DNA of 64,000 nucleotides from Nocardia ninae NBRC 108245. Lineage in GTDB: Bacteria; Actinomycetota; Actinomycetes; Mycobacteriales; Mycobacteriaceae. Shown piece by piece: positions 1 to 64,000 of this stretch (position 1 is the stretch's first letter; each line of letters opens with the position of its first letter). The notes beneath the pieces are model-generated. The model was not told where the DNA came from and made no database searches. It saw only the letters and a list, made by a program, of their open reading frames with translations. The stretch covers positions 62,001-126,000 of the forward strand of contig NZ_BJXA01000010.1 in NCBI RefSeq assembly GCF_007990755.1, in the 5' to 3' direction. A program made the translations under genes and the position numbers.

Positions 1-1206
1 GCGCGCTGGAACGCGGAGGTGGACAAGGTCAACTCGGCCATGGTCGAGTTCGTCGACGGCATCGCGGTCGTGAAGGCGTTCGAGCGAGCCGGACGTGAGG
101 CCCGCTACCAGCGCGCAGGCGACGATCTCGCGCGTTTCTTCAGCGAGTGGGCCGGACCGACGCGGCGGCTGGATGCGCTTGCGTCCATGATGATTTCGCC
201 ACCGGTGCTGTTGGTGGTCGCCCTCGGTGGGGGTATGTGGTTGCGGGCGGAGCCGGTCGAGCTCATCGCATTCGTGATGTTGGCGGTGGGGCTCGGGGCG
301 CCGGTGCTGGCGCTCGGCTTCGGCGCGATCGCGATGCAGCAGGCGACCGCCGCCGCCGGGCGCGTCGCCGAACTGCTCGCGACCCCTGAGCTGCCGCGAG
401 TCGCTGATCCGTCGGTGCCGAGCGGGGCTCGCGTCGAATTCGATTCTGTGCGTTTCTCTTACGACGGGCAGGCGGCCGTGCTCGACGGTGTCGACCTAGT
501 GCTGGAGCCAGGCACGGTCACCGCGCTGGTAGGCGCGTCGGGTTCGGGGAAGTCGACAATGGCGCGTCTGCTGCCACGCTTCTGGGATGTCGATGGGGGC
601 GCTGTCCGGATCGGTGGCGTCGATGTACGGCATATCGCGGAACGGGAACTGTATCGCCGGGTCGGGTTCGTCTTTCAAGAAACGTCGTTGCTGCGCACCA
701 GCATTCGCGACAACATCGCGCTCGGACGGCCGGATGCCGGCTTCGCCGAGGTCGAGGCCGCCGCGCGGGCGGCGCAGATCCACGAGCGCATCACGGCCTT
801 ACCGCGCGGCTACCACAGCGTTGTCGGCGTGGATGCGCAGCTCTCCGGTGGTGAGGCGCAACGGATCTCGATCGCGCGAGCGTTGCTGGCCGATGCGCCC
901 GTGCTGGTGCTTGACGAGGCGACGGCCTTCGCCGATCCGGAATCCGAAGCGGCGGTGCAGGACGCGCTGTCGCGCCTGGTGACCGGTCGCACCCTGCTGG
1001 TGATCGCCCACCGCCTGTACACGATTCGCGGTGCGGACCGCATCGTTGTTCTCGCACACGGCCGAGTGCTCGAAGCAGGCACCCACGACGAACTCCTCGC
1101 AGCCGATGGTGAGTACGCGCGGATGTGGGCGACCCAGCGGCACGACACGGTCGCTGTTGCTCCCGCCGGCTCGGCTCAGTTGGCTTATGGAAAGGAATCA
1201 GTATGA
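1..1206 (+). CDS. Siderophore-type ABC half-transporter (IrtA/IrtB-like), 5' end cut by window edge
   Basis: The reading frame is open from base 1, so the gene begins upstream. The visible 401 codons hold the last part of the six-helix membrane domain and a complete ATPase domain: Walker A GASGSGKST (bases about 532-558), signature LSGGE, Walker B VLVLDEAT followed by AFADPESE, and the switch His in AHRLYT. This D-loop wording and the tandem partner are typical of the mycobacterial IrtAB and YbtPQ siderophore-uptake half-transporters. The stop overlaps the next start (ATGA at 1203-1206), implying translational coupling and a heterodimer. The IrtA or IrtB identity, and the presence of a siderophore-interacting domain at the missing N-terminus, cannot be judged. 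A generic exporter remains possible. Confidence 0.85.
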   Translation, partial: ARWNAEVDKVNSAMVEFVDGIAVVKAFERAGREARYQRAGDDLARFFSEWAGPTRRLDALASMMISPPVLLVVALGGGMWLRAEPVELIAFVMLAVGLGAPVLALGFGAIAMQQATAAAGRVAELLATPELPRVADPSVPSGARVEFDSVRFSYDGQAAVLDGVDLVLEPGTVTALVGASGSGKSTMARLLPRFWDVDGGAVRIGGVDVRHIAERELYRRVGFVFQETSLLRTSIRDNIALGRPDAGFAEVEAAARAAQIHERITALPRGYHSVVGVDAQLSGGEAQRISIARALLADAPVLVLDEATAFADPESEAAVQDALSRLVTGRTLLVIAHRLYTIRGADRIVVLAHGRVLEAGTHDELLAADGEYARMWATQRHDTVAVAPAGSAQLAYGKESV

Positions 1207-2927
1207 TCCGCAAGCTCTTTCGGATCGTCTATCCGGACGATCGAGCACGGTTCATTCGATGGGTGGGGCTGATAGTCGCCTTCTCGGTGCTGCAGGGCGT
1301 CTGCCTACTACTCGTGGTTCCCGTGCTGCGTCCGCTGCTGGACGGCGATCGGGACGCCGCGGCACCGTGGTTGACCGCCCTCGCCGCGGCGACGGTCGTG
1401 ACGTGCGTGGTGTTCTATGCGCAGGCCATACATGGCCAGCGGATCGCCGACAGCCTGCTGGCCGGGATGCATCACCGCGTCGGCGACCATCTGGCCAAGT
1501 TGCCGTTGGGCTGGTTCGGTACCGACCGGACCGGTCGGCTGACGCACACCATGACGCAGGGAACGATGAGCATCCTCGGTGTGCCTGCGCACCTGATGCA
1601 ACCGGTGGTCAGCGCAGTGGTGACTCCGGCGGTCGTGGCCGTCGGAATGCTGCTGTTCGATTGGCGGCTCGGAGTGGCGTTGGCCCTCTCCGGTGTGGTG
1701 CTACTTGCCGCATACCGCTGGTCGCAGCACGCCCTCGCGCGCAGTTTCGGCGCGGTCGACGACGCTGCGGTCGAGGCGGCCGGGCGCGTTGTGGAATTCG
1801 CGCAATGCCAACCGGTGCTGCGGGCCTTCGGCCGCACCGGCACCGACAATCATCTGCTGGACAACGCGCTGGTCGGGGAGCGTCGCGCCTTCGGTGAGCT
1901 GAGCCGGAACGCGGTCTCCGCCCTGCTCGTGTTCTCCGTCGCCGTGCAGGCGGTGTTCGTCGCGCTGATCACCGTCGGCGTCGCCCTCGCGCTGGGCACC
2001 TCGCTCGATGCCGCCGAGTTGATCGCGTTGCTCGTACTCGTCACTCGGTTCGTCGGCCCACTGGTCGAGATCATGGACCACGGGGCGGCGTTGCGGGTGG
2101 CCGCGGAGAACATCGATCGGATCGACGAGGTCCTTGCGGTGCCCACGCTGCCGGAAGGTGCAGTGACACAGGTGGTTACACCCGGCGCGGTGAGTTTCGA
2201 GAACGTCGGTTTCAAGTACGGCGATCGACCGGTGCTGCGGGACATCGGTTTCGAGGCAGGGCCCGGCACGCTGACGGCCATCGTCGGCCCGTCTGGAGCG
2301 GGTAAGACAACGCTGCTGCGGCTGGCCGCGCGCTTCTGGGATGTCGACGCCGGCACGGTCCGGGTCGGCGGTGTCGACGTGCGTGAGCTGACCACCGAGG
2401 CGCGAATGAGCCAGCTGGCCATGGTGTTTCAGGACGTGTACCTCTTCGACGACACCATCGAGGCCAACATCCGCCTCGGCCGGCCCGAAGCCACCGACGC
2501 GGAGATCCGCGACGCCGCCCGGCTGGCCCGCGTAGACGAGATCGTCGAACGTCTCCCCGACGGCTGGCACACCCGCGTCGGCGAAGGCGGTGTCAGCCTG
2601 TCCGGTGGTGAACGCCAACGGGTTTCGATAGCCAGGGCACTGATCAAGCAGGCCCCGATCGTGCTGCTGGATGAAGCCACCGCGGCACTCGACCCGGACA
2701 ACGAGGCGGCGGTAGTTGACGCGATCCGCGTACTCGCCCAGCAGCGCACCCTCCTGGTCGTCGCCCACCGCCTGCACACCATCGCCGCCGCCGACCAGAT
2801 CCTGGTGCTCGACAACGGACGAATCGTCCAGCGCGGCAACCACGATGAGCTGATCTCGCAAGAGGGAAAGTACGCCGACTTCTGGCGGGAACGCGAACGG
2901 GCACAGGGATGGCGGTTGACGGTATAG
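1203..2927 (+). CDS. Siderophore-type ABC half-transporter (IrtB-like), 574 aa
   Basis: Full-length half-transporter, the probable heterodimer partner of the preceding gene. The ATG at 1203 overlaps the upstream stop and follows GGAAAGGA at 1190-1197. Residues about 20-290 form the six-helix membrane domain, and residues about 320-560 the ATPase domain with Walker A GPSGAGKTT, signature LSGGE, Walker B VLLDEAT and switch His in AHRLHT. Both partners have intact ATPase motifs. The family imports ferric siderophores or exports small molecules across the inner membrane. Iron uptake is inferred from similarity to IrtA/IrtB, and no siderophore biosynthesis gene is visible in the window. Confidence 0.88.
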   Translation: MIRKLFRIVYPDDRARFIRWVGLIVAFSVLQGVCLLLVVPVLRPLLDGDRDAAAPWLTALAAATVVTCVVFYAQAIHGQRIADSLLAGMHHRVGDHLAKLPLGWFGTDRTGRLTHTMTQGTMSILGVPAHLMQPVVSAVVTPAVVAVGMLLFDWRLGVALALSGVVLLAAYRWSQHALARSFGAVDDAAVEAAGRVVEFAQCQPVLRAFGRTGTDNHLLDNALVGERRAFGELSRNAVSALLVFSVAVQAVFVALITVGVALALGTSLDAAELIALLVLVTRFVGPLVEIMDHGAALRVAAENIDRIDEVLAVPTLPEGAVTQVVTPGAVSFENVGFKYGDRPVLRDIGFEAGPGTLTAIVGPSGAGKTTLLRLAARFWDVDAGTVRVGGVDVRELTTEARMSQLAMVFQDVYLFDDTIEANIRLGRPEATDAEIRDAARLARVDEIVERLPDGWHTRVGEGGVSLSGGERQRVSIARALIKQAPIVLLDEATAALDPDNEAAVVDAIRVLAQQRTLLVVAHRLHTIAAADQILVLDNGRIVQRGNHDELISQEGKYADFWRERERAQGWRLTV

Positions 2928-2997
2928 ACGGGCCGTGATTCGGTGCGAAGCTGCGCTCTCTGCGCCGTTGGGCATCGAAGAGTGCCACCGCTGGAAG

Positions 2998-3186
2998 TCA
3001 GCGGGTGAGCAAGGTGATGACCACGGTGGACACCGTTGTGATGATCGGAGTCAGCGTCACGATCCATAGTCGGATTCGTTCGTCACGGGACTGCCACCTG
3101 CGGTTGCCTGGAGGCTCCGAATCTCCGGGATCGCCGTGTGGCTCTCCGGGCGGGCCCGGCCTACTGCTGTCGTTCGCGTCGTCCAT
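2998..3186 (-). CDS. Small single-pass membrane protein, 62 aa, unknown function
   Basis: A short frame with a good ribosome binding site (AAAGGGGGG, read on the minus strand) before the ATG at 3186. The first 38 residues are hydrophilic, rich in Pro, Gly, Asp and Glu. The last 24 form one predicted membrane helix (WIVTLTPIITTVSTVVITLL) that ends in Thr-Arg. It is convergent with the ABC transporter pair. I recognise no family. Its support is the Shine-Dalgarno sequence and the clean helix; it has no known homologue in my memory. Confidence 0.5.
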   Translation of the reverse strand: MDDANDSSRPGPPGEPHGDPGDSEPPGNRRWQSRDERIRLWIVTLTPIITTVSTVVITLLTR

Positions 3187-3710
3187 GCGAACCCCCCTTT
3201 ATGGTGGTCTTTCCACCGCGTCGGGACGGGGTAGCGGGGCAGAACAGCTTGCGTCGGATTCCGTCCTGTAGGAGCCTTCGGTCGCCGCTCGCAGGGTGTG
3301 AAGATCGGCTCCGCACGCCCCGCTAGTTAAAACCTATAGTCGGCTAATGGCTGCGTCAACATACCTACGGTATGTTTTGTGGGCACCTTTAAGGGGGCTG
3401 GTCCGATCTGTCGAGGGTCGAGCATCAAGGTCCTCTTGGGACCTGGACGGTGGGCAACTGCGCGGACGGTACTGTGCAGAGGACGCTGGCGGAGGGCATC
3501 GACATGGTGCGTCTGGCTTCAGAACCCGATGATGTGCCCCTCAAATCTAATGCAGCTAGGGGCTATTGGTTCGTTCGTGTCACGCGGCGATGGTTGGGCA
3601 AGCCTGCGGCGGAGGCCCGTCTGTCCGTGCTGCGGAGCTAGAGCTGATCGGCTCGGCCTGCGTATCGGACTATGCTGCGCTCGATCCGAGTGCGCTCGAT
3701 AGGAGGGACC
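3187..3710. other. Intergenic region upstream of the kinase gene
   Basis: About 520 bases without a convincing gene. The bases next to 3187 hold the promoter and ribosome binding site of the small membrane protein. A perfect inverted repeat lies at 3358-3376. One weak frame (ATG 3504 to stop 3641, 45 residues) has no clear Shine-Dalgarno sequence and I do not call it. Confidence 0.5.
3358..3376. promoter_or_regulatory. 8-bp inverted repeat, possible operator or small hairpin
   Basis: AACATACC-TAC-GGTATGTT is a perfect 8+8 repeat with a 3-base spacer, extended by two further T residues. The geometry fits a TetR-type operator. It could also act as a weak terminator hairpin. It lies 335 bases upstream of the kinase gene. 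Confidence 0.4.
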
Positions 3711-5159
3711 GTGGTGCTTGGAGTGGGCGAGTCGTTTGCCGAGTACCTCGTCGAGGATGTGCTCGGGCGCGGCGGTATGGGCACTGTCTATCGGGCTCGC
3801 CATCCGCGCCTGCCGCGACTGGTTGCGCTCAAGCTGCTGCACCGTGCGGTGTCCGAGGACGAAGAGTTGCGTCGCCGCTTCGAACTCGAAGCGAATGTTG
3901 TTGCACGCCTGGACCATCCTGGCATTGTCGGAATCTATGATCGCGGCACGGAGGATGGGCATCTCTGGATCTCCATGCAGTACATCGCCGGTACGGACGC
4001 TGCGCGGTTGGATCCCCAAGCGGCATCGCCGGAACAAGTCCTGCAAATCGTCGCCGATACCGCGGAGGCCCTGGACTATGCGCACGGCCGAGGAGTGCTG
4101 CATCGCGACATCAAGCCCGCGAATATCCTGCTGTCCGAAGCGAAATTCGGCCGTGGCCCGCGGGCGATCCTCACCGACTTCGGTATCGCGCGATTGCTCG
4201 ATGCCGACACCAAATTGACCGCCACCGGGACTTTCACCGCCACTCTCGCGTACGCGTCGCCGGAGCAGCTATCCGGTGAGCAGGTGGATCACCGGGCCGA
4301 CCAATACTCGCTCGCTTGTACGCTTTTCACCCTGCTGGCCGGACAGTCACCCTACCCCGCAACCAACCCGGGCCAGATCATCGCCGGACATATCACCAAA
4401 CCGGTGCCACGGCTCAGCAGCCGTCGCCCCGATCTACCATCGGCGCTCGATGATGTGATCGGGCGCGCGATGGCCAAGCAGCGGCACGAAAGATTCGCCA
4501 GCTGTCGCCAATTCGCGGAAGCAGCGACGACGGCGTTGCATGGAGGGCCCGCTGTGCCGGGTAATTGGGCACTCCCCACAGTGCGCAACCCGGGGCTCGA
4601 ACCGATTCCGTCCACCACTACCGAGGACGATCCACGGCGTCGCCTCGCCCCGACCGTGCTGAATCGCCCTGATCCGATTCGCCGCGCGGGTGACTCGGGG
4701 TATCCGTGCCACATGTCGCCGGTGGCGGACCCTAGCCAACCGTCTGGTTTTGCCCCCAAAACCGCCGCTGCGTTCGCCCTGGTTTTCGGTCTGATCGTCG
4801 CAGTGCCCGCAGTCGCCGCGGTGATCGAGCTGGTGTCCGGTCGTGCGACGGGGCCGGGCTACAACCAGACCGCCGAGCTGGTCATCACTGCGATCGTCGC
4901 CACCGCGCTGTCGTCGTTGCTGATCGGTGGTTCTATCGGGCTGTTGGCACGAAAGCGAGCCGGACGTCTAGCAATTGTATTCGGTTCTGCCATCACCACA
5001 CTGGGCGGTTTTGTTGCCGTCGGTGGGAGTCTCGTCGGTCGTGAGTATGGTGCCCTGTTGGCTTTCGTTCCCGCACTGTTGTTTTCGCTGATCGTCGTGG
5101 GATGCGCAACATCGCGCTCGACCACTCGATGGCTCGCACACATACGCGCAGCCGGATGA
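3711..5159 (+). CDS. Membrane Ser/Thr protein kinase with four C-terminal helices
   Basis: PknB-family eukaryotic-like kinase of 482 residues. The GTG at 3711 is chosen because AGGAGG lies at 3701-3706. Visible motifs are the Gly-rich loop GRGGMGTV (residues 19-26), catalytic Lys41 (VALKLL), HRDIKPAN with HRD at 131-133, and DFG at 156-158. The kinase domain ends near residue 280. After a Pro-rich linker the last about 130 residues hold four hydrophobic segments, not the usual single helix plus extracellular PASTA or other sensor. It probably phosphorylates cytoplasmic proteins, with the membrane region as sensor or anchor. It converges with the chitinase gene on a shared terminator. Kinase activity is near certain from the motifs; the signal and substrates are unknown. 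Confidence 0.92.
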   Translation: MVLGVGESFAEYLVEDVLGRGGMGTVYRARHPRLPRLVALKLLHRAVSEDEELRRRFELEANVVARLDHPGIVGIYDRGTEDGHLWISMQYIAGTDAARLDPQAASPEQVLQIVADTAEALDYAHGRGVLHRDIKPANILLSEAKFGRGPRAILTDFGIARLLDADTKLTATGTFTATLAYASPEQLSGEQVDHRADQYSLACTLFTLLAGQSPYPATNPGQIIAGHITKPVPRLSSRRPDLPSALDDVIGRAMAKQRHERFASCRQFAEAATTALHGGPAVPGNWALPTVRNPGLEPIPSTTTEDDPRRRLAPTVLNRPDPIRRAGDSGYPCHMSPVADPSQPSGFAPKTAAAFALVFGLIVAVPAVAAVIELVSGRATGPGYNQTAELVITAIVATALSSLLIGGSIGLLARKRAGRLAIVFGSAITTLGGFVAVGGSLVGREYGALLAFVPALLFSLIVVGCATSRSTTRWLAHIRAAG

Positions 5160-5245
5160 AGACGTTTGTCGCTCGCTCTCGGATACCAGACGCGCTGATT
5201 CGCAATAGCGTTGGCAGGTAGCGCGAATGGTCCTGAGGCGCACGA

Positions 5246-5276
5246 AAGGTGGGTCTCGTCGAGCGAGACCCACCTT
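5246..5276. terminator. Bidirectional hairpin terminator between kinase and chitinase
   Basis: Perfect 13-bp stem (5246-5258 with 5264-5276) and a 5-base loop, between the convergent stops at 5159 and 5291. The A and T residues at the stem ends suit termination in both directions. Confidence 0.85.
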
Positions 5277-5290
5277 CGCGTGTCGGGTTC

Positions 5291-7282
5291 CTACTTCAGC
5301 GTGATGTCATCCGCGTTGTAAGAACCTTGGCCGTACCAACCGTGGACCCAGATGGTGACCTTCGTGGTGGAAGGTCCGGTGGTGAACTTGGTCGAAAGTT
5401 GTTGGTAGGCACCGTTGGTTCCCGGTGTCCAGGTGGACGTGTCAGTGGTGCCGGAGCCGGTGACACCGAGGTAGACGTACTTGCCGTTGACCCAGGCCGA
5501 CAGCGTGTACGTGCGGTTCGGTTCGACGGTGATCTCCTCGGAGCAGCGGGCGGTGTCACTGCTGCTTGCCGCGCCGGTGAGGGCGTTCTTTCCACCGTGC
5601 ACCGCGGCGGTGGTGATCGAGCCGAGGTTGCCCGCGCACGACCACGGGGACAGGGCGCCGGTCTCGAAATCGCCGTTGATCACACCGTTTCCGTTCGGCG
5701 GTGTGGTCGTTGTCGTAGAGGTGGGCGGTGTGGTTGTCGTAGAGGTGGGCGGTGTGGTTGTTGTGGAGGTAGGCGGTGTGGTTGTTGTTGAGGTGGGCGG
5801 GGTCGTGGATGTCGGCGGGTTGCAGTTCGTCGCGGTACCGTCGACGGTCTTGACCACCTGGTTGAACAGGGTCGACGCCGGATCCAGATTCTCCAGCGAG
5901 TACATCATCGCGCCGCCGAGACCCTTGCAGTGCAGGTAGTCCGACTTGGCTTGGATGGATCGCAGCGAGTCGCCGCCCCACCAGTTGGTGCCGTCGTAGA
6001 AGAAGGCGGCCTGGGCGACGGGGTCGTAGAAGGTGCGCGACGGATTGTCGACGACGCCGGCCAGCTCTTTGTACATCCGGATGCCGGGGACGTTGCCGGA
6101 GGACGGACCGCCGGGTGCCGGACCTGTCGCAGGTTGGAACAACCCATTGCTGTTGCCCGCGGGCACACCGGTCCAGCCGCGGTAGTAGAACGGATATCCG
6201 ATGGTCAGTTTGTTCGCCGGGAAGCCGCCGGGGATGCCGTATGAGCTGTCGCCGGTGGTCCATGCGCTGATCGCCGCGTCGATGTTGTACTTCCCGTTGC
6301 CCGGCGGGACCGGTGCCATCGGGTCGTCCGGCCTGCTGTAGATCGGGTCCTGGAAGTTTGTGGGCCCCTTGGCATCCCAGGCGCCGTGCATGTCATAGGT
6401 CATGACGTTGACGAGGTCCAGGTACTTGCCGAGGTTGTTGGTCTCGTAGTGGCGGATCTTGTCCTGGCCCGCCGCCACCGCAGCGGTCAGTGCGTAGCGT
6501 TTGCCGTCGACCGCGCCCTGCGCGTCCAGCTGCTTGCGCAATTCGGCCGTCAGCAGCGTGAAATTCGCCCTGTCCGCAGCCGAGGCGTGGTTACCCACAT
6601 GGCCGCCGCCGCCCGGGTACTCCCAGTCCAGGTCGAGCCCGTCGAAAACACCCTTGCCGGTGCCCGGACCGCCGTAGCCGTCCATCTTCGGCAGGTTTCC
6701 CTTGATGAACATGTCGATGCAGGAGGAAGCGAACTTCTTGCGCGCGGCGTCGGTCGCGGACACATCGGAGAAGAACTTCGAGTACGTCCAACCGCCGATC
6801 GACAACAGCACCTTCAGGTTCGGGTGCTTGGCCTTCAGCTGCTTGATCTGCTTGAAGTTGCCGACGATCGGGTCGTCCCACTTGTCCGCGGTGCCGTCGA
6901 CACTCATCGACGCGTCGTGGGACTTGCCGTAGTCGGCGAACGCGTCACCCGCGCCGTCGCCGGCATTCGGGTTGTTCTCGTCCTGGCTCGCCGCCTTGTT
7001 CGCCTCGAAACAGGTGTGTTCTGTCGGGTGGATGTTCGCGAACGCGTACATCATGTAGTCGAGCTTGGCCGCCATACCCGAGGTATCGACGTTCTTGAGG
7101 TAGAAGCGGTTCTCGTAAACCGACCACTGGTTGTAGTAGGCGATCTTGACACCGCCGGAGGTCGCGCCGACCGACGCCGTGTGCACCGGCGCGGCATTGG
7201 TGAACCCCACCAACACCGCCGATATGCCGATCACCAGACTCGCGACCGTGGCGATGAGCCCCGTATGTTTCGCGGTTCGCAT
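5291..7282 (-). CDS. Secreted GH18 chitinase with Thr/Pro linker and C-terminal carbohydrate-binding domain
   Basis: 663 residues. The N-terminal signal peptide has a hydrophobic core at residues about 8-29 and an Ala-rich cleavage region. The GH18 barrel spans about 45-490 with SIGGW and the catalytic DxxDxDxE motif (D214, D217, D219, E221), in which E221 is the acid. A linker of PPTSTTTT repeats follows at about 493-530. The last about 130 residues resemble a beta-sandwich carbohydrate-binding module (NGDFETGALSPWS at its start). It hydrolyses beta-1,4-GlcNAc polymers outside the cell. GGGAGGA precedes the ATG on the minus strand. The domain order, catalytic then binding, is the reverse of many streptomycete chitinases. 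Confidence 0.95.
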   Translation of the reverse strand: MRTAKHTGLIATVASLVIGISAVLVGFTNAAPVHTASVGATSGGVKIAYYNQWSVYENRFYLKNVDTSGMAAKLDYMMYAFANIHPTEHTCFEANKAASQDENNPNAGDGAGDAFADYGKSHDASMSVDGTADKWDDPIVGNFKQIKQLKAKHPNLKVLLSIGGWTYSKFFSDVSATDAARKKFASSCIDMFIKGNLPKMDGYGGPGTGKGVFDGLDLDWEYPGGGGHVGNHASAADRANFTLLTAELRKQLDAQGAVDGKRYALTAAVAAGQDKIRHYETNNLGKYLDLVNVMTYDMHGAWDAKGPTNFQDPIYSRPDDPMAPVPPGNGKYNIDAAISAWTTGDSSYGIPGGFPANKLTIGYPFYYRGWTGVPAGNSNGLFQPATGPAPGGPSSGNVPGIRMYKELAGVVDNPSRTFYDPVAQAAFFYDGTNWWGGDSLRSIQAKSDYLHCKGLGGAMMYSLENLDPASTLFNQVVKTVDGTATNCNPPTSTTPPTSTTTTPPTSTTTTPPTSTTTTPPTSTTTTTPPNGNGVINGDFETGALSPWSCAGNLGSITTAAVHGGKNALTGAASSSDTARCSEEITVEPNRTYTLSAWVNGKYVYLGVTGSGTTDTSTWTPGTNGAYQQLSTKFTTGPSTTKVTIWVHGWYGQGSYNADDITLK
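5697..5805 (-). repeat. 24-bp tandem repeat encoding the chitinase Thr/Pro linker
   Basis: About four to five imperfect copies of a 24-bp unit, each encoding PPTSTTTT. The unit is a multiple of three, so gain or loss of copies would only change linker length. Confidence 0.85.
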
Positions 7283-8436
7283 GGGTCCTCCCTATGGGGA
7301 CGTTGTATCGGTCCCCGATGAACCGAATCGCTTAGGTCAGCGAATCGGCCACCACGACACCCAATTTCGGTGATTGCGCGCGGCGACAGCCCGAACAAAG
7401 GAGGCAAGCGAGAACCGAGAACTGTTGTGCAAGAGGGTGTCCCGGCCAACAGCAGACCGGTCTGCCGTCACTGCCGGAACAACCATTTGAATCATGACAC
7501 GAAAAGTCACCGGCGAATCCCCAGTGTAAGAGTGGGGATTTCGGCGCGTCAGTGGGTATTTACTTCCCCAGTTGCGCGGACGGGGGAGCTGAGGATTATT
7601 GTGCGCGGCGGTTATTCAACTATTTCGATGCGACCAGCCGGTAGTGGTCTTGCTGAGGCCTTGTCGCAAACCTCTGATTTCACGTTCGCCATTACGGGAT
7701 GGCTTGATGTTGTTGCGTATTATGCAAACGTCGGCGTGTGTTGCCGGAAAACAGCCGTGCAAGTTATGTGAGGCTGCCATGACCGAGTAACCGTTCGTTC
7801 ACTCTGATCCCGGCGGCCCGCTGCAGCCGAACGTCTGGTCATCACGAGGATCGTCGCCCTGATCGTGGTAGCGGCACTGGCCGCTGGAACGCTGGTGGGA
7901 GTCATCACCACACACCTGTGCCGGCCCAGCGTGTCGGCAACACCGCCGACTCCCACCTTCGTCATCGGATTGGCCAGTGGCGGAACTGATCGAGTCGGCC
8001 CTTGGTCGCTGACCCCCTCCGACTCGAGCGTCATCGGACCCGCCAACCGTTTCGTGGTGCCGGTGGTCGCCAAGAATTTCACCGAATTGCCCGCATATCC
8101 GGAGAACTTGCGGTTTCTTCGACGCCATTCGCAATGACAAAGGCAATTCGAGTGGACGCCACGGAGTGGAGATACGCCCATCGAGTCCGTCATCGCCACC
8201 AACCTCTTACGCTCTCATGATCGGCTACTCACTACCTCGCGTGTTCTGGGACATCCCATTCCCGGCCTCTGACAACCGAGCCCTGAATTCGACGCCGTGC
8301 GGCGGTGGTACCGCAATTCTTCTGTCGTGCGCCTCTTTTCGTGGCGCGGCGTGCAATGCCCCGTCGGACCTGGCTGAACCGGCGGGTTACCGCCTTCGCT
8401 GACCCCACAGCCGCTACCCTCGGAGGAAAACACTGC
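7283..8436. other. Long intergenic region, no convincing gene except one weak frame
   Basis: About 1.15 kb. The first bases carry the chitinase promoter and its Shine-Dalgarno sequence. The stretch to about 7800 is less GC-rich, and every frame there is short or lacks a plausible start. One weak candidate lies at 7865-8137 and is listed separately. Nothing else is recognised, and it may be decayed coding DNA. Confidence 0.5.
7865..8137 (+). CDS. Possible small membrane-anchored protein, start uncertain
   Basis: From a GTG at 7865 the frame gives 90 residues. It is open further upstream to about 7808, where it adds residues that complete a good membrane helix (RIVALIVVAALAAGTLVGVI) but offers no ATG, GTG or TTG. 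The remainder is Pro, Ser and Thr rich with a basic end. No Shine-Dalgarno sequence sits at the right distance from 7865. It may be a gene whose start has mutated, or chance. No family is recognised. Confidence 0.25.
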   Translation: MVAALAAGTLVGVITTHLCRPSVSATPPTPTFVIGLASGGTDRVGPWSLTPSDSSVIGPANRFVVPVVAKNFTELPAYPENLRFLRRHSQ

Positions 8437-9299
8437 GTGGGAGGCGCTTTGAGCGACGTCGGATCGTTGTGGAAAGCCTTGGATGAGCAGTTGCTGCCGT
8501 TGCTCCGCCGATACCGCCGCAACCTCGGCTCGATGCAGGTCGGTACGAAAGCCGACGACACGTTGTTGTCCGAAGCAGACCTGGCGGCTCAGACGACCAT
8601 CATCGAAACCATCGGGAGACACTTTCCCGGGTCGCGCTTCGTCGCGGAAGAAGACGAGGCGGAGCTGCCCAGCTCGGGTGAACCGACCTGGATCATCGAC
8701 CCGATCGACGGTACGAGTGAGTTCATCACACCCGGCGGACGCGAATTCTGCAGTGTTCTATGCCTTCTCGAAGCCGGTGTGCCGACTGCGGCGTATGTCC
8801 TTGCGCCGGAGTTGGGTGTTGATCGCGTACCCATCTCGATCCATTGGTCGGGTGCGGTGCTGGTGAACGGAGCAACCGCTGAGCCGGTTGGCCCTACGAA
8901 GACACCGAGGCGGGCCTCGGTCACGCGAAGTAAGAACACTGTCGCGCGGAAGTTCGAGGCCGATCTCGCCGACATCGGATGCGTCATGAAGACCCGCACC
9001 ACCTCCCAAACCTTGGACATGGTCAGAACCTGCATCGACCTCTCCACTTGGACCGAGCACCGAAACATCAGTTCGACCTGTTCTACCGGCCCGATCAGAA
9101 AGTCTGGGATGGGGCTGCGGGCATCGGTCTGGTGACGGCGATGGGTCGCACAGCGACCGACGACCACGGGATCAGCCCGTTACCGCTCGATGAGCAGTTT
9201 CTGAACCAACGCGAGCCGACATTCCCCGAAACGATTGCCAGCGACCCCGATTGCGTGCAGTGGTTCGTCGACTTGCTGGCGGAGTCACGGAGCGGCTGA
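8437..9299 (+). pseudogene. Inositol monophosphatase/CysQ-family gene with a single-base frameshift
   Basis: The first part (GTG 8437 after GGAGG at 8422-8426, or TTG 8449 after GGGAGG at 8439-8444) reads in one frame to about base 9060. It contains the Li-sensitive phosphatase motifs: ADDTLLSEAD, the metal-binding Glu pair in VAEEDE, and IDPIDGTSEF. The C-terminal motif WDGAAG and the tail to the stop at 9299 lie in the frame one base back. One added base near 9050-9062 joins them into about 287 residues. Without it the product stops at 9135 and lacks the WDGAAG metal ligand. Family members dephosphorylate inositol phosphates, PAP or histidinol phosphate; the substrate here is unknown. It is either a recent pseudogene or a sequencing deletion. 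Confidence 0.75.
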
Positions 9300-9432
9300 T
9301 GTCGAATCGTGTCGCCTCGCCTTGATTTCCCTCCCGCGGCACTCGGGAACCCTGGAAAGTCTGCATCAGAAGTTCCTTTACCGCGAGTTCGTCAGCGGTA
9401 TGTGAGGTGTCCCGAGGACAGCGGGGAAACGC

Positions 9433-9846
9433 CTACGTGCGGTTCTTGGCGGGGCGGTTGGTGGCGGCGCGGCGCTCGGCTTCCTTGGCGGCGATTCGCT
9501 CGTTTTCCTTGAGGACCTCGGCGTAGTTCTCGCGTTCGCGGACCAACCATTCCGGGGGGTCGGCGAGGAGGGCGGCGATCTCGTCGGCGGTGAGGGCGTC
9601 GGAGACCTGGGCGCGGGAGAGGCCGGAGTTGGAGACGCCGAGTTTGCGGGCGGTGACGTCGCGGGGGAAGGGACCGGTGCGGCGGAGTTCGGTGAGCCAC
9701 TCCGGCGGGTCGGTGCGGAGGGCTTCGAGGTCGGCGCGCGAGAGGGGGGTGTTTTGGAAGGATTCGGGGGCCGCGGGGAGGTAGATGCCGAGCTTGTTGG
9801 CTGCGGTCAGGGGCTTCATCAGCTGGGGGTTCGGGTCCGGGCTCAC
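9433..9846 (-). CDS. DUF5997 family protein, 137 aa
   Basis: Small, highly charged protein of a family I know from Nocardia and Mycobacterium as DUF5997, function unknown. It has two DPPEWL-type segments about 60 residues apart (TDPPEWLTELR and ADPPEWLVRER), suggesting an internal duplication, and a basic C-terminus. I chose the GTG at 9846 because a TANNNT -10 (minus-strand TACGCT, bases 9858-9853) lies 6 bases before it and there is no Shine-Dalgarno sequence, so the mRNA is probably leaderless. The ATG at 9819 is the alternative. It is divergent from the LysR gene with only 36 bases between starts, so joint control is likely. Confidence 0.75.
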   Translation of the reverse strand: MSPDPNPQLMKPLTAANKLGIYLPAAPESFQNTPLSRADLEALRTDPPEWLTELRRTGPFPRDVTARKLGVSNSGLSRAQVSDALTADEIAALLADPPEWLVRERENYAEVLKENERIAAKEAERRAATNRPAKNRT

Positions 9847-9882
9847 TGAGACAGCGTATCGGGTGGCGATAGTGTTCCTGGC
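9847..9882. promoter_or_regulatory. Compact divergent promoter for two leaderless genes
   Basis: Within 36 bases there are two facing -10 elements: TAGTGT at 9870-9875, 7 bases before the LysR ATG, and TACGCT on the minus strand at 9858-9853, 6 bases before the DUF5997 GTG. Each promoter's -35 region must overlap the other's -10, so the two genes should compete for polymerase. Confidence 0.6.
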
Positions 9883-10821
9883 ATGAGCCGGTTCGAGTCG
9901 ATCGATGTCGCGCGGCTGCGATGGTTTGTCGCGGTTGCCGAGGAGCTGCATTTTGCGCGGGCGGCGAAGGGGTTGAATATTTCGCGGCAGCGATTGAGTC
10001 AGACGGTCATCGAATTGGAGGGGGAGCTGGGGACGAAACTGTTCGTGCCCGGCGCGCAACCTACTCAGCTAACTGAGGATGGGGCGGCGTTGTTGGCGGA
10101 GGCGCGGGAGTTGATTGCGCGGGCCGAGCCGGTGGCCGAGGCGACAACGGACGGGCCGGCGGCGTTGCGGGTGGGGTTTGTGCCCGGTGTGACGGTGTCG
10201 AAGTGGACGCGGATCTGGGGGGAGCGGTTTCCGGATACGCCGCTCGAGGTGGTGGGGGTGCCGATGGGGGAGCAGGAAACGGCGTTGCGGGCGGGGCGGG
10301 TCGATGTGTGCTTTGTTCGGCTGCCGATCGACCGGGACGGGATGAGTGCGATTCCGCTCTATCGGGAGGTGCCGGTGGTTGTGGTGCCGAAGGATCATCC
10401 GATCTCGGTGTTCGAGCAGGTGAGCATGGCGGATCTGGCCGATGAGCGGATGCAGGACGCGTCCGATATCGACGCCGTTTCGGGTGCTATCGAGCTGGTC
10501 GCGGCCGGGGTGGGTGTCGCGGTGGTTCCGCACTCGATCGCTCGGCTGCATGCTCGTCGTGACCTGGTGTATCGCACGGTCACCGACGTTGCGGACACCG
10601 AGATCGCGTTGGCGTGGCCGACGGAGAGGACCAGTGATCTGGTCGAAGATTTCGTGGGCGTGGTGCGGGGTCGCTCGGAGCGCAGTTCTCGGTCGCCGGT
10701 TGTGCGCGCGAAAAGTGCTGAGCCGCAGAAGAAGTCGGTGGCGAAGCGGGCTGGTGGTCGACCTGGTCCGGCGAAGAACGCGGTCGGTAAGAAGAAGCCC
10801 GCGAAGCGTCGGGGGCGGTAG
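9883..10821 (+). CDS. LysR-family transcriptional regulator with a long basic tail
   Basis: 312 residues. The N-terminal winged helix-turn-helix (residues about 8-68, with LHFARAAKGLNISRQRLSQTV) and a substrate-binding domain (about 90-255) are typical LysR. The last about 50 residues are unusual: Lys, Arg, Pro and Gly rich, with AGGRPGPAK resembling an AT-hook core and a final KKKPAKRRGR. The ATG at 9883 follows TAGTGT by 7 bases without a Shine-Dalgarno sequence, so it is probably leaderless. It probably regulates itself and the divergent DUF5997 gene. Effector unknown. Confidence 0.9.
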   Translation: MSRFESIDVARLRWFVAVAEELHFARAAKGLNISRQRLSQTVIELEGELGTKLFVPGAQPTQLTEDGAALLAEARELIARAEPVAEATTDGPAALRVGFVPGVTVSKWTRIWGERFPDTPLEVVGVPMGEQETALRAGRVDVCFVRLPIDRDGMSAIPLYREVPVVVVPKDHPISVFEQVSMADLADERMQDASDIDAVSGAIELVAAGVGVAVVPHSIARLHARRDLVYRTVTDVADTEIALAWPTERTSDLVEDFVGVVRGRSERSSRSPVVRAKSAEPQKKSVAKRAGGRPGPAKNAVGKKKPAKRRGR

Positions 10822-10918
10822 TTCGGATCCAGGCGGTGCACGGGTGAATCCTTTTCCGGAGTCCGCCCCTCTCTTACTTGTGCCGGCAACCACGTCGGCA
10901 CGAGCCTGGGAGGTTGCT

Positions 10919-11002
10919 GTGATCATTGCCGCGATTGTCGTTGGCGCACTGCTGGTTTGTGCGTGCAGTGTTGCCGTGCTGCGTCGGCGGAGCCGGAAAT
11001 GA
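10919..11002 (+). CDS. 27-residue membrane peptide coupled to the sigma factor gene
   Basis: GTG at 10919 preceded by GGGAGG at 10908-10913 with 5-base spacing. The product is one hydrophobic helix containing C14 and C16, followed by a strongly basic end (RRRSRK). Its stop overlaps the ECF sigma start (ATGA at 10999-11002). The strong ribosome binding site, the positive-inside topology and the coupling argue that it is translated. A longer version from GTG 10844 has no comparable ribosome binding site. Function unknown: a leader peptide that couples translation, or a small membrane partner of the sigma system. Confidence 0.5.
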   Translation: MIIAAIVVGALLVCACSVAVLRRRSRK

Positions 11003-11541
11003 GTTGGCCCGACGAACAATTGGTGGCCTGCGCGCGGGCGGGTGATGTGGAATCGATCGCCGCGTTGGTGTCGGGGACGCACCCGCATGTGCGGCGGTTC
11101 GCCTATTCGCTGTGTGCGTCGCCGGAGGATGCCGAGGATGCGGCGCAGGAGGCATTGATCATCCTGTACCGCAAGATCGGCACGTTGCGTGCGTCAGGAG
11201 CGTTGGCGGCGTGGATGTTTCGCATCGTGCGCAACGAGTGCCTGCGTCAGTTGCGGCTGATGGCGCGACCTGTCGAGGTGGCATCCGACGTCTCGATGGT
11301 TTCGGCGGAGGACGAGGCGATGCGCCGGTTGGAGGCCGAGCGGGTGGCAACGGCCATCGCGGCCTTGCCGATCGATCAGCGGCAGGTGCTGATCATGCGA
11401 GACATCCAGGGGTACAGCGGGCGAATGGTGGCGGATCGTCTCGGTATCAGTACCGCGGCGATGAAGTCGCGGTTGCATCGGGCTCGTTCCGCCGTGCAGC
11501 ACTCGTTGGACGGCGGGTTTCCGGAAGCGGGTCGCGAATGA
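10999..11541 (+). CDS. ECF-type RNA polymerase sigma factor, 180 aa
   Basis: Sigma region 2 (residues about 10-75, with AYSLCASPEDAEDAAQEALI and the WMFRIVRNECL segment) and region 4 (about 110-165, LPIDQRQVLIMRDIQGYSG and a helix-turn-helix AADRLGIS-like ending in MKSRLHRAR). The ATG at 10999 has GGAG 6 bases upstream and overlaps the preceding small frame; its stop overlaps the next gene's start. No classical anti-sigma factor with an HxxxCxxC zinc motif is adjacent. The downstream Cys-bearing membrane protein is the only local candidate partner. Confidence 0.93.
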   Translation: MSWPDEQLVACARAGDVESIAALVSGTHPHVRRFAYSLCASPEDAEDAAQEALIILYRKIGTLRASGALAAWMFRIVRNECLRQLRLMARPVEVASDVSMVSAEDEAMRRLEAERVATAIAALPIDQRQVLIMRDIQGYSGRMVADRLGISTAAMKSRLHRARSAVQHSLDGGFPEAGRE

Positions 11542-11795
11542 ACGAGCAAAGTTTCGCCAGCACTTCGGTGCTGCGGCATCTGGCCCGAGGGGTGGCCGGA
11601 TTCGGCGCACTGATCGGAGCGTTCGCGTTGCTGCCGTGGATCGGTGTCGCGAGTTTGCTACTGGCCCCGATCGGCTTCATCGCACTCCGCGGCTGCCCGA
11701 CCTGTTGGGCAATCGGATTGATGCAGACCATTTCGATGGGCCGGTTGCAGCGTTCATGCGCGGATGGCCGATGCCAGCTGACGCTCGCCGATTGA
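11538..11795 (+). CDS. Small membrane protein with Cys motifs (DUF2892/YgaP-tail-like), 85 aa
   Basis: The ATG overlaps the sigma factor stop (ATGA at 11538-11541), so the two are co-translated. There are two hydrophobic segments (about 16-34 and 36-51), then GCPTCW with C53 and C56 and a short tail with C74 and C79. The helix pair followed by a Cys-Pro-x-Cys-Trp turn resembles the DUF2892 membrane domain found alone or at the end of YgaP rhodaneses. A redox or metal-sensing role, perhaps acting on the sigma factor, is inference from coupling and cysteines only. Confidence 0.75.
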   Translation: MNEQSFASTSVLRHLARGVAGFGALIGAFALLPWIGVASLLLAPIGFIALRGCPTCWAIGLMQTISMGRLQRSCADGRCQLTLAD

Positions 11796-11819
11796 CCCCC
11801 ACCCCACTAATCCGTCGAG

Positions 11820-12866
11820 CTGGACATGGCGGCAGCAACTGCGAGTGCGAACTCCGTCATGTCCCGTCCGACGGCATAGGCCGCCCCGGACCACCTTTCA
11901 TCGAGCGGGACGCGTCGTGGCGGCAAAGTGCGGGTGCGTGCTGCGTCATGTCCCGCTCGACGGCATCGTTCGGCTTGTTCGGGACGTAGCGGCGGCGAAT
12001 CGCGAGTGGGCGCGGCGTCATGTCCCGCTGGACGGCATTGGGCGGCTTGCCCGGGACGTAGCGGCGGCCAATCGCGAGTGCGCGCTCCGTCCATGTCCCG
12101 GCCGCCGCATCGCGTGGCCGTGCCTGGGCTCAGCTTTCGTCGAGCGGGACGTCGTCGCGGCAATGTGCGGGTGGGTGCTGCGTCATGTCCCGCTGGACGG
12201 CATCGTTCGGCTTGCCTGGGGCGTAGCGGCGGCGAATCGTGAGTGCGCGTCGCGTCATGTCCCGCTGGACGGCATCGTTCGGCTTGCCTGGGGCGTAGCG
12301 GCGGCGAATCGCGAGTGCGCGTCGCGTCATGTCCCGCTCGACGCCATCGAGCGGGCGTGCCCTGGAACAACTTTCGCTGAATGAGACGTAGCGGCGGCGA
12401 AGTGCTGCGTCATGTCCCGCGCGGCGGTGTCGGGCGGCTTGGCCGGGACGTAGCGGCGGCAAAGTGCGAGTGAGCACTCAGTCATGTCCCGCTCGGTGGC
12501 AACGGGCGGCTTGCCCGGGACGTAGCGGCGGAAATGGCGAATGCGCGCGGCTTCATGTTTCGCTCGAGGCCATCGAGCGGCCGTGCCCTGGAACAACTTT
12601 CGTCGAATGGGATGTAGCGGCGGTGAAGTGCTGCGTCATGTCCCGCTGGGCGGCGTCGGGCGGCCTGGCCGGGATGGAGCGGCGGCGAGGTGCGGGTGAG
12701 CGCTGCGGCATGTCCCGTTGGGCGGGGTCGGGCAGGCTGGCCGGGACTTAGTGGCGGCAAAGTGCGAGTGAGCGCTGCGTCTTGTCCCGCTCGGCGGCGT
12801 CGGGCGGGCTGGCCGGGACGTAGCGGCGGCGAATCGTGAGTGCGGGCACCCTGATGTCCCGCTCGA
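11820..12866. repeat. Array of about 15 degenerate 72-bp tandem repeats, non-coding
   Basis: Units begin with CATGTCCCG or a close variant at 11858, 11947, 12019, 12092, 12184, 12256, 12328, 12411, 12483, 12554, 12637, 12709, 12781 and 12853 (the last two are degenerate starts), plus a partial unit from about 11820. Spacing is 71-73 in most steps and 83-92 in four steps that carry an extra GCCCTGG-AACTTTCG-like insert. Many units hold GTCCCG and CGGGAC about 24 bases apart, able to pair. The copies at 12184 and 12256 are nearly identical. Because 72 is a multiple of three, frames stay open on both strands, but the 83, 92, 71 and 73 steps break any continuous protein. The unit length falls in the range of mycobacterial MIRU/VNTR loci. 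Confidence 0.9.
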
Positions 12867-12885
12867 CGCCGCTACTCCGAAGTGG

Positions 12886-13203
12886 TCAGGCGCCGCAGAC
12901 TCGGTTGAGTTCGGTGGTGTACGGATCCAGGTCGGTGACGTTTTCGTCGAGTAGGGCGTTGGCGTAGCCGGTGATGGCGGCCTTCTCTTCGCCTTGGGCA
13001 TCGAGGGACATCAGGGTGAAGTGCAGGGCCTGCGCGACGACGTCGTCGATGACACCGTCGGGGGAGCCGTCGATGGCCTTGTTGATCGCGACGATGGCGC
13101 GGTTGCAGGCGTCGGACTGGGCGTGGGCCGTGGCGGCGGGGACTAAGAGCAGGGAGCCGACGGCGCTGGCGGTGAGCAGCGCGGCGGCGAAGATCTTGGG
13201 CAT
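12886..13203 (-). CDS. Small secreted protein, 105 aa, unknown function
   Basis: The ATG at 13203 follows GAGGAA on the minus strand. The signal peptide is clear: basic start, hydrophobic residues about 5-25 and AxA-type cleavage near ATAHAQS. The mature part is about 75 residues, with one Cys near each end (DACNRA and NRVCGA) that could form a single disulfide. I recognise no family. It follows DUF2631 on the same strand, separated by a strong hairpin. Confidence 0.75.
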   Translation of the reverse strand: MPKIFAAALLTASAVGSLLLVPAATAHAQSDACNRAIVAINKAIDGSPDGVIDDVVAQALHFTLMSLDAQGEEKAAITGYANALLDENVTDLDPYTTELNRVCGA

Positions 13204-13228
13204 GGGGTTCCTCACAGGTCAGCAGCGA

Positions 13229-13258
13229 AGGTCCGCGACTCGAGTGAGTCGCGGACCT
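13229..13258 (-). terminator. Strong hairpin between DUF2631 and the secreted-protein gene
   Basis: Perfect 13-bp stem (13229-13241 with 13246-13258), loop GAGT. It lies 26 bases upstream of the secreted-protein start, so it probably terminates the DUF2631 transcript; it could instead be part of the leader of the following gene. Confidence 0.65.
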
Positions 13259-13386
13259 CTCGACGCACACCGTACTGGACCCCGCTGGCCTGCTGAAAGC
13301 CGGTATATCTCAGGGCATTCGGCCGGTTCCACCATGATCAACGGCACCGCACCGTGGCGACGGTCAGGTGCCGTGGAGCTGGAAAG

Positions 13387-13656
13387 CTAGCGAGGCTTGC
13401 GCCGCAGGAACGAATCCCGGACCAGAATGCCGACGATGGCGGCGGCGAAACCGATGAGGAAGATGTCCTCGACCCGACCCTTGTGGTTACCGATGATCAT
13501 CGCAAGCAGAATGAACGCGGTGATCCAGCCGGCGATGCGGAAGGTACGGGGCGACTCACCGCTCCATCCCCACTCTGCGGAGGGAACCTCGGCGGTGTCC
13601 ACGTGAGTGACGATGCCGCGCTCGGTGCTGGCGGGTTCGAGTTCCGTGGCGGCCAC
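13387..13656 (-). CDS. DUF2631 membrane protein, 89 aa
   Basis: GTG at 13656 with AAGGAG 6 bases upstream on the minus strand. A hydrophilic N-terminal 40 residues are followed by two membrane helices (about 40-57 and 66-81) and a basic end RRKPR. It matches the DUF2631 family, which in Mycobacterium tuberculosis (Rv2876) also lies near dxr. Function unknown. Divergent from dxr. Confidence 0.85.
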   Translation of the reverse strand: MAATELEPASTERGIVTHVDTAEVPSAEWGWSGESPRTFRIAGWITAFILLAMIIGNHKGRVEDIFLIGFAAAIVGILVRDSFLRRKPR

Positions 13657-13832
13657 GATCGCTCCTTAGCTGGTTCGGGTACCGCGGGTTCCGGTACACG
13701 CTCGATGGACTGCTGCTCGATATCGTGACATACGACGCCGCGTCGTTGTAAGTCGGCCACGCCGGTCGGGCGATGACAGCGGGCGGGGCGGGTAAGCACT
13801 GCACGGACTTTCTTGTGCGCCACAATGAACCC

Positions 13833-14972
13833 GTGTCCGACATCGTGAGAGTCCTGCTCCTCGGCAGTACCGGATCCATCGGTACCCAAGCGCTCGAGGT
13901 GATCGCCGCCAACCCCGACCGGTTCGAGGTGGTCGGCCTGGCCGCGCGCGGCGGCAATACCGAGCTGCTCGCCGCGCAGATGGCCGCCACCGGGACGCGC
14001 AATGTCGCCGTCGCCGATCCGGCCGCCGCTCAGCAACTGGACGTGCCGCTGGCTGGTCCGGACGCGGCTACCGAACTGGTGCGTCGCACCGAGGCCGACG
14101 TCGTGCTCAACGCGCTGGTCGGCTCGCTCGGCCTGGAACCCACCCTGGCCACCCTGCAGTCGGGGACTCGGCTCGCGCTGGCGAACAAGGAATCGCTGGT
14201 CGCGGGCGGCTCGCTGGTCACCCGCGCGGCCGCGCCCGGCCAGATCGTGCCGGTCGACTCGGAACACTCCGCGCTCGCCCAATGCCTGCGCGGCGGGCGG
14301 GCCGAGGAGGTGGACCGGCTGGTGCTCACCGCGTCCGGTGGACCGTTCCGCGGCTGGACCACCGAGATGCTGGAATCGGTGAACCCCGCTGAGGCGAAGA
14401 CGCATCCGACCTGGTCGATGGGTCCGATGAACACGCTGAACTCGGCGTCGCTGGTCAACAAGGGGCTCGAGCTGATCGAGACGCACCTGCTGTTCGGCAT
14501 TCCCTACGACCGCATCGACGTCACCGTGCACCCGCAGTCGATCGTGCACTCGATGGTCACCTTCACCGACGGCTCCACCCTCGCCCAAGCCAGCCCGCCG
14601 GACATGAAACTGCCCATCGCGCTGGCCCTCGGCTGGCCCGACCGGGTGCCGGGCGCCGCCGCGGCCTGCGACTTCGGCACCGCCGCCACCTGGACCTTCG
14701 AGCCCGTTGACAGCAAGGTCTTCCCCGCGATCGACCTCGCGCGCCAGGCTGGTGAAGCGGGCGGCACCGTCACCGCCGTCTACAACGCTGCCAATGAGGT
14801 TGCGGTGCAAGCCTTCCTGGACGGCGCCATCCGCTTCCCCGCGATCGTCCGCACCGTCGCCGCCGCGATCGAGGCCGCCGACCAGTGGCGCACCGAACCC
14901 AACTCCCTCGAAGAGGTCCTCGCCGCCGACACCTGGGCCCGCGACTTCGCCCGATCGCGAGTGCGCGCCTGA
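13833..14972 (+). CDS. dxr: 1-deoxy-D-xylulose-5-phosphate reductoisomerase
   Basis: MEP-pathway enzyme that converts DXP to 2-C-methyl-D-erythritol 4-phosphate with NADPH. The 379-residue product has the NADPH loop GSTGSIG near the N-terminus, the NKES segment, VDSEHSA with the metal and substrate ligands, and the [19 protein letters not shown] region (about residues 205-225) of the active site. GTG 13833 gives the usual family start ([13 protein letters not shown]); GTG 13845 is an alternative. With ispG two genes downstream it supplies isoprenoid precursors, and the order dxr-rip1-ispG matches mycobacteria. The enzyme is the target of fosmidomycin. Confidence 0.97.
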
Positions 14973-15534
14973 GACTGTTGGTGGCGCCGGTGGTCGCCTG
15001 ACGGCTCCCGCGACCCGGGTTCGTGCCTGGTCGTCCGAGATCCGGGCTGGCCTGCGTGAGGTCGGCGGTGATTGGGCTGGCCTGCGTGAGGTCGCCGGTG
15101 ATCCGGGCTTTTTGCCTGACGAGGCCTGCGATCCCGGGCGCGTGCTTGATGACGTCCGCGATCCTGGGCGCGTGCTTGACGACGCCCCGTGGTCCGGGGG
15201 TGCGCCTCGCGGCCGACGCCTAGCCGTGCGCGCGCCCCGCGGCCGACGCCTTACCGCGTACGCGCCCGAGCCCGCCCGCTGACCGGCGTAAACACGCGAC
15301 TTCCTCGCCGACGCTCCAATCATCCCCGCGCGACGAACTCGCGTTGCCGCGGATCGACTCGCCTGGTGAGCCCCGCCTGGCACACTGAATACGCAGGGTC
15401 GGGCGGGGTCCGGTTACTGTGGTCGGGGTGCTCGCGGCCGTGACGGGATGTGCGGGTGCAGGTTTGTGGGCGGCCGACCCGGCGGTCGCACTTCATCGAG
15501 GCGAGCTGCGCTATGCAGGAGGGCTGCTAAACAC
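14973..15534. other. Intergenic region between dxr and rip1 with 30-bp-period repeats
   Basis: No gene is supported here. An open frame continues through 15282 but begins inside dxr in another frame and has no start of its own. Bases about 15044-15260 hold three successive pairs of direct repeats, each with period 30: GGGCTGGCCTGCGTGAGGTC at 15044 and 15074, a GCGATCCYGGGCGCGTGCTTG-type unit at 15129 and 15159, and GCGCCYCGCGGCCGACGCCT at 15202 and 15232. The last 40 bases carry the rip1 ribosome binding site. Confidence 0.65.
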
Positions 15535-16728
15535 ATGGTCTACGCGTTGGGGTTCGTGCTGTTCGCCCTTGGCATCACGATATCGATCGCGTTGCACGAA
15601 TGCGGGCACATGTGGGCCGCCCAAGCCAGCGGTATGAAGGTGCGGCGGTACTTCATCGGCTTCGGGCCGAAGGTGTTCTCGTTCCGGCGCGGTGAAACGG
15701 AGTACGGCCTCAAGGCGCTGCCGCTGGGCGGGTTCTGTGACATCGCGGGCATGACCGCGCTCGACGAACTGGAGCCCGACGAGATCGACCGGGCGATGTA
15801 CCGGCAGGCCACTTGGAAACGACTCGTGGTGATGTCCGGCGGCATCGCGATGAACTTCGTGCTCGGCTTCGTCCTCATCGTGATCATGGCGGTCGGCTGG
15901 GGACTGCCGATATTGACCGAACCGCCGGTGACGGTCGGCGAATTGCAATGCCTGTCCGACGAGAACCCGGACCGCACCACCAATCCGTGCTCAGGCGTCG
16001 GGCCCGCGCAGCAGGCAGGGCTGCAGATCGGTGACACCATCACCGCCGTGAACGGTAAGCCCGTCGACAGCTGGGCCAAGTTCACGACCGAAACCAGGAA
16101 CGCGACCGGGGAGATGACCTACACGGTCGACCGTGCCGGACAGTCGCTGACGCTCCGCGTGAACCCCGAGCGGGTCGTGCGCTACACCGAGACAGGGGAG
16201 AAGCGCGAGGTCAGCGCGGTCGGCATCATCCGCGAACTGCCGAAGAGTCCCGATTACAACGTGCTGACCGCGATCCCGGCCTCGCTGTCGTTCACCGGTG
16301 ACCTCACCGTCCGCACCGTGCAGTCGCTCGCCCAGATGCCCGCGAAAGTGGCGTCGCTGTGGGAGGCGGTGACCGGTGGCGAACGCGACCCGGAGACGCC
16401 GGTGAGCGTCTACGGTGCGAGCCGGATCGGCGGCGAGACCGCCGAGCGCGGCCTCTGGGGGATGTTCATCCTGGTGCTGGCCAGCCTGAACTTCTTCCTC
16501 GGCGCCTTCAACATCCTCCCGCTGCTGCCGCTCGACGGCGGGCACATCGCCGTGGTGATCTACGAGAAGATCCGCGACGTCCTCCGCCGCTGGCGCGGGC
16601 TCGCCCCGGGCGCACCCGTCAACTATCTGAAGCTGTTGCCCGCCACCTACGTGGTCGTGGTCATCGGCGGTGCGTACATGCTGCTCACGCTCGCCGCGGA
16701 CATCGTGAATCCGATCAAACTGTTCTGA
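15535..16728 (+). CDS. rip1: Site-2 intramembrane metalloprotease (RseP/Rip1 family)
   Basis: 397 residues. Zinc motif HECGH at 21-25 in the first membrane helix, a PDZ domain at about 130-220, and the third zinc ligand D334 in LLPLDGGH, with further helices near the C-terminus. Family members cut membrane-embedded anti-sigma factors or other substrates inside the membrane. In mycobacteria Rip1 controls envelope and stress responses. The ATG at 15535 follows GGAGGG at 15518-15523. Its place between dxr and ispG is conserved. Substrates here are unknown. Confidence 0.96.
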   Translation: MVYALGFVLFALGITISIALHECGHMWAAQASGMKVRRYFIGFGPKVFSFRRGETEYGLKALPLGGFCDIAGMTALDELEPDEIDRAMYRQATWKRLVVMSGGIAMNFVLGFVLIVIMAVGWGLPILTEPPVTVGELQCLSDENPDRTTNPCSGVGPAQQAGLQIGDTITAVNGKPVDSWAKFTTETRNATGEMTYTVDRAGQSLTLRVNPERVVRYTETGEKREVSAVGIIRELPKSPDYNVLTAIPASLSFTGDLTVRTVQSLAQMPAKVASLWEAVTGGERDPETPVSVYGASRIGGETAERGLWGMFILVLASLNFFLGAFNILPLLPLDGGHIAVVIYEKIRDVLRRWRGLAPGAPVNYLKLLPATYVVVVIGGAYMLLTLAADIVNPIKLF

Positions 16729-16960
16729 TTTCGCACTACTCGACCTGGACGAGCTCCCGGTCGAGGACCGAACCCCCACGGTGCGCCTGCGACGCGGTAC
16801 CCTGTCGCCGGCGCTTGGGGGACAGCACGTTGTCGTGGGCGTCACAGGGTGGTCGTTCGGCGTGCGCGACTAAGCTCGGAAGGCGAACGGCCCGGAATGT
16901 ACAGAGCGCTTGCGAGCCGCGGATGCGCGAGGCCGCACGTATGAAAGTAGGCAGCCGAAG

Positions 16961-18118
16961 GTGACCAGCACAATCGGATTGGGGATGCCCGCCGCTCCTG
17001 CGGCCGTTCTCGCTCCTCGACGCAAGACCCGTCAGTTGATGGTGGGCAATGTCGGGGTCGGAAGTGATCACCCGATCTCCGTGCAGTCGATGACCACCAC
17101 CAAGACCCACGACATCAACGCCACCCTGCAGCAGATCGCGGAGCTGACCGCTTCCGGCTGCGACATCGTGCGGGTGGCCTGTCCGCGTCAGGAAGACGCG
17201 GACGCACTGGCGACGATCGCCCGCAAGAGCCAGATCCCGGTGATCGCCGACATCCACTTCCAGCCGCGCTACATCTTCGCCGCGATCGACGCGGGCTGTG
17301 CCGCGGTGCGCGTGAACCCCGGCAACATCAAGGAATTCGACGGCCGGGTCGGCGAGGTCGCCAAGGCCGCGGCGGCCGCGGGCATCCCGATCCGCATCGG
17401 CGTCAACGCCGGTTCGCTGGACAAGCGGATGCTGGAGAAGTACGGCAAGGCCACCCCGGAGGCGCTGGTGGAATCCGCGCTGTGGGAGGCCAGCCTGTTC
17501 GAGGACCACGGTTTCGGCGACATCAAGATCTCGGTCAAGCACAACGACCCGGTGGTCATGGTCGAGGCCTACCGGCAGCTGGCCGCGCGCAGCGACTACC
17601 CGCTGCACCTCGGCGTCACCGAGGCGGGCCCGGCGTTCCAGGGCACCATCAAGTCCGCGGTGGCGTTCGGCGCGCTGCTGTCGGAGGGCATCGGCGACAC
17701 CATCCGCGTCTCACTGTCCGCGCCACCCGCCGAGGAGATCAAGGTCGGCGACCAGATCCTGCAGTCGCTGAACCTGCGCCCGCGCAAGCTCGAGATCGTG
17801 TCCTGCCCGTCGTGTGGCCGCGCCCAGGTGGACGTGTACACGCTGGCGAACGCGGTCAGTGCCGGACTGGAAGGCATGGAGGTGCCGTTGCGGGTGGCCG
17901 TGATGGGCTGCGTCGTGAACGGCCCCGGTGAGGCGCGCGAGGCCGACCTCGGTGTCGCGTCCGGCAACGGCAAAGGCCAGATCTTCGTCAAGGGCGAGGT
18001 CATCAAGACCGTGCCGGAGGCGATGATCGTGGAGACCCTGATCGAGGAGGCGCTGCGCATCGCCGAGCAAATGGGCGTGGAAGCGGGCGCGGGCGAACCG
18101 GTCGTCACGGTCAGCTGA
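16961..18118 (+). CDS. ispG: 4-hydroxy-3-methylbut-2-en-1-yl diphosphate synthase (GcpE)
   Basis: Penultimate MEP-pathway enzyme, which reduces MEcPP to HMBPP with a [4Fe-4S] cluster. 385 residues, close to the mycobacterial length. A TIM barrel at about 20-280 is followed by cluster ligands in [10 protein letters not shown] and [13 protein letters not shown] 16961 gives the family N-terminus (TSTIGLGMP). The 232-base gap after rip1 allows its own promoter. Confidence 0.97.
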
Positions 18119-18250
18119 GTCGCCGACCGAACTTCACCAGGCCCGGGCGGGGCTGAAGGTGCGCTTCGCCCGGTTCAGTTCGACACACCTCGGACTGTTG
18201 CGTTCGGCATAGCCGTACCACATCGTCGATATTCGTGGCAGGCTATCACC

Positions 18251-19117
18251 GTGCGGAGTCTGCTGGAGCCGACGCGAAGGGCGAAGTACGTCCCCGCGCG
18301 GCAGCTCGCGAACCGGGACCTGGGCCAGGTCCTGCGAATTCTGGATGCCGATCCGGTGGCCTCGTGCATGGTCGCCGCCCGGCTCCAGGAATTCGGCCTG
18401 GACACGGCCAGGTGCGGGCAGGGTGAACTGTGGAGTCGCGGTGGCCCGGCGGAGTCGTTGTGTTTCTCCGGCGCGAACCTGATCCCGCTGCGCGGTGATC
18501 GCAATGCGCTGCGGGCGTTCGCGGACCGGGCGATCCGGTGGCCGCGCATCGCCTCCTCGGTGGTGGGGCGTCGTGAACTGGCGTTACCGCTGTGGGAGAT
18601 GCTGTCCGACCATTGGGGTCCGGAGCGGGAACTACGCGGCGAGCAGCCGCTGCTCGCCCTGACTCAACCGCCGCTGGTGGCTCCCGACCCGACCGTCCGC
18701 CGGGTGCGCCCGGACGAACTCGATCGCTACCTCTGCGCCGCGATCGCCATGTTCATCGAGGAAGTCGGTGTGGATCCTCGCGCTGGTGACGGTGGCCGCG
18801 GCTACCGTCGCCGCATTCAGAGCCTGATCGAATCCGGCCGGGCCTGGGCACGTTTCGAGGACGGCGAGGTCGTGTTCAAGGCCGAGGTCGGTTCGCTGTC
18901 CCGGCGCACCGGCCAGATCCAGGGTGTCTGGGTGCATCCCGAACATCGCGGCACCGGGCGCGGCACCATGGGCACCGCCGCCATTGCCAACGCGGTGATC
19001 GCGTCCGGCCGCACCGCTAGCCTTTATGTGAACGACTACAACGAAGTCGCGCGCCGCGCTTACTCCCGGGTCGGCTTCCGGCAGATCGCTACCTTCTCCA
19101 CGGTCCTGCTCGACTGA
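18251..19117 (+). CDS. GNAT N-acetyltransferase with N-terminal DUF4081 domain (Rv2867c-like)
   Basis: 288 residues. The N-terminal half (about 1-130) matches DUF4081. The C-terminal half is a GNAT fold with the acetyl-CoA loop VHPEHRGTGRG (about 236-246) and a final VNDYNEVARRAYSRVGF motif. It occupies the same position as Rv2867c between ispG and the PBP gene. Substrate unknown; an envelope role is suggested only by the neighbours. Confidence 0.88.
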   Translation: MRSLLEPTRRAKYVPARQLANRDLGQVLRILDADPVASCMVAARLQEFGLDTARCGQGELWSRGGPAESLCFSGANLIPLRGDRNALRAFADRAIRWPRIASSVVGRRELALPLWEMLSDHWGPERELRGEQPLLALTQPPLVAPDPTVRRVRPDELDRYLCAAIAMFIEEVGVDPRAGDGGRGYRRRIQSLIESGRAWARFEDGEVVFKAEVGSLSRRTGQIQGVWVHPEHRGTGRGTMGTAAIANAVIASGRTASLYVNDYNEVARRAYSRVGFRQIATFSTVLLD

Positions 19118-19128
19118 CCCCGCCTACG

Positions 19129-19144
19129 CTGAAAACTGTTTCAG
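19129..19144. promoter_or_regulatory. Small inverted repeat before the PBP gene
   Basis: CTGAAA-ACTG-TTTCAG, 6-bp arms with a 4-base spacer, 11 bases after the GNAT stop and 62 bases before the PBP start. It may be a weak terminator or an operator. Confidence 0.35.
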
Positions 19145-19205
19145 TGGAAAGAAACACGGAGCGGCGCGGGTGTTTGCTCGGCGTTGGCTATTACCATCGG
19201 TATCG

Positions 19206-21014
19206 ATGTCGACTAGCACTACTCCGCTGAGAACACCGCTTCTCATCACGCTCACTGTCGCGCTGCTCGCGGTGCCCGCGGCGGGTTGTGCGCGCGGCCC
19301 GCAGGGCCCGGTACCCGCGGCCGACGACTTCGTCGCGGCGTTCGCCGAACGCGACCTGACGGCTGCGGCTCAGCTCACCAATCAGCCCGAAAAGGCTGGA
19401 GCTGCAATGGGTTCCGCCTGGGACCACCTGCAGGCCGAGCGGCTCACCGCTCGCATCGGCTCGTCCAGGGTCACCGGCGACACCGCGACCGTCGACTACA
19501 CCTACGAGTGGCGCCTCCCCAAGGACCGGACCTGGCGTTACACCGGGCAATTGCAGATGGGCCGCAGCGGCGGTCGCTGGAAAGTGCGCTGGACCTCCTC
19601 GAACATCCATCCCAAACTCGGTGACACGCAGACGATGTCGCTGCGATCGACCCCGGCCCCGCGCGCCAGGGTGAACGAGCAGGCCGGCAGCGATGTGCTG
19701 GTGCCCGGCAAAGTTTCCCGGGTCGCGTTCACCGCGGCGAACGCCGGGGACCCCGGTGCGGTCGCGACCGTGCTCGCGGGGGCGTTGCGCCGATTCGACC
19801 CGCAGCTCACGCCCGAATCCATCCGGGACGCCGCCACCGCGACCAGCGGCGCGTACACGGTCGCATCGCTCAGCGAGAACGAATTCGACCAGGTGAGTAC
19901 CGATCTCATCGGCCTGCCCGGCGTGGTGATCAGCACGCAGTGGGACCTGGTGCCCACCGACCGCGCCTTCGCTCCTGATTTGCTGGCCCAGATCCGGAAG
20001 ACGGTGATCGCCGAGGTGGACGGCAAGGCGGGCTGGAGCGTGGTCACCATGAACGCGAACGGTGCCGACACCGATGTGCTCACCGAGGTGCCGTCGCAAC
20101 CGGCCCCCTCGTTCTCGCTCAGCGTGGACCGGAATGTGCAGAACGCCGCGCAGCGCGCCGTCGACCTGCGCGAAGAGCAGACCATGATGGTGGCCCTGCG
20201 CCCGTCCACCGGCGCGATCCTGGCGATCGCGCAGAACAAGGCGGCGGATCGGGACGGCCCGGTCGCGACGATCGGGCAGTATCCGCCGGGTTCGGTGTTC
20301 AAGACGGTGACCGCGGCGGCCGCGATGTCCACCGGCCTCGCCACCCCGGACACGGTGCTGCCCTGTCCGAGCCGAATCACCATCGGGGAACGCATGATTC
20401 CCAACTACAACCTGTTCACGGTCGGTGACGTGCCGATGATCACGGCCTACGAGCGGTCCTGCAACACCACCTTCGCCAACGTGGCCAGCAGGCTGCCGGG
20501 CGACGCGCTGCACGCGGCCGCCGCGAAACTCGGTGTCGGACCGGGCTATACGGTGGCCGGATTGCCGACGTTCTCCGGCTCGGTGCCGCCCTCCGACGGG
20601 CTGATCCAGCGCACCGAGGACGGTATCGGCCAGGGCAAGGTGGTGGTCAGCCCGCTCGGCATGGCTTTGATGGCGGCCACCATCGCGCACGGCTCGGTAC
20701 CCGTGCCGTACCTGATCGCGGGCCGCACGACCACGGTCGACGGTGAGCTGACGACCTTCCCGCCGCAGGTGATCACCGGGTTGCGGGCGATGATGCGCAG
20801 GGTGGTCACCGGCGGCACCGCGGAGCGGATCGCCGATCAGGGGGAGGTGTACGGCAAGACCGGTGAGGCCGAGGTCGACGGTGGGTCGCACTCGTGGTTC
20901 GTCGGCTACCGCGGGGATATCGCGTTCGCGACGCTGCTGGTCAAGGGTGGCAGCTCCGACAACGCGGTCGCGGTCACCCGCGATATGGTCGCCGCGCTGC
21001 CGCCCGGTTACTGA
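19206..21014 (+). CDS. Class B penicillin-binding lipoprotein (Rv2864c-like)
   Basis: 602 residues. The signal peptide ends in PAAGC (C28 is the likely lipidated residue). An NTF2-like MecA N-terminal domain at about 33-145 is followed by a dimerisation domain and a transpeptidase domain with SxxK (S363-K366), SxN (S418-N420) and KTG (551-553). It cross-links peptidoglycan outside the membrane and should bind beta-lactams. The ATG at 19206 is supported by TACCAT 8 bases upstream and absence of a Shine-Dalgarno sequence. The order GNAT-PBP matches the mycobacterial locus. Confidence 0.94.
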   Translation: MSTSTTPLRTPLLITLTVALLAVPAAGCARGPQGPVPAADDFVAAFAERDLTAAAQLTNQPEKAGAAMGSAWDHLQAERLTARIGSSRVTGDTATVDYTYEWRLPKDRTWRYTGQLQMGRSGGRWKVRWTSSNIHPKLGDTQTMSLRSTPAPRARVNEQAGSDVLVPGKVSRVAFTAANAGDPGAVATVLAGALRRFDPQLTPESIRDAATATSGAYTVASLSENEFDQVSTDLIGLPGVVISTQWDLVPTDRAFAPDLLAQIRKTVIAEVDGKAGWSVVTMNANGADTDVLTEVPSQPAPSFSLSVDRNVQNAAQRAVDLREEQTMMVALRPSTGAILAIAQNKAADRDGPVATIGQYPPGSVFKTVTAAAAMSTGLATPDTVLPCPSRITIGERMIPNYNLFTVGDVPMITAYERSCNTTFANVASRLPGDALHAAAAKLGVGPGYTVAGLPTFSGSVPPSDGLIQRTEDGIGQGKVVVSPLGMALMAATIAHGSVPVPYLIAGRTTTVDGELTTFPPQVITGLRAMMRRVVTGGTAERIADQGEVYGKTGEAEVDGGSHSWFVGYRGDIAFATLLVKGGSSDNAVAVTRDMVAALPPGY

Positions 21015-21160
21015 GCCTGGTCTTGCGCTGACTGGTTGCTGGTCGCGGCGGTGTGGTCCATGATCGCGGCGCCCGCGTCGCCGCCGTCGAGGATCTGCAC
21101 GGTGGCCGCGCCGCTGAGGATGATGGCCACACTGGCCAGAACTGTGGTGGAACGCTTCAT
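21008..21160 (-). CDS. Possible 50-residue exported peptide, tail-to-tail with the PBP gene
   Basis: ATG at 21160 with GAGGGAG about 8-14 bases upstream on the minus strand. The N-terminus (MKRSTTVLASVAIILSGAA) is a good signal sequence, followed by an acidic and polar tail rich in Asp, Gln and Thr. Its stop overlaps the last 7 bases of the PBP gene. I recognise no homologue. The ribosome binding site and signal peptide are the only support. Confidence 0.45.
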   Translation of the reverse strand: MKRSTTVLASVAIILSGAATVQILDGGDAGAAIMDHTAATSNQSAQDQAQ

Positions 21161-21576
21161 TGTTCGGCTCCCTCGGGTCAGGGGTGTCGACGGGGGAATG
21201 GTGCTGGTTACTCCGCGCGGAGGTTGCCGCGCAAAGTTTTCTGGAAGTTTGCTGAAGCAGAACCGTAAACCGTGATCGATTCAGTGAACAAGCGCAAGTG
21301 ACGGACGACATGTCAGGCCCGTGAAGTGCGTCGGGTCACATTCTCTGGCGATCTTCGGTGAGGCTACCGTCGGGCGAGAGGCCGATTTCGTGGATTGTGG
21401 CGATGGTGGAACTACTCCGTGAAATGAGCGATCGCGCCGAATAATGTCGAGAATTTACCCACGCTCTGCGGAGGTATTCGGATCCGCAGGGTTTGTCCGC
21501 TGCGTGGGGGGTCGGTTGTCGGTGGGTCCCCGCAGGCAATGGGGGTTTGTCCGCAGCGATCGAAGCCGCCAGGTGA
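21161..21576. other. Intergenic region, no gene recognised
   Basis: The left edge holds the upstream region of the 50-residue peptide. A direct repeat GGGTTTGTCCGC occurs at about 21497 and 21543. Nothing else is identified. Confidence 0.45.
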
Positions 21577-21783
21577 ACTTCGGAAACCGAGCCGAGGGGA
21601 GCCGCCGAGGCGGACCTCGAAGCGGCGGTCCGTGATCTGCTCGCGGACGGCCGAGCCGCGGGAACCATTCGTGCCGACGCCACCGCGGCGGATAGCTACC
21701 TGATGGTCGGCGCCTTGTCCGCGACCATCCGTACCCGTAGCGGCGACTGGCGGCGGTTCATCGAGCTTGCGACGACGGCCTGA
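21577..21783 (+). pseudogene. C-terminal fragment of a TetR-family regulator
   Basis: The frame ending at the TGA 21781-21783 reads as the end of a TetR C-terminal domain: EADLEAAVRDLLADGRAAG, TIRADATAAD and DWRRFIELA segments. An in-frame stop at 21574 and no helix-turn-helix upstream show that the DNA-binding half is missing. No start codon with a ribosome binding site is visible. Probably a gene remnant. Confidence 0.55.
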
Positions 21784-21806
21784 GACATGGCCGCTTTCGC
21801 GCGCGG

Positions 21807-22307
21807 CTACTCGGCGCGGCGCAACGTGGCGGCGAGGTGGTGTTGCAGTGGCTCGCCGACGGCGGCCATGCGCAACGTGTAATCGATGGTGTCGCCTTTC
21901 AATTGAAAGGTGCGACCAAGGGCGGTAACGAGTTTCGCGGTGCCGGTGCGGCCGATGCTGGTGGAGTCGAATTCCATGTGCAGCGCACCGTCGGCGACAT
22001 TCAGTGCGCCCTCACATATTTCGGTGATTCCGGTGGGATGCGCCAAGATCAATTCGACCCGGTCCGGGCTCGGGCACCGCAGATAGCCGGTTTCGGCGTG
22101 CATCGGGCGGCTGCCGTCGGCGGCGCGGGTGCGCTGCCGATAGGTGAGGAACGGGCGGCCGAGGTGGCCGAACCGGACTTCTTCCAGGTAATCGAACGAC
22201 TGGATGGTCGGGTATTCGCCGTGTCCGTTGCCACGCCAGGTGCCGAGCAGTGGAGCGAGGGGGGCGATATCGGGATGGGGCGCGATTGCGGGTTGGGGTT
22301 CGACCAC
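21807..22307 (-). CDS. Nitrobindin-family heme-binding beta-barrel protein
   Basis: 166 residues (Rv2717c has about 164). The hallmark GTWRGNGHGEYPTI lies near residue 22, and the barrel continues to the C-terminus. Nitrobindins bind ferric heme through a C-terminal His and react with NO or peroxynitrite. GTG 22307 is chosen because TAGGCT lies 7 bases before it (leaderless) and the protein then has the family length. It is divergent from the lipoprotein gene at 22527, with a putative IdeR box between them. Confidence 0.88.
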   Translation of the reverse strand: MVEPQPAIAPHPDIAPLAPLLGTWRGNGHGEYPTIQSFDYLEEVRFGHLGRPFLTYRQRTRAADGSRPMHAETGYLRCPSPDRVELILAHPTGITEICEGALNVADGALHMEFDSTSIGRTGTAKLVTALGRTFQLKGDTIDYTLRMAAVGEPLQHHLAATLRRAE

Positions 22308-22370
22308 GGCGCACAGCCTAAACCTTGTTGGTTCGCGGGGTGTTCGTATACTGCCGAATTCTGTTGAAGC

Positions 22371-22389
22371 TAAGGTTAGCATCGCCTAA
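22371..22389. promoter_or_regulatory. Putative IdeR (DtxR-type) iron box
   Basis: TAAGGTTAGCATCGCCTAA matches the mycobacterial IdeR consensus TWAGGTWAGSCTWACCTWA at 16 of 19 positions (mismatches at 11, 13 and 14). It lies 64 bases upstream of the nitrobindin start and 138 bases upstream of the 22527 ATG, so it could control either gene by iron. Confidence 0.6.
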
Positions 22390-22526
22390 ACGCCGATCGT
22401 GGTGTGTGGCCCACAGACCTTGCCGGCAAATATCGACCGGCTCGGAGAATGCGCTTTCGTCGGGGTAGCGCGTGCTCCGCTGTGCGGTTCGTCCCGGCAG
22501 GGGCGAGCCTGTCGGAAAGGAACAAG

Positions 22527-23897
22527 ATGTTGAACGGACACTGCAGTGATTTGCGCCCGGCCGGTGCGTGGCGGGCGCGGACGAGAAACGGTCTGCTGCG
22601 TGCCTCGGTGCTCGGCGCCGCGCTGGTGGTGGCCGTCGCATGCTCGGAGTCCGAGCCGGCCGACACCGAGGTGCCCGCACTGGACGGCAATCGGTATGTG
22701 CAGACGAACCTGGCCGCCAGCAAAGCCGAGTATCAGGCGCTGTTCACCTTTCCCGACATGGTGAACGCCTGGGGCCTCGCCGACCGGCCGAAGGGCGCGG
22801 GCGGCCATTTCTGGGTGGGCGCGGGCGGCAAGTCGTTCCAGTTCGTCGGCGATGTGACCGCGTCCGCGGACCCGAAGTTGCAGAAGCTGTTCCAAGATCC
22901 GCTGAAGATCGTCACCATTCCCGGCGCCGACGCCGACACCTCGGACAACGGCATCGGCAAGGCCACCGGTGTGCTGTTCAACCCGGCGCCGATCACCTCC
23001 GATCTGTTCGTGGTGCGCGATCAGTCGGTCGAGGTGAACGGTGCGCGGCAACTGCTCAGCGGCTCGGCGCGGTTCATCTTCGCCACCGACTCCGGCAAGA
23101 TCTCCGGCTGGACCGAGCAGGGCGCCGACGGCACCATCGTCCGGCAGGACGGACCGGCCAACCTGATGTTCGACGGCGAACCGCAGGGCATGCAGTTCTT
23201 CGGTATCGCGCTCAACCCGTCCGGTGACAAGCTGCTCGCGGCCGACTTCGGCGAGGAGCCGCAGGTGCGCACCTTGGACAAGAACTGGCAGTTGATCCCG
23301 ACCACGGGCTTCGTCAACCCGTTCGCCACCGGAGAAGCCATCGACGCCGCCGCGCCGGACAAGGGCAAGAAGGTGAAGCCGGGCGATCCCGCTCCGTTCA
23401 ACGTGTCCACCGTCGGCAACCGGGTGTTCGTCGCCTACGCCACCACCAAGCCGGCCGAGGCCGACGCGACCAAGCTCGATGTCGGCGAAGAGGATTCGCT
23501 GGACAAGGATCAGGAGAAGGACGCGAAGGGCCTGCCGGACAAGGGCAAGGTCGCCGAGTTCGACGCCGACGGCAAGCTGGTTCGGGTGCTCGACGGCGAC
23601 AAGCGCTTCAACGCACCCTGGGCGGTGACCGTCGCACCCGCCGGCTTCGGGCCGCTCAGCGGCAAACTGCTGATCGGCAACTTCGGTGGCGCGGGCTACA
23701 TTCTCGCGTTCGACGACGCGACCGGTGAGTTCGTCGACTACCTGCGCGATGCGGAGAGTAAGCCCGTTGCGGTGGAAGGGCTGTGGGCGCTGATGTTCGG
23801 CAACGGGGAGAGCCTCGGTGATGCCGACTCGCTGTACTTCACGGCGGGTCCGGAAGATGAGAAGGACGGGCTGTTCGGCAAGCTCCGCCTGAAGTAG
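22527..23897 (+). CDS. TIGR03118-family beta-propeller-like lipoprotein
   Basis: 456 residues. ATG 22527 follows GGAAAGGAA. After a basic N-terminal region there is a hydrophobic stretch ending VAVAC, a plausible lipobox. The rest carries repeated Gly, Asn and Asp-rich strands (NAWGLADRPKG, IGNFGGAGYILAFD) characteristic of TIGR03118 proteins, which look like beta-propellers and have no assigned function. A Lys/Asp-rich loop occurs at about 270-340. Iron control is suggested by the upstream IdeR-like box. It ends before a hairpin at 23910-23938. Confidence 0.82.
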   Translation: MLNGHCSDLRPAGAWRARTRNGLLRASVLGAALVVAVACSESEPADTEVPALDGNRYVQTNLAASKAEYQALFTFPDMVNAWGLADRPKGAGGHFWVGAGGKSFQFVGDVTASADPKLQKLFQDPLKIVTIPGADADTSDNGIGKATGVLFNPAPITSDLFVVRDQSVEVNGARQLLSGSARFIFATDSGKISGWTEQGADGTIVRQDGPANLMFDGEPQGMQFFGIALNPSGDKLLAADFGEEPQVRTLDKNWQLIPTTGFVNPFATGEAIDAAAPDKGKKVKPGDPAPFNVSTVGNRVFVAYATTKPAEADATKLDVGEEDSLDKDQEKDAKGLPDKGKVAEFDADGKLVRVLDGDKRFNAPWAVTVAPAGFGPLSGKLLIGNFGGAGYILAFDDATGEFVDYLRDAESKPVAVEGLWALMFGNGESLGDADSLYFTAGPEDEKDGLFGKLRLK

Positions 23898-23909
23898 ATC
23901 CTGACGTCG

Positions 23910-23938
23910 ACGGCCCGCGCTCTCGGAGTGCGGGCCGT
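23910..23938 (+). terminator. Hairpin terminator after the lipoprotein gene
   Basis: ACGGCCCGC pairs with GCGGGCCGT (9 bp, 11-base loop), 13 bases after the stop and followed by TC. Confidence 0.7.
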
Positions 23939-23960
23939 TCGCGTGTGTCGGCCTGAGTCG

Positions 23961-24052
23961 CGCGAGCCAAGCCCGCGAGCCGAGCCGAGCCGGGCCCGCG
24001 AGCCGAGCCGGGCCCGCGAGCCGGGCCGGGCCGAGCCGAGCCGGGCCGAGCG
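23961..24052. repeat. Low-complexity GAGCCGAGCCGGGCCC repeat tract
   Basis: About 90 bases built from GAGCC, GGGCC and CCCGC blocks, with an 18-base unit repeated at least twice and shorter derivatives after it. It lies between the lipoprotein terminator and the TPR gene. Confidence 0.75.
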
Positions 24053-24165
24053 GAGTCGAATGGTTGCTATCTGATCTTGCCGAGCAACCATATGACTCTG
24101 CTGAAGTGGCAAAGCTCGACAAGCTGCCGCTGCCCGTCCGATTGCGCACTGCTTGTTTCCGATCG

Positions 24166-24657
24166 CTACCTGCGGCCAGCGGGTGCGGATGGCCGGGGCT
24201 GGGTGTTCTGAGCACGGATCGCTTGTTCGACTTCCTCGACCGCGGTGCGAATCATGGTGGCGTAGGGGGTGTCAGGAAGGGTGTGGAGGGTGGCTCGGGC
24301 GGCGCCGACCTCACGTTGGGCGGCGGCGAAGGAGCTCAGCCGGCGATAGTTGTCGGCCAGGTTGAGGTGCAGGGAGGGGTAGAAGCCTTGGACGTCCAGG
24401 CTGGGCTCGTACTGCTGGGCACGGGCGTTGGTCAGCGCGTCCGCGGCATCTAGGGCGCGAATGTCCCAGGCGAGGGATTCGGCTGCGTCGTCGTAGAGGT
24501 CGGCGAGGTAGTGCGCGAGGCTGCAGCGGTGTAGCGGGTCGCCCTGTGGGCCAACGGAATTCCAGAGGGTCAACAGGGACTCGCGGGCCGCGTCGGGGTG
24601 ACCTTCGTGCCCGAGTGTTACCGCCTGCGTGATGGCGGCCATGGTGTCGTCTGTCAT
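24166..24657 (-). CDS. Tetratricopeptide-type helical protein, 163 aa
   Basis: All-helical protein with about three TPR-like pairs (GHPDAARESLLTLWNS, CSLAHYLADLY, PSLHLNLADNYRRLSSFAAAQREVGAAR). It starts 13 bases after the MerR-clamp gene stop on the same strand, so the two form an operon and probably work together. No catalytic motif. A role as protein partner of the MerR-clamp regulator is inference from the operon. Confidence 0.75.
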   Translation of the reverse strand: MTDDTMAAITQAVTLGHEGHPDAARESLLTLWNSVGPQGDPLHRCSLAHYLADLYDDAAESLAWDIRALDAADALTNARAQQYEPSLDVQGFYPSLHLNLADNYRRLSSFAAAQREVGAARATLHTLPDTPYATMIRTAVEEVEQAIRAQNTQPRPSAPAGRR

Positions 24658-24669
24658 GGCAAATGGTCC

Positions 24670-25782
24670 TTAGTTGTCGAGTGGCTGCCGGGTCGGCATG
24701 GCCAGGGTGGTGAGGTCGCCGTCGGTGGCGGAGCGCAGGACGACCGGGAGGTCGGCTGCGGCGATGTCGAGCATGAGATCCGGGCCCAGCGCGGTGTGGA
24801 TCGCGGGCAGCAGTGTTGCTACGTCGAAGGAGATATCGATGGCGTCGCCGGTGACCGTGGCGGGGAGGTGGTGTCGGTGGCTGTCATCGGAGACCGTGAG
24901 ACCGGTCTGGTCACGTGGAGTGACGGCGTCGGTGGCGAACGGGTTGACGAAGCCCGTGGTCGGAAGCAGCTCGAACCGTACTGTGCGGGAGGAGTTTTCG
25001 AGTAGATCGCGTAACCGATCCCGTGCCGTGAGTACTCGTGTTCGGACCGGCGCGAGTCCCGACAGCACCGCTCGATAGTCGGGAAACGGTTCGTCGATCA
25101 CTCGGCAATGCCGCTCGGCGCCGTCACCGGTGAGTACCAGTGCCTGATCCCTTGGGGCAGCGATGATTTCGCCCTGCTGTCGCAGCCATGCGATGACCGG
25201 CGTGACGTCGCTCGCGTCCACGACCAGCGCCCAATCGTCGCCTCGCCGATCCCGTGTCACCACTGTTCGTGTCGACAGCCGATATCGATCGGTGGCGGTG
25301 AGCGTCAGCGAGTTCGCGTTGGCCTCCACCAGAATCCCGGCGAGCACGGGTATTTCGCGATCGATCGCCGCTGCGGCCCGCACTTGTTCGAAGGCATCTG
25401 CCAGCAATGCGGCTGACAGCACGACCCGGTCGCCCATCGATCCGGCACCGAGGGTCTGTTTGATCGTCTCGGCAACGCGGGCGGCCTCCTGTGCCCGGCG
25501 CGCCAGCTCGCCGACGTGCTCGTCCAGCAAGCGTTCCGCGCGCTCGGTATCACCGGACAGGATGTCGGAGATCGAGTCGAGCGGTACCTCGATCGCCCGC
25601 AGCTTGCGGATCAGCGCCGCGCGTTCCCGCTGTGCCGCCGTGTAGTAGCGGTACCCGGTGAGCGGATCCACCCGGGCGGGTACCAGCAATCCGCTGTCGT
25701 CGTAAAACCGCAGCGCACTGGCTGTGAGCCCGCTCGCTCGCGCCAGCACGCCTATCGTGATCAACCCGTCGGACTCTGCCAC
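24670..25782 (-). CDS. MerR-type regulator fused to DnaN (sliding-clamp) domains
   Basis: 370 residues. Residues 6-78 are a MerR winged helix-turn-helix (TIGVLARASGLTASALRFYDDSGLL, GYRYY), followed by a coiled coil at about 80-112. Residues about 118-365 resemble two domains of the DNA polymerase III beta clamp: GILVEANANSLTLTATDRYRLS (149-170), EPFPDYRAVLSG (231-242) and a final MPTR like the clamp's MPVR end. The first clamp domain is absent and its place is taken by the MerR part. MerR dimerisation would bring two clamp arms together, but whether a ring forms is unknown. It is in an operon with a TPR protein. GTG 25782 has a weak ribosome binding site. Normal MerR sensors are small-molecule domains, so this architecture is unusual. 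Confidence 0.82.
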   Translation of the reverse strand: MAESDGLITIGVLARASGLTASALRFYDDSGLLVPARVDPLTGYRYYTAAQRERAALIRKLRAIEVPLDSISDILSGDTERAERLLDEHVGELARRAQEAARVAETIKQTLGAGSMGDRVVLSAALLADAFEQVRAAAAIDREIPVLAGILVEANANSLTLTATDRYRLSTRTVVTRDRRGDDWALVVDASDVTPVIAWLRQQGEIIAAPRDQALVLTGDGAERHCRVIDEPFPDYRAVLSGLAPVRTRVLTARDRLRDLLENSSRTVRFELLPTTGFVNPFATDAVTPRDQTGLTVSDDSHRHHLPATVTGDAIDISFDVATLLPAIHTALGPDLMLDIAAADLPVVLRSATDGDLTTLAMPTRQPLDN

Positions 25783-25815
25783 CCCGTCATCATGGAGTCT
25801 CAGGTAGGCGGAAGG

Positions 25816-26172
25816 TCAAACCGTGCGATCGGCCGGACCGGTGAGTGCCGCGTCCCATCGTCGCGACCAATCCCAGACGCCGCGCAGGGCGACGCCGAGT
25901 TCGGTTCCCGCGGTGGTGAGTTCGTAGGACTTGTCCGCGTTCTTCACGATCAGCCCCGCGCTTTGCAGGTGTTGCAGGCGCACCGACAGCATGCTGGAGG
26001 AGCAGTTGTTCATCCGTCGCCGCAGTTCGAGGAACCCGAGCCGCCCTGGTTCCAGCTCCCACAGCACGCGCAGCACCCACCGCTGACCCAGCAGTTCCAT
26101 CGCGGCCAATACCGGTGCGTTCGCTGGATCGGCCCGGTCCTTGGGCGGCCTCGCCCCGCTTGCACTTCTCAT
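25816..26172 (-). CDS. HxlR-family transcriptional regulator, 118 aa
   Basis: Winged-helix regulator with the family pattern: APVLAAMELLGQRWVLRVLWEL, then FLELRRRM, and LQHLQSAGLIVKN followed by YELTTAGTELG. It is divergent from the SDR gene and probably controls it. The ATG at 26172 lies 8 bases from a minus-strand TATGGT, so it may be leaderless. Confidence 0.9.
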   Translation of the reverse strand: MRSASGARPPKDRADPANAPVLAAMELLGQRWVLRVLWELEPGRLGFLELRRRMNNCSSSMLSVRLQHLQSAGLIVKNADKSYELTTAGTELGVALRGVWDWSRRWDAALTGPADRTV

Positions 26173-26174
26173 TT

Positions 26175-26203
26175 AGAACTACCATAGTGATTCTGAATTA
26201 GAA
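26175..26203. promoter_or_regulatory. Candidate HxlR operator between divergent genes
   Basis: AGAACTACCATAGTGATTCT (26175-26194) is 7/10 palindromic and is followed by TTCTGAATTAGAA (26191-26203), so three AGAA/TTCT half-sites are spaced 12 and 5 bases apart. The site touches the HxlR start, as expected for autorepression. Confidence 0.5.
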
Positions 26204-26245
26204 GCAATCCGTCGGGCCGCCGGGTCCGCAACCGAGAGGGAGACG

Positions 26246-27004
26246 GTGGTCGAACCAGCCGGACAGCGAATCGTTCTGATCACGGGTGCCTCCCGCGGCA
26301 TCGGCGCCGAAACGGCGCGCATCCTTGCCGGCCGCGGCGACCACGTGATCATCAACTACCGCGAAAAGGCCAAGCGCGCCAACACGATCGCCGACGAGAT
26401 CATTGCTGCGGGTGGCAGCGCGTCCACCGCGGGCGCCGACATCTCCGACGAGGACTCCGCCCGCGCCCTCATCGACGGCATCGTCCAGCAGTTCGGCCGC
26501 CTGGACGTCCTGATCCTGAACGCCTCCGGCGGCCTGGAGCGCAACGCCGCCACCGACTACGCCATGTCGATCAACCGTGACGCGCAAACCCGGCTGGTCC
26601 GACTTGCCTTGCCGCACCTGCCTTCCGGTGCCCGCATCGTCTTCGTCACCAGCCACCAGGCGCACTTCCACGGCCGCAAACCCGTTCCCGCCGAATACGA
26701 ACCCATCGCCGCCAGCAAACGCGCGGGCGAAGACGCACTACGCGCCATGATCCCCACCCTCACCACACACGGCGTCACCCTGCACACCGTCTCCGGCGAC
26801 ATGATCGACGGCACCATCATCGTCCAGCTCCTGGAACGCCGAAACCCGGACGCCGTCGCCGCCCGCCGCGACACCGCCCCACTGCCCACCATCACCGAAT
26901 TCGCCACCGCCGTAGCCGAAGCCACCACCACCCCCGCCCAATCCGGCCACACCACCTACATCGGCGGACCCGACTACCTCACCACCGAGCCCGCACTTTC
27001 GTAA
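26246..27004 (+). CDS. Short-chain dehydrogenase/reductase with atypical active site
   Basis: 252 residues. The Rossmann cofactor loop TGASRGIG and NAS (LNASGG) motifs are present, and a Ser lies in VTSHQAHF. The catalytic YxxxK is not canonical: the sequence is YEPIAASK, with six residues between Tyr and Lys. The GTG at 26246 follows GAGAGGGAG. Probably an NAD(P)-dependent oxidoreductase controlled by the divergent HxlR regulator, possibly for electrophile or quinone stress, which is common in HxlR pairs. Activity is less certain because of the motif. Confidence 0.85.
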   Translation: MVEPAGQRIVLITGASRGIGAETARILAGRGDHVIINYREKAKRANTIADEIIAAGGSASTAGADISDEDSARALIDGIVQQFGRLDVLILNASGGLERNAATDYAMSINRDAQTRLVRLALPHLPSGARIVFVTSHQAHFHGRKPVPAEYEPIAASKRAGEDALRAMIPTLTTHGVTLHTVSGDMIDGTIIVQLLERRNPDAVAARRDTAPLPTITEFATAVAEATTTPAQSGHTTYIGGPDYLTTEPALS

Positions 27005-27084
27005 CCCGCGGCCGCACCGGGTTCGGATCGACCGGCGCCGGTTAATCAGTGGAGACCCACGGCCCGAACTTCCAGGATGAAGGC

Positions 27085-28023
27085 ATGGTCGACTACGCGG
27101 ACACCGCCTGCCGGATCGAATGGGACCAGCTGCCGCACGATGTCCGCACCGGGATCGAGCGTCGGCTCGGGAGCACTGTCGCCCGCGCGGACGGGCAGCG
27201 TACTGGGTTCAGTTATGGCATGGCGGCTCGGTTGTTGTCGGCGGACGGGTCGCGAATATTCGTGAAGGCGATCCGTGCGGACGACGAACTGGCGGCGATG
27301 TATCGCCGCGAGGCGGAAATGGCGGCGCAGTTGCCGGAAAGTCTTCCGGCAGCACGATGCCGGTTCGAAATGACCGTGGCCGGGTGGCTCGTCTCAGCGT
27401 TCGAGGATGTGGCGGGCGCGCAACCTCGATTGGCCGACCCGGGGGAGCTGGCCGATGTGCTGCGGACGGTGCAGCGGCTGGCCGAAACGCTGACGCCATG
27501 CCCGCTCTGGGACATCCCGGAGATTGCGGCCGAGATGGAGTCCGAGTTCACGGGGTGGCGAGGTTTCGCGAAATCGGGAGCACCCGCGGATCTGGACGAT
27601 TGGTCGGTACGCAACCTCGACCGGTTGGCCGAGCTGGAGGCCCGGTGGTCTGCAGGTGTGCGTGGCGAGACGCTGCTGCACGCGGATCTGAGTCCAGGGA
27701 ACCTGGTGCGACGGCCGAATGGTGAAGTCGTCGTGGTCGATTGGGCCTGGGCGTGCCGGGGAGCGGCTTGGGTCGATCTCATCCTGCTCGCCCCGTATTT
27801 CGCAGCCTGCGGTGTCGATCCGGAGCCGATCGTCGCCGGCCATCCGGTCACCGAGGATGTCGATCCGGCCGAGATAGACGCGCTGGTGTGTGCGCTTTCC
27901 GGGTATTGGGCGGTCAACTCCCGGCGGCAACCGCCGGCCCGCTCGCCGCATCTGCGTGCGCATCAGGCACGATTTGCCCGACTCGCCCGGGATTGGTTGC
28001 GGCGCCGCGTCGATTGGGCATAG
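27085..28023 (+). CDS. Aminoglycoside-phosphotransferase-fold kinase, 312 aa
   Basis: APH/choline-kinase fold: an N-lobe with FVKAIR Lys near residue 63, catalytic LLHADLSPGN near residue 200 and the metal motif VVDWAWA (Asp) about 20 residues later. ATG 27085 is preceded by GATGAAGG. Substrate unknown; many Nocardia members are not resistance enzymes. No operon partner is visible. Confidence 0.85.
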   Translation: MVDYADTACRIEWDQLPHDVRTGIERRLGSTVARADGQRTGFSYGMAARLLSADGSRIFVKAIRADDELAAMYRREAEMAAQLPESLPAARCRFEMTVAGWLVSAFEDVAGAQPRLADPGELADVLRTVQRLAETLTPCPLWDIPEIAAEMESEFTGWRGFAKSGAPADLDDWSVRNLDRLAELEARWSAGVRGETLLHADLSPGNLVRRPNGEVVVVDWAWACRGAAWVDLILLAPYFAACGVDPEPIVAGHPVTEDVDPAEIDALVCALSGYWAVNSRRQPPARSPHLRAHQARFARLARDWLRRRVDWA

Positions 28024-28280
28024 CCGCAGGTCATTAGTTCCGGGTGGCAGATTAAGGTGTGCTCACTCGAGGTTTGCCGAACCCGGATCGACGCGACGGC
28101 AGGCTGGTGGGGAGGTGGCTGACCAGCGCGTGTCGGATGAATGGAAGTAGGTGAAATCGACGTGGAGGGGGGAAGTCTCGTTCACTCTATCGATGTGTGC
28201 CAGGTGCGCGATGAGCTGCGGCGACGGTGCGGTGTTCGGTACCCGGGTGCGTGGTCGCACGTCCAGGTGGGTGCGCTGCG

Positions 28281-28733
28281 ATGAACCACTCGGGCAACGA
28301 CCGCGCGCTCCCCGGAAAAGACCTGCTGCTCGCGGCCTTCCGCGGCTTCCCGCACGAGGACCATCCGATGCTGGAGGCGGCGGGCGAACTGGCTCAGTTG
28401 CATCTGGTCCGCGAGCGGACCCCGGCGACCGAGTCGGTCAAGATCGATCGGCGTCGCATCCAGCTGGTGCGCACCATCGACCGCTGGGTCACCTTGGCGA
28501 CCCCGGTCCCGGAGATCGCCGCCCCCGAGCACACCGAAACCGTCGGCAGAATCGTGGATCGGCTCGCGGGGATGACCGCACAGGCGTTCGCCGCGCTGGC
28601 CTACGCCCCGGAGGCGGTGTTCTACGACGCGTGGGTGCAGATCGAGGAGCTGGCCGACGGCTACCAGGACCTCATCGACGACCTGCGCTACGGCATTCGG
28701 CGATTACCGGACGACCCGTACGAGCGGTCGTAA
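28281..28733 (+). CDS. DUF4254 family protein, 150 aa
   Basis: Helical protein with the DUF4254 pattern: LHLVRERTPA, then ESVKIDRRRIQLVRTIDRW, and AWVQIEELADGYQDLIDDL near the end. A second family member lies at 41370-41813. The ATG at 28281 is chosen because residues upstream of it do not fit the family. The stop abuts the convergent metallopeptidase gene with no space. Function unknown. Confidence 0.8.
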   Translation: MNHSGNDRALPGKDLLLAAFRGFPHEDHPMLEAAGELAQLHLVRERTPATESVKIDRRRIQLVRTIDRWVTLATPVPEIAAPEHTETVGRIVDRLAGMTAQAFAALAYAPEAVFYDAWVQIEELADGYQDLIDDLRYGIRRLPDDPYERS

Positions 28734-29234
28734 CTATTTCCCGCGGCCGAACAGCCGGAACGACCGGCTCCGGCGCTGCGGCAATGTCGCGTAGACCATG
28801 GTCATGTCGGCGAACACCTCCGCCTCCCGCTCCCGTTCGACGCCGAACTCGGTCCGGCCGAGCACATGCTCGATCGACTGCGGCGACACCGACGGCAGCA
28901 GCAGCCCCAGCGCAGGAGGCACCGGCGTGCTGCGATCCGATTCGGTCGTGCCGTGGCCGAGCAGCATGTGCCCGACCTCGTGCAGGATGATGTGGTCGGC
29001 ATTGCGGTCGGTGGCGTCGACGTCGTAGACGATGATGTCGTCGTGTTTGCGCGCGACCCAGAGACCGCCTCCGCCGCAACCGATCTCGTTCAGCAGCGGC
29101 TTGGGCGCGGTGTGCAGGCTGATGGAGCGGCCGCGGTGCGCGGCGACAGCGGCCAGATAGGCCGCCAGGTTCCACGGGTTGGGGAGGGGCACGGTTCGGG
29201 TCGCGTCACCGAAACGAGCTTCCATGCTGGTCAT
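28734..29234 (-). CDS. ImmA/IrrE-type (M78-like) metallopeptidase, 166 aa
   Basis: Zinc motif HEVGHMLLGH (H85, E86, H89) with a following acidic segment FGVEREREAEVFADMTMV that supplies the third ligand. Relatives cleave XRE-type repressors or act in phage and stress circuits. Here no repressor is adjacent; the nearest XRE gene is about 3.3 kb away. The ATG at 29234 is one of three close candidates (29246 GTG, 29225 ATG). Confidence 0.82.
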   Translation of the reverse strand: MTSMEARFGDATRTVPLPNPWNLAAYLAAVAAHRGRSISLHTAPKPLLNEIGCGGGGLWVARKHDDIIVYDVDATDRNADHIILHEVGHMLLGHGTTESDRSTPVPPALGLLLPSVSPQSIEHVLGRTEFGVEREREAEVFADMTMVYATLPQRRSRSFRLFGRGK

Positions 29235-29327
29235 CCCGGCACACATTACTCACCGTGCCGCGACTAGTCACCTAGTGATCCGGGCGAACCCGGCGTGAGT
29301 TGGTGCACTGTCCGAGAACAAGATCCA

Positions 29328-30710
29328 CTATTCGACGGGTGGTTTCGCCGCTGCGGGTGCGGCGTGGAAGTAGCGAATCGCCAGGTGGTTGACGCCCCAC
29401 AGCACGACGCCGACCGCGAGCAGCACCCCCGCGATCGCGTACTGCTCCGGATTCCGATCGGTCCACGGCGTCACCAGGAACCCGCACGTCAACGCCCCGA
29501 TCACCGGCAGCGCGGTCGGCGTGCGGAAGTGCTCGTGCGCCACCGGATCTCGGCGCAGCACCAGCACGGCGACGTTCACGATGGTGAACACGGCGAGCAG
29601 CAGCAGCGCGGTGGTGCCGCCGAGCTCGGGCACCTCGCTGACGACCGCGATCAGGCACAGCGCGAGCAGCGTGGTGAACAGGATCGCGATGTAAGGCGTG
29701 CGCCGACCGGCGTGGACGTGCCCGAGCTGCCGCGGCAACACACCCTGCCTGGCCATGCCGTAGAGCAGGCGGCTGGCCATCAGCATGTTGATCAGCGCGG
29801 TGTTGGCGACGGCGATCATGCTGATGTAGGCGAAGACGTGCGTCGGGAACGCCGGCCAGCCCACCTGCACCACTTGCAGCAGCGGTGTGTCGCCTTGGCC
29901 GAGTTGCGCCACCGGCACCAGGGCGATCGCGGTGATCGAGACGAGCACATAGACGAGCGCGGTGATGGCCAGGCCGGCCAGCAGCACCTTCGGGAAGATC
30001 CGGCTCGGCTGCTTGCACTCCTCGGCCATATTGACCGAGTCCTCGAAGCCGACCATCGCGTAGAAGGCCAGCGTGGTGGCGGCGATGACGCCGCCGACCG
30101 CAGTCCGGTCGCCGGTGTCGAACTCGACCACCCGGCCGAAGTCGCCGTCGCCCGCGCCGAGTGCCCAGCAGCCGATCCCGATGACGATCAGCAGACCGGT
30201 CAGCTCGATGCAGGTGAGCAGCACGTTGAGCTTGACGCCCTCGCTGACCCCGCGCAGGTTGATCGCCGCGACCACCATCATGAAGGCCAGCGCGATCAGG
30301 GTGATCGCGATGCCCTTGCCGAGATCCAGGTCGAAGGCCGCGGCGAAGTTGGCCGCGAAGGCGCGCGACGCCGTCGAGGCCGAGGTGATCCCGGAGCACA
30401 TCACCGCGAACGCGACCATGAAGGTCAGGAATTGGATGCCGAAGGCTTTGTGCGTGTAGAGCGCGGCACCGGCCGCATGCGGGTATTTGGTGACCAGTTC
30501 GAGGTAACTCATCGCGGTGACCAGCGCGACCAGGAACGAGACCACGAACGGCACCCACACCGCGCCGCCGACCTCGTTGGCGACCTTGCCGGTGAGCGCG
30601 TAGATCGAGGAGCCGAGGATGTCGCCGACCACGAACAGCAACAGCAGTCCAGGGCCCATCACACGCTTCAGCTCCGGCTGCGATTCCCGCTGTGCGGTGA
30701 CCTCGGCCAT
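29328..30710 (-). CDS. APC-family amino-acid permease, 460 aa
   Basis: Twelve hydrophobic segments. The first contains the family motif GDILGSSIYALTG for substrate binding. GGGAGGGACC precedes the ATG at 30710. It imports amino acids or polyamines with protons, or exchanges them; specificity is not visible. Divergent from the ABC-2 permease pair. Confidence 0.9.
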   Translation of the reverse strand: MAEVTAQRESQPELKRVMGPGLLLLFVVGDILGSSIYALTGKVANEVGGAVWVPFVVSFLVALVTAMSYLELVTKYPHAAGAALYTHKAFGIQFLTFMVAFAVMCSGITSASTASRAFAANFAAAFDLDLGKGIAITLIALAFMMVVAAINLRGVSEGVKLNVLLTCIELTGLLIVIGIGCWALGAGDGDFGRVVEFDTGDRTAVGGVIAATTLAFYAMVGFEDSVNMAEECKQPSRIFPKVLLAGLAITALVYVLVSITAIALVPVAQLGQGDTPLLQVVQVGWPAFPTHVFAYISMIAVANTALINMLMASRLLYGMARQGVLPRQLGHVHAGRRTPYIAILFTTLLALCLIAVVSEVPELGGTTALLLLAVFTIVNVAVLVLRRDPVAHEHFRTPTALPVIGALTCGFLVTPWTDRNPEQYAIAGVLLAVGVVLWGVNHLAIRYFHAAPAAAKPPVE

Positions 30711-30915
30711 GGTCCCTCCCAGATGTTCGAACAGATGGATGCGGTACCCCGAACCACTCGAAAGTAGTCGACCGACTTTTACTTTCGCGGCAAATCGCGC
30801 GACGCGGTGAACCGAAACGCGCGCTGTCTCGGTATCTCCTAGGACAAGTCACCCGCGACATGCGGACAAGTGCCGGTTCCCGGCAAACCGGTGCGGATAT
30901 CCGCAGGATGAGAGC

Positions 30916-31737
30916 GTGCAGATGAGCCTGCTGACGGTGGCGTCGCGGCCGCGGATCGGGGCGGCCGCTCAGTGGTGGGTGCTGACCTGCCGCCTGATCC
31001 GGCCGTCCTGGCGCAATGGTGAGTTGGTGACCGCCGTGGTCGCGCCGACCGTGTTCACGCTGGGGTTCTATGTGCCACTGAATCTGGTGATGAGCGTGTA
31101 CGGGCACGGGCTCAGCAGTTACGCCCAGTTCCTCATGCCGATGATCGTGATGCAGGCGGTGGCGTTCTGCGCGACCTCGGCCGCGTTCCGCGCGGCCAGC
31201 GACGCCAAGGATGGGCTCACCGTTCGATTCGGCTCGATGCCCATGCCCGCGACGGCGCCACTGGCGGCGCGGGTGACGGCGGCTATGTACCGTGCCGTGA
31301 TCTCGTTGGCGGTCGCTGTTGTGTGCGGGCTGGTGATCGGCGTCAGGTTCTACGGAAGCTGTTGGCATACGGCGGGATTCATGGCCCTCTCGTTGTTTAT
31401 CGCGTTGTCGTTCTGCCTGGGCGCTGATCTGATCGGCAGCCTCGCGAAGAGTCCCGAGGCGATCACGCAGGCGCTCATCTTTCCGCAGTTGATCCTCGGC
31501 CTGGTGTCCACCGGTATCGCGCCGGCGCACCAATTTCCGTCCTGGCTCCAGCTTTTCGCGCGCAATCAACCGGTGTCGCAGTTCGTGTACGGTCTGCGCG
31601 CGCTGGCCGGTGATCCGAGTGGCAACGCGGGCGTCGTCGGCTGGCCGGTGCTCGGGCCCGGCTTGGCCTGGGCGGTCGGGATACTCGTGGTGTTCGGTGG
31701 GCTGAGTGCGGTCGTCGCCATGCGGAGGACGGGATGA
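30916..31737 (+). CDS. ABC-2 type transporter permease, first of a pair
   Basis: 273 residues with six hydrophobic segments and the daunorubicin-type (DrrB-like) ABC-2 pattern (PTVFTLGFYVPL, FPQLILGLVSTGIAP, NQPVSQFVYGLRAL). GTG 30916 follows AGGA by 7 bases; ATG 30922 is the alternative. Its stop overlaps the next permease (ATGA at 31734-31737). No ATP-binding gene is adjacent. Confidence 0.85.
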   Translation: MQMSLLTVASRPRIGAAAQWWVLTCRLIRPSWRNGELVTAVVAPTVFTLGFYVPLNLVMSVYGHGLSSYAQFLMPMIVMQAVAFCATSAAFRAASDAKDGLTVRFGSMPMPATAPLAARVTAAMYRAVISLAVAVVCGLVIGVRFYGSCWHTAGFMALSLFIALSFCLGADLIGSLAKSPEAITQALIFPQLILGLVSTGIAPAHQFPSWLQLFARNQPVSQFVYGLRALAGDPSGNAGVVGWPVLGPGLAWAVGILVVFGGLSAVVAMRRTG

Positions 31738-32564
31738 CTCAGACGGACGATCAGGTAGCCGCGGCGAATCTGCCTGTAGTGCACGGTCACACCGAGACCT
31801 GGCGGTTGCTGGTGCCGCAGACCGTCATCCAAACCCGGCGGCTGCTGCTGCGCTGGTGGCGTGACCCGTTGACGATGGTGCAGTCGCTGGTGTTTCCGGC
31901 GCTACTGCTGATCGTGCTGAATACTGTGCTGGGCAAGCAGATTTCGGTGTTCTCCGGCGCGAGCGCCCTGTACGGCTCCGTGCCGATGGTGGCGCTGGTC
32001 GGGGTGATGTCGGGGTCGCTGGCCGGGGCGATCACGCTCGGCCGGGAACGCGATCAGGGCCTGCTCGCTCGACTGTGGGTGCTGCCGGTGCATCGCGCGT
32101 CCGGACTCGCCTCGCGGATCCTCGCTGAGGCCGTCCGAATCCTGTTGTGCACCACGGTGTTGTTCGGGGTGGGCATGCTGCTCGGCTTCCGATTCGAGCA
32201 GGGGCTGCTCGCCGGGATCGCGCTGTTCGGGGTGCCGCTGCTGTACGGGCTCGGCTTCGCGACGTTGGTCACGGCGGTCGCGGTGTTCAGTGCGAAAGCG
32301 GCACTGGTGGAGGCGGTTTCGCTGGGCTCATCGATCATGATGTTCTTCAGCACCGGGTTCGTGCCGTTGGCCGCGTATCCGCGCTGGGCGCAGCCGATCG
32401 TCGCGCACCAGCCGATGAGCTACGCGATCGACGCCATGCGCGGGCTGTCCCTCGGCGGAGCGGTGCGAACCCCGTTGCTCGCCACCGTGGCGTGGTCGGT
32501 CGGTGCGATCGTGCTGTTCGCGGTGCCCGCAGCCGTCGGCTACCGCCGTGCCAGCCGCAGTTAG
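31734..32564 (+). CDS. ABC-2 type transporter permease, second of a pair
   Basis: 276 residues, six hydrophobic segments, and the same family as its partner (FPALLLIVLNTVLG, FFSTGFVPLAAYPRW, HQPMSYAIDAMRGL). It is translationally coupled to the first and probably pairs with it for export of a lipid or drug-like molecule. The ATPase must be supplied from elsewhere. The stop overlaps the convergent XRE gene by 4 bases. Confidence 0.87.
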   Translation: MTQTDDQVAAANLPVVHGHTETWRLLVPQTVIQTRRLLLRWWRDPLTMVQSLVFPALLLIVLNTVLGKQISVFSGASALYGSVPMVALVGVMSGSLAGAITLGRERDQGLLARLWVLPVHRASGLASRILAEAVRILLCTTVLFGVGMLLGFRFEQGLLAGIALFGVPLLYGLGFATLVTAVAVFSAKAALVEAVSLGSSIMMFFSTGFVPLAAYPRWAQPIVAHQPMSYAIDAMRGLSLGGAVRTPLLATVAWSVGAIVLFAVPAAVGYRRASRS

Positions 32565-33424
32565 TGCCCCATCCGCGCCGCGGCGTCCATGATCATCTCC
32601 GCGGAGTCGCGCGGGCTCAGCGCCATCGCGCGCAGTTGGTCGAAGATCACGCCGAAGCGCCGGATTTCGGGGTGACCCTCGATGAGTTCGTCGCCCGCGA
32701 TGCCCTCCACGTACACCAGCTCCGGGTCGGCCGGATCGTGGAAGTCGAGCAGGGTGAACGAGCCTGCCATGCCGGGGTGCGCGCCCGCGTCGAACGGGAG
32801 TACCTGCAGGATCACGTTCTTGCGCTTGGTTTCCTGGAGCAGCCGATTCAGCTGGCCGTGCATGACGGCCGGCCCGCCGACGGTGCGCCGGATCGCGGCC
32901 TCGTCCATCACCACCCACAGTTCGAGCGGGTCCTCCTTGGTCAGGTTGGCCGCGCGGTCCATCCTGGCGCGTGCCCGGTCCTCCATGATCGACGCTTCCA
33001 CCTTCGGCATCGAGGTGTCGATCACGGCGGTCGCGTACTCCATCGTCTGCAAAAGCCCTGGGATGGTGGAGGTCTGGTAATGCCGCGCGGACAAGGCCTC
33101 GGCCTCGAAATTGATGTACGCCGCGTACACCTCGGACACACTGCCCTCATAGGCCCGCGACATACCCGGCTTGAGCGCGTCCGACAGCAGCTCCATCGCG
33201 TCCTCGCGCTGCTCCTCGGTCACGCCGTACAGATCGAGCATCGCCTGGAGGGTGCGCCGCTGCGGCCGGGCCTGCGCGGTCTCGATCCGGTACAGCGTGG
33301 TGACATTTATACCGGTCTTGCCACTCACGTCTTCCTTGCTGAGCTCGGCCTGCTCGCGCATGACCTGCAGCATCGAGGCCAACCGGCGTAATCGCACGGT
33401 CAGGACGGTGCGCTTGCCTGCCAT
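32561..33424 (-). CDS. XRE-family regulator with DUF5753 domain
   Basis: 287 residues. Helix-turn-helix at about 14-68 (QAELSKEDVSGKTGINVTTLYRIE), then DUF5753 (about 95-280) with the typical YQTSTIPGLLQTMEYA and VLPFDAGAHPGMAGSFTLLDF. Actinobacteria have dozens of these, often beside DUF397 proteins, but none is seen here. ATG 33424 follows GAAGGGAAG. Confidence 0.92.
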   Translation of the reverse strand: MAGKRTVLTVRLRRLASMLQVMREQAELSKEDVSGKTGINVTTLYRIETAQARPQRRTLQAMLDLYGVTEEQREDAMELLSDALKPGMSRAYEGSVSEVYAAYINFEAEALSARHYQTSTIPGLLQTMEYATAVIDTSMPKVEASIMEDRARARMDRAANLTKEDPLELWVVMDEAAIRRTVGGPAVMHGQLNRLLQETKRKNVILQVLPFDAGAHPGMAGSFTLLDFHDPADPELVYVEGIAGDELIEGHPEIRRFGVIFDQLRAMALSPRDSAEMIMDAAARMGH

Positions 33425-33586
33425 GACCACTTCCCTTCGATCTGCGCGCTGCTCGGCACACTCGCAAGTCGGTGAGGAAAGTCCACGTCGACGGCAGAAG
33501 TGCCACGGGAGCGTGTTCGTAGACGAAGCGTACCGCTTTCGATCTCGCTGCAATCCAAGGTTTTCGGTTCTGGCTCAGCAGGTTTT

Positions 33587-34846
33587 TCAGCCGCGTTTGT
33601 GGCGGAAGGCATCGAGGCCGTTGCGGTTGAGCATGCTGAACGTCGTCTTCCACCAGGGGCGGGCAGGGTCGGGGTCGTTGCCCGCGCCGAGCCGGTGCAG
33701 CTGATCGGTGTGCCATTGCAGGTCCAGCGCTCCGTCGAGCGAGCGCAGACTGGTGACCTTGGACAGCGGGCCGCGCAGGCCCATCGCGATGCCGACGGTG
33801 CGGAGGCGTTCGTCGCGGCCGGTGAGTACGGCGTCGGCGGCGTCGGGGGTTACACAGGTCGGACGGCCGATGCCGATCACGTCGCAGCCGCCGGAGGCGA
33901 GGGCGTCCGCCATGGCGCTGCGCGAGCGGAACCCGCCGGTGACGGCGATAGGCAGCGGGCCTGCGGCGGCACGGGCGGTCCGCGCGTAGTCGAGGAAGTA
34001 GGCCTCGCGGGCGAGGGTGCTCGCCGCGGGTGCGTCCTTGCGGCCCATCATGGCGGGGGATTCGTAACTGCCGCCGCTGATTTCGATCAGGTCGAGGCCC
34101 TCGGTGGCGAGCCGTTCGATGACACCGCGCGACTCGTCCTCGGTGAAACCGCCGCGCTGGAAGTCGGCGGAGTTCAGCTTGATGCCGACGGCGAAGCCAG
34201 GCGCCACCGCAGCGCGAATGCGGCGGACCACCTCGACGGCGAAGCGCATGCGGCGCTCGGGATTACCGCCCCACCGGTCGGTCCGCTGGTTGGCGAGCGG
34301 CGACAGGAACTGCGACACCAGGTATCCGTGCGCTCCGTGGATCTGCACGCCGTCGAACCCCGCTATCTCGGCGATCCGCGCCGTCGTCGCGTAGCGGTCG
34401 ATGATGTCCTCGATCTCGGCGTCGGTGAGCGCCCGCGGCGTCGGCATGCCGGGGATCTTCGGGGCGATCGCCGACGGTGCGACCGGCCGGGTGCGCGTCA
34501 CCAACGGATTGGCCTGTCTGCCAGGGTGATTGATCTGCATCCAGATCGGCGCGCCGCCGTCGTGGGTGGCCTTCGCCCACGCGGTCAATGCGTCGAGATC
34601 ACGCTCGTCGTCGACCACCACATTGCCCGGCTCGCCGAGATGACCGCGGTCGACCATCACATTGCCGGTGACCACCAATCCGTAACCGCCTGCGCCCCAA
34701 CGTGTGTAGAGCCGTGTCAGCCGCTGGTCGGGTGCGTTGGCGGTGTTGCCCAAGCCTTCGCTCAACGCCGATTTCATCAGCCGGTTGGCCAGGATCTGGC
34801 CACAGGGCAGGGCGAGCGGGTCGGCCAGGGTGGTGGCGGAGGTCAT
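33587..34846 (-). CDS. Old-yellow-enzyme NADH:flavin oxidoreductase, 419 aa
   Basis: FMN barrel of the OYE family: NRLMKSALSEGL near the start, INHPGRQ, and the ligand-binding HGAHGYLVSQFLSP followed by RTDRWGGNPERRMRF. It reduces alpha,beta-unsaturated carbonyl compounds or acts on related substrates. It lies 27 bases downstream of the FAD oxidoreductase on the same strand, so one operon, probably under the divergent TetR. Confidence 0.92.
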   Translation of the reverse strand: MTSATTLADPLALPCGQILANRLMKSALSEGLGNTANAPDQRLTRLYTRWGAGGYGLVVTGNVMVDRGHLGEPGNVVVDDERDLDALTAWAKATHDGGAPIWMQINHPGRQANPLVTRTRPVAPSAIAPKIPGMPTPRALTDAEIEDIIDRYATTARIAEIAGFDGVQIHGAHGYLVSQFLSPLANQRTDRWGGNPERRMRFAVEVVRRIRAAVAPGFAVGIKLNSADFQRGGFTEDESRGVIERLATEGLDLIEISGGSYESPAMMGRKDAPAASTLAREAYFLDYARTARAAAGPLPIAVTGGFRSRSAMADALASGGCDVIGIGRPTCVTPDAADAVLTGRDERLRTVGIAMGLRGPLSKVTSLRSLDGALDLQWHTDQLHRLGAGNDPDPARPWWKTTFSMLNRNGLDAFRHKRG

Positions 34847-34873
34847 GCTGAGTCCTTCTGCTGGGCAACGGGT

Positions 34874-36625
34874 TCAGGATTGTGCGGCGGCCGCACGCGC
34901 GGTACGGACCGCGAGTTTCTTGGCCGCGGCGAGCGGCTCCCACTTCGCGGGGTCGGCGGTGTGGACGGCGACGCCGAGGACCTTGCCTGCACGGATTTCC
35001 GCGTCCAGGTCGCGCCCGCATGCCGCCCCCGCGGCATGCAGGCCGGACAGCATCGCGCCTTCGACCGCGGGGCCCCACGCGGTGCTCGCGCCGCACAGGA
35101 ACAGACCGTCGATTTCGGTACGCGTACCCGGCCGGAACGGACCGAACTGGGTGAGGGACAACTCGAGTCCGTACGGGGTGCCCGCCGTGGCGCGGGTGTA
35201 GCGGTGCTGGGTCAGCGGGGTGGCCGCCTCGCACCACACGATGTGGTCCTCGATCCCGGGGATGACCTCGGCGACCCGAGCGATCATGATTTCGGTGAAA
35301 GCCGCCTTCACGCGCAGGTATTCGGGGTTGCGCTGATAGCTGTCGTCGCCGGCCGCGGGCCAAGCGGCCAAGCCCCAGAATTCGGGCTCGCAGGGGACGA
35401 GGGTCATCACCTCGAGTACCGAGGAGCCCGTCGGCGCGCCGTGCGGGTTGTCCGGATCCTTGACCGTGGTGACGCTGACATACGCGGGCAAGCGCTTTCG
35501 AGCCTCGGCGATGCGCTCATCTTTGGTGTAGCCCGGCTTGTTCTCCGACAGGGCTTGGAACAGTGAGGTGACATCCTCGGAGGTCGGCAGCGAGTAGAAG
35601 TTGGTGTTGACCATCCGGGTACTCAGGTCGAGGTCGACGCCCAGATGGCAATTGAAGAACGATTGCGACATCCGCAGCCGCTCGACGCGCGCGATGGTGG
35701 TACGGCGCAGGTGTTTTCGGCCGACGAGCTCGAGATAGGTCTGTTTGAAGTCGGCGTTGGAGACCACGATCGGCGCGGTGAACCGGGTGCCGTCCTCCAG
35801 TTCGACGCCGGCTACCGCCTTGTCGTCGACCAGGATTCGGCGCACCGCGGACCGCGTACGAATCTGTCCGCCGTTGGCGACCACGACCTCGCCGAGCCGG
35901 GTCGAGAGCACTTGTCCACCGCCCTTGGGGAACCAGGCGCCGTCGCTGAGGAAGTTCTGCAGCATGAACGCGTGCACCGCGACGGGGGTGCGGTGCGGTG
36001 GGCTGGCGTAGGTGCCGTACTGCACCGACATCGCGGCTTTGAGTGCGGGACTGAGCAGGTGGGCGTTCAACAGCTGGGTCAGTGGAACCATCGCCCACGG
36101 CGCGTGAATACCGGCGGCCAGCAAGAACTTAGCGTTGCCGAGCAGGGATGCCGGGGTGCGGCTGTGGTCGATGCCGGAGCCGATCCGCCGCAGAATGCTG
36201 ACCACCCGGCGGATCTTTCGTGCCTCGGCCGGGAACGCCTCGATCAGGTTGCGCTGGTAGTTGTCCCAGCCCCGGGGGATCTTCAGTGTCAGGTCGGGAA
36301 AGACGATGGTGTCGAAACCGTCGGGGTCCAGCGGCAAGAACTCGACCTTCTGGTCCAGCCCGAGGCCGCGCAGGACGGTCGGGATCTGACCGTCCGGCCC
36401 GCAGTCGCCCAAATAGTGCACCCCGACATCGAATTCCCACTTTCCTGCCCGCCGGAACACGTGGGTGCAGCCGCCGATCACGTCGTAGGCCTCGAGCACC
36501 ACGGTGCGCTTGCCGGCCACCGCCAGATAAGCGGCGGCGGTCATGCCGCCGATGCCCGCGCCGACGACGATCGCGTCGAAGGTGTGGTCCGCGGTGGCCG
36601 CGTCCTGCTCGACGAGAGCGGTCAT
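34874..36625 (-). CDS. CrtI/retinol-saturase-like FAD oxidoreductase, 583 aa
   Basis: N-terminal FAD loop VVGAGIGGMTAAAYLA (about 20-35) with the acidic end VVLEAYD. The long central region and the C-terminal DGLFLCGASTAWGPAVEGAMLSG match phytoene-desaturase and retinol-saturase relatives. ATG 36625 has GGAGGAACAC just before it. It heads a two-gene operon with the OYE enzyme. Both enzymes act on unsaturated lipids or terpenoids in other systems, so a joint catabolic step is plausible; the substrate is not visible. Confidence 0.87.
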   Translation of the reverse strand: MTALVEQDAATADHTFDAIVVGAGIGGMTAAAYLAVAGKRTVVLEAYDVIGGCTHVFRRAGKWEFDVGVHYLGDCGPDGQIPTVLRGLGLDQKVEFLPLDPDGFDTIVFPDLTLKIPRGWDNYQRNLIEAFPAEARKIRRVVSILRRIGSGIDHSRTPASLLGNAKFLLAAGIHAPWAMVPLTQLLNAHLLSPALKAAMSVQYGTYASPPHRTPVAVHAFMLQNFLSDGAWFPKGGGQVLSTRLGEVVVANGGQIRTRSAVRRILVDDKAVAGVELEDGTRFTAPIVVSNADFKQTYLELVGRKHLRRTTIARVERLRMSQSFFNCHLGVDLDLSTRMVNTNFYSLPTSEDVTSLFQALSENKPGYTKDERIAEARKRLPAYVSVTTVKDPDNPHGAPTGSSVLEVMTLVPCEPEFWGLAAWPAAGDDSYQRNPEYLRVKAAFTEIMIARVAEVIPGIEDHIVWCEAATPLTQHRYTRATAGTPYGLELSLTQFGPFRPGTRTEIDGLFLCGASTAWGPAVEGAMLSGLHAAGAACGRDLDAEIRAGKVLGVAVHTADPAKWEPLAAAKKLAVRTARAAAAQS

Positions 36626-36698
36626 GTGTTCCTCCATGATCGGGCCTCGCCGCAGCGAGCTGGACCGTTGCTGTTACCAAAGGTCACGGTTTCCTACA

Positions 36699-36723
36699 CG
36701 GTAGTAGCATGATCGGTCTACCG
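36699..36723. promoter_or_regulatory. Candidate TetR operator in the divergent promoter
   Basis: CGGTAG at 36699-36704 and CTACCG at 36718-36723 form a perfect 6-bp inverted repeat with 13 bases between. It lies upstream of the TetR -10 (TAAGCT at 36739-36744) and in the promoter region of the FAD oxidoreductase operon. Confidence 0.5.
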
Positions 36724-36750
36724 CAAGCAGGAAATGGGTAAGCTGCGACC

Positions 36751-37329
36751 ATGACGATGCGTCCCCGTGAGCGGCTCATCATGGGCACGATCGATCTCAT
36801 CCGCCGCCGCGGCGTCGCGGGCACCGGCATGACCGAACTGCTCGCGCACAGCAACACCGCCCGCCGGTCGATCTACCAGAACTTCCCGCGCGGCAAGCAG
36901 CAGCTGGTCGAGGAGGCCACCCGGACGGCGGGCAAGGTGATGGCCGCCGCCATCACCGCAACCGCGGAATCCGGTACCGCCGCCGCCCGGCTCGCCGATT
37001 TCGTGCGGATGTGGAAGGACACGCTGGTGAATGGTGACTTCACCGCGGGCTGCCCGGTGGTCGCAGCGGCCTTGGCGGGGTCGGAAGTGCCTGCGGCGCC
37101 TGCCATCGCCGCCGAGGCGTTCGCCGAATGGGAGGGGCTGATCGCCGAGCAGTTGATCGCCGAGGACTTCGATGGTGCGACCGCGGCGTCCCTGGCGACC
37201 ACGGCGGTAGCCGCCATCGAGGGTGCGGTTGTCATGTCTATCGCCGCCCGTTCGGTGACGCCGCTCGAGCGGGTCGCGGGACAGCTCGATCAGCTGCTCC
37301 GTTGCCCGCGGGCCGGGCGTGAGGCGTAG
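36751..37329 (+). CDS. TetR-family transcriptional regulator, 192 aa
   Basis: N-terminal helix-turn-helix (residues about 8-55, with GVAGTGMTELLAHSNTARRSIYQNF) and a LmrA/YxaF-like C-terminal domain (GCPVVAAALAG). TAAGCT lies 6 bases before the ATG, so it is probably leaderless. It is expected to repress itself and the divergent FAD/OYE operon. Confidence 0.92.
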   Translation: MTMRPRERLIMGTIDLIRRRGVAGTGMTELLAHSNTARRSIYQNFPRGKQQLVEEATRTAGKVMAAAITATAESGTAAARLADFVRMWKDTLVNGDFTAGCPVVAAALAGSEVPAAPAIAAEAFAEWEGLIAEQLIAEDFDGATAASLATTAVAAIEGAVVMSIAARSVTPLERVAGQLDQLLRCPRAGREA

Positions 37330-37464
37330 TCAGGACTTCTACGAGTCCGGCAGATCCAGCGCGGCTTCGGTGCCGAATACGTTCTGGCCGGACGTGCTGA
37401 CCCGGGTCCGCTCTGGGGCTTCGTCCGGCCTGTCGGCGAGCACGAATCCATTGAAGGAGATCCC

Positions 37465-38007
37465 GTGTCCCCCAGCTACCGTTCGACCGGTGCCGCAATC
37501 CTCGCAGGCGCGGTACTCGGCGCATGCATAATTGCCGCGCCCAGCTCGGCCAGGCCGGATCCGGCCGGCGACAACGCGCGCATCACGTGCGACGAAAACG
37601 GCCAAGTTGCCTGGCTCAACGTGGGAATCGGAGAGAAAGCGTTGCCCGTCGGATGGCAGGCGACGATCTTCTTCAGCGGCTGCTCGGGGCCGGACATCTC
37701 GCTGATTAAGCCGAAGCCGATCAGTATGGCCCTCGCCGGGACTGAGAAGGTCGCCTGCGACGGTCCGGTCGAGGAGCACAAGGGCACCGGGGCGATCACC
37801 TGGTCGGACGGAACCACCAGCAAGATCAGTCAGACGAGTAAGGGGCAGACCAAGTCCGACGGCTCTGGCCCTGGCGACTTCCCGATCAAGATCGAGTCGG
37901 GTCATTTCAAAGGCCATTCGGCAGTGGACAGCAATGACGTGAAGGTGAAGGGCACCTGCCCGGGTGTGACAGCTGGGGTGCTCACCGGAAAGTTCTACAT
38001 CTTCTGA
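37465..38007 (+). CDS. Secreted protein, 180 aa, unknown function
   Basis: GTG 37465 with GAAGGAGAT in good position. Signal peptide at residues about 8-30, ending APSSARPD. The mature domain has four Cys residues (ITCDENG, FSGCSGP, VACDGP, KGTCPG), suggesting two disulfides, and a beta-rich pattern with several Ser, Thr and Gly loops. I recognise no named family, though similar secreted proteins are common in Nocardia. Confidence 0.8.
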   Translation: MSPSYRSTGAAILAGAVLGACIIAAPSSARPDPAGDNARITCDENGQVAWLNVGIGEKALPVGWQATIFFSGCSGPDISLIKPKPISMALAGTEKVACDGPVEEHKGTGAITWSDGTTSKISQTSKGQTKSDGSGPGDFPIKIESGHFKGHSAVDSNDVKVKGTCPGVTAGVLTGKFYIF

Positions 38008-38010
38008 CGA

Positions 38011-38933
38011 ATGCCAGACCCCTCCGCGTACGGGCCGCTCCGGGCGGAGCCGTTGCTGCTCGCGCATCCGCACGCTCTCCCGGACCGGCTGACGATGTTC
38101 CACCGCCGAGCCGCGCACGACGAGCCCCGCCCGTCACGTGCGCGGCACCGCATTCGCTCACCACGGGCGAGGCCGAACACGACGAGTTCTTCGGAATCCG
38201 ACGTGCGGCAGGGGATGTCGAGTCGCTCTGGCATGCTGCGTTCGCGCGTGTCGTCGAAGCCGTTATGGCACATACTCCGAGCCATCAGCACGAGGAGCTG
38301 TGCGGCGCTTTGACCACGGCGTTCCCTGCGCTTCGCTGGTCTTCGGCACAGCCACCGAATGAGCCACTGTGGGCCGGCCTCGACTACTGGGTCCGCGGCC
38401 ATCAATTGTTCGCGGTCCTGACCCAGGCCGCCACGGTGAGCATGCGACACGCCTGCGCACGTGCACGACTCGGGGATTCGACGGCCGCCGCAGCTGGCCT
38501 CGAGACTACGGCGGCCGTCTTTCGTTGCAGCGCAGCGGCTTTGCGGCTCACCGCCGGATTCGCCGCCGATGAGTATCGAGAGCGGGTGCGGCCGTTGATG
38601 GAACCGCCGCGAGTTACCGCAGGCTTCAGCGGGATCTTGTCCGTCGACCATCGTGCGCTGGTCGACGCTCTGCGAAAGTGGCAGGCCTACAGCGAGACCC
38701 GTGAGTTATCCGGCGGAGCCGCGCTGCTGCGCGATGCCCTTGCCGAGGTATACGCGGCGCACGTGGGTGTGTGCGAGCGCTTCGTCGGCGAACAGGCGCC
38801 CAGTCTCCGCACCGCGGCCACCGGGCAGCAGTCCGCGGCGGTGCGGGTACTGCGCGCGCTGGGACAACGTCGACTCGGCTTGGTCGATGGGTCCGCAGAT
38901 CGATCGGACCGAGGCCGCTCAGTCGCCGAGTAG
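38011..38933 (+). pseudogene. Tryptophan-dioxygenase-like helical protein gene, single-base frameshift
   Basis: Frame one from ATG 38011 reads sensibly to about base 38121. One added base in the C-rich stretch near 38120-38131 joins it to the frame that runs to 38933, giving about 307 residues without a stop. The joined product contains EHDEFFGIRRAAGDVESLW, which resembles the HDELLFI-x-ELW heme-pocket helix of tryptophan 2,3-dioxygenase, and a later VRPLMEPPRVTAGFSG loop. If no base is missing, the translated part is ATG 38265 to 38933 (222 residues). No Shine-Dalgarno sequence is evident at either start. The link to the dioxygenase superfamily is my reading of short motifs. It converges on the PLP decarboxylase gene and overlaps it by 15 bases. 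Confidence 0.5.
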
Positions 38934-40363
38934 CCCGGATGCGTTGCTGCTGAGCAGATCCCATGCGGCGGTGACGTGCTCGACTCGGGTCGCGGTGCCG
39001 CCGATGGCGAGCCGGAGGGTGAACGCATCCCGGACCATGGTGTGGGACAGATAGATTCGCCCCGACCCATTGACCGTCTGCAACAGCTGCCGATTAGGCT
39101 CGTCGGCACCGCGCAACCGGAAGCACACCAGTGAAAGCGGATGCGGGGCCATCAGTTCGAAGCGGTCATCAGCAGCCACCCATGTGGCGAACTGTTGCGC
39201 CAGCGCGACACTGTGCCGAATATGCGCCCGCAGCCCTTCGACGCCGTAGCAGCGGATCACGGCCCACAGTTTGAGCGCGCGGAACCGCCGTCCCAGTGGT
39301 ACCTGCCAGTCGCGATAGTCCACCACCGCGTCCGCCGCACTCACGTTGCTGCGCAGGTACTCTCGCACCACCGAGAGGGCACCGACCAGTGCCGCGCGGT
39401 CGCGGACATAGCAGGCGTCGCAGTCGAAGGCGGTGAGCAGCCACTTGTGCGGATTCGTCGCGTAGGAATCGGCGTAGTCGGCCACGCCGTGCTGGATCCA
39501 GCGCAGCTCCGGGCACACTGCGGCGACTCCCGCATAGGCGGCGTCGACGTGCAGCCAAGCGCCGAACTCGGCGCAGATCGGACCGATCCGGTCCACCGGG
39601 TCGATGGCGCTGGTCGAGGTCGTTCCGACGGTTGCCATCACCATCACCGAGGGAGGCCCGCCCGAACATCATCCGCGATCGCGGTCCGCAACGCCTCTGG
39701 GCACATCGATGAGTCCGCGCGAGTACCGATGAACCGGACCGCCGCTGTGCCGAGACCGGTGATGCGCGCGGCTTTTTCCAGCGCCGAGTGCGCGTCGGTC
39801 GAGGTGTAGACGCGATAGCGCGCGCGGTCCACGCCCTCGGTCTGCACGCGACCCTCCGATGCCCGGTGCAGCGCGGCGAGCAAGGCGACGAGGATCGCGC
39901 TGGACGCCGAGTCCTGGATGACGCCGCCGCCGCTGCCCGCGAAGGTGAAGCAGTCGGGCAGCCCGAGCAGGCCGGCGAGCCAATCGAGCACGTGCTGTTC
40001 GAGTTCGGTGCAGGCGGGACTGGTCTGCCACATCATGCCCTGCACGCCGAGGCCGGCGGACAGTAGTTCCGCGAGCACCGCCGGGCCCGACGTGCTGGAC
40101 GGGTAGTACGCGAAGAACCCAGGATGCTGCCAGTGCGTCAGCCCGGGAACCAGGATCGAGTCGAGATCCGCCAGTACCGCGGTGAAGGGTTCGCCGGTCT
40201 CGGGTGGTGTGGCCGGCAGCCCGGCTCGCACCTGTCCGGGCGTTACCTGGGACAACACCGGCAGCGACGCCACCCGATCCCAGTAGTCGGCGACCCAGTC
40301 CACGACCGCGCGGCCGTGTCGGCGAAATTCCTCGGTGCTCATGTGGTCGGGCGCAGGCTGCAT
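38919..40363 (-). pseudogene. Aromatic-L-amino-acid decarboxylase family gene (PLP group II), single-base frameshift
   Basis: The N-terminal 240 residues (ATG 40363, MSTEEFRRHGRAVVDWVADYW) and the C-terminal 240 residues (MVMATVGTTSTSAIDP onward) are both typical of this family, but they lie in frames one base apart. The break is at about 39648-39653, where ggcctccctcggtg on the minus strand would read Gly-Leu-Pro-Ser-Val with one base added. HVDAAYAG and the PLP-lysine motif NPHKWLLTAFDC are intact in the second part. Joined length is about 480 residues. The family decarboxylates tryptophan, DOPA or related amino acids. It is a pseudogene if the sequence is right. Confidence 0.8.
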
Positions 40364-40495
40364 TCCTGGTATTCGATCCGGTGACCCGCGCGGATAGGCC
40401 ACGAACTGCGGAAAGTGCTGTCGGGCACCAAAGCTTCACGGATCGGAAACCTGCGGAAACCTGGAGTTCGGATCGGTCACGTAGGTTCACGCCTT

Positions 40496-40924
40496 ATGAC
40501 TGGGGCGGGATCGACCTCGAAGCGGTTCGTGCACATCGTCGTTGTGGTGACCGCCGCGTTGGCGCTGATATTCGGGCTGTCCACGGGCGCGCCGGAGCAG
40601 GCGCGGCCGGTGCGGACGGATGAGTCGATCATGCTGGTCAGTGCCGCTGTCCCGCAGCGGGCCTGGGACACGCTGGCGCGGATCGACGCGGGCACGTGGC
40701 CGCCGAACGACGGTTCGGGCACCAAAGGTGGTGGGGTCTGGTCGAACCGGGAGGGGCGGCTGCCCGCTACCGACTCGGCGGGGAGCCGGATCGCTTACCA
40801 GGAGTGGGACGTCAATATAAAGAAGCCGGGGCAGACGCGCGACGCCGAACGCATTGTCACCGGCAGCGACCGATCCGCTTGGTACACCGGCGATCACTAC
40901 GCCAGCTTCACTCGGATGCGCTGA
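40496..40924 (+). CDS. Secreted guanyl-specific ribonuclease (RNase Sa/barnase type)
   Basis: 142 residues. N-terminal hydrophobic segment at 11-29 (signal peptide or anchor). The C-terminal about 95 residues match RNase Sa: GTWPPNDG, then YQEWDV with catalytic E103, ERIVTG with R119, and YTGDHYASF with H134. It cleaves RNA after guanine outside the cell. ATG 40496 has TAGGTT 8 bases upstream and no Shine-Dalgarno sequence. No barstar-like inhibitor gene is adjacent. RNase Sa's disulfide cysteines are absent. Confidence 0.9.
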   Translation: MTGAGSTSKRFVHIVVVVTAALALIFGLSTGAPEQARPVRTDESIMLVSAAVPQRAWDTLARIDAGTWPPNDGSGTKGGGVWSNREGRLPATDSAGSRIAYQEWDVNIKKPGQTRDAERIVTGSDRSAWYTGDHYASFTRMR

Positions 40925-41369
40925 ATGGACTGGACCGGACCGCGGCTCGATTGGTAACCCGCCTTGACATGATGGGCTGGCTGATTTCGGGGTCTGCGGT
41001 GTGTCCGGCAACTGATCGGCATCCACTCGAATGGTGGGAAAGTAGCGTCGATTCGCCCCCCGCGCGGTAGCCCCGCACCTACGCTGGCGTGCAGTGAAAG
41101 CCGGCTCTCGTATCGTCTCGTAATCCGCGGCGACGCCCTCGGCTCAGATGGCGCTGGAGGCGTTGTCAGCCTGCGGAAGCGGGCGCTTGATCCCCCGCGT
41201 AGCGGCCGGTTGCAGCAATGCGGACGCACTCTTGCGTTCTTGCATCTGTAAGAGCATGATCCAGCTAGCCTAGTTGTGAACAACCGATCCGATGACCGGG
41301 ATTACGGAATCGAGAGCCAATTATGTTGGTACAAAGCGTGTTGGTATCGGGCGCACTCGGGGTGACACG
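40925..41369. other. Intergenic region, no gene recognised
   Basis: About 445 bases between the RNase and the second DUF4254 gene. Frames are short and lack ribosome binding sites. The last 30 bases carry the GGGGTGA ribosome binding site for DUF4254. Confidence 0.5.
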
Positions 41370-41813
41370 ATGAGTGCACCTACTGTGGGGGTACTGCCGA
41401 CAGCTCCGCAATTATTGTGTGCCTTTCAAGGACGTCGTTTCCAAGATCGGGAAATGCTGCGTTCCGCGCATGCGCTCGCCGAACTGCATGCGCGCAGGCA
41501 GCAGGTGCGCGACACCGCATTGATCATCGAAATAGACTACCGCCGGGGTGAACTCGTCGACGAGATCAATGACTGGATCGGCAAGGAAATGCCGCAGCAT
41601 CGCAACGGCGCGTCGCTGCACACGGAAAGCCTCGGTGCGGTGGTGGACCGGATGGCACGCAGCTGGGTGGATGCGAACCAAGCCATTGACGTCTCGGGCG
41701 CGCGTAGCGACAATACCCATAAACATTGGTATCACCTGGCCGAACTTGTTGATGGGTACACTGATCTGGTAACCGACGTGGCCGGTGGCCGGCGTCGATT
41801 GCCTGAGCAGTGA
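41370..41813 (+). CDS. DUF4254 family protein, 147 aa (second copy)
   Basis: It shares with the 28281-28733 protein the layout LL-AFxGxxxxD near the start, AELHARRQQV, IEIDYRRGELVDEINDW, and HLAELVDGYTDLVTDV near the end. ATG 41370 follows GGGGTGACACG. Function unknown. No conserved partner is shared by the two loci. Confidence 0.8.
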   Translation: MSAPTVGVLPTAPQLLCAFQGRRFQDREMLRSAHALAELHARRQQVRDTALIIEIDYRRGELVDEINDWIGKEMPQHRNGASLHTESLGAVVDRMARSWVDANQAIDVSGARSDNTHKHWYHLAELVDGYTDLVTDVAGGRRRLPEQ

Positions 41814-42023
41814 TCTTCTCGACCGATGTTCTCACCGCGATAGTGACACTGCCCCGACAGCGTCGCTTGCCAAAAAGGGCGACGTTCAGCGTAGTCATCC
41901 GACCAGTGACTTTCTCTGAATGATCACGTCGTCACAGTGACGGCGGGCGCAACGGGGCGCCCCGCCCGGCGTGCCGCGTGGTCGACTGGCGCGGCACGCC
42001 CGCTGGAATCTCATTCGCCGCAA

Positions 42024-45000
42024 TCATTCGGCAATAGTGAAGATTTCGTGCGCCGCCACCCGGACGCTGCTCTGTCCATGCGTCCGCATCCGGGTGAGTA
42101 GCTCCGCCCAGGCGGGCGTCCAGCCGAAGTGACTGCCGCACTGCGCGATCAACGCCAACGCGGCCAGCGCGACCGCGCTGTCCACGTCCACGGACAACTC
42201 GCGCGCCACCCGCGTCATGGTGTCGGCATCGACCATCTGCCCGCTGCGGGACAGCCGCGTGCGCAACTGTTCGGCCGGATAGACCACCAGAGCGCCGCGG
42301 GCGAATCCGCACGCCTGCCGGATCGACCGCACGCTCGAATCGACGTCGGCCCAACGGATTTGGGTCACCAGCAGATCGATCGCGAACCGGCGCCACTGCG
42401 GTTCGACCGCCAGCCGTTCGGCCACGGCGACCGCCGTCTCGCGCGCCGCATCGGACACACCGGCCGAGCTACCCAGATTCCCCAGCAGCGTCGAGAGTCG
42501 TTGCCGGGCAGGGAGATCCCGGCCCGCGATGACGACATCCTCGGCGGCGAGCAGCCGATCCACCGCCGCGGGCACCGCCGCCCGGAAGTCGCTGGCGACG
42601 AGCACGCGCGCGGCATGCCGCCAGAGTCCCGTCTCGCTGAGGTCGGCGAGCCGGTGCACCAGCATGTCGCCGGTATCGGCGGGTGCCCAGCGCTGCCAGC
42701 CGCCGAGGACCCGCATCGCCTCGGTGGCGAGCTGGACGTCGGCGCCGCCCGCCATCTCGCGCACCAGCCCGGCCATCCTGCGCCGCTGCGGGATCGGTAG
42801 CAGGGCGGGGACGAGATTCAATGCCTCACCCGCCACCGCCGGGTCGCGGGACGCCGCATCGAGGATCTGCCAGGCGTCCTCGTGGTCGAGCAGCCAGCGG
42901 CACGCGAAGACGACCGCGCGCCGGACATCCCGGTGCTGGTCCGGGCGGTCCCAGATCGCCCGGAGGACGGCCATCACCTCCGGCGCGTGCAGCGCGGCGA
43001 GCAGCCGCACGCCCTCCTTCCGGGAGGTGATCTTCGGGGAATCGAGCAGCGGTGTGAGCGCGGCCGCGAGCCGATCCGGGGCGATGCTCCTGGCCCGGGA
43101 AGCGATGCCGCTCACCGCGACTCGCGCTCGATCGGAGTCCACGTACCTGCTGAGCACGCCGATCGCGGCCTCGGCCTCGGTGCTGCGGCCGAGCGCGGTG
43201 AGCGCCGCCTCGGCCACCGTGAGCTCCGGGTGATCGGTGTAGCCGACGAGGCGAGCGAAGCTGCCGGGCAGCCGGCCCAATCGGCGCACCGCCCAGGCCT
43301 TCTCCCACGGCGAGGACTCCTTGGCGCGCACCAGCGCGATGAGCGCTCGCGCGTACAACTCGACCTGTCGTGCGGTCCAGCCGCCGAAGCCTTCCGAAAA
43401 GTCGGGCACCAGGCGCACTTTCGGCGCGATGAAGCGCCCCGGTGTGGCGCCGTTGAGCACCGTGTCGAGCAGGTCGGTGCGGCGCGTGGCGATCAAGTGC
43501 TGCACTCGGGGGAGCGAGATGAGCGAGCGGTCCCGGTTCAGCAGCGTGGTGAGCTGCTCGTCGCGGGTGGCCGGGTCGGCCAGTACCAGGTCGACCGCGC
43601 GGTGGATGACGGAGTCGTTGCGAGCGCTGCACGCCCGGAGCAGCAACTGCTGTAGCGGCACAACGTTCCAGGCGCGCTTGTTCAGGCCCTGGGCCAAGTC
43701 GAGGGCCAGCCCCCATTCGTCGCGCACCGCATCGCCGTCCAGTCGCCGGCGCAGTGCGGTGCAGAGCCGCTGTTCCGCGCCGCGCGGCAGATCGCGGTCC
43801 AGATCCCATAGCGGTAGTGAGACAGCCTGTGCCGCGAGGGTTTCGATCAATCGCAGTGCCGCCTCGGTGTAGGCCGGATCGGCGGCTCTGGCGCCGTGCA
43901 CCAGCAGCGTGCGGGCCATGGTGCCCACCGCGCCGGTGGTCATGGCGGATCGATCGCGGGCTTGCAGCGCGTCCGTACCGAGTCCCTCCAGCGCGGGTAG
44001 GTGTTCGGTGCGCAACAGGGTGGGTGGGATCTGGTTGATCGCTTGTAAAGCTGTGCGCCGCACCGGGTCCTGTTCGTTGCGTAGCCGACGCATTGCCTCG
44101 AACAATGCACCGACCACCGCGGGGTCGCGACTGCCGATCGCCGCGGCCACCAGCAGCGGATAGGCTTGCGCGCGCTCGTCGGCGGTCGGGCGGCGGATGC
44201 TCTCGCGCAGCACGGGTTCGGCTTCCGCCCACGGGAGCCGGGCGATCAGCCGCTCGCGAACCGGCCGATCATCGGATCCGCCTCGGCGCGAGAGCAATTC
44301 GCGGGCCAGCGTGGCGCGGTCGTGCCGGGGCAGGCTGTCGAGGGCGTCGAGATCCACCTGCGCGGCGTCGACGCCGGGCCGGATGAAGACCCGCCGCACC
44401 GGTTCGAGGCGCCGGCTCGGCGGCAGGACATGCAGGAAATGCCGTTGGTGATAACCCGAATACGCGGCGCACACGGCGATCAGGCGCTCGTCGGGGAGCT
44501 CGCGCAACGCCGTGAACAGCGCACGCCCGGCCAGGCAGGTGCCGCGCCCGCTCGGATGCAGGATCAGTTCGACGACGGCATCGGTGTTGTGCCGAGCCAG
44601 CTTCCCCGCGACGGCATGCAATCCGTAGGGCTGCACGTACCGAACCGCTTGTGCGGCGAGGGCGAGCAGGCGGTCCGGGTCCCGCAGCGCGAAGCTGCTC
44701 GCACCGGCGGCAATGCGCGGCCACAGCTCGGGCCAGTCGGATTCGCCCGCCTGCGCCGCGAGGTCCGATAGGTAGGTGAGCACCACTTCGGTGTGCCTGC
44801 GGCCCAACGTCTGCCAGTTGGGCGCCGCGTACGCGAACTCTGGCAGGTGCTCGGTGACGAGCGGCGTCGAGCAATACGACAGGACGCGCACCGCCTCCGC
44901 GTCACCGAAGCGGCGTCGGATCTCCGGCAGCAGAGCGTCGGCGAGAGCCGCACTGTGTTTACGGCGCCCGATCGCGCGATACAGCATTGTTCGCGTCCGG

Positions 45001-45317
45001 TGCGCCATCCGTGGCAATCGGTCGACCAGGACCGGTGGCTCGACGCCGATCCGGACCAGCGCGACGATGGCCCGGGACACGAACTCCTGCTCGGCCGAGT
45101 CCATTTGGCCGACAAGGTGATCACGGTCGACGGCGATCGCGGCGAGGTGAATCGAGAGGACCCGCTCGTAATGACCGCGCCCGGCCAGATCGGTCAGCAG
45201 TGCGCGGAGCTCCGCGGTGCCCGCCAACCGCAATGCCACCGTCGCGAGGGCCCGGCGCCGCTGCGGCGCGGACAACGGTTCGAGGTCCTTCACTAGCTTC
45301 GTCGCCGGTGCTGCCAT
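42024..45317 (-). CDS. Large HEAT/ARM-repeat-like helical protein, 1,097 aa
   Basis: Almost entirely short amphipathic helix pairs rich in Ala, Leu and Arg, with recurring patterns such as DPAVVGALFEAMRRLRNEQDPVRRTALQAI and HPELTVAEAALTALGRST that read as HEAT repeats. No signal peptide, membrane helix or enzyme motif. ATG 45317 lacks a close ribosome binding site. It is probably a soluble scaffold. Similar long hypothetical proteins exist in other actinobacteria, with no known role. It stands alone. Confidence 0.8.
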   Translation of the reverse strand: MAAPATKLVKDLEPLSAPQRRRALATVALRLAGTAELRALLTDLAGRGHYERVLSIHLAAIAVDRDHLVGQMDSAEQEFVSRAIVALVRIGVEPPVLVDRLPRMAHRTRTMLYRAIGRRKHSAALADALLPEIRRRFGDAEAVRVLSYCSTPLVTEHLPEFAYAAPNWQTLGRRHTEVVLTYLSDLAAQAGESDWPELWPRIAAGASSFALRDPDRLLALAAQAVRYVQPYGLHAVAGKLARHNTDAVVELILHPSGRGTCLAGRALFTALRELPDERLIAVCAAYSGYHQRHFLHVLPPSRRLEPVRRVFIRPGVDAAQVDLDALDSLPRHDRATLARELLSRRGGSDDRPVRERLIARLPWAEAEPVLRESIRRPTADERAQAYPLLVAAAIGSRDPAVVGALFEAMRRLRNEQDPVRRTALQAINQIPPTLLRTEHLPALEGLGTDALQARDRSAMTTGAVGTMARTLLVHGARAADPAYTEAALRLIETLAAQAVSLPLWDLDRDLPRGAEQRLCTALRRRLDGDAVRDEWGLALDLAQGLNKRAWNVVPLQQLLLRACSARNDSVIHRAVDLVLADPATRDEQLTTLLNRDRSLISLPRVQHLIATRRTDLLDTVLNGATPGRFIAPKVRLVPDFSEGFGGWTARQVELYARALIALVRAKESSPWEKAWAVRRLGRLPGSFARLVGYTDHPELTVAEAALTALGRSTEAEAAIGVLSRYVDSDRARVAVSGIASRARSIAPDRLAAALTPLLDSPKITSRKEGVRLLAALHAPEVMAVLRAIWDRPDQHRDVRRAVVFACRWLLDHEDAWQILDAASRDPAVAGEALNLVPALLPIPQRRRMAGLVREMAGGADVQLATEAMRVLGGWQRWAPADTGDMLVHRLADLSETGLWRHAARVLVASDFRAAVPAAVDRLLAAEDVVIAGRDLPARQRLSTLLGNLGSSAGVSDAARETAVAVAERLAVEPQWRRFAIDLLVTQIRWADVDSSVRSIRQACGFARGALVVYPAEQLRTRLSRSGQMVDADTMTRVARELSVDVDSAVALAALALIAQCGSHFGWTPAWAELLTRMRTHGQSSVRVAAHEIFTIAE

Positions 45318-45461
45318 TCGTCGACCGCCAACCTTTCCTCGGGTGTCGCGGGATCACCCCGTGGTCGTTGTGAGGATATGTCGCGCACACCGGGTTTCGC
45401 GGAACGAGCTCGAATCGACGGCCGGCACCGGGTTTTTCGCCGGCGATGCGCCGTCCGGGGT

Positions 45462-46058
45462 TCAGGTCGCGGCGGCGGTCCGCGCCGCCCTGCGCTGTCG
45501 GCGGCGGCGCAGATAGCGGCGGATGCGGGTGGCGAGGAAGGTCACCAGGATCAAGCCGATCAGCAGCAGAATGCCCGCGATGATGGCCGCGGGCAGCGGG
45601 TGGAAGATGGCCAGGGTGATGATGCCCGCGACGGAGATGTCCTCCGCGGTGCTCGTCACGATGTTGCTCGCCGGTTCGGGCGAGGTGTTGATCGCCATTC
45701 GAGTCCCGGCCTTCACCAGATGACTCGCCAAAGCGGTGACGCCGCCGACCGCGCCCGCGGCCAGCTCGGACAGCGAACCGTCCTGTCCCGCAAGCAATGC
45801 CGCGACGACGGCGCCCGAGGCGGGCCGGACCACGGTGTGTAGCGCATCCCAGAAGGAATCGAAGTACGGGATCTTGTCGGCGACCGCCTCGATCGCGAAC
45901 AGCACTGCGGCGGCGATCAGCACGTCGGTGCGTTGCAGTGCCTCGGGCACCGAATCGGTCAGGCCGGTGCGACCGAACAGGCCGAGCAGCAACACGACGG
46001 CGTAAGCGTTGACGCCGCTCGCCCAGCTCGCGGTGAAGATCAGGGGAAGTGCTGACAC
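45462..46058 (-). CDS. DUF4126 membrane protein, 198 aa
   Basis: Five or so hydrophobic segments. The start SALPLIFTASWASGVNAYAVVLLLGLFGR and a middle DALHTVVRPASGAVVAAL match DUF4126, followed by a very basic tail (RRYLRRRRQRRAAR). GTG 46058 has TAGGAT 6 bases upstream on the minus strand, so it is probably leaderless. Function unknown. Confidence 0.85.
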   Translation of the reverse strand: MSALPLIFTASWASGVNAYAVVLLLGLFGRTGLTDSVPEALQRTDVLIAAAVLFAIEAVADKIPYFDSFWDALHTVVRPASGAVVAALLAGQDGSLSELAAGAVGGVTALASHLVKAGTRMAINTSPEPASNIVTSTAEDISVAGIITLAIFHPLPAAIIAGILLLIGLILVTFLATRIRRYLRRRRQRRAARTAAAT

Positions 46059-46116
46059 GTCGCCATCCTAGGTCGAGACCCGGCCACCCGCCCTGACCAC
46101 CGCAAACCCGCGCGCC

Positions 46117-46176
46117 GCCGCACACCTCCCGGTCACGCATGCCGTTGCGAGTGCGAGAAATCAGGAGATGTGCGGC
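46117..46176. repeat. Intergenic palindromic element, copy 1 (diverged, 60 bp)
   Basis: Starts GCCGCACAC and ends TGTGCGGC with GAGAAATCAGGAGA before the right end, like the two 74-bp copies at 47911 and 57628, but the centre is shorter and altered. It lies just downstream of the last phosphonate permease gene. Confidence 0.7.
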
Positions 46177-46179
46177 CGG

Positions 46180-46977
46180 TCAGCGCAGGGCGGCGCGGCT
46201 GCGCAGGCGGCCGAGCAGGACCAGCGCCAGCAGGGTGACCAGCACGAGCAGCGTGGTGCTCGCGGCCGCGTCGAACACCTCGCCGCGGTCGGTCTGGGCG
46301 AAGATGCCCACCGGCAGGGTCTTCCAGGTGGCCGGGTAGACCATGATGGTGGCGCCGAGCTCGCCCATGGACAGCGCGACGGCGAGTCCGGCTGCCGCGC
46401 CGAGCGCCGGGAGCAGCAGCGGCAGCGTGACCTGGCAGAGCACCCGGATCGGGCCGGCACCGAGGGATTCGGCGGCCTGGCGGTAGCCGGGGTCGATGCG
46501 GTCCAGCGCGGCGGCGACCGCGCTGAAGGCGTAGGCCAGCACGAGCACCGAATGTGCCAGGATGACAATCCATTTGGTGCCGCCGAGCAGCACCGGTCGC
46601 TCGTTGAACGCGATCAGCACTCCGAGGCCGATGGCCACCGACGGGACCGCGACCGGCAGATGGAACACCGCGTCGGTACAGCGCCGCCACCAGCTCGGTG
46701 CCTCGCGCGCCGCCAAGGCCGCCCAGGTGCCGAGGACCAGTGAGACGGCGCCGGCCAGCAGCGCGGTCTGCAAACTGACCGAGAGGCTGGCGGCCTGCTC
46801 GCCGGACAATGCGCGCTCGAAGTTGGCGAAGCCCAGGTCCGATGGCAGCGGGCCGGTCCAGTGCCCGGCGAGGGCGGCCGCGATCACGGTGGCGATCGGC
46901 GCGACGAACACCACGAACACCACGAGGGCGAACACGGCGAGCACCGCGACCCGGCCGCGTCTGGTCCACATCAGCAT
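46180..46977 (-). CDS. Phosphonate-type ABC transporter permease (PhnV-like), 265 aa
   Basis: BPD-type inner-membrane permease with six hydrophobic segments and the EAA loop AESLGAGPIRVLCQVTLPLLLPAL. It is the last gene of the phosphonate operon, with GAAGGAGAAC before its ATG, 4 bases after the preceding permease. With the other permease and the ATPase it forms the membrane channel for 2-aminoethylphosphonate or a related compound, by context. Confidence 0.9.
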   Translation of the reverse strand: MLMWTRRGRVAVLAVFALVVFVVFVAPIATVIAAALAGHWTGPLPSDLGFANFERALSGEQAASLSVSLQTALLAGAVSLVLGTWAALAAREAPSWWRRCTDAVFHLPVAVPSVAIGLGVLIAFNERPVLLGGTKWIVILAHSVLVLAYAFSAVAAALDRIDPGYRQAAESLGAGPIRVLCQVTLPLLLPALGAAAGLAVALSMGELGATIMVYPATWKTLPVGIFAQTDRGEVFDAAASTTLLVLVTLLALVLLGRLRSRAALR

Positions 46978-46981
46978 CGGT

Positions 46982-47875
46982 TCAGTTCTCCTTCTGGGCC
47001 GTGAACCGGGCGAAAACCAGCCGGTACCCGACGTACAGCGTGAGCGAGAGCAGCACCTGCACCGAGGCGAGCACCGCGGCGCCGGGCAGATCGAAGGTGA
47101 CGATGCCGCGGGTGTAGATCAGCGCGGGCAGCGTGATCACGCCCTTGGCTCCGGTGAAGAGCACGATGCCGAACTCGTTGAGCGTCAACAGCAATACCAG
47201 GCTGCCGCCCGCCGCGAGCGCGGGCCACGCCTCGGGCAGCACCACCTGGCGCAGCACCCGCCACGGTGATGCGCCGAGACTCGCCGCCACGTCGAGCTGT
47301 TCGCGCGGTAGTTGGGCGAACGCGGCGAGCAGCGGGCGCACGACGAAGGGCGTGAAGAAGGTGATCTCGGCCAGGATCACGCCGAGCGGGGTGCTCAGGA
47401 AGTTCAGTGCGGGTTCGTTTTTCCCGGTGATGTTCGTGATCAGCGCGTTGACCGCGCCTGCCGTGCCGTAGAGGAACGTGAAGGCCAGGGTGATGAGAAA
47501 CGACGGCAGCGTCAGCACGGTGTCGATGAGCCTGCCCACCACCTGCGACCCGGGAAACGGCACAAACGCCAGCACGATCGCCAGAAACGCGCCGAGTATC
47601 AGGCAGCCCGCGGTCGAGCTGACCGCGATGAACACCGTGCGCCACAACGCATTACGGAACGATTCGGAACCCAGCACCTGCGACCAGACCGAGGTGCCGC
47701 GCCCGGTCGGGGTCACCGTGGATTCGGCGAGGACCCGCACGATCGGGTACACGGCGATGAACAGCACCACCAGCAATGGGGGCAGGCTCCACAGCACCGG
47801 CTTCCAGTTACGTTGCCGCGGAGGTTTCGGCCGCTCAGGCGCGGCGACCGGCGCGAGTACCGCAGGCGTGCTCAT
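46982..47875 (-). CDS. Phosphonate-type ABC transporter permease (PhnU-like), 297 aa
   Basis: BPD-type permease with six hydrophobic segments and the EAA loop AASLGASPWRVLRQVVLPEAWPAL. ATG 47875 is chosen because the sequence before it belongs to the palindromic repeat. It is separated from the ATPase gene by 124 bases holding that 74-bp element. Confidence 0.9.
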   Translation of the reverse strand: MSTPAVLAPVAAPERPKPPRQRNWKPVLWSLPPLLVVLFIAVYPIVRVLAESTVTPTGRGTSVWSQVLGSESFRNALWRTVFIAVSSTAGCLILGAFLAIVLAFVPFPGSQVVGRLIDTVLTLPSFLITLAFTFLYGTAGAVNALITNITGKNEPALNFLSTPLGVILAEITFFTPFVVRPLLAAFAQLPREQLDVAASLGASPWRVLRQVVLPEAWPALAAGGSLVLLLTLNEFGIVLFTGAKGVITLPALIYTRGIVTFDLPGAAVLASVQVLLSLTLYVGYRLVFARFTAQKEN

Positions 47876-47910
47876 GCTCGGCCGCCTCTGCGCGGTTGTC
47901 TCGCCGACAT

Positions 47911-47984
47911 GCCGCACACTCCTTGATTTCCCGCACATGGAATCGCATGCGATTGCGTATGCGGGAAATCAGAAAGTGTGCGGC
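47911..47984. repeat. Intergenic palindromic element, copy 2 (74 bp)
   Basis: Near-perfect palindrome: GCCGCACACT...TGATTTCCCGCA...AATCGCATGCGATT...TGCGGGAAATCA...AGTGTGCGGC. It sits inside the phosphonate operon between the ATPase and the first permease, so its transcript would fold into a long hairpin. It is closely similar to the copy at 57628-57701 and of equal length. Confidence 0.85.
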
Positions 47985-47999
47985 AACTCTGACTGCGCC

Positions 48000-49190
48000 T
48001 CATCGCGGCACCTCGGTGCGGGTCGTGCGGCCGACCGCGCGGGGGATCAGCACGCCGGCGGGGTCGGGGAAGAGCACGCCGACGACCGAGCCTACGGCGG
48101 TGTCGACATGCCCGGAGACGTCGGCGGTGATCTGGTCGGCCACACCGTCGATCGCCAGGTGCAGGCGGGTGGACGCGCCGCGCCAGACGGCGGAGACCAC
48201 CGTGCCGCGCAGCGCGTCTCGTTCGGAGGTGGCGCCGATCCGCACGGTGTGCGGGCGTACGCACAGCAGGGCAGGGGAGTCGAGGGCCCAGTTCTCCTGT
48301 CCGACACCGGGTGCGGGTGCCTCGGCCCGCAGTGTCCGGTTGCCGACGGTGACCAGCGCCGACCCGCCCGACAGCCGGTTCACCGTGCAGGACAGCAGGT
48401 TCGCGCCGCCGAGGAAGGCCGCGGTGAAGTCGCTGGGTGGCCGCCGCCAGAGGTTCTCGGCGGTGTCGATATCCACCAGGTGGGCATCGCGCATGACCGC
48501 GATCCGGTCGGCGAGCGCGAGCGCCTCGGACTGGTCATGGGTCACGTACAGCATCGCCGTGTCCGGCAACGCCTTTCGCAGCTGCTGGAGCTCGCCGAGC
48601 ATGGACTGGCGCAGCTGCGCGTCGAGTGCGGCCAGCGGCTCGTCCAGCAGCAGCACCTTGGGCCGGATGGCCAGCGCCCTGGCGATAGCGACTCGCTGCT
48701 GCTGGCCGCCGGACAGTTCCCTGGGCAGGCGCTGGGCGTAGGCGCCCATGCCGACCATGGCCAGTGCTTCGGTAACTCGTGCGCCGATCTCGTTGCGCGG
48801 CACCCGATGCGACTTCAGTCCGAAAGCGACATTGTCGTGCACACTCATGTGCGGGAACAGCGCATACGACTGCACGACAACGCCGATCCCGCGTTTGGCG
48901 GGTGACAGGTCGGTGACGTCGCGCCCGGCCAGCCGGACCGCGCCCGAGGTCGGCCGGACGAATCCGGCCAGGGCCTTGAGCGCGGTCGACTTGCCGGAAC
49001 CGCTCGGTCCGAGCAGGGCGACGGTCTCGCCCGCGGCGACGCGCAGCGTGAAATCGGCCAGTGCGACAGTGGTTTTGCGGCCGCTGCGGTAGCTGACGCC
49101 GACCCGGTCGAACACGATCGCCGGTTCGGCAGCGGCCGGTCGGGACAGGGCGGTGGTGGATGACTTCGTGAGTGCGTCACCGGTGGACAT
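48000..49190 (-). CDS. Phosphonate-type ABC transporter ATPase (PhnT-like), 396 aa
   Basis: Walker A GPSGSGKST, Q-loop VVQSYALFPHMSV, signature LSGGQQQRVAIARAL, Walker B VLLLDEPLAAL, switch His in YVTHDQ, and a C-terminal TOBE-type regulatory domain (about 260-390). ATG 49190 was chosen over upstream frame positions because homology begins there. It energises the two downstream permeases. Confidence 0.93.
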   Translation of the reverse strand: MSTGDALTKSSTTALSRPAAAEPAIVFDRVGVSYRSGRKTTVALADFTLRVAAGETVALLGPSGSGKSTALKALAGFVRPTSGAVRLAGRDVTDLSPAKRGIGVVVQSYALFPHMSVHDNVAFGLKSHRVPRNEIGARVTEALAMVGMGAYAQRLPRELSGGQQQRVAIARALAIRPKVLLLDEPLAALDAQLRQSMLGELQQLRKALPDTAMLYVTHDQSEALALADRIAVMRDAHLVDIDTAENLWRRPPSDFTAAFLGGANLLSCTVNRLSGGSALVTVGNRTLRAEAPAPGVGQENWALDSPALLCVRPHTVRIGATSERDALRGTVVSAVWRGASTRLHLAIDGVADQITADVSGHVDTAVGSVVGVLFPDPAGVLIPRAVGRTTRTEVPR

Positions 49191-49218
49191 GGTCGACTCC
49201 TCTGGGGTTGACGGCGTT

Positions 49219-50289
49219 TCAGCTACCGGTGGCCTTCTGGTAGGCCGCCAGATCGCCGTCGAGGTCGGTGAGCACCGTGTTCCAGTCGACCGGCAGCAGT
49301 TCGACGCCCTGCAGCAGCGAGCTCGGCGACGGTCCCGATCCGGCCGGGGCATCACGCAGTTCCGCGCGGGCGGGCACCGCGAAAGCGTCCGAGCCCAGCG
49401 ACTTCTGCGCCTCGGCCGAGAGCAGGAACTCCATCAGTTTCTTGGCGTCGTCCTTATGCGGGGCGCCCTTGGCCAGACCCATCACGTAGGGGACGGCGAC
49501 GGTCGACTTCTTGCCGTCGGCGGCGGCCGGGAAGAAGACGCTGAACTTCGCGCCCTTCTCCTTGATGGTGGTCAGGTTCATCTGCACGTCACCGTTGGCG
49601 ATGCTCAGCTCACCCTTGTCGACCTTGGCCTGCAGCTTGCCCGTCGACGAGGACGGCCCGACATTGTTGGCCTGCAGCTTGTTCAGGTAGTCCAGCGCGC
49701 CCTGCTTACCGAGCAGCTTCTGCAACAGGATCAGCACGGCGGTGCCGTCACCGGCCTGGCCCGGCGTCGAATACTGCAGCTTGCCTTTGAAGTCCGGCTT
49801 CAGCAGGTCGTCCCAGGTGATCGCGGTGGTGTCGACCGAAGGGTTGGCGATGAAGCACAGGTAGTTGTTGGCCAGGGTGACGTATTTGCCCTCGGCATCC
49901 TTGTCGGCGGCCGGGACCGCGCTGGTGTCGACGCCGCTATCCTGAAGCAGGCCACTGGCTTTGGCCTTCTGGATGAACGGCGGCAGCGTGACGACCACGT
50001 CGGCCTGCGGGTTGGCCTGCTCCTTGTCGACCCGGTTGACCACCTCGCCGGAGCCCGCCTCGACCAGGTTGACCGCGATGCCGGTCTGCTGCTGGAACGC
50101 CGCGAACTGGGTCTGGTACCAGCTGCCGACACCGTCGGCGGAGTAGACCGTGACGGTCTTGCCGCTCGTGCTCTCGGTGCCGGTGCCACCACAGGCGGCG
50201 GTGGCGGCGACCGCAGTGGCGGTGGCGAAGAGCAACGCGGTGCGGGCGAGGGTGCGCGCCAGGCGAGCCGGCGGGTACGAAGTACGCAC
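49219..50289 (-). CDS. Phosphonate-type ABC transporter substrate-binding lipoprotein (PhnS-like), 356 aa
   Basis: Signal peptide with lipobox TAAC near residue 33, then a type 2 periplasmic-binding fold of the iron/2-aminoethylphosphonate group (TVYSADGVGSWYQTQFAAFQQQTGI, ADVVVTLPPFIQKAKASG). It lies 28 bases upstream of the ATPase gene. The phosphonate assignment relies on the downstream transporter and the adjacent phosphonatase-like gene. Confidence 0.9.
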   Translation of the reverse strand: MRTSYPPARLARTLARTALLFATATAVAATAACGGTGTESTSGKTVTVYSADGVGSWYQTQFAAFQQQTGIAVNLVEAGSGEVVNRVDKEQANPQADVVVTLPPFIQKAKASGLLQDSGVDTSAVPAADKDAEGKYVTLANNYLCFIANPSVDTTAITWDDLLKPDFKGKLQYSTPGQAGDGTAVLILLQKLLGKQGALDYLNKLQANNVGPSSSTGKLQAKVDKGELSIANGDVQMNLTTIKEKGAKFSVFFPAAADGKKSTVAVPYVMGLAKGAPHKDDAKKLMEFLLSAEAQKSLGSDAFAVPARAELRDAPAGSGPSPSSLLQGVELLPVDWNTVLTDLDGDLAAYQKATGS

Positions 50290-50360
50290 GATGACTACAA
50301 CTTTCGGTTCGTGAGGAGTGTCGGAGTCGAAGGGGTTTATCCGGCGGCTGCCGGAACGGT

Positions 50361-51050
50361 TCAGCGGTGCTCGGCGAGCACCAGTTCGGCGAACTCGACG
50401 ACCGACGGCACGACGTGGGTCGCGCCTGCCGCGCGCAGCTGCGCTTCGTTGTGGGCACCGGTGAGCGTGCCCGCGACGATGCGGGCGCCCGCGGCGAGGC
50501 CGGTGGCGATGTCGCTGGTCGTATCGCCCAGCACCGCAACACGATCCACGGCGTCGGCGTGCAAGCGGAGCAGCGCGGTGAGGACCATGTCGGGGTAGGG
50601 GCGGCCACGCCCGGCGTCCGAGGGGGCCAGGGTCAGGTCGGCGATGTCGGTCCAGCCCAGCGCGTTCAGCAGCCGGTCCTGGGTGGTCCGGCTGAATCCG
50701 GTGGTCAGTGCGACCCGCACACCGGCGCCACGCAACTTGTTGATCGCTTCGGCGGCACCAGGAATCGGCGTGATCTCGACTTCTTCGATCAGCGCATCGT
50801 AAGCGGACTCGAAGGCCCGGTTGGCTTCCTGCGCGCGCTCTTCGTCGCCGAGCAGGGCACGGAATACCGCGATCTTGGACTGGCCCATCGTGTCCAGCAC
50901 GTACTGCCGGGCCTCCTCGCGTTCCGGTCCGTCCGCCGCGATGCCCGCTGCGGTGGCGGCGGCCTCGAAGGCGCGCAGGACCAGCCCGCCGTCGGCGACG
51001 GTGGTGCCCGCCATGTCCAGGACGACTAGTTGAATGGTGTTGTCGGACAC
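50361..51050 (-). CDS. Phosphonatase-like HAD hydrolase (TIGR03351/PhnX-like), 229 aa
   Basis: HAD nucleophile D12 in LDMAGTT, with Ala at +2 as in phosphonoacetaldehyde hydrolase (DWAGT), and K59 in MGQSKIAVF, which aligns with the Schiff-base lysine motif MGxxK of phosphonatase. Later motifs TTGFS and VLGDTTSDI complete the fold. It should split phosphonoacetaldehyde into acetaldehyde and phosphate. GTG 51050 follows GAGGATTGCA and starts 8 bases after the oxidoreductase stop, so the two are coupled. Confidence 0.88.
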   Translation of the reverse strand: MSDNTIQLVVLDMAGTTVADGGLVLRAFEAAATAAGIAADGPEREEARQYVLDTMGQSKIAVFRALLGDEERAQEANRAFESAYDALIEEVEITPIPGAAEAINKLRGAGVRVALTTGFSRTTQDRLLNALGWTDIADLTLAPSDAGRGRPYPDMVLTALLRLHADAVDRVAVLGDTTSDIATGLAAGARIVAGTLTGAHNEAQLRAAGATHVVPSVVEFAELVLAEHR

Positions 51051-51058
51051 TGCAATCC

Positions 51059-52186
51059 TCACAAGTTCAGCAGGTCGGCGGTGTGCTCGCCGAGTGCGGG
51101 GCCGAGGGTCATGCCGCGGCCGCCGGGGCCGGTGATCACCCAGATGTGCGCGCCCGCCGCGGCGCGAGTGACGATCGCGGCCGGGTCGATGCTCTGGCTG
51201 TACACGCCGGCCCAGCGCCGAACCACCTGCGGCAGTTTGCGTCCGAGCAGTTCCTCGGTGACCGCGGTGAGGTGCTCGTAGGGCGCCTCGTCCACGTCGA
51301 AGGCGAACGGCTCGTCGTATTCGTGGGTGTCGCCGATGGTGAGCCCGCCGTGCAACCGCTGCACGCAGAGCAACTGCATCTTGTGCTCGGCGGCGGTGGC
51401 CGACTGGGACTGCTCTCGGTTCAGCGTGTCCACCTCGTCACCCGCGAAGCCCGGGTAGTAGCGGAAGCTGTCGCCGTCGGCGATGGCGGTGGTGAGCGGT
51501 TCGCCGAGCGGCGCGGTCTGCATCATCTGCAATCGGACTCGGCGCACCGGCAGATCCTCGACCAGCTCGCGGGTCAACCCGCTGTGTGCCGCGCCGGGGC
51601 AGACCAGCGCCAGATCGGCCTCGAAGCGGCGGCCCTGGTCGTCGAGCACGGTGGCGCCGGTGGCGGTGTCGAGGACCGACCTGGCCTCGGTGGCCGCGTG
51701 GAAGGTGTATCGGCCGGTGGCGGCCAGGTAGGCGCGCAGCGCGGGCAGCGCCTGGCGCGACTCGACCGCGGCGTCGGTCGAACAGTGCAGTCCGGCAAGG
51801 AATTTCCCGCGCAGTGCGGGGTTGACCGCGCGCACCCGGTCGGGATCGAGCAGCTCGAAGCCGCGGGTCTCGGCGGTCGGTCCGGCCGCGGCTTTCTCGG
51901 CGACGGCGAGTTCGGCGGGGGTACGCACCAGGGTGATCGATCCGGCGGGACGGAATCCGACGGCGGGGACCTTGCCGCCGATCTCCTCCCACAGTTCCCG
52001 CGAGCGCATCGTCAGCTCCAGTTCGGCGGCGGAGCGCCCGGAAACCCAGACCAGGCCGAAGTTGCGGACCGTGGCGCCGCGGGCCTCGGTCTCCCGCTCC
52101 AACTGCACCACTTCGTGACCGCGGCGGACGGCGGCCAAGGCGTGTGCGGTGCCGAGGATTCCACCTCCGATGATGACCAATCGCAT
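51059..52186 (-). CDS. FAD-dependent oxidoreductase, TIGR03364 type (phosphonate-linked), 375 aa
   Basis: DAO/glycine-oxidase fold with FAD loop IIGGGILGTAHALAA near the start and GPGGRGMTLGPALGE near the end. TIGR03364 proteins co-occur with phosphonatase-like genes and are thought to oxidise 2-aminoethylphosphonate or its N-methyl derivative to phosphonoacetaldehyde (I recall the name PbfC, not certain). ATG 52186 with GAGG 4 bases upstream is the best start; two more ATGs lie at 52195 and 52204, the last inside the operator. First gene of the operon. Confidence 0.88.
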   Translation of the reverse strand: MRLVIIGGGILGTAHALAAVRRGHEVVQLERETEARGATVRNFGLVWVSGRSAAELELTMRSRELWEEIGGKVPAVGFRPAGSITLVRTPAELAVAEKAAAGPTAETRGFELLDPDRVRAVNPALRGKFLAGLHCSTDAAVESRQALPALRAYLAATGRYTFHAATEARSVLDTATGATVLDDQGRRFEADLALVCPGAAHSGLTRELVEDLPVRRVRLQMMQTAPLGEPLTTAIADGDSFRYYPGFAGDEVDTLNREQSQSATAAEHKMQLLCVQRLHGGLTIGDTHEYDEPFAFDVDEAPYEHLTAVTEELLGRKLPQVVRRWAGVYSQSIDPAAIVTRAAAGAHIWVITGPGGRGMTLGPALGEHTADLLNL

Positions 52187-52203
52187 GGACCTCATGGTGC
52201 ACA

Positions 52204-52217
52204 TTGGTCTAGACCAA
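52204..52217. promoter_or_regulatory. PhnF/GntR-type operator 1
   Basis: TTGGTCTAGACCAA, a perfect 14-base palindrome containing TGGTCTAGACCA, next to the oxidoreductase start. It should control the phosphonate operon. Confidence 0.8.
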
Positions 52218-52249
52218 GCGGTGTTGCCTGTGCGAACGCCAGGTTAATA

Positions 52250-52265
52250 ATTGGTATAGACCAAT
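52250..52265. promoter_or_regulatory. PhnF-type operator 2
   Basis: ATTGGTATAGACCAAT. Its core TGGTATAGACCA is identical to the site I recall for Mycobacterium smegmatis PhnF. It lies immediately upstream of the GntR -10 (TAGGCT at 52272-52277), centred 47 bases from operator 1, and should mediate autorepression. Confidence 0.82.
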
Positions 52266-52284
52266 TGCGGGTAGGCTGTGCCGC

Positions 52285-53055
52285 ATGGAAGCAACGGAGG
52301 TCGGTGCCGACGTGGCGCCCGGCGACACGCGTGGCGGGCGAGCCGAATTCACGCTGCCCGACCGGCTGCCGAAGTCGTACCGCGTGCGCACCGAACTCGA
52401 GACGATCCTGCGTGATCTGAACGAGGGCGATCCGGTTCCGTCCGAACGTGACCTGGCGGTCCGCTTCGAGGTCGCGCGGGAGACCGTTCGCCAAGCATTG
52501 CGAGATCTTTTGGTGGAAGGCCGGATTCGCAGGCAGGGCCGAGGAACCGTGGTCTCCCGGCCCAAAATGGTGCAGCCGCTGTCGCTTCGCTCCTACACCG
52601 AAGGCGCCATCAGCTACGGCCGCGTCCCCGGTCGCCTGCTCGTCAGCTGGGACGACGTCCCGGCCGACCCCGACACCGCCCGCGATCTCGCTGTGCCCGT
52701 GGGCACTTCGGTCATGCACCTGGAGCGCGTCCTGCTCGCCGACGGCGAACGCATCGGCCTGGAGAGCACCTTCCTGCCGCTGCACCGCTTCGCCGACCTG
52801 CGCACCACCTACGACCCGAGCACCTCGCTGTACGCGGCGGTGCGCGGGTCCGGCGTGATCTTCGGCCAGGCCACGGAACGCATCGAAACGGTCCTCGCCT
52901 CCCCCCGCGAGGCCGCACTCCTCGAATGCACTACGGCCCTACCGCTTTTGCTGCTGCACCGCCGTAGCCTCGACGCCGCAGGCGACCCGATCGAGCGCGT
53001 CCGCGGCCTCTACCGCGGCGACCGCATCGCCTTCGAGGCGCACCTCACCCAGTAG
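52285..53055 (+). CDS. GntR/HutC-family regulator with UTRA domain (PhnF-like), 256 aa
   Basis: Winged helix at about 30-95 (GDPVPSERDLAVRFEVARETVRQALRDLLVEGRIRRQGRGTVV) and a UTRA effector domain at about 110-250. It is divergent from the phosphonate operon, with two PhnF-type palindromes between them, so it probably represses both until a phosphonate or phosphate-related ligand binds. TAGGCT lies 7 bases before the ATG (leaderless). Its last 84 bases are duplicated at 55478-55562. Confidence 0.93.
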   Translation: MEATEVGADVAPGDTRGGRAEFTLPDRLPKSYRVRTELETILRDLNEGDPVPSERDLAVRFEVARETVRQALRDLLVEGRIRRQGRGTVVSRPKMVQPLSLRSYTEGAISYGRVPGRLLVSWDDVPADPDTARDLAVPVGTSVMHLERVLLADGERIGLESTFLPLHRFADLRTTYDPSTSLYAAVRGSGVIFGQATERIETVLASPREAALLECTTALPLLLLHRRSLDAAGDPIERVRGLYRGDRIAFEAHLTQ

Positions 53056-53059
53056 CTCA
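52975..53059 (+). repeat. 85-bp direct repeat, left copy (3' end of the GntR gene)
   Basis: Covers the last 26 codons and stop of the GntR gene plus CTCA. It matches 55478-55562 at 82 of 85 positions (differences at 52986, 53009 and 53025). Confidence 0.95.
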
Positions 53060-53074
53060 CGCCGATGGCCGCCG

Positions 53075-53938
53075 TCAGACGGGAAGCAATCGGCCCATCG
53101 AGTGGATTTCGTTCACATCGGCGCCGGTGATGAAGGACCAAGGAGCTGTGAAGAAACCGTTCTTGCCCCAGTTCGGGCCCCATGAATTCTCGACTGTCAC
53201 GCCTTTCGCGTCGTAGGCGACGATGGTGACCTCGTGGCCGCCGAGGATTTTCTCGCGGGCCGATGGGTTGTAGTTGTCATTGGTGCTGTCCAGGGCTTCG
53301 AAGCTTTCCCTGGCGTCGAAGCCGAAGGGGACCGGCAGGCCGGATGCGATCGCCTTCTTGATGTTGGTGACGATATCGCCCTTGGTGAGATCCTGTGCTC
53401 CGGACAGTTTGTAGTGGGTGGCGTTCGCGCGTTCCGCGGCGTCGGGCTGGGTCGTGTAGTCGAAATCGCCCTGCCAGTAGTCGGATTTGGTGTCGATGCC
53501 CTGCTGCTGTTCCAGCGGCAACGCGACTCCGGCGTAGGTGCCCTGATCGTTGCCTTGCGCGATCTGCGCGTAGATGAACATCGGGGCCATCGGATCGCCT
53601 GCGATCTGCTGCTCGTTCATCAGCACCCCGTACCCGGTATATCCGGTCGCCCAGGTGACGCACGATCCGACCGGCCCCTGATCGCCTGCGGGTAAAGCGT
53701 ACTGGCGCAGCGAATATGCGGCCGGTGGTGCACCGGCCGCGCCCAGTTGAACCGGCAGCGCCGAACCGACGGTGGTGTCTCGGCCGAGGCTGTCGTGCGC
53801 GGCCGCGCGGTCGAGTCCGAACGCGTGGTGCTTGATCTGCGGCGAGGGTGCGTCCGGGGCGGCGTGCGCGGTACCGGTCACCGCGAGGCTGGTTCCAAGG
53901 ATGGATACGAAAGCGGTGGACAAGCGCGAATAGTGCAA
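53075..53938 (-). CDS. Secreted papain-family (C1) cysteine protease, 287 aa
   Basis: TTG 53938 is chosen because AGGAGG lies 4 bases upstream on the minus strand and the signal peptide (FVSILGTSLAVTGTAHA) then begins at the N-terminus. The C1 motifs are DQGPVGSCVTWA (catalytic Cys, with Val-Thr-Trp in place of the usual Trp-Ala-Phe), GGHEVTIVAYD (His) and ENSWGPNWGKNGFF (Asn). It should cut proteins or peptides outside the cell. It lies inside the segment flanked by 85-bp direct repeats and is divergent from the other protease. Confidence 0.88.
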   Translation of the reverse strand: MHYSRLSTAFVSILGTSLAVTGTAHAAPDAPSPQIKHHAFGLDRAAAHDSLGRDTTVGSALPVQLGAAGAPPAAYSLRQYALPAGDQGPVGSCVTWATGYTGYGVLMNEQQIAGDPMAPMFIYAQIAQGNDQGTYAGVALPLEQQQGIDTKSDYWQGDFDYTTQPDAAERANATHYKLSGAQDLTKGDIVTNIKKAIASGLPVPFGFDARESFEALDSTNDNYNPSAREKILGGHEVTIVAYDAKGVTVENSWGPNWGKNGFFTAPWSFITGADVNEIHSMGRLLPV

Positions 53939-54194
53939 GGTTCCTCCTGCTGAGCCCCATGATCCATCACTTCCGGATGGAATGATCGGTGAACTGAACA
54001 GGGAGTGTTCCACGGCATTTCGGCGACGACTAGATAAAAGTCATCCTGATTCATTTAAGTCGCGGTTAACGGCGGTGTCGCACAAGTAAATTCACCCAAG
54101 TCGCCCACTTGCACTGTGATTCGATACGGTGGTATTGCGGCCGAGGGCGCGGATATGTACCGTGCGATGGTATTTCCGCTCGGAAGGATGAGAT

Positions 54195-54845
54195 GTGACG
54201 TCGAAATGGAAGCTGTGCTGCCTGGTCTCGATGTTCCTCGCCTTCGCACTGCACGGCTCCGCCGTCGCCGAGCCGGGACCCGCCGAGTGGGATGCCGCCG
54301 GGCATTCCTACGGTTTGGTGGTGACGCCGAACCTGCCTCGGGTTCCGGAACCTCGCGCCGCCGCCTTCGGTGCGCGAACCCTGCCGTATCTCCAGCAGAC
54401 CCAGATCGCGGATCAGTGGTGCTGGGCCGCCGACGGCTCGTCGATAGCCACGTATCTGCACCGGCCGATCAGCCAGAATCAGTACTGCGCACTGGTACAC
54501 GGCGTCAGCACCGAGGGCGCCTGCCCAGATGAGGAGGCGTCGCTCGAGCAGATCGCGTCCGCTTTCCGAGGGATCGGTTTCGCCGCGGCCGTCGGTGCGC
54601 CGTTGTCGATGGCCAAGGTCATCGATGAGATCTCGGCCGATCGGCCGATCCTCACCGGCATCGCGTGGACGGCAGGCGGCGGGCACGCGCAGGTGATCTA
54701 CGGCTTCGACACCGATGCGGGCACCGTCACCTACGGGGATCCCTGGCCCACCTCGCGGCGCAGCGTCACACAGTCGCTCGACTCCTACACCCGGAATTCG
54801 GACTGGACGTGGTTCGGCGAGGATTACGGCATCGCACTCCGATGA
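54195..54845 (+). CDS. Secreted AvrRpt2-like papain-fold cysteine protease, 216 aa
   Basis: GTG 54195 follows GGAAGGA. The signal peptide ends near HGSAVAEPG. The domain starts at LPYLQQTQIADQWCWAADGSS, with the catalytic Cys in QWCWAA, and GGGHAQVIYGFD supplies His, followed by VTYGDPWP (Asp/Asn position). This pattern belongs to the AvrRpt2 (C70) / C39-like papain-fold group. Two further Cys (QYCAL and GACPD) may form a disulfide. It is co-translated with the lipoprotein gene (ATGA overlap at 54842). Confidence 0.85.
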   Translation: MTSKWKLCCLVSMFLAFALHGSAVAEPGPAEWDAAGHSYGLVVTPNLPRVPEPRAAAFGARTLPYLQQTQIADQWCWAADGSSIATYLHRPISQNQYCALVHGVSTEGACPDEEASLEQIASAFRGIGFAAAVGAPLSMAKVIDEISADRPILTGIAWTAGGGHAQVIYGFDTDAGTVTYGDPWPTSRRSVTQSLDSYTRNSDWTWFGEDYGIALR

Positions 54846-55429
54846 GTGGATCGGTCCTGCGCATCGCGATCGGGCTCTTAGTTGTTGGTCTGGGCCTGTC
54901 GGGGTGTGCGGATCGCGGTGCACCCGCGACGGTGTGGGAGAGCGAGCCGGACGGCAGTGCCATCGACAGCGCGATCGACACTCCGGCGGCGCAGCGTCTC
55001 GTCGGATCGTTCCTTCGATCGTCGGGTGCGTCGAATGATGTTGCGGCCATGGCACTTCAGCGAGTCGGCGCCCCGGTTATGGTGTATGCGACCTACCCGT
55101 CGTCCGCTGACGATCCCGGACACTCCCTCGAGCGCGCCGGGATCGAGTCCTACATCGCGGTGCCGGTTCGGGTGGCCGGGCGCAATGCCGCCGACACGTT
55201 GCAGTTGGAACCGTTGCCACCGTATCTGCCACGGGCGATGGCAACGGGGGTAGAGGAGACGAGCCGGCCACGTGCCGCCGGTGCGCGACTGCTGCTCGAT
55301 TACCCGACCCATACCTGGTTCGGCTGGACGCGAACCCAAGTTGCCGTGATCTCCTCGGAAAAGACCCCCGCGTTGGCAGGCAAAGAACTCAACGCCGAGG
55401 CCTTCTATGCCTGGCTCCGAACCCGCTGA
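54842..55429 (+). CDS. Lipoprotein of unknown function coupled to the AvrRpt2-like protease
   Basis: 195 residues. The ATG overlaps the protease stop. Lipobox LSGC near residue 21. The mature part has a short helical region, then a domain with several Pro-rich turns and a final KTPALAGKELNAEAFYAWL. No family recognised. Coupling suggests it is a membrane-anchored partner, inhibitor or substrate of the protease. Confidence 0.8.
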   Translation: MSGSVLRIAIGLLVVGLGLSGCADRGAPATVWESEPDGSAIDSAIDTPAAQRLVGSFLRSSGASNDVAAMALQRVGAPVMVYATYPSSADDPGHSLERAGIESYIAVPVRVAGRNAADTLQLEPLPPYLPRAMATGVEETSRPRAAGARLLLDYPTHTWFGWTRTQVAVISSEKTPALAGKELNAEAFYAWLRTR

Positions 55430-55477
55430 CCCGCCGAGTCGTTCGCGCGCCGCGCAACCAACTGTTGGATTTCCAGT

Positions 55478-55562
55478 GCCGCAGGCGATCCGATCGAGCG
55501 CGTCCGCGGCCGCTACCGCGGCGACCGGATCGCCTTCGAGGCGCACCTCACCCAGTAGCTCA
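55478..55562 (+). repeat. 85-bp direct repeat, right copy (detached GntR gene tail)
   Basis: It repeats the end of the GntR coding sequence in frame to its TAG (55556-55558), followed by C and the TCA that is the stop of the convergent monooxygenase gene. It has no GntR sequence upstream, so it marks the right edge of the inserted segment 53060-55477. Confidence 0.95.
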
Positions 55563-56570
55563 GCGCACCTGCGGGGCTACCTTCTCGCCCAGCAATTCGA
55601 TGTTGTGCAGGACCTTTTCGTGCGGGAGGGTGCCGACGCTGGTGTGCAGCATGAAGCGGTCGAGGCCGAGGGTGTCGCGGATGTCGGCGACCTTTTCGGC
55701 GACGTAGTCGGGGGTGCCGACGAACAGCGAACCCTCCTTGGAGCGCAGGGCCTCGAATTGCGGGCGGGTCATGGGGCCCCAGCCGCGTTCGCGGCCGATG
55801 ACGCTCATGGCGAGTGCGTAGGGCTCGTAGAAGTCGGCGACGGCTTGTTCGTCGGTGTCGGCGATATAGCCGTGGGCGTGCACCGCCACCGGCTGCTTCT
55901 CGTGGCCGCCTTCGGCGAGGGCGCGGTGGTACAGCTCGACCAGCGGCTTGAACCGGGCGGGCTGACCACCGATGATCGCGATGGCCAACGGAAGTCCGAG
56001 CAGTCCGGCGCGGACCACCGACTCGGGGCTGCCGCCGACCGCGATCCACACCGGCAGCGGCCGGTTGTCGGTGCGCGGGTAGACGATGGCATCACGCAGC
56101 GGTGCACGGAACTTGCCGGACCAGGTGACCGGCTCGTCCTCGCGCAGGTGCAGCAGCAGCGCCAGCTTCTCCTCGAAGAGCTCGTCGTAGTCGGACAGGT
56201 TGTAGCCGAACAGCGGAAAGCTTTCCGTGAAGGACCCGCGCCCGGCCATCAGCTCGGCGCGCCCTTTGGACAGTCCGTCCAGCGTCGCGAAATCCTGGTA
56301 CACGCGTACCGGATCATCGGAGCTCAGTACGGTGACCGCGCTGGTCAGCTGGATCTTCTCGGTGCGCGCCGCGATGGCGGCCAGCACCAGCGCGGGGGAG
56401 GAGGCGGCGAAATCCTTGCGGTGGTGTTCGCCGACGCCGTAGACGTCGAGTCCGGCCCGCTCGGCGGCGACGGCCTCCTCGACCACCTCACGCAACCGCT
56501 CGCCCGCGGTAGGTGCGGGGCGGTCGCCGACGGGGTACAGCTCGGCGAAGGTCGTGAGTCCCAATTCCAC
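55560..56570 (-). CDS. Luciferase-like (LLM) flavin-dependent monooxygenase, 336 aa
   Basis: Bacterial-luciferase-type barrel: [14 protein letters not shown] at the start, [42 protein letters not shown] and [37 protein letters not shown] 56570 follows GAGGAAAGAGG. It uses FMNH2 and oxygen on an unknown substrate. Its stop codon lies in the right 85-bp repeat, one base from the detached GntR stop. Confidence 0.92.
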
Positions 56571-56754
56571 GGTCGAGCCTCTTTCCTCAGTAGTGTCGAT
56601 GTCAACCAATACCGTAAACGGACCATGGTCCGCAGGTATTCCGCGTGCCCTTCGGCGCCGATCAGAGTCGGCTGTGCCGTGCGTCGGCCGGGCGCTGCGC
56701 CGCCGTGTCGGTCCGGCGCTGCCGCAGCGCGCGCCATCCGATTACTCTGTTCGC

Positions 56755-57618
56755 ATGTCTGTCCGCACTCGCAAGCCGCTCGTCCCCGGCATCCAGTCAC
56801 CCACCCGCGAGGTCCCGCGCACCATCGAGCGCCCGGAGTACGCGTGGAAGAAGACTGTCAACGAGGGGCGCGAGCCCTGGGTGCAGACGGCCGAGACGAT
56901 CGACAAGATGCGGATCGCGAGCAAGATCGCGGCGCAGGCGCTGGAAGAGGCGGGCAAGGCCGTCGCCCCGGGCGTCACCACCGACGAACTGGACCGGATC
57001 GCGCACGAGTACATGTGCGACCACGGCGCCTACCCGTCGACCCTGGGCTACAAGGGATTTCCGAAGTCGTGCTGCACCTCGCTCAATGAGGTGATCTGCC
57101 ACGGCATTCCGGACTCGACGGTGATCGAGGACGGCGACATCGTCAATATCGACGTCACCGCCTACATCCACGGCGTGCACGGCGACACCAACAAGACCTA
57201 CCTCGCCGGTGACGTGGACGAGGACGTCCGGCTGCTGGTCGAGCGGACCGAAGAGGCCACCATGCGGGCGATCAAGGCGGTCCGGCCCGGCCGGGCGCTG
57301 AACGTCATCGGCCGCGTCATCGAGTCCTACGCCAACCGCTTCGGCTACGGCGTGGTCCGCGACTTCACCGGGCACGGCGTCGGCCCGACCTTCCACAGCG
57401 GCCTGGTGATCCTGCACTACGACCAGCCCGCCATCGAGTCGATCATCGAGCCGGGCATGACCTTCACCATCGAGCCGATGATCAACCTGGGTGGAATCGA
57501 CTACGAGATCTGGGACGACGGCTGGACCGTGGTCACCAAGGATCGCAAGTGGACCGCGCAGTTCGAGCACACCCTCGTCGTCACCGACACCGGCGCAGAA
57601 ATCCTCACCCTGCCGTGA
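56755..57618 (+). CDS. map: Methionine aminopeptidase, type I (MapB-like), 287 aa
   Basis: Removes the N-terminal Met from new proteins. An N-terminal extension of about 40 residues ([20 protein letters not shown]) is typical of mycobacterial MapB (Rv2861c, 285 aa). Metal ligands lie in [30 protein letters not shown] and QFEHT. ATG 56755 has TACTCT 6 bases upstream (leaderless). Confidence 0.96.
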
Positions 57619-57627
57619 GGCGCCACA

Positions 57628-57701
57628 GCCGCACACTTCTTGATTTCCCGCACGAGGAATCGCATGCGAATTCGTATGCGGCGCATCAGAAAGTGTGCGG
57701 C
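57628..57701. repeat. Intergenic palindromic element, copy 3 (74 bp)
   Basis: Palindrome with the same ends and inner TGATTTCCCGCA and GAATCGCATGCGAATTC core as copy 2 at 47911-47984. It lies between map and cobQ, where its right end abuts the cobQ start region. Confidence 0.85.
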
Positions 57702-57715
57702 AAGTGGTTAGTGAC

Positions 57716-59272
57716 GTGAAAGGTGCCCTGCTGGTCGCGGGGACTACCTCGGACGCGGGGAAAAGCGTTGTGGTGGCGGGCATCTGCCGGATGCTGGCGC
57801 GGCGTGGCGTGCGGGTCGCGCCGTTCAAGGCGCAGAACATGTCGAACAATTCCGTGGTCACCCTCGACGGCGGCGAGATCGGGCGGGCGCAGGCGTTGCA
57901 GGCGCAGGCGTGCGGGCTCGCGCCGAGCGTGCGGTTCAACCCGGTGCTGCTGAAGCCGGGCAGCGATCGGCGCTCGCAGTTGGTGGTGCGGGGTAAAGCG
58001 GTCGGCACGGTCGGTGCGCGGGATTACTTCCAGCACCGGCAGGAGCTGCGTGAGGTGGTCGCCGCCGAACTCGCCTCGCTGCGTGCCGAATTCGACGTGG
58101 TGATCTGTGAGGGCGCCGGATCACCCGCCGAGATCAATCTGCGGGCCACGGATCTGGCGAACATGGGACTCGCCCAGCCCGCACGGCTGCCGGTGCTGCT
58201 GGTCGGCGATATCGATCGCGGCGGCGTGCTGGCCCACCTGTTCGGCACCGTCGCCATCCTGGAACCCGAAGACCAGCAACTGATTTCCGGTTTCGTGATC
58301 AACAAGTTCCGCGGCGACGTCGAGCTGCTGCGCCCCGGCTTGGACCGCCTTACCGAGCTGACCGGCCGCCCCACGCTTGGCGTGCTCCCGTATGCCGAGG
58401 ACCTGTGGATCGACGCCGAGGACTCCCTCGGCACGGTCGCGGACGCACCGGTCGGTCGTCCGCGCCTGCCGGTCGGTACCGAGTGGCTGACCGTCGCCGC
58501 CATCCGCCTGCCGCGCATCTCCAACTCCACCGATATCGAGGCCTTGGCCTGTGAGCCAGGGGTTTCCGTGCGCTGGGCGAGCGATCCGTCCCGGCTGGCC
58601 GGGGCCGACCTCGTGGTGCTGCCCGGCAGCAAGGCCACCGTGTCGGACCTGGAGTGGTTGCGGCGCAGCGGAATCGCCGAGGCCTTGCGCGCCCGCGCGG
58701 CGGCGGGTGGCCCGATTCTGGGCATCTGTGGCGGTTATCAGATGCTGGGCAAGCGAATCGTCGACCCGGTGGAGTCCGGCCGGGGGGAGGTCGACGGGTT
58801 GGGCTTGTTGGACCTGGCGATCGAATTCGCCGATCCGAAGGTGTTGCGCCACAGCACCGGCCATGGGGCGACCGCCGACACCGCAGGAATCCCGGTGCAC
58901 GGCTATGAGATTCACCACGGGCGAGTGGCAGGCAGTGGCGATCCGGCCTGGCTGGACGTCGAGGGAAGCCCGGAAGGCAGTGTGCGCGGCGCGCTCTGGG
59001 GTACCCATCTGCACGGCCTGCTGGAATCGGACGACTTCCGCCGCGCCTGGCTGCGCTCGGTCGCCACAGCCGCCGGACGCACCGGTTTCGTTGTCGCCGA
59101 AGACGTTTCCGTCGCCGCCGTCCGCACGGCGCAACTCGATCTACTCGCCGATCTGATCGAGCAACACCTCGATCTCGACCAGCTCGACCGCCTGCTCACC
59201 GACGGTGCACCCGCCGGCTTGCCGACGCTGGCGACCCAGCCGCTCCCCAGCACAGCAACCCTGGGTAGCTGA
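57716..59272 (+). CDS. cobQ: Adenosyl-cobyrate (cobyric acid) synthase
   Basis: ATP- and glutamine-dependent amidation of adenosylcobyrinate diamide to cobyrate in cobalamin synthesis. 518 residues: an N-terminal dethiobiotin-synthetase-like ATPase ([15 protein letters not shown]) and a C-terminal type 3 glutamine amidotransferase with catalytic Cys in [10 protein letters not shown] and His in [12 protein letters not shown] 57716 gives the family start; GTG 57704 and 57695 lie in or at the palindromic element. In mycobacteria the mqo/GNAT end of this block leads into chelatase, cobO and cobB, so this fits an extended cobalamin neighbourhood. Confidence 0.95.
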
Positions 59273-59296
59273 ACTGTTGACGTGACGAACGTCGCC

Positions 59297-59314
59297 CCTT
59301 ACCTTTCAGTAAGG
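59297..59314. promoter_or_regulatory. Inverted repeat upstream of the toxin-antitoxin pair
   Basis: CCTTAC-CTTTCA-GTAAGG, perfect 6-bp arms with a 6-base spacer, 29 bases before the antitoxin start. Likely the autoregulatory operator of the AbrB-type antitoxin. Confidence 0.55.
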
Positions 59315-59342
59315 AATTCGGCTCCGGGTAAGGCGCGGGTCG

Positions 59343-59663
59343 ATGGGCGCGGGAGAAGCACGGTCGGTGATCGAAGTGGCAGCAGACAAGAAGTCCACCG
59401 GTAGGGCGGGAAATGTGGTGTCCGCGACGGTGACCAGCAAGGGGCAGATCACCATCCCGATCGACGTCAGAGTCGCCATGGGTTTGCGGGCCGGCGTCCG
59501 GGTCGCCTTCGTTCCCACCGACAACGGCACCTATGAACTGGTGCCGGAGACCCGAACCATCAAGTCGCTCAAGGGGATAGTCGGCTGGTCCGGCTCGCCC
59601 ATCGGCCTCGCGCAGATGAACGAGGCGATCACCGGCAATGTCGTGGAAGGCAAGCAGAAATGA
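59343..59663 (+). CDS. AbrB/MazE-type antitoxin, 106 aa
   Basis: SpoVT-AbrB DNA-binding fold in the middle (SATVTSKGQITIPIDVRVAMGLRAGVRVAF), followed by a C-terminal segment expected to wrap the toxin. ATG 59343; a start at GTG 59367 would also keep the whole domain. The stop overlaps the toxin start (ATGA at 59660-59663). Confidence 0.88.
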   Translation: MGAGEARSVIEVAADKKSTGRAGNVVSATVTSKGQITIPIDVRVAMGLRAGVRVAFVPTDNGTYELVPETRTIKSLKGIVGWSGSPIGLAQMNEAITGNVVEGKQK

Positions 59664-60052
59664 TCGGTCTGGACGCCAATGTGCTGATCCGCTACCTCAC
59701 CCAGGACGATCCGGAGCAGTCCGCGCGCGCCAATCAGGTGATCGACGGCCTCAGCGAGAGTCGCCCTGGATACGTGACGATGATCGTGCTCGCCGAGATC
59801 CACTGGGTGCTGCGCCGCGGCTACAAGCAGGACCCGGAGGCGGTCACCGACGTGTTGCTGGGCCTGCTCGACTCGACCGAGATCGTGGTCGAGCGCGCCG
59901 ACACCGTGCGCCAGGCGCTGCGCCAGGCTGCCGAGGGCGCGGATTTCGCCGACGCGCTGATCCAGCAACTCGGCCAGGAGGCGGGCTGCGACCTCACCGT
60001 CACCTTCGACCACAACGCCGGTGAACGCGCGGGCATGCGTCTACTGGCCTGA
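59660..60052 (+). CDS. PIN-domain ribonuclease toxin (VapC-type), 130 aa
   Basis: PIN-fold acidic residues in GLDANVLIRYL (Asp4), VLAEIHWVL (Glu) and GADFADALI (Asp), with the final VTFDHNAG. It cleaves RNA unless bound by the upstream AbrB-type antitoxin. The genes overlap by 4 bases. In M. tuberculosis a VapBC pair also lies near mapB (vapBC23), but the order differs. Confidence 0.9.
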   Translation: MIGLDANVLIRYLTQDDPEQSARANQVIDGLSESRPGYVTMIVLAEIHWVLRRGYKQDPEAVTDVLLGLLDSTEIVVERADTVRQALRQAAEGADFADALIQQLGQEAGCDLTVTFDHNAGERAGMRLLA

Positions 60053-60099
60053 CGCGAAGATAGGGCTTCGTTCAGCAGACCCGTGTAGCGTCATTCGGC

Positions 60100-60663
60100 A
60101 TGAAATCTCGGCAGATCACGGTAGGTGACGGGACCTGGACCGTGCGGGTCGACGGCCCGGAATCTCGGCACAGCGTGCTGCTGCTGCCTGATCTCGGCGA
60201 CCCGGCGGACGTCTACGACCAGGTGTGTGTCCGACTGCACAATTCGGATCTGCGCACGGTGGTGCTGGAGTCGATCGATGGCCTCGATGCCGCGGGCGTC
60301 ACCGCGATCCTGGACCAGATCGGCGTGCCCTGGGCCAACGTCGCCGCGCGTGGCGCGGGCGCCGACCTGGCATGGCGGGCGTGCGCGGCCGGATTCGGCC
60401 GCTTCATCAGCCTCGTGGTGGCCGATCGCGGCCATCCGGCTGCTCCGGGCCCGGACGGGACCGTCGCCGACGCCACGGTCCGTCCGGTCGAGTTGCCGAC
60501 CACGGTGCTGGTCACCAAGAACCTGCCGCGCTCGGTCGCCGACGCCTCGGGGCGGTTCGTCTACGGCGAGTTCCGCGTGGTCGACGTCGACGTCGCCAAC
60601 GTGGCGACCGAGGCCGACCACGAACTGGCCACCGAGATCGTGCTACGCACCAGCACCTGGTGA
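60100..60663 (+). CDS. Alpha/beta-hydrolase-like protein lacking the nucleophile, 187 aa
   Basis: The order of strands looks like a small alpha/beta hydrolase (SVLLLPDLGDPADVYDQV, then AARGAGADLAWRACAAGF), but the nucleophile elbow reads GAGAD, so the usual Ser is Ala. The lid is short. ATG 60100 with TAGCGT 8 bases upstream (leaderless). It converges on the next hydrolase gene with a 21-base overlap. Probably not a hydrolase; a binding role is possible. Confidence 0.65.
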   Translation: MKSRQITVGDGTWTVRVDGPESRHSVLLLPDLGDPADVYDQVCVRLHNSDLRTVVLESIDGLDAAGVTAILDQIGVPWANVAARGAGADLAWRACAAGFGRFISLVVADRGHPAAPGPDGTVADATVRPVELPTTVLVTKNLPRSVADASGRFVYGEFRVVDVDVANVATEADHELATEIVLRTSTW

Positions 60664-61713
60664 GCCGTTGCCGGACTTGGCTTGATACACGGCCAACCAC
60701 TCCAGCCAGCTGTCGAGCTCGGCGAAGGCGTGGGCCAGCGGTTCGGCCGCGGACAGGAACACATCGTGCTTGGCGCCGTCGATCGGCACGATGTTGGTGC
60801 GGTCGCCGAGGCACCCCGACCAACGCTGAATCTGCTTGACGTCCAACACCGCATCGGCCACGTCGACGGCGGGACCGTACCGGCGGGCGAACTTCGTCAT
60901 CCGGGAACGCAGGATCAGCGACGGCACCCCGATGTCGAGCCCGGCGTGCAGTTGCGCGTGGCCGTTGCGGATGGCGCGCAGCCAACCGAACCGAACGGGG
61001 AAGCCGTGCAACGGTTTCCAGTCCAGGTTGTAATCCCATTCGCCGGCGACGCTGTGGTGCAGGCTGTCACCGTAGGTGCTGATCTTGCTGCCCGGCAGTT
61101 CGATCATCTTCCGAAAACGGCCGAGCGCCTTGATGATCGGCGTCCCGACGGTCCGGTAGTACGACGGTCCCTGCAGATCGAACCAAGGGCTGTTGAGCAC
61201 CAGACCAGACACCCCGGCCGCGGCCGTCCCCGTGGTCCGATTGAGCCGATCCAGCCACAGCGGCAAGATCAGGCCACCGGTCGAGTGCGCGTTCAGGACG
61301 ACCGGCGCGCCGGTCTCCTCCCGCACGATTCGCAATGCCTCGTTCAACTCGTCGTCATACAGTGCGAGATCGGTCACATAATGCGGCGTCTGCCCGTCGC
61401 GCAGTGATCGGCCGCACTTGCGTAGGTCCAGCGCGTAGAAGTGGTATCCGAGCGTCGCGAAATGTTCCGCGAGATGCTCTTGAAAGAAGTAGTCGGTAAA
61501 GCCGTGCACATACAGCACGGCCCCGGCGGTGAGTTCGACATCGTCGCCGGGCAGATAGCGGACGAGCGTGGCCACGGCCTCGCCTTCGCCATCGGGATCA
61601 GGCCCGAAAGAAAGCGTGCGCTGCTGGTACTTCTCACCTAGGACATCGGCTTTCCACTCCGCCCCGTGGTGGGTGTCGGTTTTCGTAGCGGCAAGTGAAG
61701 TTTCCTTTGTCAC
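60643..61713 (-). CDS. Alpha/beta hydrolase (Rv2854-like), 356 aa
   Basis: Serine hydrolase related to monoacylglycerol lipases: VLYVHGFTDYFFQEHLAEHFATLGY (oxyanion region), nucleophile in AHSTGG, and a late IDGAKHDVF for His. GTG 61713 is chosen because TAGATT lies 6 bases upstream on the minus strand and there is no Shine-Dalgarno sequence; GTG 61719 is the alternative. The same gene precedes mqo in M. tuberculosis (Rv2854, Rv2852c). Confidence 0.9.
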   Translation of the reverse strand: MTKETSLAATKTDTHHGAEWKADVLGEKYQQRTLSFGPDPDGEGEAVATLVRYLPGDDVELTAGAVLYVHGFTDYFFQEHLAEHFATLGYHFYALDLRKCGRSLRDGQTPHYVTDLALYDDELNEALRIVREETGAPVVLNAHSTGGLILPLWLDRLNRTTGTAAAGVSGLVLNSPWFDLQGPSYYRTVGTPIIKALGRFRKMIELPGSKISTYGDSLHHSVAGEWDYNLDWKPLHGFPVRFGWLRAIRNGHAQLHAGLDIGVPSLILRSRMTKFARRYGPAVDVADAVLDVKQIQRWSGCLGDRTNIVPIDGAKHDVFLSAAEPLAHAFAELDSWLEWLAVYQAKSGNGSPGAGA

Positions 61714-61780
61714 ATACACAATCTAAGTCACATTCCGCGGTTTCGGCGCAGAGGATCGACGTGGTGAGGTGCACAATTGA

Positions 61781-61808
61781 AGCTAGGTGAACGGCGGGTA
61801 ACCTAGCT
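61781..61808 (+). promoter_or_regulatory. Inverted repeat in the mqo upstream region
   Basis: AGCTAGGT (61781-61788) and ACCTAGCT (61801-61808), a perfect 8-bp repeat with a 12-base spacer, about 105 bases before the mqo start. It may be an operator or a leader hairpin. Confidence 0.5.
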
Positions 61809-61912
61809 CCCGCCATGGTTCACGGACCAGAGGCAAGAACCGCAAGCACCGTGCCCAGGCAGGTCCACCCGCCCGGTGGGCCCGCGAGAAGGACAAGGAA
61901 GTCGATCTAGCC

Positions 61913-63442
61913 GTGCCGAACGCTGCCATGACTGAAAAGACCGATGTTGTACTCATCGGCGCCGGCATCATGAGTGCCACCCTCGGTGCGCTGCTGCGCC
62001 AACTGCAGCCCGACTGGTCGATCTCCCTGTTCGAGCGGCTCGACGCCGCGGCGGCGGAGAGCAGCGACCCGTGGAACAACGCGGGCACCGGCCACTCGGC
62101 CCTGTGCGAACTGAACTACAGCCCGCAGAACGCCGACGGCTCGGTGGACATCACCAAGGCCATCGACATCAACGAGCGGTTCCAGGTGTCGCGCCAGTTC
62201 TGGTCCTACGCCGTGGAGAACAACATCCTCGGTGACCCGTCCCGGTTCATCAACCCGATCCCGCACGTGAGCTTCGTGCACGGCGCGGACAACGTCGACT
62301 ACCTGCGCAAGCGCTACGAGGCGCTGTCGCGGCATCCGTTGTTCGAGGGCATGGAGTACATCGACAGCCCGGACGAATTCGCGCGCAGGCTGCCGCTGAT
62401 GGCGCGCGGCCGCGACTTCTCCGACCCGGTCGCGCTGAACTGGACCGACGGCGGCACCGACATCGACTTCGGCGCGCTCACCCAGGAACTGCTCGCCTAC
62501 CTCGGCGCCAGCGGTGCCGACCTGGCCTTCGGCCACGAGGTGCGCGACCTGTCCAAGCAGTCCGACGGCTCTTGGCTGGTCAAGGTGCGCAACCTGCGCA
62601 CCCGCGAAACCCGCACGCTCATCAGCAAATTCGTCTTCGTCGGCGCGGGCGGCGGCGCGCTGCCGCTGCTGCAGAAGTCCGGCATCAAAGAGATCGACGG
62701 CTTCGGCGGCTTCCCGGTCAGCGGGCAGTTCTTCCGCTGCACCAACCCCGAGCTCATCCAGCAGCACGAGGCCAAGGTGTACGGCAAGGCCGCCGTCGGC
62801 GCGCCGCCGATGTCGGTGCCGCACTTGGACACTCGCGTCATCAAGGGCACGCCGGGCCTGCTGTTCGGCCCCTACGCGGGCTGGACGCCGAAGTTCCTCA
62901 AGGACGGCAAGCTCACCGACCTGTTCAAGTCGGTGAAGCCGAACAACCTGTTCTCGCTGCTCGGCGTCGGCGTCACCGAACTCGGCCTGACCAAGTACCT
63001 GGTCAGCGAGCTGCTCAAGTCGCAGGCGGGCAAGGTCGACACGCTCTCGGAGTTCATCCCGCGCGCCGACGGCCGGGACTGGGAGCTGATCACCGCCGGC
63101 CAGCGCGTGCAGGTGATCCGGCGCAAGGGCGCGGGCGGCGTGCTCGAGTTCGGCACCGCCGTGGTCGCCGCGGCCGACGGCACCATCGCCGGCCTGCTCG
63201 GCGCCTCCCCGGGTGCCTCGACGGGCGTCACCGCGATGCTCGACGTCATGCAGCGCTGCTTCCCCACCGAGTACGCGCAGTGGACGCCGAAACTCAAGGA
63301 GATGATTCCCTCACTGGGCGTCAAGCTGTCCGAGGATCAGGCGTTGTTCCACGAAGTATGGGACTGGACCTCCAAGACGCTGAACCTGACGGGTGGCACA
63401 GATAACACGCCGAGGCATGCGGGGGTCGCGGCGAGCCGCTAG
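61913..63442 (+). CDS. mqo: Malate:quinone oxidoreductase
   Basis: Membrane-associated FAD enzyme that oxidises malate to oxaloacetate and passes electrons to menaquinone. 509 residues. [17 protein letters not shown] (FAD loop), [16 protein letters not shown] near residue 55, and the C-terminal [34 protein letters not shown] are family hallmarks. GTG 61913 is taken; ATG 61928 ([10 protein letters not shown]) is also possible. It is followed at 19 bases by a GNAT gene, as in mycobacteria. Confidence 0.97.
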
Positions 63443-63460
63443 GTGTGATAGCAACAGGCG

Positions 63461-63910
63461 ATGATGTCAACGGTTGTTCTCAAACGGTCATGGGCGTTGG
63501 ATCTCGACACCGCCACCCTCTATCAGCTGTTGAAACTTCGCGTCGAAGTCTTTGTCGTCGAGCAGAAGTGCGCGTACCCCGAGTTGGACGGGCTGGACCT
63601 GCTGCCGGAGACCCGGCACTTCTGGCTCGATGACGAGGGCGAGGTGATCGCCACCCTGCGGCTGCTCGAGGAGCACCACGACGGCGTGAAGTCCTTCCGC
63701 ATCGGACGTCTGTGCACTGTCGTCCCGGCCCGCGGCCACGGCTACACCACGCGCCTGCTGCAGGCCGCGCTCGCCGAGGTCGGCGAGGCGACCGTGCGGC
63801 TGAACGCGCAGTCCTACCTCGTCGACATGTACGCCAAGCACGGGTTCAAGCCCGACGGCGAGGAATTCGACGAGGACGGGGTCCTGCACATTCCGATGCG
63901 CAAGGGGTGA
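63461..63910 (+). CDS. ElaA-like GNAT acetyltransferase (Rv2851c-like), 149 aa
   Basis: GNAT fold of the ElaA type: ATLYQLLKLRVEVFVVEQKCAYPELDGLD, then IGRLCTVVPARGHGYTTRLLQAAL (acetyl-CoA loop), and QSYLVDMYAKHGFKPDG. ATG 63461 or 63464. It is probably co-transcribed with mqo. Substrate unknown. Confidence 0.93.
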   Translation: MMSTVVLKRSWALDLDTATLYQLLKLRVEVFVVEQKCAYPELDGLDLLPETRHFWLDDEGEVIATLRLLEEHHDGVKSFRIGRLCTVVPARGHGYTTRLLQAALAEVGEATVRLNAQSYLVDMYAKHGFKPDGEEFDEDGVLHIPMRKG

Positions 63911-63930
63911 CCGTCCCGCTTGCCTGCCTT

Positions 63931-63961
63931 CCGCCCTCGTCGCCCACCGCGACGAGGGCGG
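63931..63961 (+). terminator. Hairpin terminator after the mqo/GNAT pair
   Basis: Perfect 12-bp stem (63931-63942 with 63950-63961), 7-base loop, 20 bases after the stop and without a T-run, the usual form in high-GC actinobacteria. Confidence 0.8.
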
Positions 63962-64000
63962 TCCGGTATGCCCTAGGCCCTGTGTCGAAGTCCCATCCGG

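Follow-up and report, generated by a model that had tools for sequence, protein, structure and literature searches.

The window analyzed here (64,000 nucleotides of Nocardia ninae NBRC 108245) carries a cassette for two secreted papain-like proteases and a putative lipoprotein between the convergent genes of a GntR regulator and a luciferase-like monooxygenase (LLM), with the end of the GntR gene present on both sides of it (Table 1). Comparison with related genomes supported insertion of the cassette into a hotspot at the GntR/LLM junction. The second, detached gene end (the right tail) is moderately likely, judging from sequence comparison, to be a scar of templated recombination or repair that is younger than the insertion itself.

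Table 1. Features of the GntR/LLM locus (positions in the window).
Feature	Position	Strand	Remarks
GntR/UTRA regulator (PhnF-like)	52285..53055	+	left flank; complete gene
Left repeat copy	52975..53059	+	true GntR 3' end (last 81 nt) plus CTCA
Secreted C1 papain-like protease	53075..53947	-	Peptidase_C1
Secreted C70 papain-like protease	54195..54845	+	Pfam PF12385
Putative lipoprotein	54842..55429	+	lipobox-like LSGC; start overlaps C70 stop (ATGA)
48-nt spacer	55430..55477		ahead of right tail
Right repeat copy	55478..55562	+	detached GntR 3' end (81 nt), C and LLM stop codon
Luciferase-like monooxygenase (LLM)	55560..56609	-	right flank; above TIGR03858 cut-off

The repeat search of the window returned the 85-nt direct repeat as a single family of two copies (96%), and blastn of one flank against the other aligned 82 of the 85 positions (96.47%, E 2e-36), far beyond chance. 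These results confirmed the repeat described in an earlier note on this DNA, together with its view of the left copy as the true gene end and of the right copy as a detached tail. In the latter, a single C stands between TAG (55556-55558) and TCA (55560-55562), which is the LLM stop codon on the minus strand. Derivation of the right copy from a longer or second, decayed GntR paralogue was rejected, since the homology stops at 81 nt, the protein match is confined to GntR residues 231-256 and the preceding bases differ between the two copies; here, too, the earlier reading stood.

The cassette content was as previously described: Pfam recognized both proteases (C1 and C70) and no integrase or transposase among the three proteins, and the lipoprotein assignment agrees with the lipobox-like motif. 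The putative lipoprotein had no family match in Pfam or NCBIfam, and the start of the C1 protease is not fixed, its open frame extending to 54013. The three cargo proteins gave no match to defence-system models, and the C1 protease matched seven plasmid records and one phage record only at below 60% identity. The term 'PhnF-like' is fair as a name for the regulator, but the NCBIfam PhnF model scored 104.4 against a cut-off of 156.8.

The proposal that the GntR and LLM genes once abutted was borne out in other Nocardia genomes. The junction counts took convergent GntR/LLM pairs on the same contig, leaving out non-convergent and split-contig pairs, loci L082-L091 and genome G076 (gap of about 30 kb). 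Among the 49 junctions so defined, the window included, the stops lay 1-12 nt apart in 11 and were separated by 0.7-14 kb of varied cargo in 31, at least 150 nt lying between them in 32; two of the 49 (G134 and G100) have a partial GntR match. The empty junction of N. xishanensis (G082) reads exactly TAG-C-TCA. Because the two genes abut in such relatives, the segment did enter the lineage of the window, as the earlier note had claimed. Conserved flanking genes with variable cargo, the mark of a hotspot, were thus found at this junction, and insertion there is supported by the empty and the variously filled junctions as well as by the presence of the cassette at several other Nocardia sites.

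Integrases left little trace at these junctions. Scanning 82 of 115 predicted cargo ORFs (the cassette ORFs, those forming part of LLM, the majority from repeat arrays and a number of short ORFs were left out) yielded 104 Pfam families, and the 25 of them that were listed comprised no integrase or transposase. Among the matches listed from the PF00589 integrase search of 16 genomes, only G126 had one inside the junction, and none fell inside the junction of the window. In Nocardia, the GntR-LLM gap acts as an insertion hotspot in which integrases are scarce, as far as the PF00589 search of 16 genomes shows. None of the titles listed in our literature searches concerns this locus, which is not a claim of its absence there.

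At the GntR/LLM junction, the cassette was detected in only three of the genomes searched, i.e., the window, N. suismassiliense and N. colli, a small number that speaks against a later scar. N. suismassiliense carries the cassette with both tails, but in N. colli this cassette occupies the junction with a single tail. The flanks of 23 cassette loci, out of 25 C1 places listed, were compared over up to 2.5 kb on the left and 3 kb on the right, with the best five matches being used. A long flanking direct repeat occurred only in the window and N. suismassiliense, and none of the 20 cassette loci at other sites had one; the search proposed in the earlier note, for the cassette between other repeats elsewhere, thus gave other sites and no such repeats.

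The order and orientation of the cassette genes are identical in the window and N. colli, and their DNA identities (C1 91.7%, C70 87.9%, lipoprotein 79.1%) bracket that of the flanking GntR and LLM genes (about 88%). Both facts make it very improbable that the cassette arrived twice, once in the line of N. colli and once, with duplication of the gene end, in the tailed line, even if such a history would suit a hotspot junction, a cassette known from several other sites and the other cargo carried here by G093, which groups with N. colli as its sister.

Integrative elements use the 3' ends of tRNA and protein genes as attB. The gene end on both sides of the window's insert and the empty sites in relatives resemble such elements, and in the simplest reading of the earlier note entry itself duplicated the gene end. 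The ancestral junction would then have read tail-C-TCA, a single base separating the stops, and an integrase supplied in trans or a single crossover of a tail-carrying circle would have left 85 nt (tail, C and LLM stop) on either side of the insert; N. colli would later have lost its right copy, and conversion would have kept the copies of the other two genomes alike. Removal of the insert and one copy does leave TAG-C-TCA, the natural empty site of G082, and the shorter left spacer of N. colli is derivable from that of the window by loss of 18 nt between two TCA. The CTCA behind the stop of the left copy would be a remnant of the LLM stop; that duplication at insertion explains it directly counts against a later scar. 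Nevertheless, we consider this route rather unlikely, and the claim was not well supported: N. colli has the insert and only one tail, such repeats are missing from the 20 cassette loci compared at other sites, the cassette proteins include no integrase, the tail copies are too alike for such an age, and the LLM-side spacer common to N. colli and the outgroup G111 is absent from the window. The detached ends at this hotspot, moreover, vary in length (85, 46-48 and 41 nt) and in source (GntR or LLM), which is not what a single att core would give. The cassette does not resemble a transposon or an insertion sequence either, having no transposase and, among the 25 longest of 35 inverted pairs in the repeat search of the window, none of at least 20 nt at its edges.

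The age of the duplication was approached by counting differences per 81 nt of tail. Left and right copies differ at 3 positions in the window and at 6 in N. suismassiliense; between these genomes, the left copies differ at 4 and the right copies at 6, and the single tail of N. colli differs from the four copies at 9-11. About 16 left-right differences would be expected if the duplication dated to the split from N. colli and about 7 if it dated to the parting of the window species and N. suismassiliense (estimated by hand as the sum of half the coding and half the third-position divergence of GntR). No site in the duplication unites both left copies and N. colli against both right copies, and site -19 is common within the two tailed genomes, not between them. 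The tree of the 81-nt tails, with supports of 21-43 on the relevant nodes, held too little signal. Since the copies are closer to each other within genomes than to the N. colli tail, the duplication seems to postdate the insertion, barring a reset of the copies by gene conversion. Conversion between the copies would likewise make them look young, which weighs against a later scar.

In both N. colli and G111, one and the same dispersed repeat, equally oriented, adjoins the LLM gene where the window has its tail; the matched stretch ends 12 nt from the LLM stop, and no shuffle in 1000 reached the score of this similarity. A clade of N. colli, G093 and G111 without the window was rejected (p-AU 0.003), so the ancestor of the window probably also had the LLM-side repeat. 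The 48-nt spacer of the window is weakly like the left half of the repeat in N. colli and G111 (6/1000 and 26/1000 shuffles reached the score), and the matching spacer of N. suismassiliense compared with G111 is weaker still (70/1000). Plain orthology of the N. colli and G111 spacers was rejected: the sequence is dispersed, with 66 matches in G121 and 16 in G111 (both strands counted). The marker therefore serves as supporting evidence only, and its occurrence in N. colli and G111 could reflect two independent events. Its dispersed nature and the weak likeness in the two tailed genomes also speak against a later scar.

Both the sequence of events and the templated origin of the later scar are inferred from these comparisons, as follows. 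The C1 protease-C70 protease-lipoprotein unit would have entered the junction in the common ancestor of N. colli and the two tailed species. Afterwards, on the stem leading to the window species and N. suismassiliense, a repair or recombination event at the LLM side would have pasted the last 81 nt of GntR and CTCA against the LLM stop, making the right tail a secondary scar, and would have removed the rest of the old LLM-side spacer. In its simplest form, this event may be a short templated copy from the GntR end that starts on or close to a GC within the spacer and leaves at the CTCA that the GntR end has in common with the LLM boundary. An equal product would come from tandem duplication of the tail with the cassette and subsequent loss of the second cassette; this route was set aside as needing two steps.

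A one-sided replacement by DNA from an empty-junction strain (homology-facilitated illegitimate recombination) is distinctly unlikely. It would place the homologous joint in the LLM gene and the illegitimate joint behind the lipoprotein gene, the donor's GntR end becoming the right tail. The 1-nt spacing between tail and LLM does equal that of empty sites, and the last two 150-nt intervals of the LLM gene have closer counterparts in G093 and G076 than in N. colli. However, the closest match of the right tail is the left tail of the window itself (3 differences in 81), so any donor would need to be a very near relative; the LLM gene is compatible with the species tree (p-AU 0.38 for the whole gene, 0.75 for the 3' half), and neither this test nor the LLM interval comparison found a foreign donor.

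Detached gene ends also occurred elsewhere at the hotspot: a GntR end of 41 nt in G134 and an LLM end of 46-48 nt in G042. The latter scored nearer some other species' LLM ends than its own (38 vs 28), which favours replacement by donor DNA. Gene-end matches at E<=1e-6 numbered 4 among 64 tail segments and 0 among 251 control segments, and 4 and 2, respectively, at E<=1e-4; matches above 1e-4 (e.g., L080, 2e-4) were not counted. We give little credence to the idea of a recurrent duplication of gene 3' ends at this hotspot upon the arrival of different cargo; if true, cargo would have a way in that needs no integrase, begins within the final codons of a gene and leaves that gene restored.

Hotspots of horizontal transfer that lack mobile elements and are flanked by core genes have been described (Oliveira et al. 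2017, PMC5635113). The Nocardia junction shares with them conserved flanks, variable cargo, many empty spots and, as far as tested, few integrases. It differs in varying across the species of a genus rather than within one species; excess recombination at the flanking genes, another trait of such hotspots, did not show in the LLM gene, which is compatible with the species tree. Successive module replacement has left orphan gene ends and immunity genes in, for example, the T6SS arrays of Vibrio, and homology-facilitated illegitimate recombination is the mechanism proposed for them (PMC5361080). The detached 3' gene parts beside new cargo at a hotspot are alike in both; the Nocardia ends, unlike those in Vibrio, come from the flanking genes and not from displaced cargo, and the copy in the window is nearest to the gene of its own genome.

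A scar at an insertion hotspot is an already known kind of phenomenon. Repeats around an insert are commonly read as a mark of its mode of entry. N. colli, with the same insert and one repeat, suggests that a flanking repeat need not mark entry, which calls for caution in interpreting islands from single genomes. With 49 junctions and three separate cases of detached ends, the locus offers a compact comparative case for the rebuilding of integrase-poor hotspots.

Two 85-nt copies matching at 82 of 85 positions were found in the window as the earlier note had described them. The left copy is the true end of the GntR/UTRA gene (its last 81 nt followed by CTCA), and the right copy is the same stretch standing alone, a detached tail; a single base separates its TAG from the stop codon (TCA) of the convergent luciferase-like monooxygenase (LLM) gene. 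The likeness stops at the repeat boundary, so the right copy does not belong to a longer GntR relic. The copies enclose a minus-strand C1 papain-like protease gene followed by plus-strand genes for a C70 protease and a putative lipoprotein, the start of the latter overlapping the stop of the C70 gene. To the left of GntR lies what looks like a cluster for aminoethylphosphonate uptake and breakdown, with ABC transporter genes, a binding protein, a phosphonatase-like gene and an FAD oxidoreductase, all named from translations.

Coordinates of the features discussed, in the window and in Nocardia loci
Feature	Genome or locus	Position	Strand	Length	Identity
Putative aminoethylphosphonate cluster	window	46180-52204			
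GntR/UTRA gene	window	52285-53055	plus		
Left copy	window	52975-53059		85 nt	
C70-lipoprotein gene pair	window	54195-55429	plus		
Right copy	window	55478-55562		85 nt	
LLM gene	window	55560-56609	minus		
Dispersed repeat	N. colli, L033	within 3753-4019		about 60-80 nt	
Tyrosine integrase gene with bracketing repeats	G126, L069	3848-5705			
Repeat array in the GntR-LLM gap	G085, L056	3026-5859			
Detached GntR end	G134			41 nt	85%
Detached LLM end	G042			46-48 nt	81%

Genomes with a match numbered 16 of 150 for the putative lipoprotein (E<=1e-5) and likewise 16 of 150 for the C1 protease (E<=1e-30), the two sets not being identical. Among 23 cassette loci compared, 15 had all three genes, three C1 and C70, and five C1 alone; similarity of the flanking DNA sorts them into about eleven places, and C1 and C70 occur together at eight of these. 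The earlier note had suggested a search for the cassette flanked by other repeats elsewhere; a long direct repeat occurred at none of the 20 loci at other sites. Such a repeat was seen only in the window and in N. suismassiliense, the remaining 21 of the 23 loci, including N. colli, being without it. Hence, the unit occurs at various places, yet long flanking repeats are not part of it.

The GntR search in 148 genomes of the genus matched 110 (E<=1e-30, paralogues counted), the LLM search, also in 148, matched 95 (E<=1e-80), and 49 convergent GntR-LLM junctions, including that of the window, were read. The stops lay 1-12 nt apart in 11 junctions, which bears out the expectation that some relatives have adjacent stops; N. 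xishanensis, with TAG-C-TCA, has exactly the spacing of the window's right copy. Distances were 53-98 nt in six junctions, 235 nt in one and 688-14,323 nt in 31, and a gap of ~30 kb was found in genome G076, outside the 49. The cargo was varied (104 Pfam families from 82 of 115 predicted cargo ORFs scanned). No integrase or transposase family was present among the 25 of these families listed, the known integrase of genome G126 falling in the other 79; a tyrosine integrase search of 16 genomes placed only the G126 gene inside this junction, among the matches listed. Direct repeats of 24 nt, 92% alike and 1.8 kb apart, flank this gene. In the gap of G085 a 249-nt unit is repeated 11.4 times in an array (82% matches), and ORF spacing suggests a similar array in G143 (L071). 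Beside the junctions of G134 (L079) and G100 (L080), the GntR match was partial and covered the C-terminal part only, with an additional weaker N-terminal piece in G100. Hotspots without mobile elements have been described, with recombination at flanking core genes proposed, in PMC5635113.

The order of events was read from relatives at the same site. The cassette and both tails are present in N. suismassiliense (L032). N. colli (L033) carries the cassette at this site too, in DNA 87% identical, with a single tail; between its lipoprotein and LLM stops lie 267 nt that show no alignment to the window's tail. In a ten-gene tree the window grouped with N. suismassiliense, N. colli was joined with N. 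tenerifensis (support 99), and genome G111 fell outside these four (support 88). A clade of N. colli, N. tenerifensis and G111 without the window was rejected (p-AU 0.003), and a tree with G111 sister to the window and N. suismassiliense survived (p-AU 0.11); both surviving trees place the window between N. colli and G111. G111 lacks the cassette, and its 95-nt spacer is similar to the end of the N. colli spacer that faces LLM (score reached by 0 of 1000 shuffles). The shared sequence is a palindrome-like dispersed repeat, also found elsewhere in both genomes, with 66 matches in N. colli, 16 in G111 and three each in genome G000 and N. suismassiliense, both strands counted. Its orientation is the same in N. 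colli and G111, and in both, by the coordinates, 12 nt separate the end of the matched stretch from the LLM stop. Since the window lies between them, the simplest history is that the repeat was present in the window's ancestor and was later lost where the tail now sits. The 48 nt before the window's right tail weakly resemble the left half of the repeat (6 of 1000 shuffles for N. colli, 26 for G111; 70 for the N. suismassiliense counterpart against G111).

Per 81 nt, the left and right copies differ at three sites in the window and six in N. suismassiliense; between these species the left copies differ at four and the right copies at six, and the N. colli tail differs from all four at 9-11. 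By a hand estimate from GntR divergences, a duplication dating from the N. colli split would be expected to show about 16 left-right differences, and one dating from the split between the two tailed species about seven. Site -31 separates both left from both right copies, the pattern that duplication before the latter split would give, and no site within the duplicated stretch groups the left copies and N. colli against the right copies. Conversion between the copies could mask a greater age. Entry of the cassette with duplication of the gene end is a less likely reading, which would need loss of the right copy in N. colli and conversion keeping the others alike.

Detached gene ends recur at this junction. 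For the 32 junctions whose stops are 150 nt or more apart, 150-nt end segments and segments from inside the same genes were compared with the gap. At E<=1e-6, four of 64 gene-end segments matched versus none of 251 controls; at E<=1e-4, four versus two. The four represent three separate cases: the GntR end in the window and N. suismassiliense, the GntR end in G134, and the LLM end in G042. Fisher's test gave 0.0016 counting four and 0.008 counting three at the stricter cut, and 0.017 at the looser one, figures that are indicative only because the cut was chosen after the matches were known.

We favour the reading that the right tail is a later scar, and a short templated copy would yield it in one event. 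The LLM boundary (CACTCAG in N. colli) has the same CTCA that follows the GntR stop in the window, which would offer a 4-nt point for switching back, and the left joint has GC in common with the spacer. In N. suismassiliense, CCCC and not CTCA follows the left copy, so the switch-back argument rests on the window. Such copying is inferred from the letters. In the main mechanistic rival, DNA from a strain whose junction is empty would have replaced the resident sequence and brought the right tail along; the LLM evidence neither requires nor excludes this. Homology-facilitated illegitimate recombination has been proposed for Vibrio gene arrays in PMC5361080.

The match of the C1 protein spans the papain domain and the C70 protein exceeds the Pfam cut-off; Cys, His and Asn/Asp motifs are visible in both translations. 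No Pfam or NCBIfam family was found for the putative lipoprotein, which is fast-evolving and lies beside C70 in Nocardia cassettes too; one Nocardia lipoprotein locus (L104, genome G012) had no C70 within the 3.6 kb examined. The lipoprotein profile matched 7 of 298 genomes, the window's own included, and in all six loci that it found in another family of the order, at a guess the Pseudonocardiaceae (L208-L213), the C70 and lipoprotein genes adjoined. Given this pairing, the putative lipoprotein probably works together with the C70 protease, with inhibitor, anchor or chaperone as its candidate roles.
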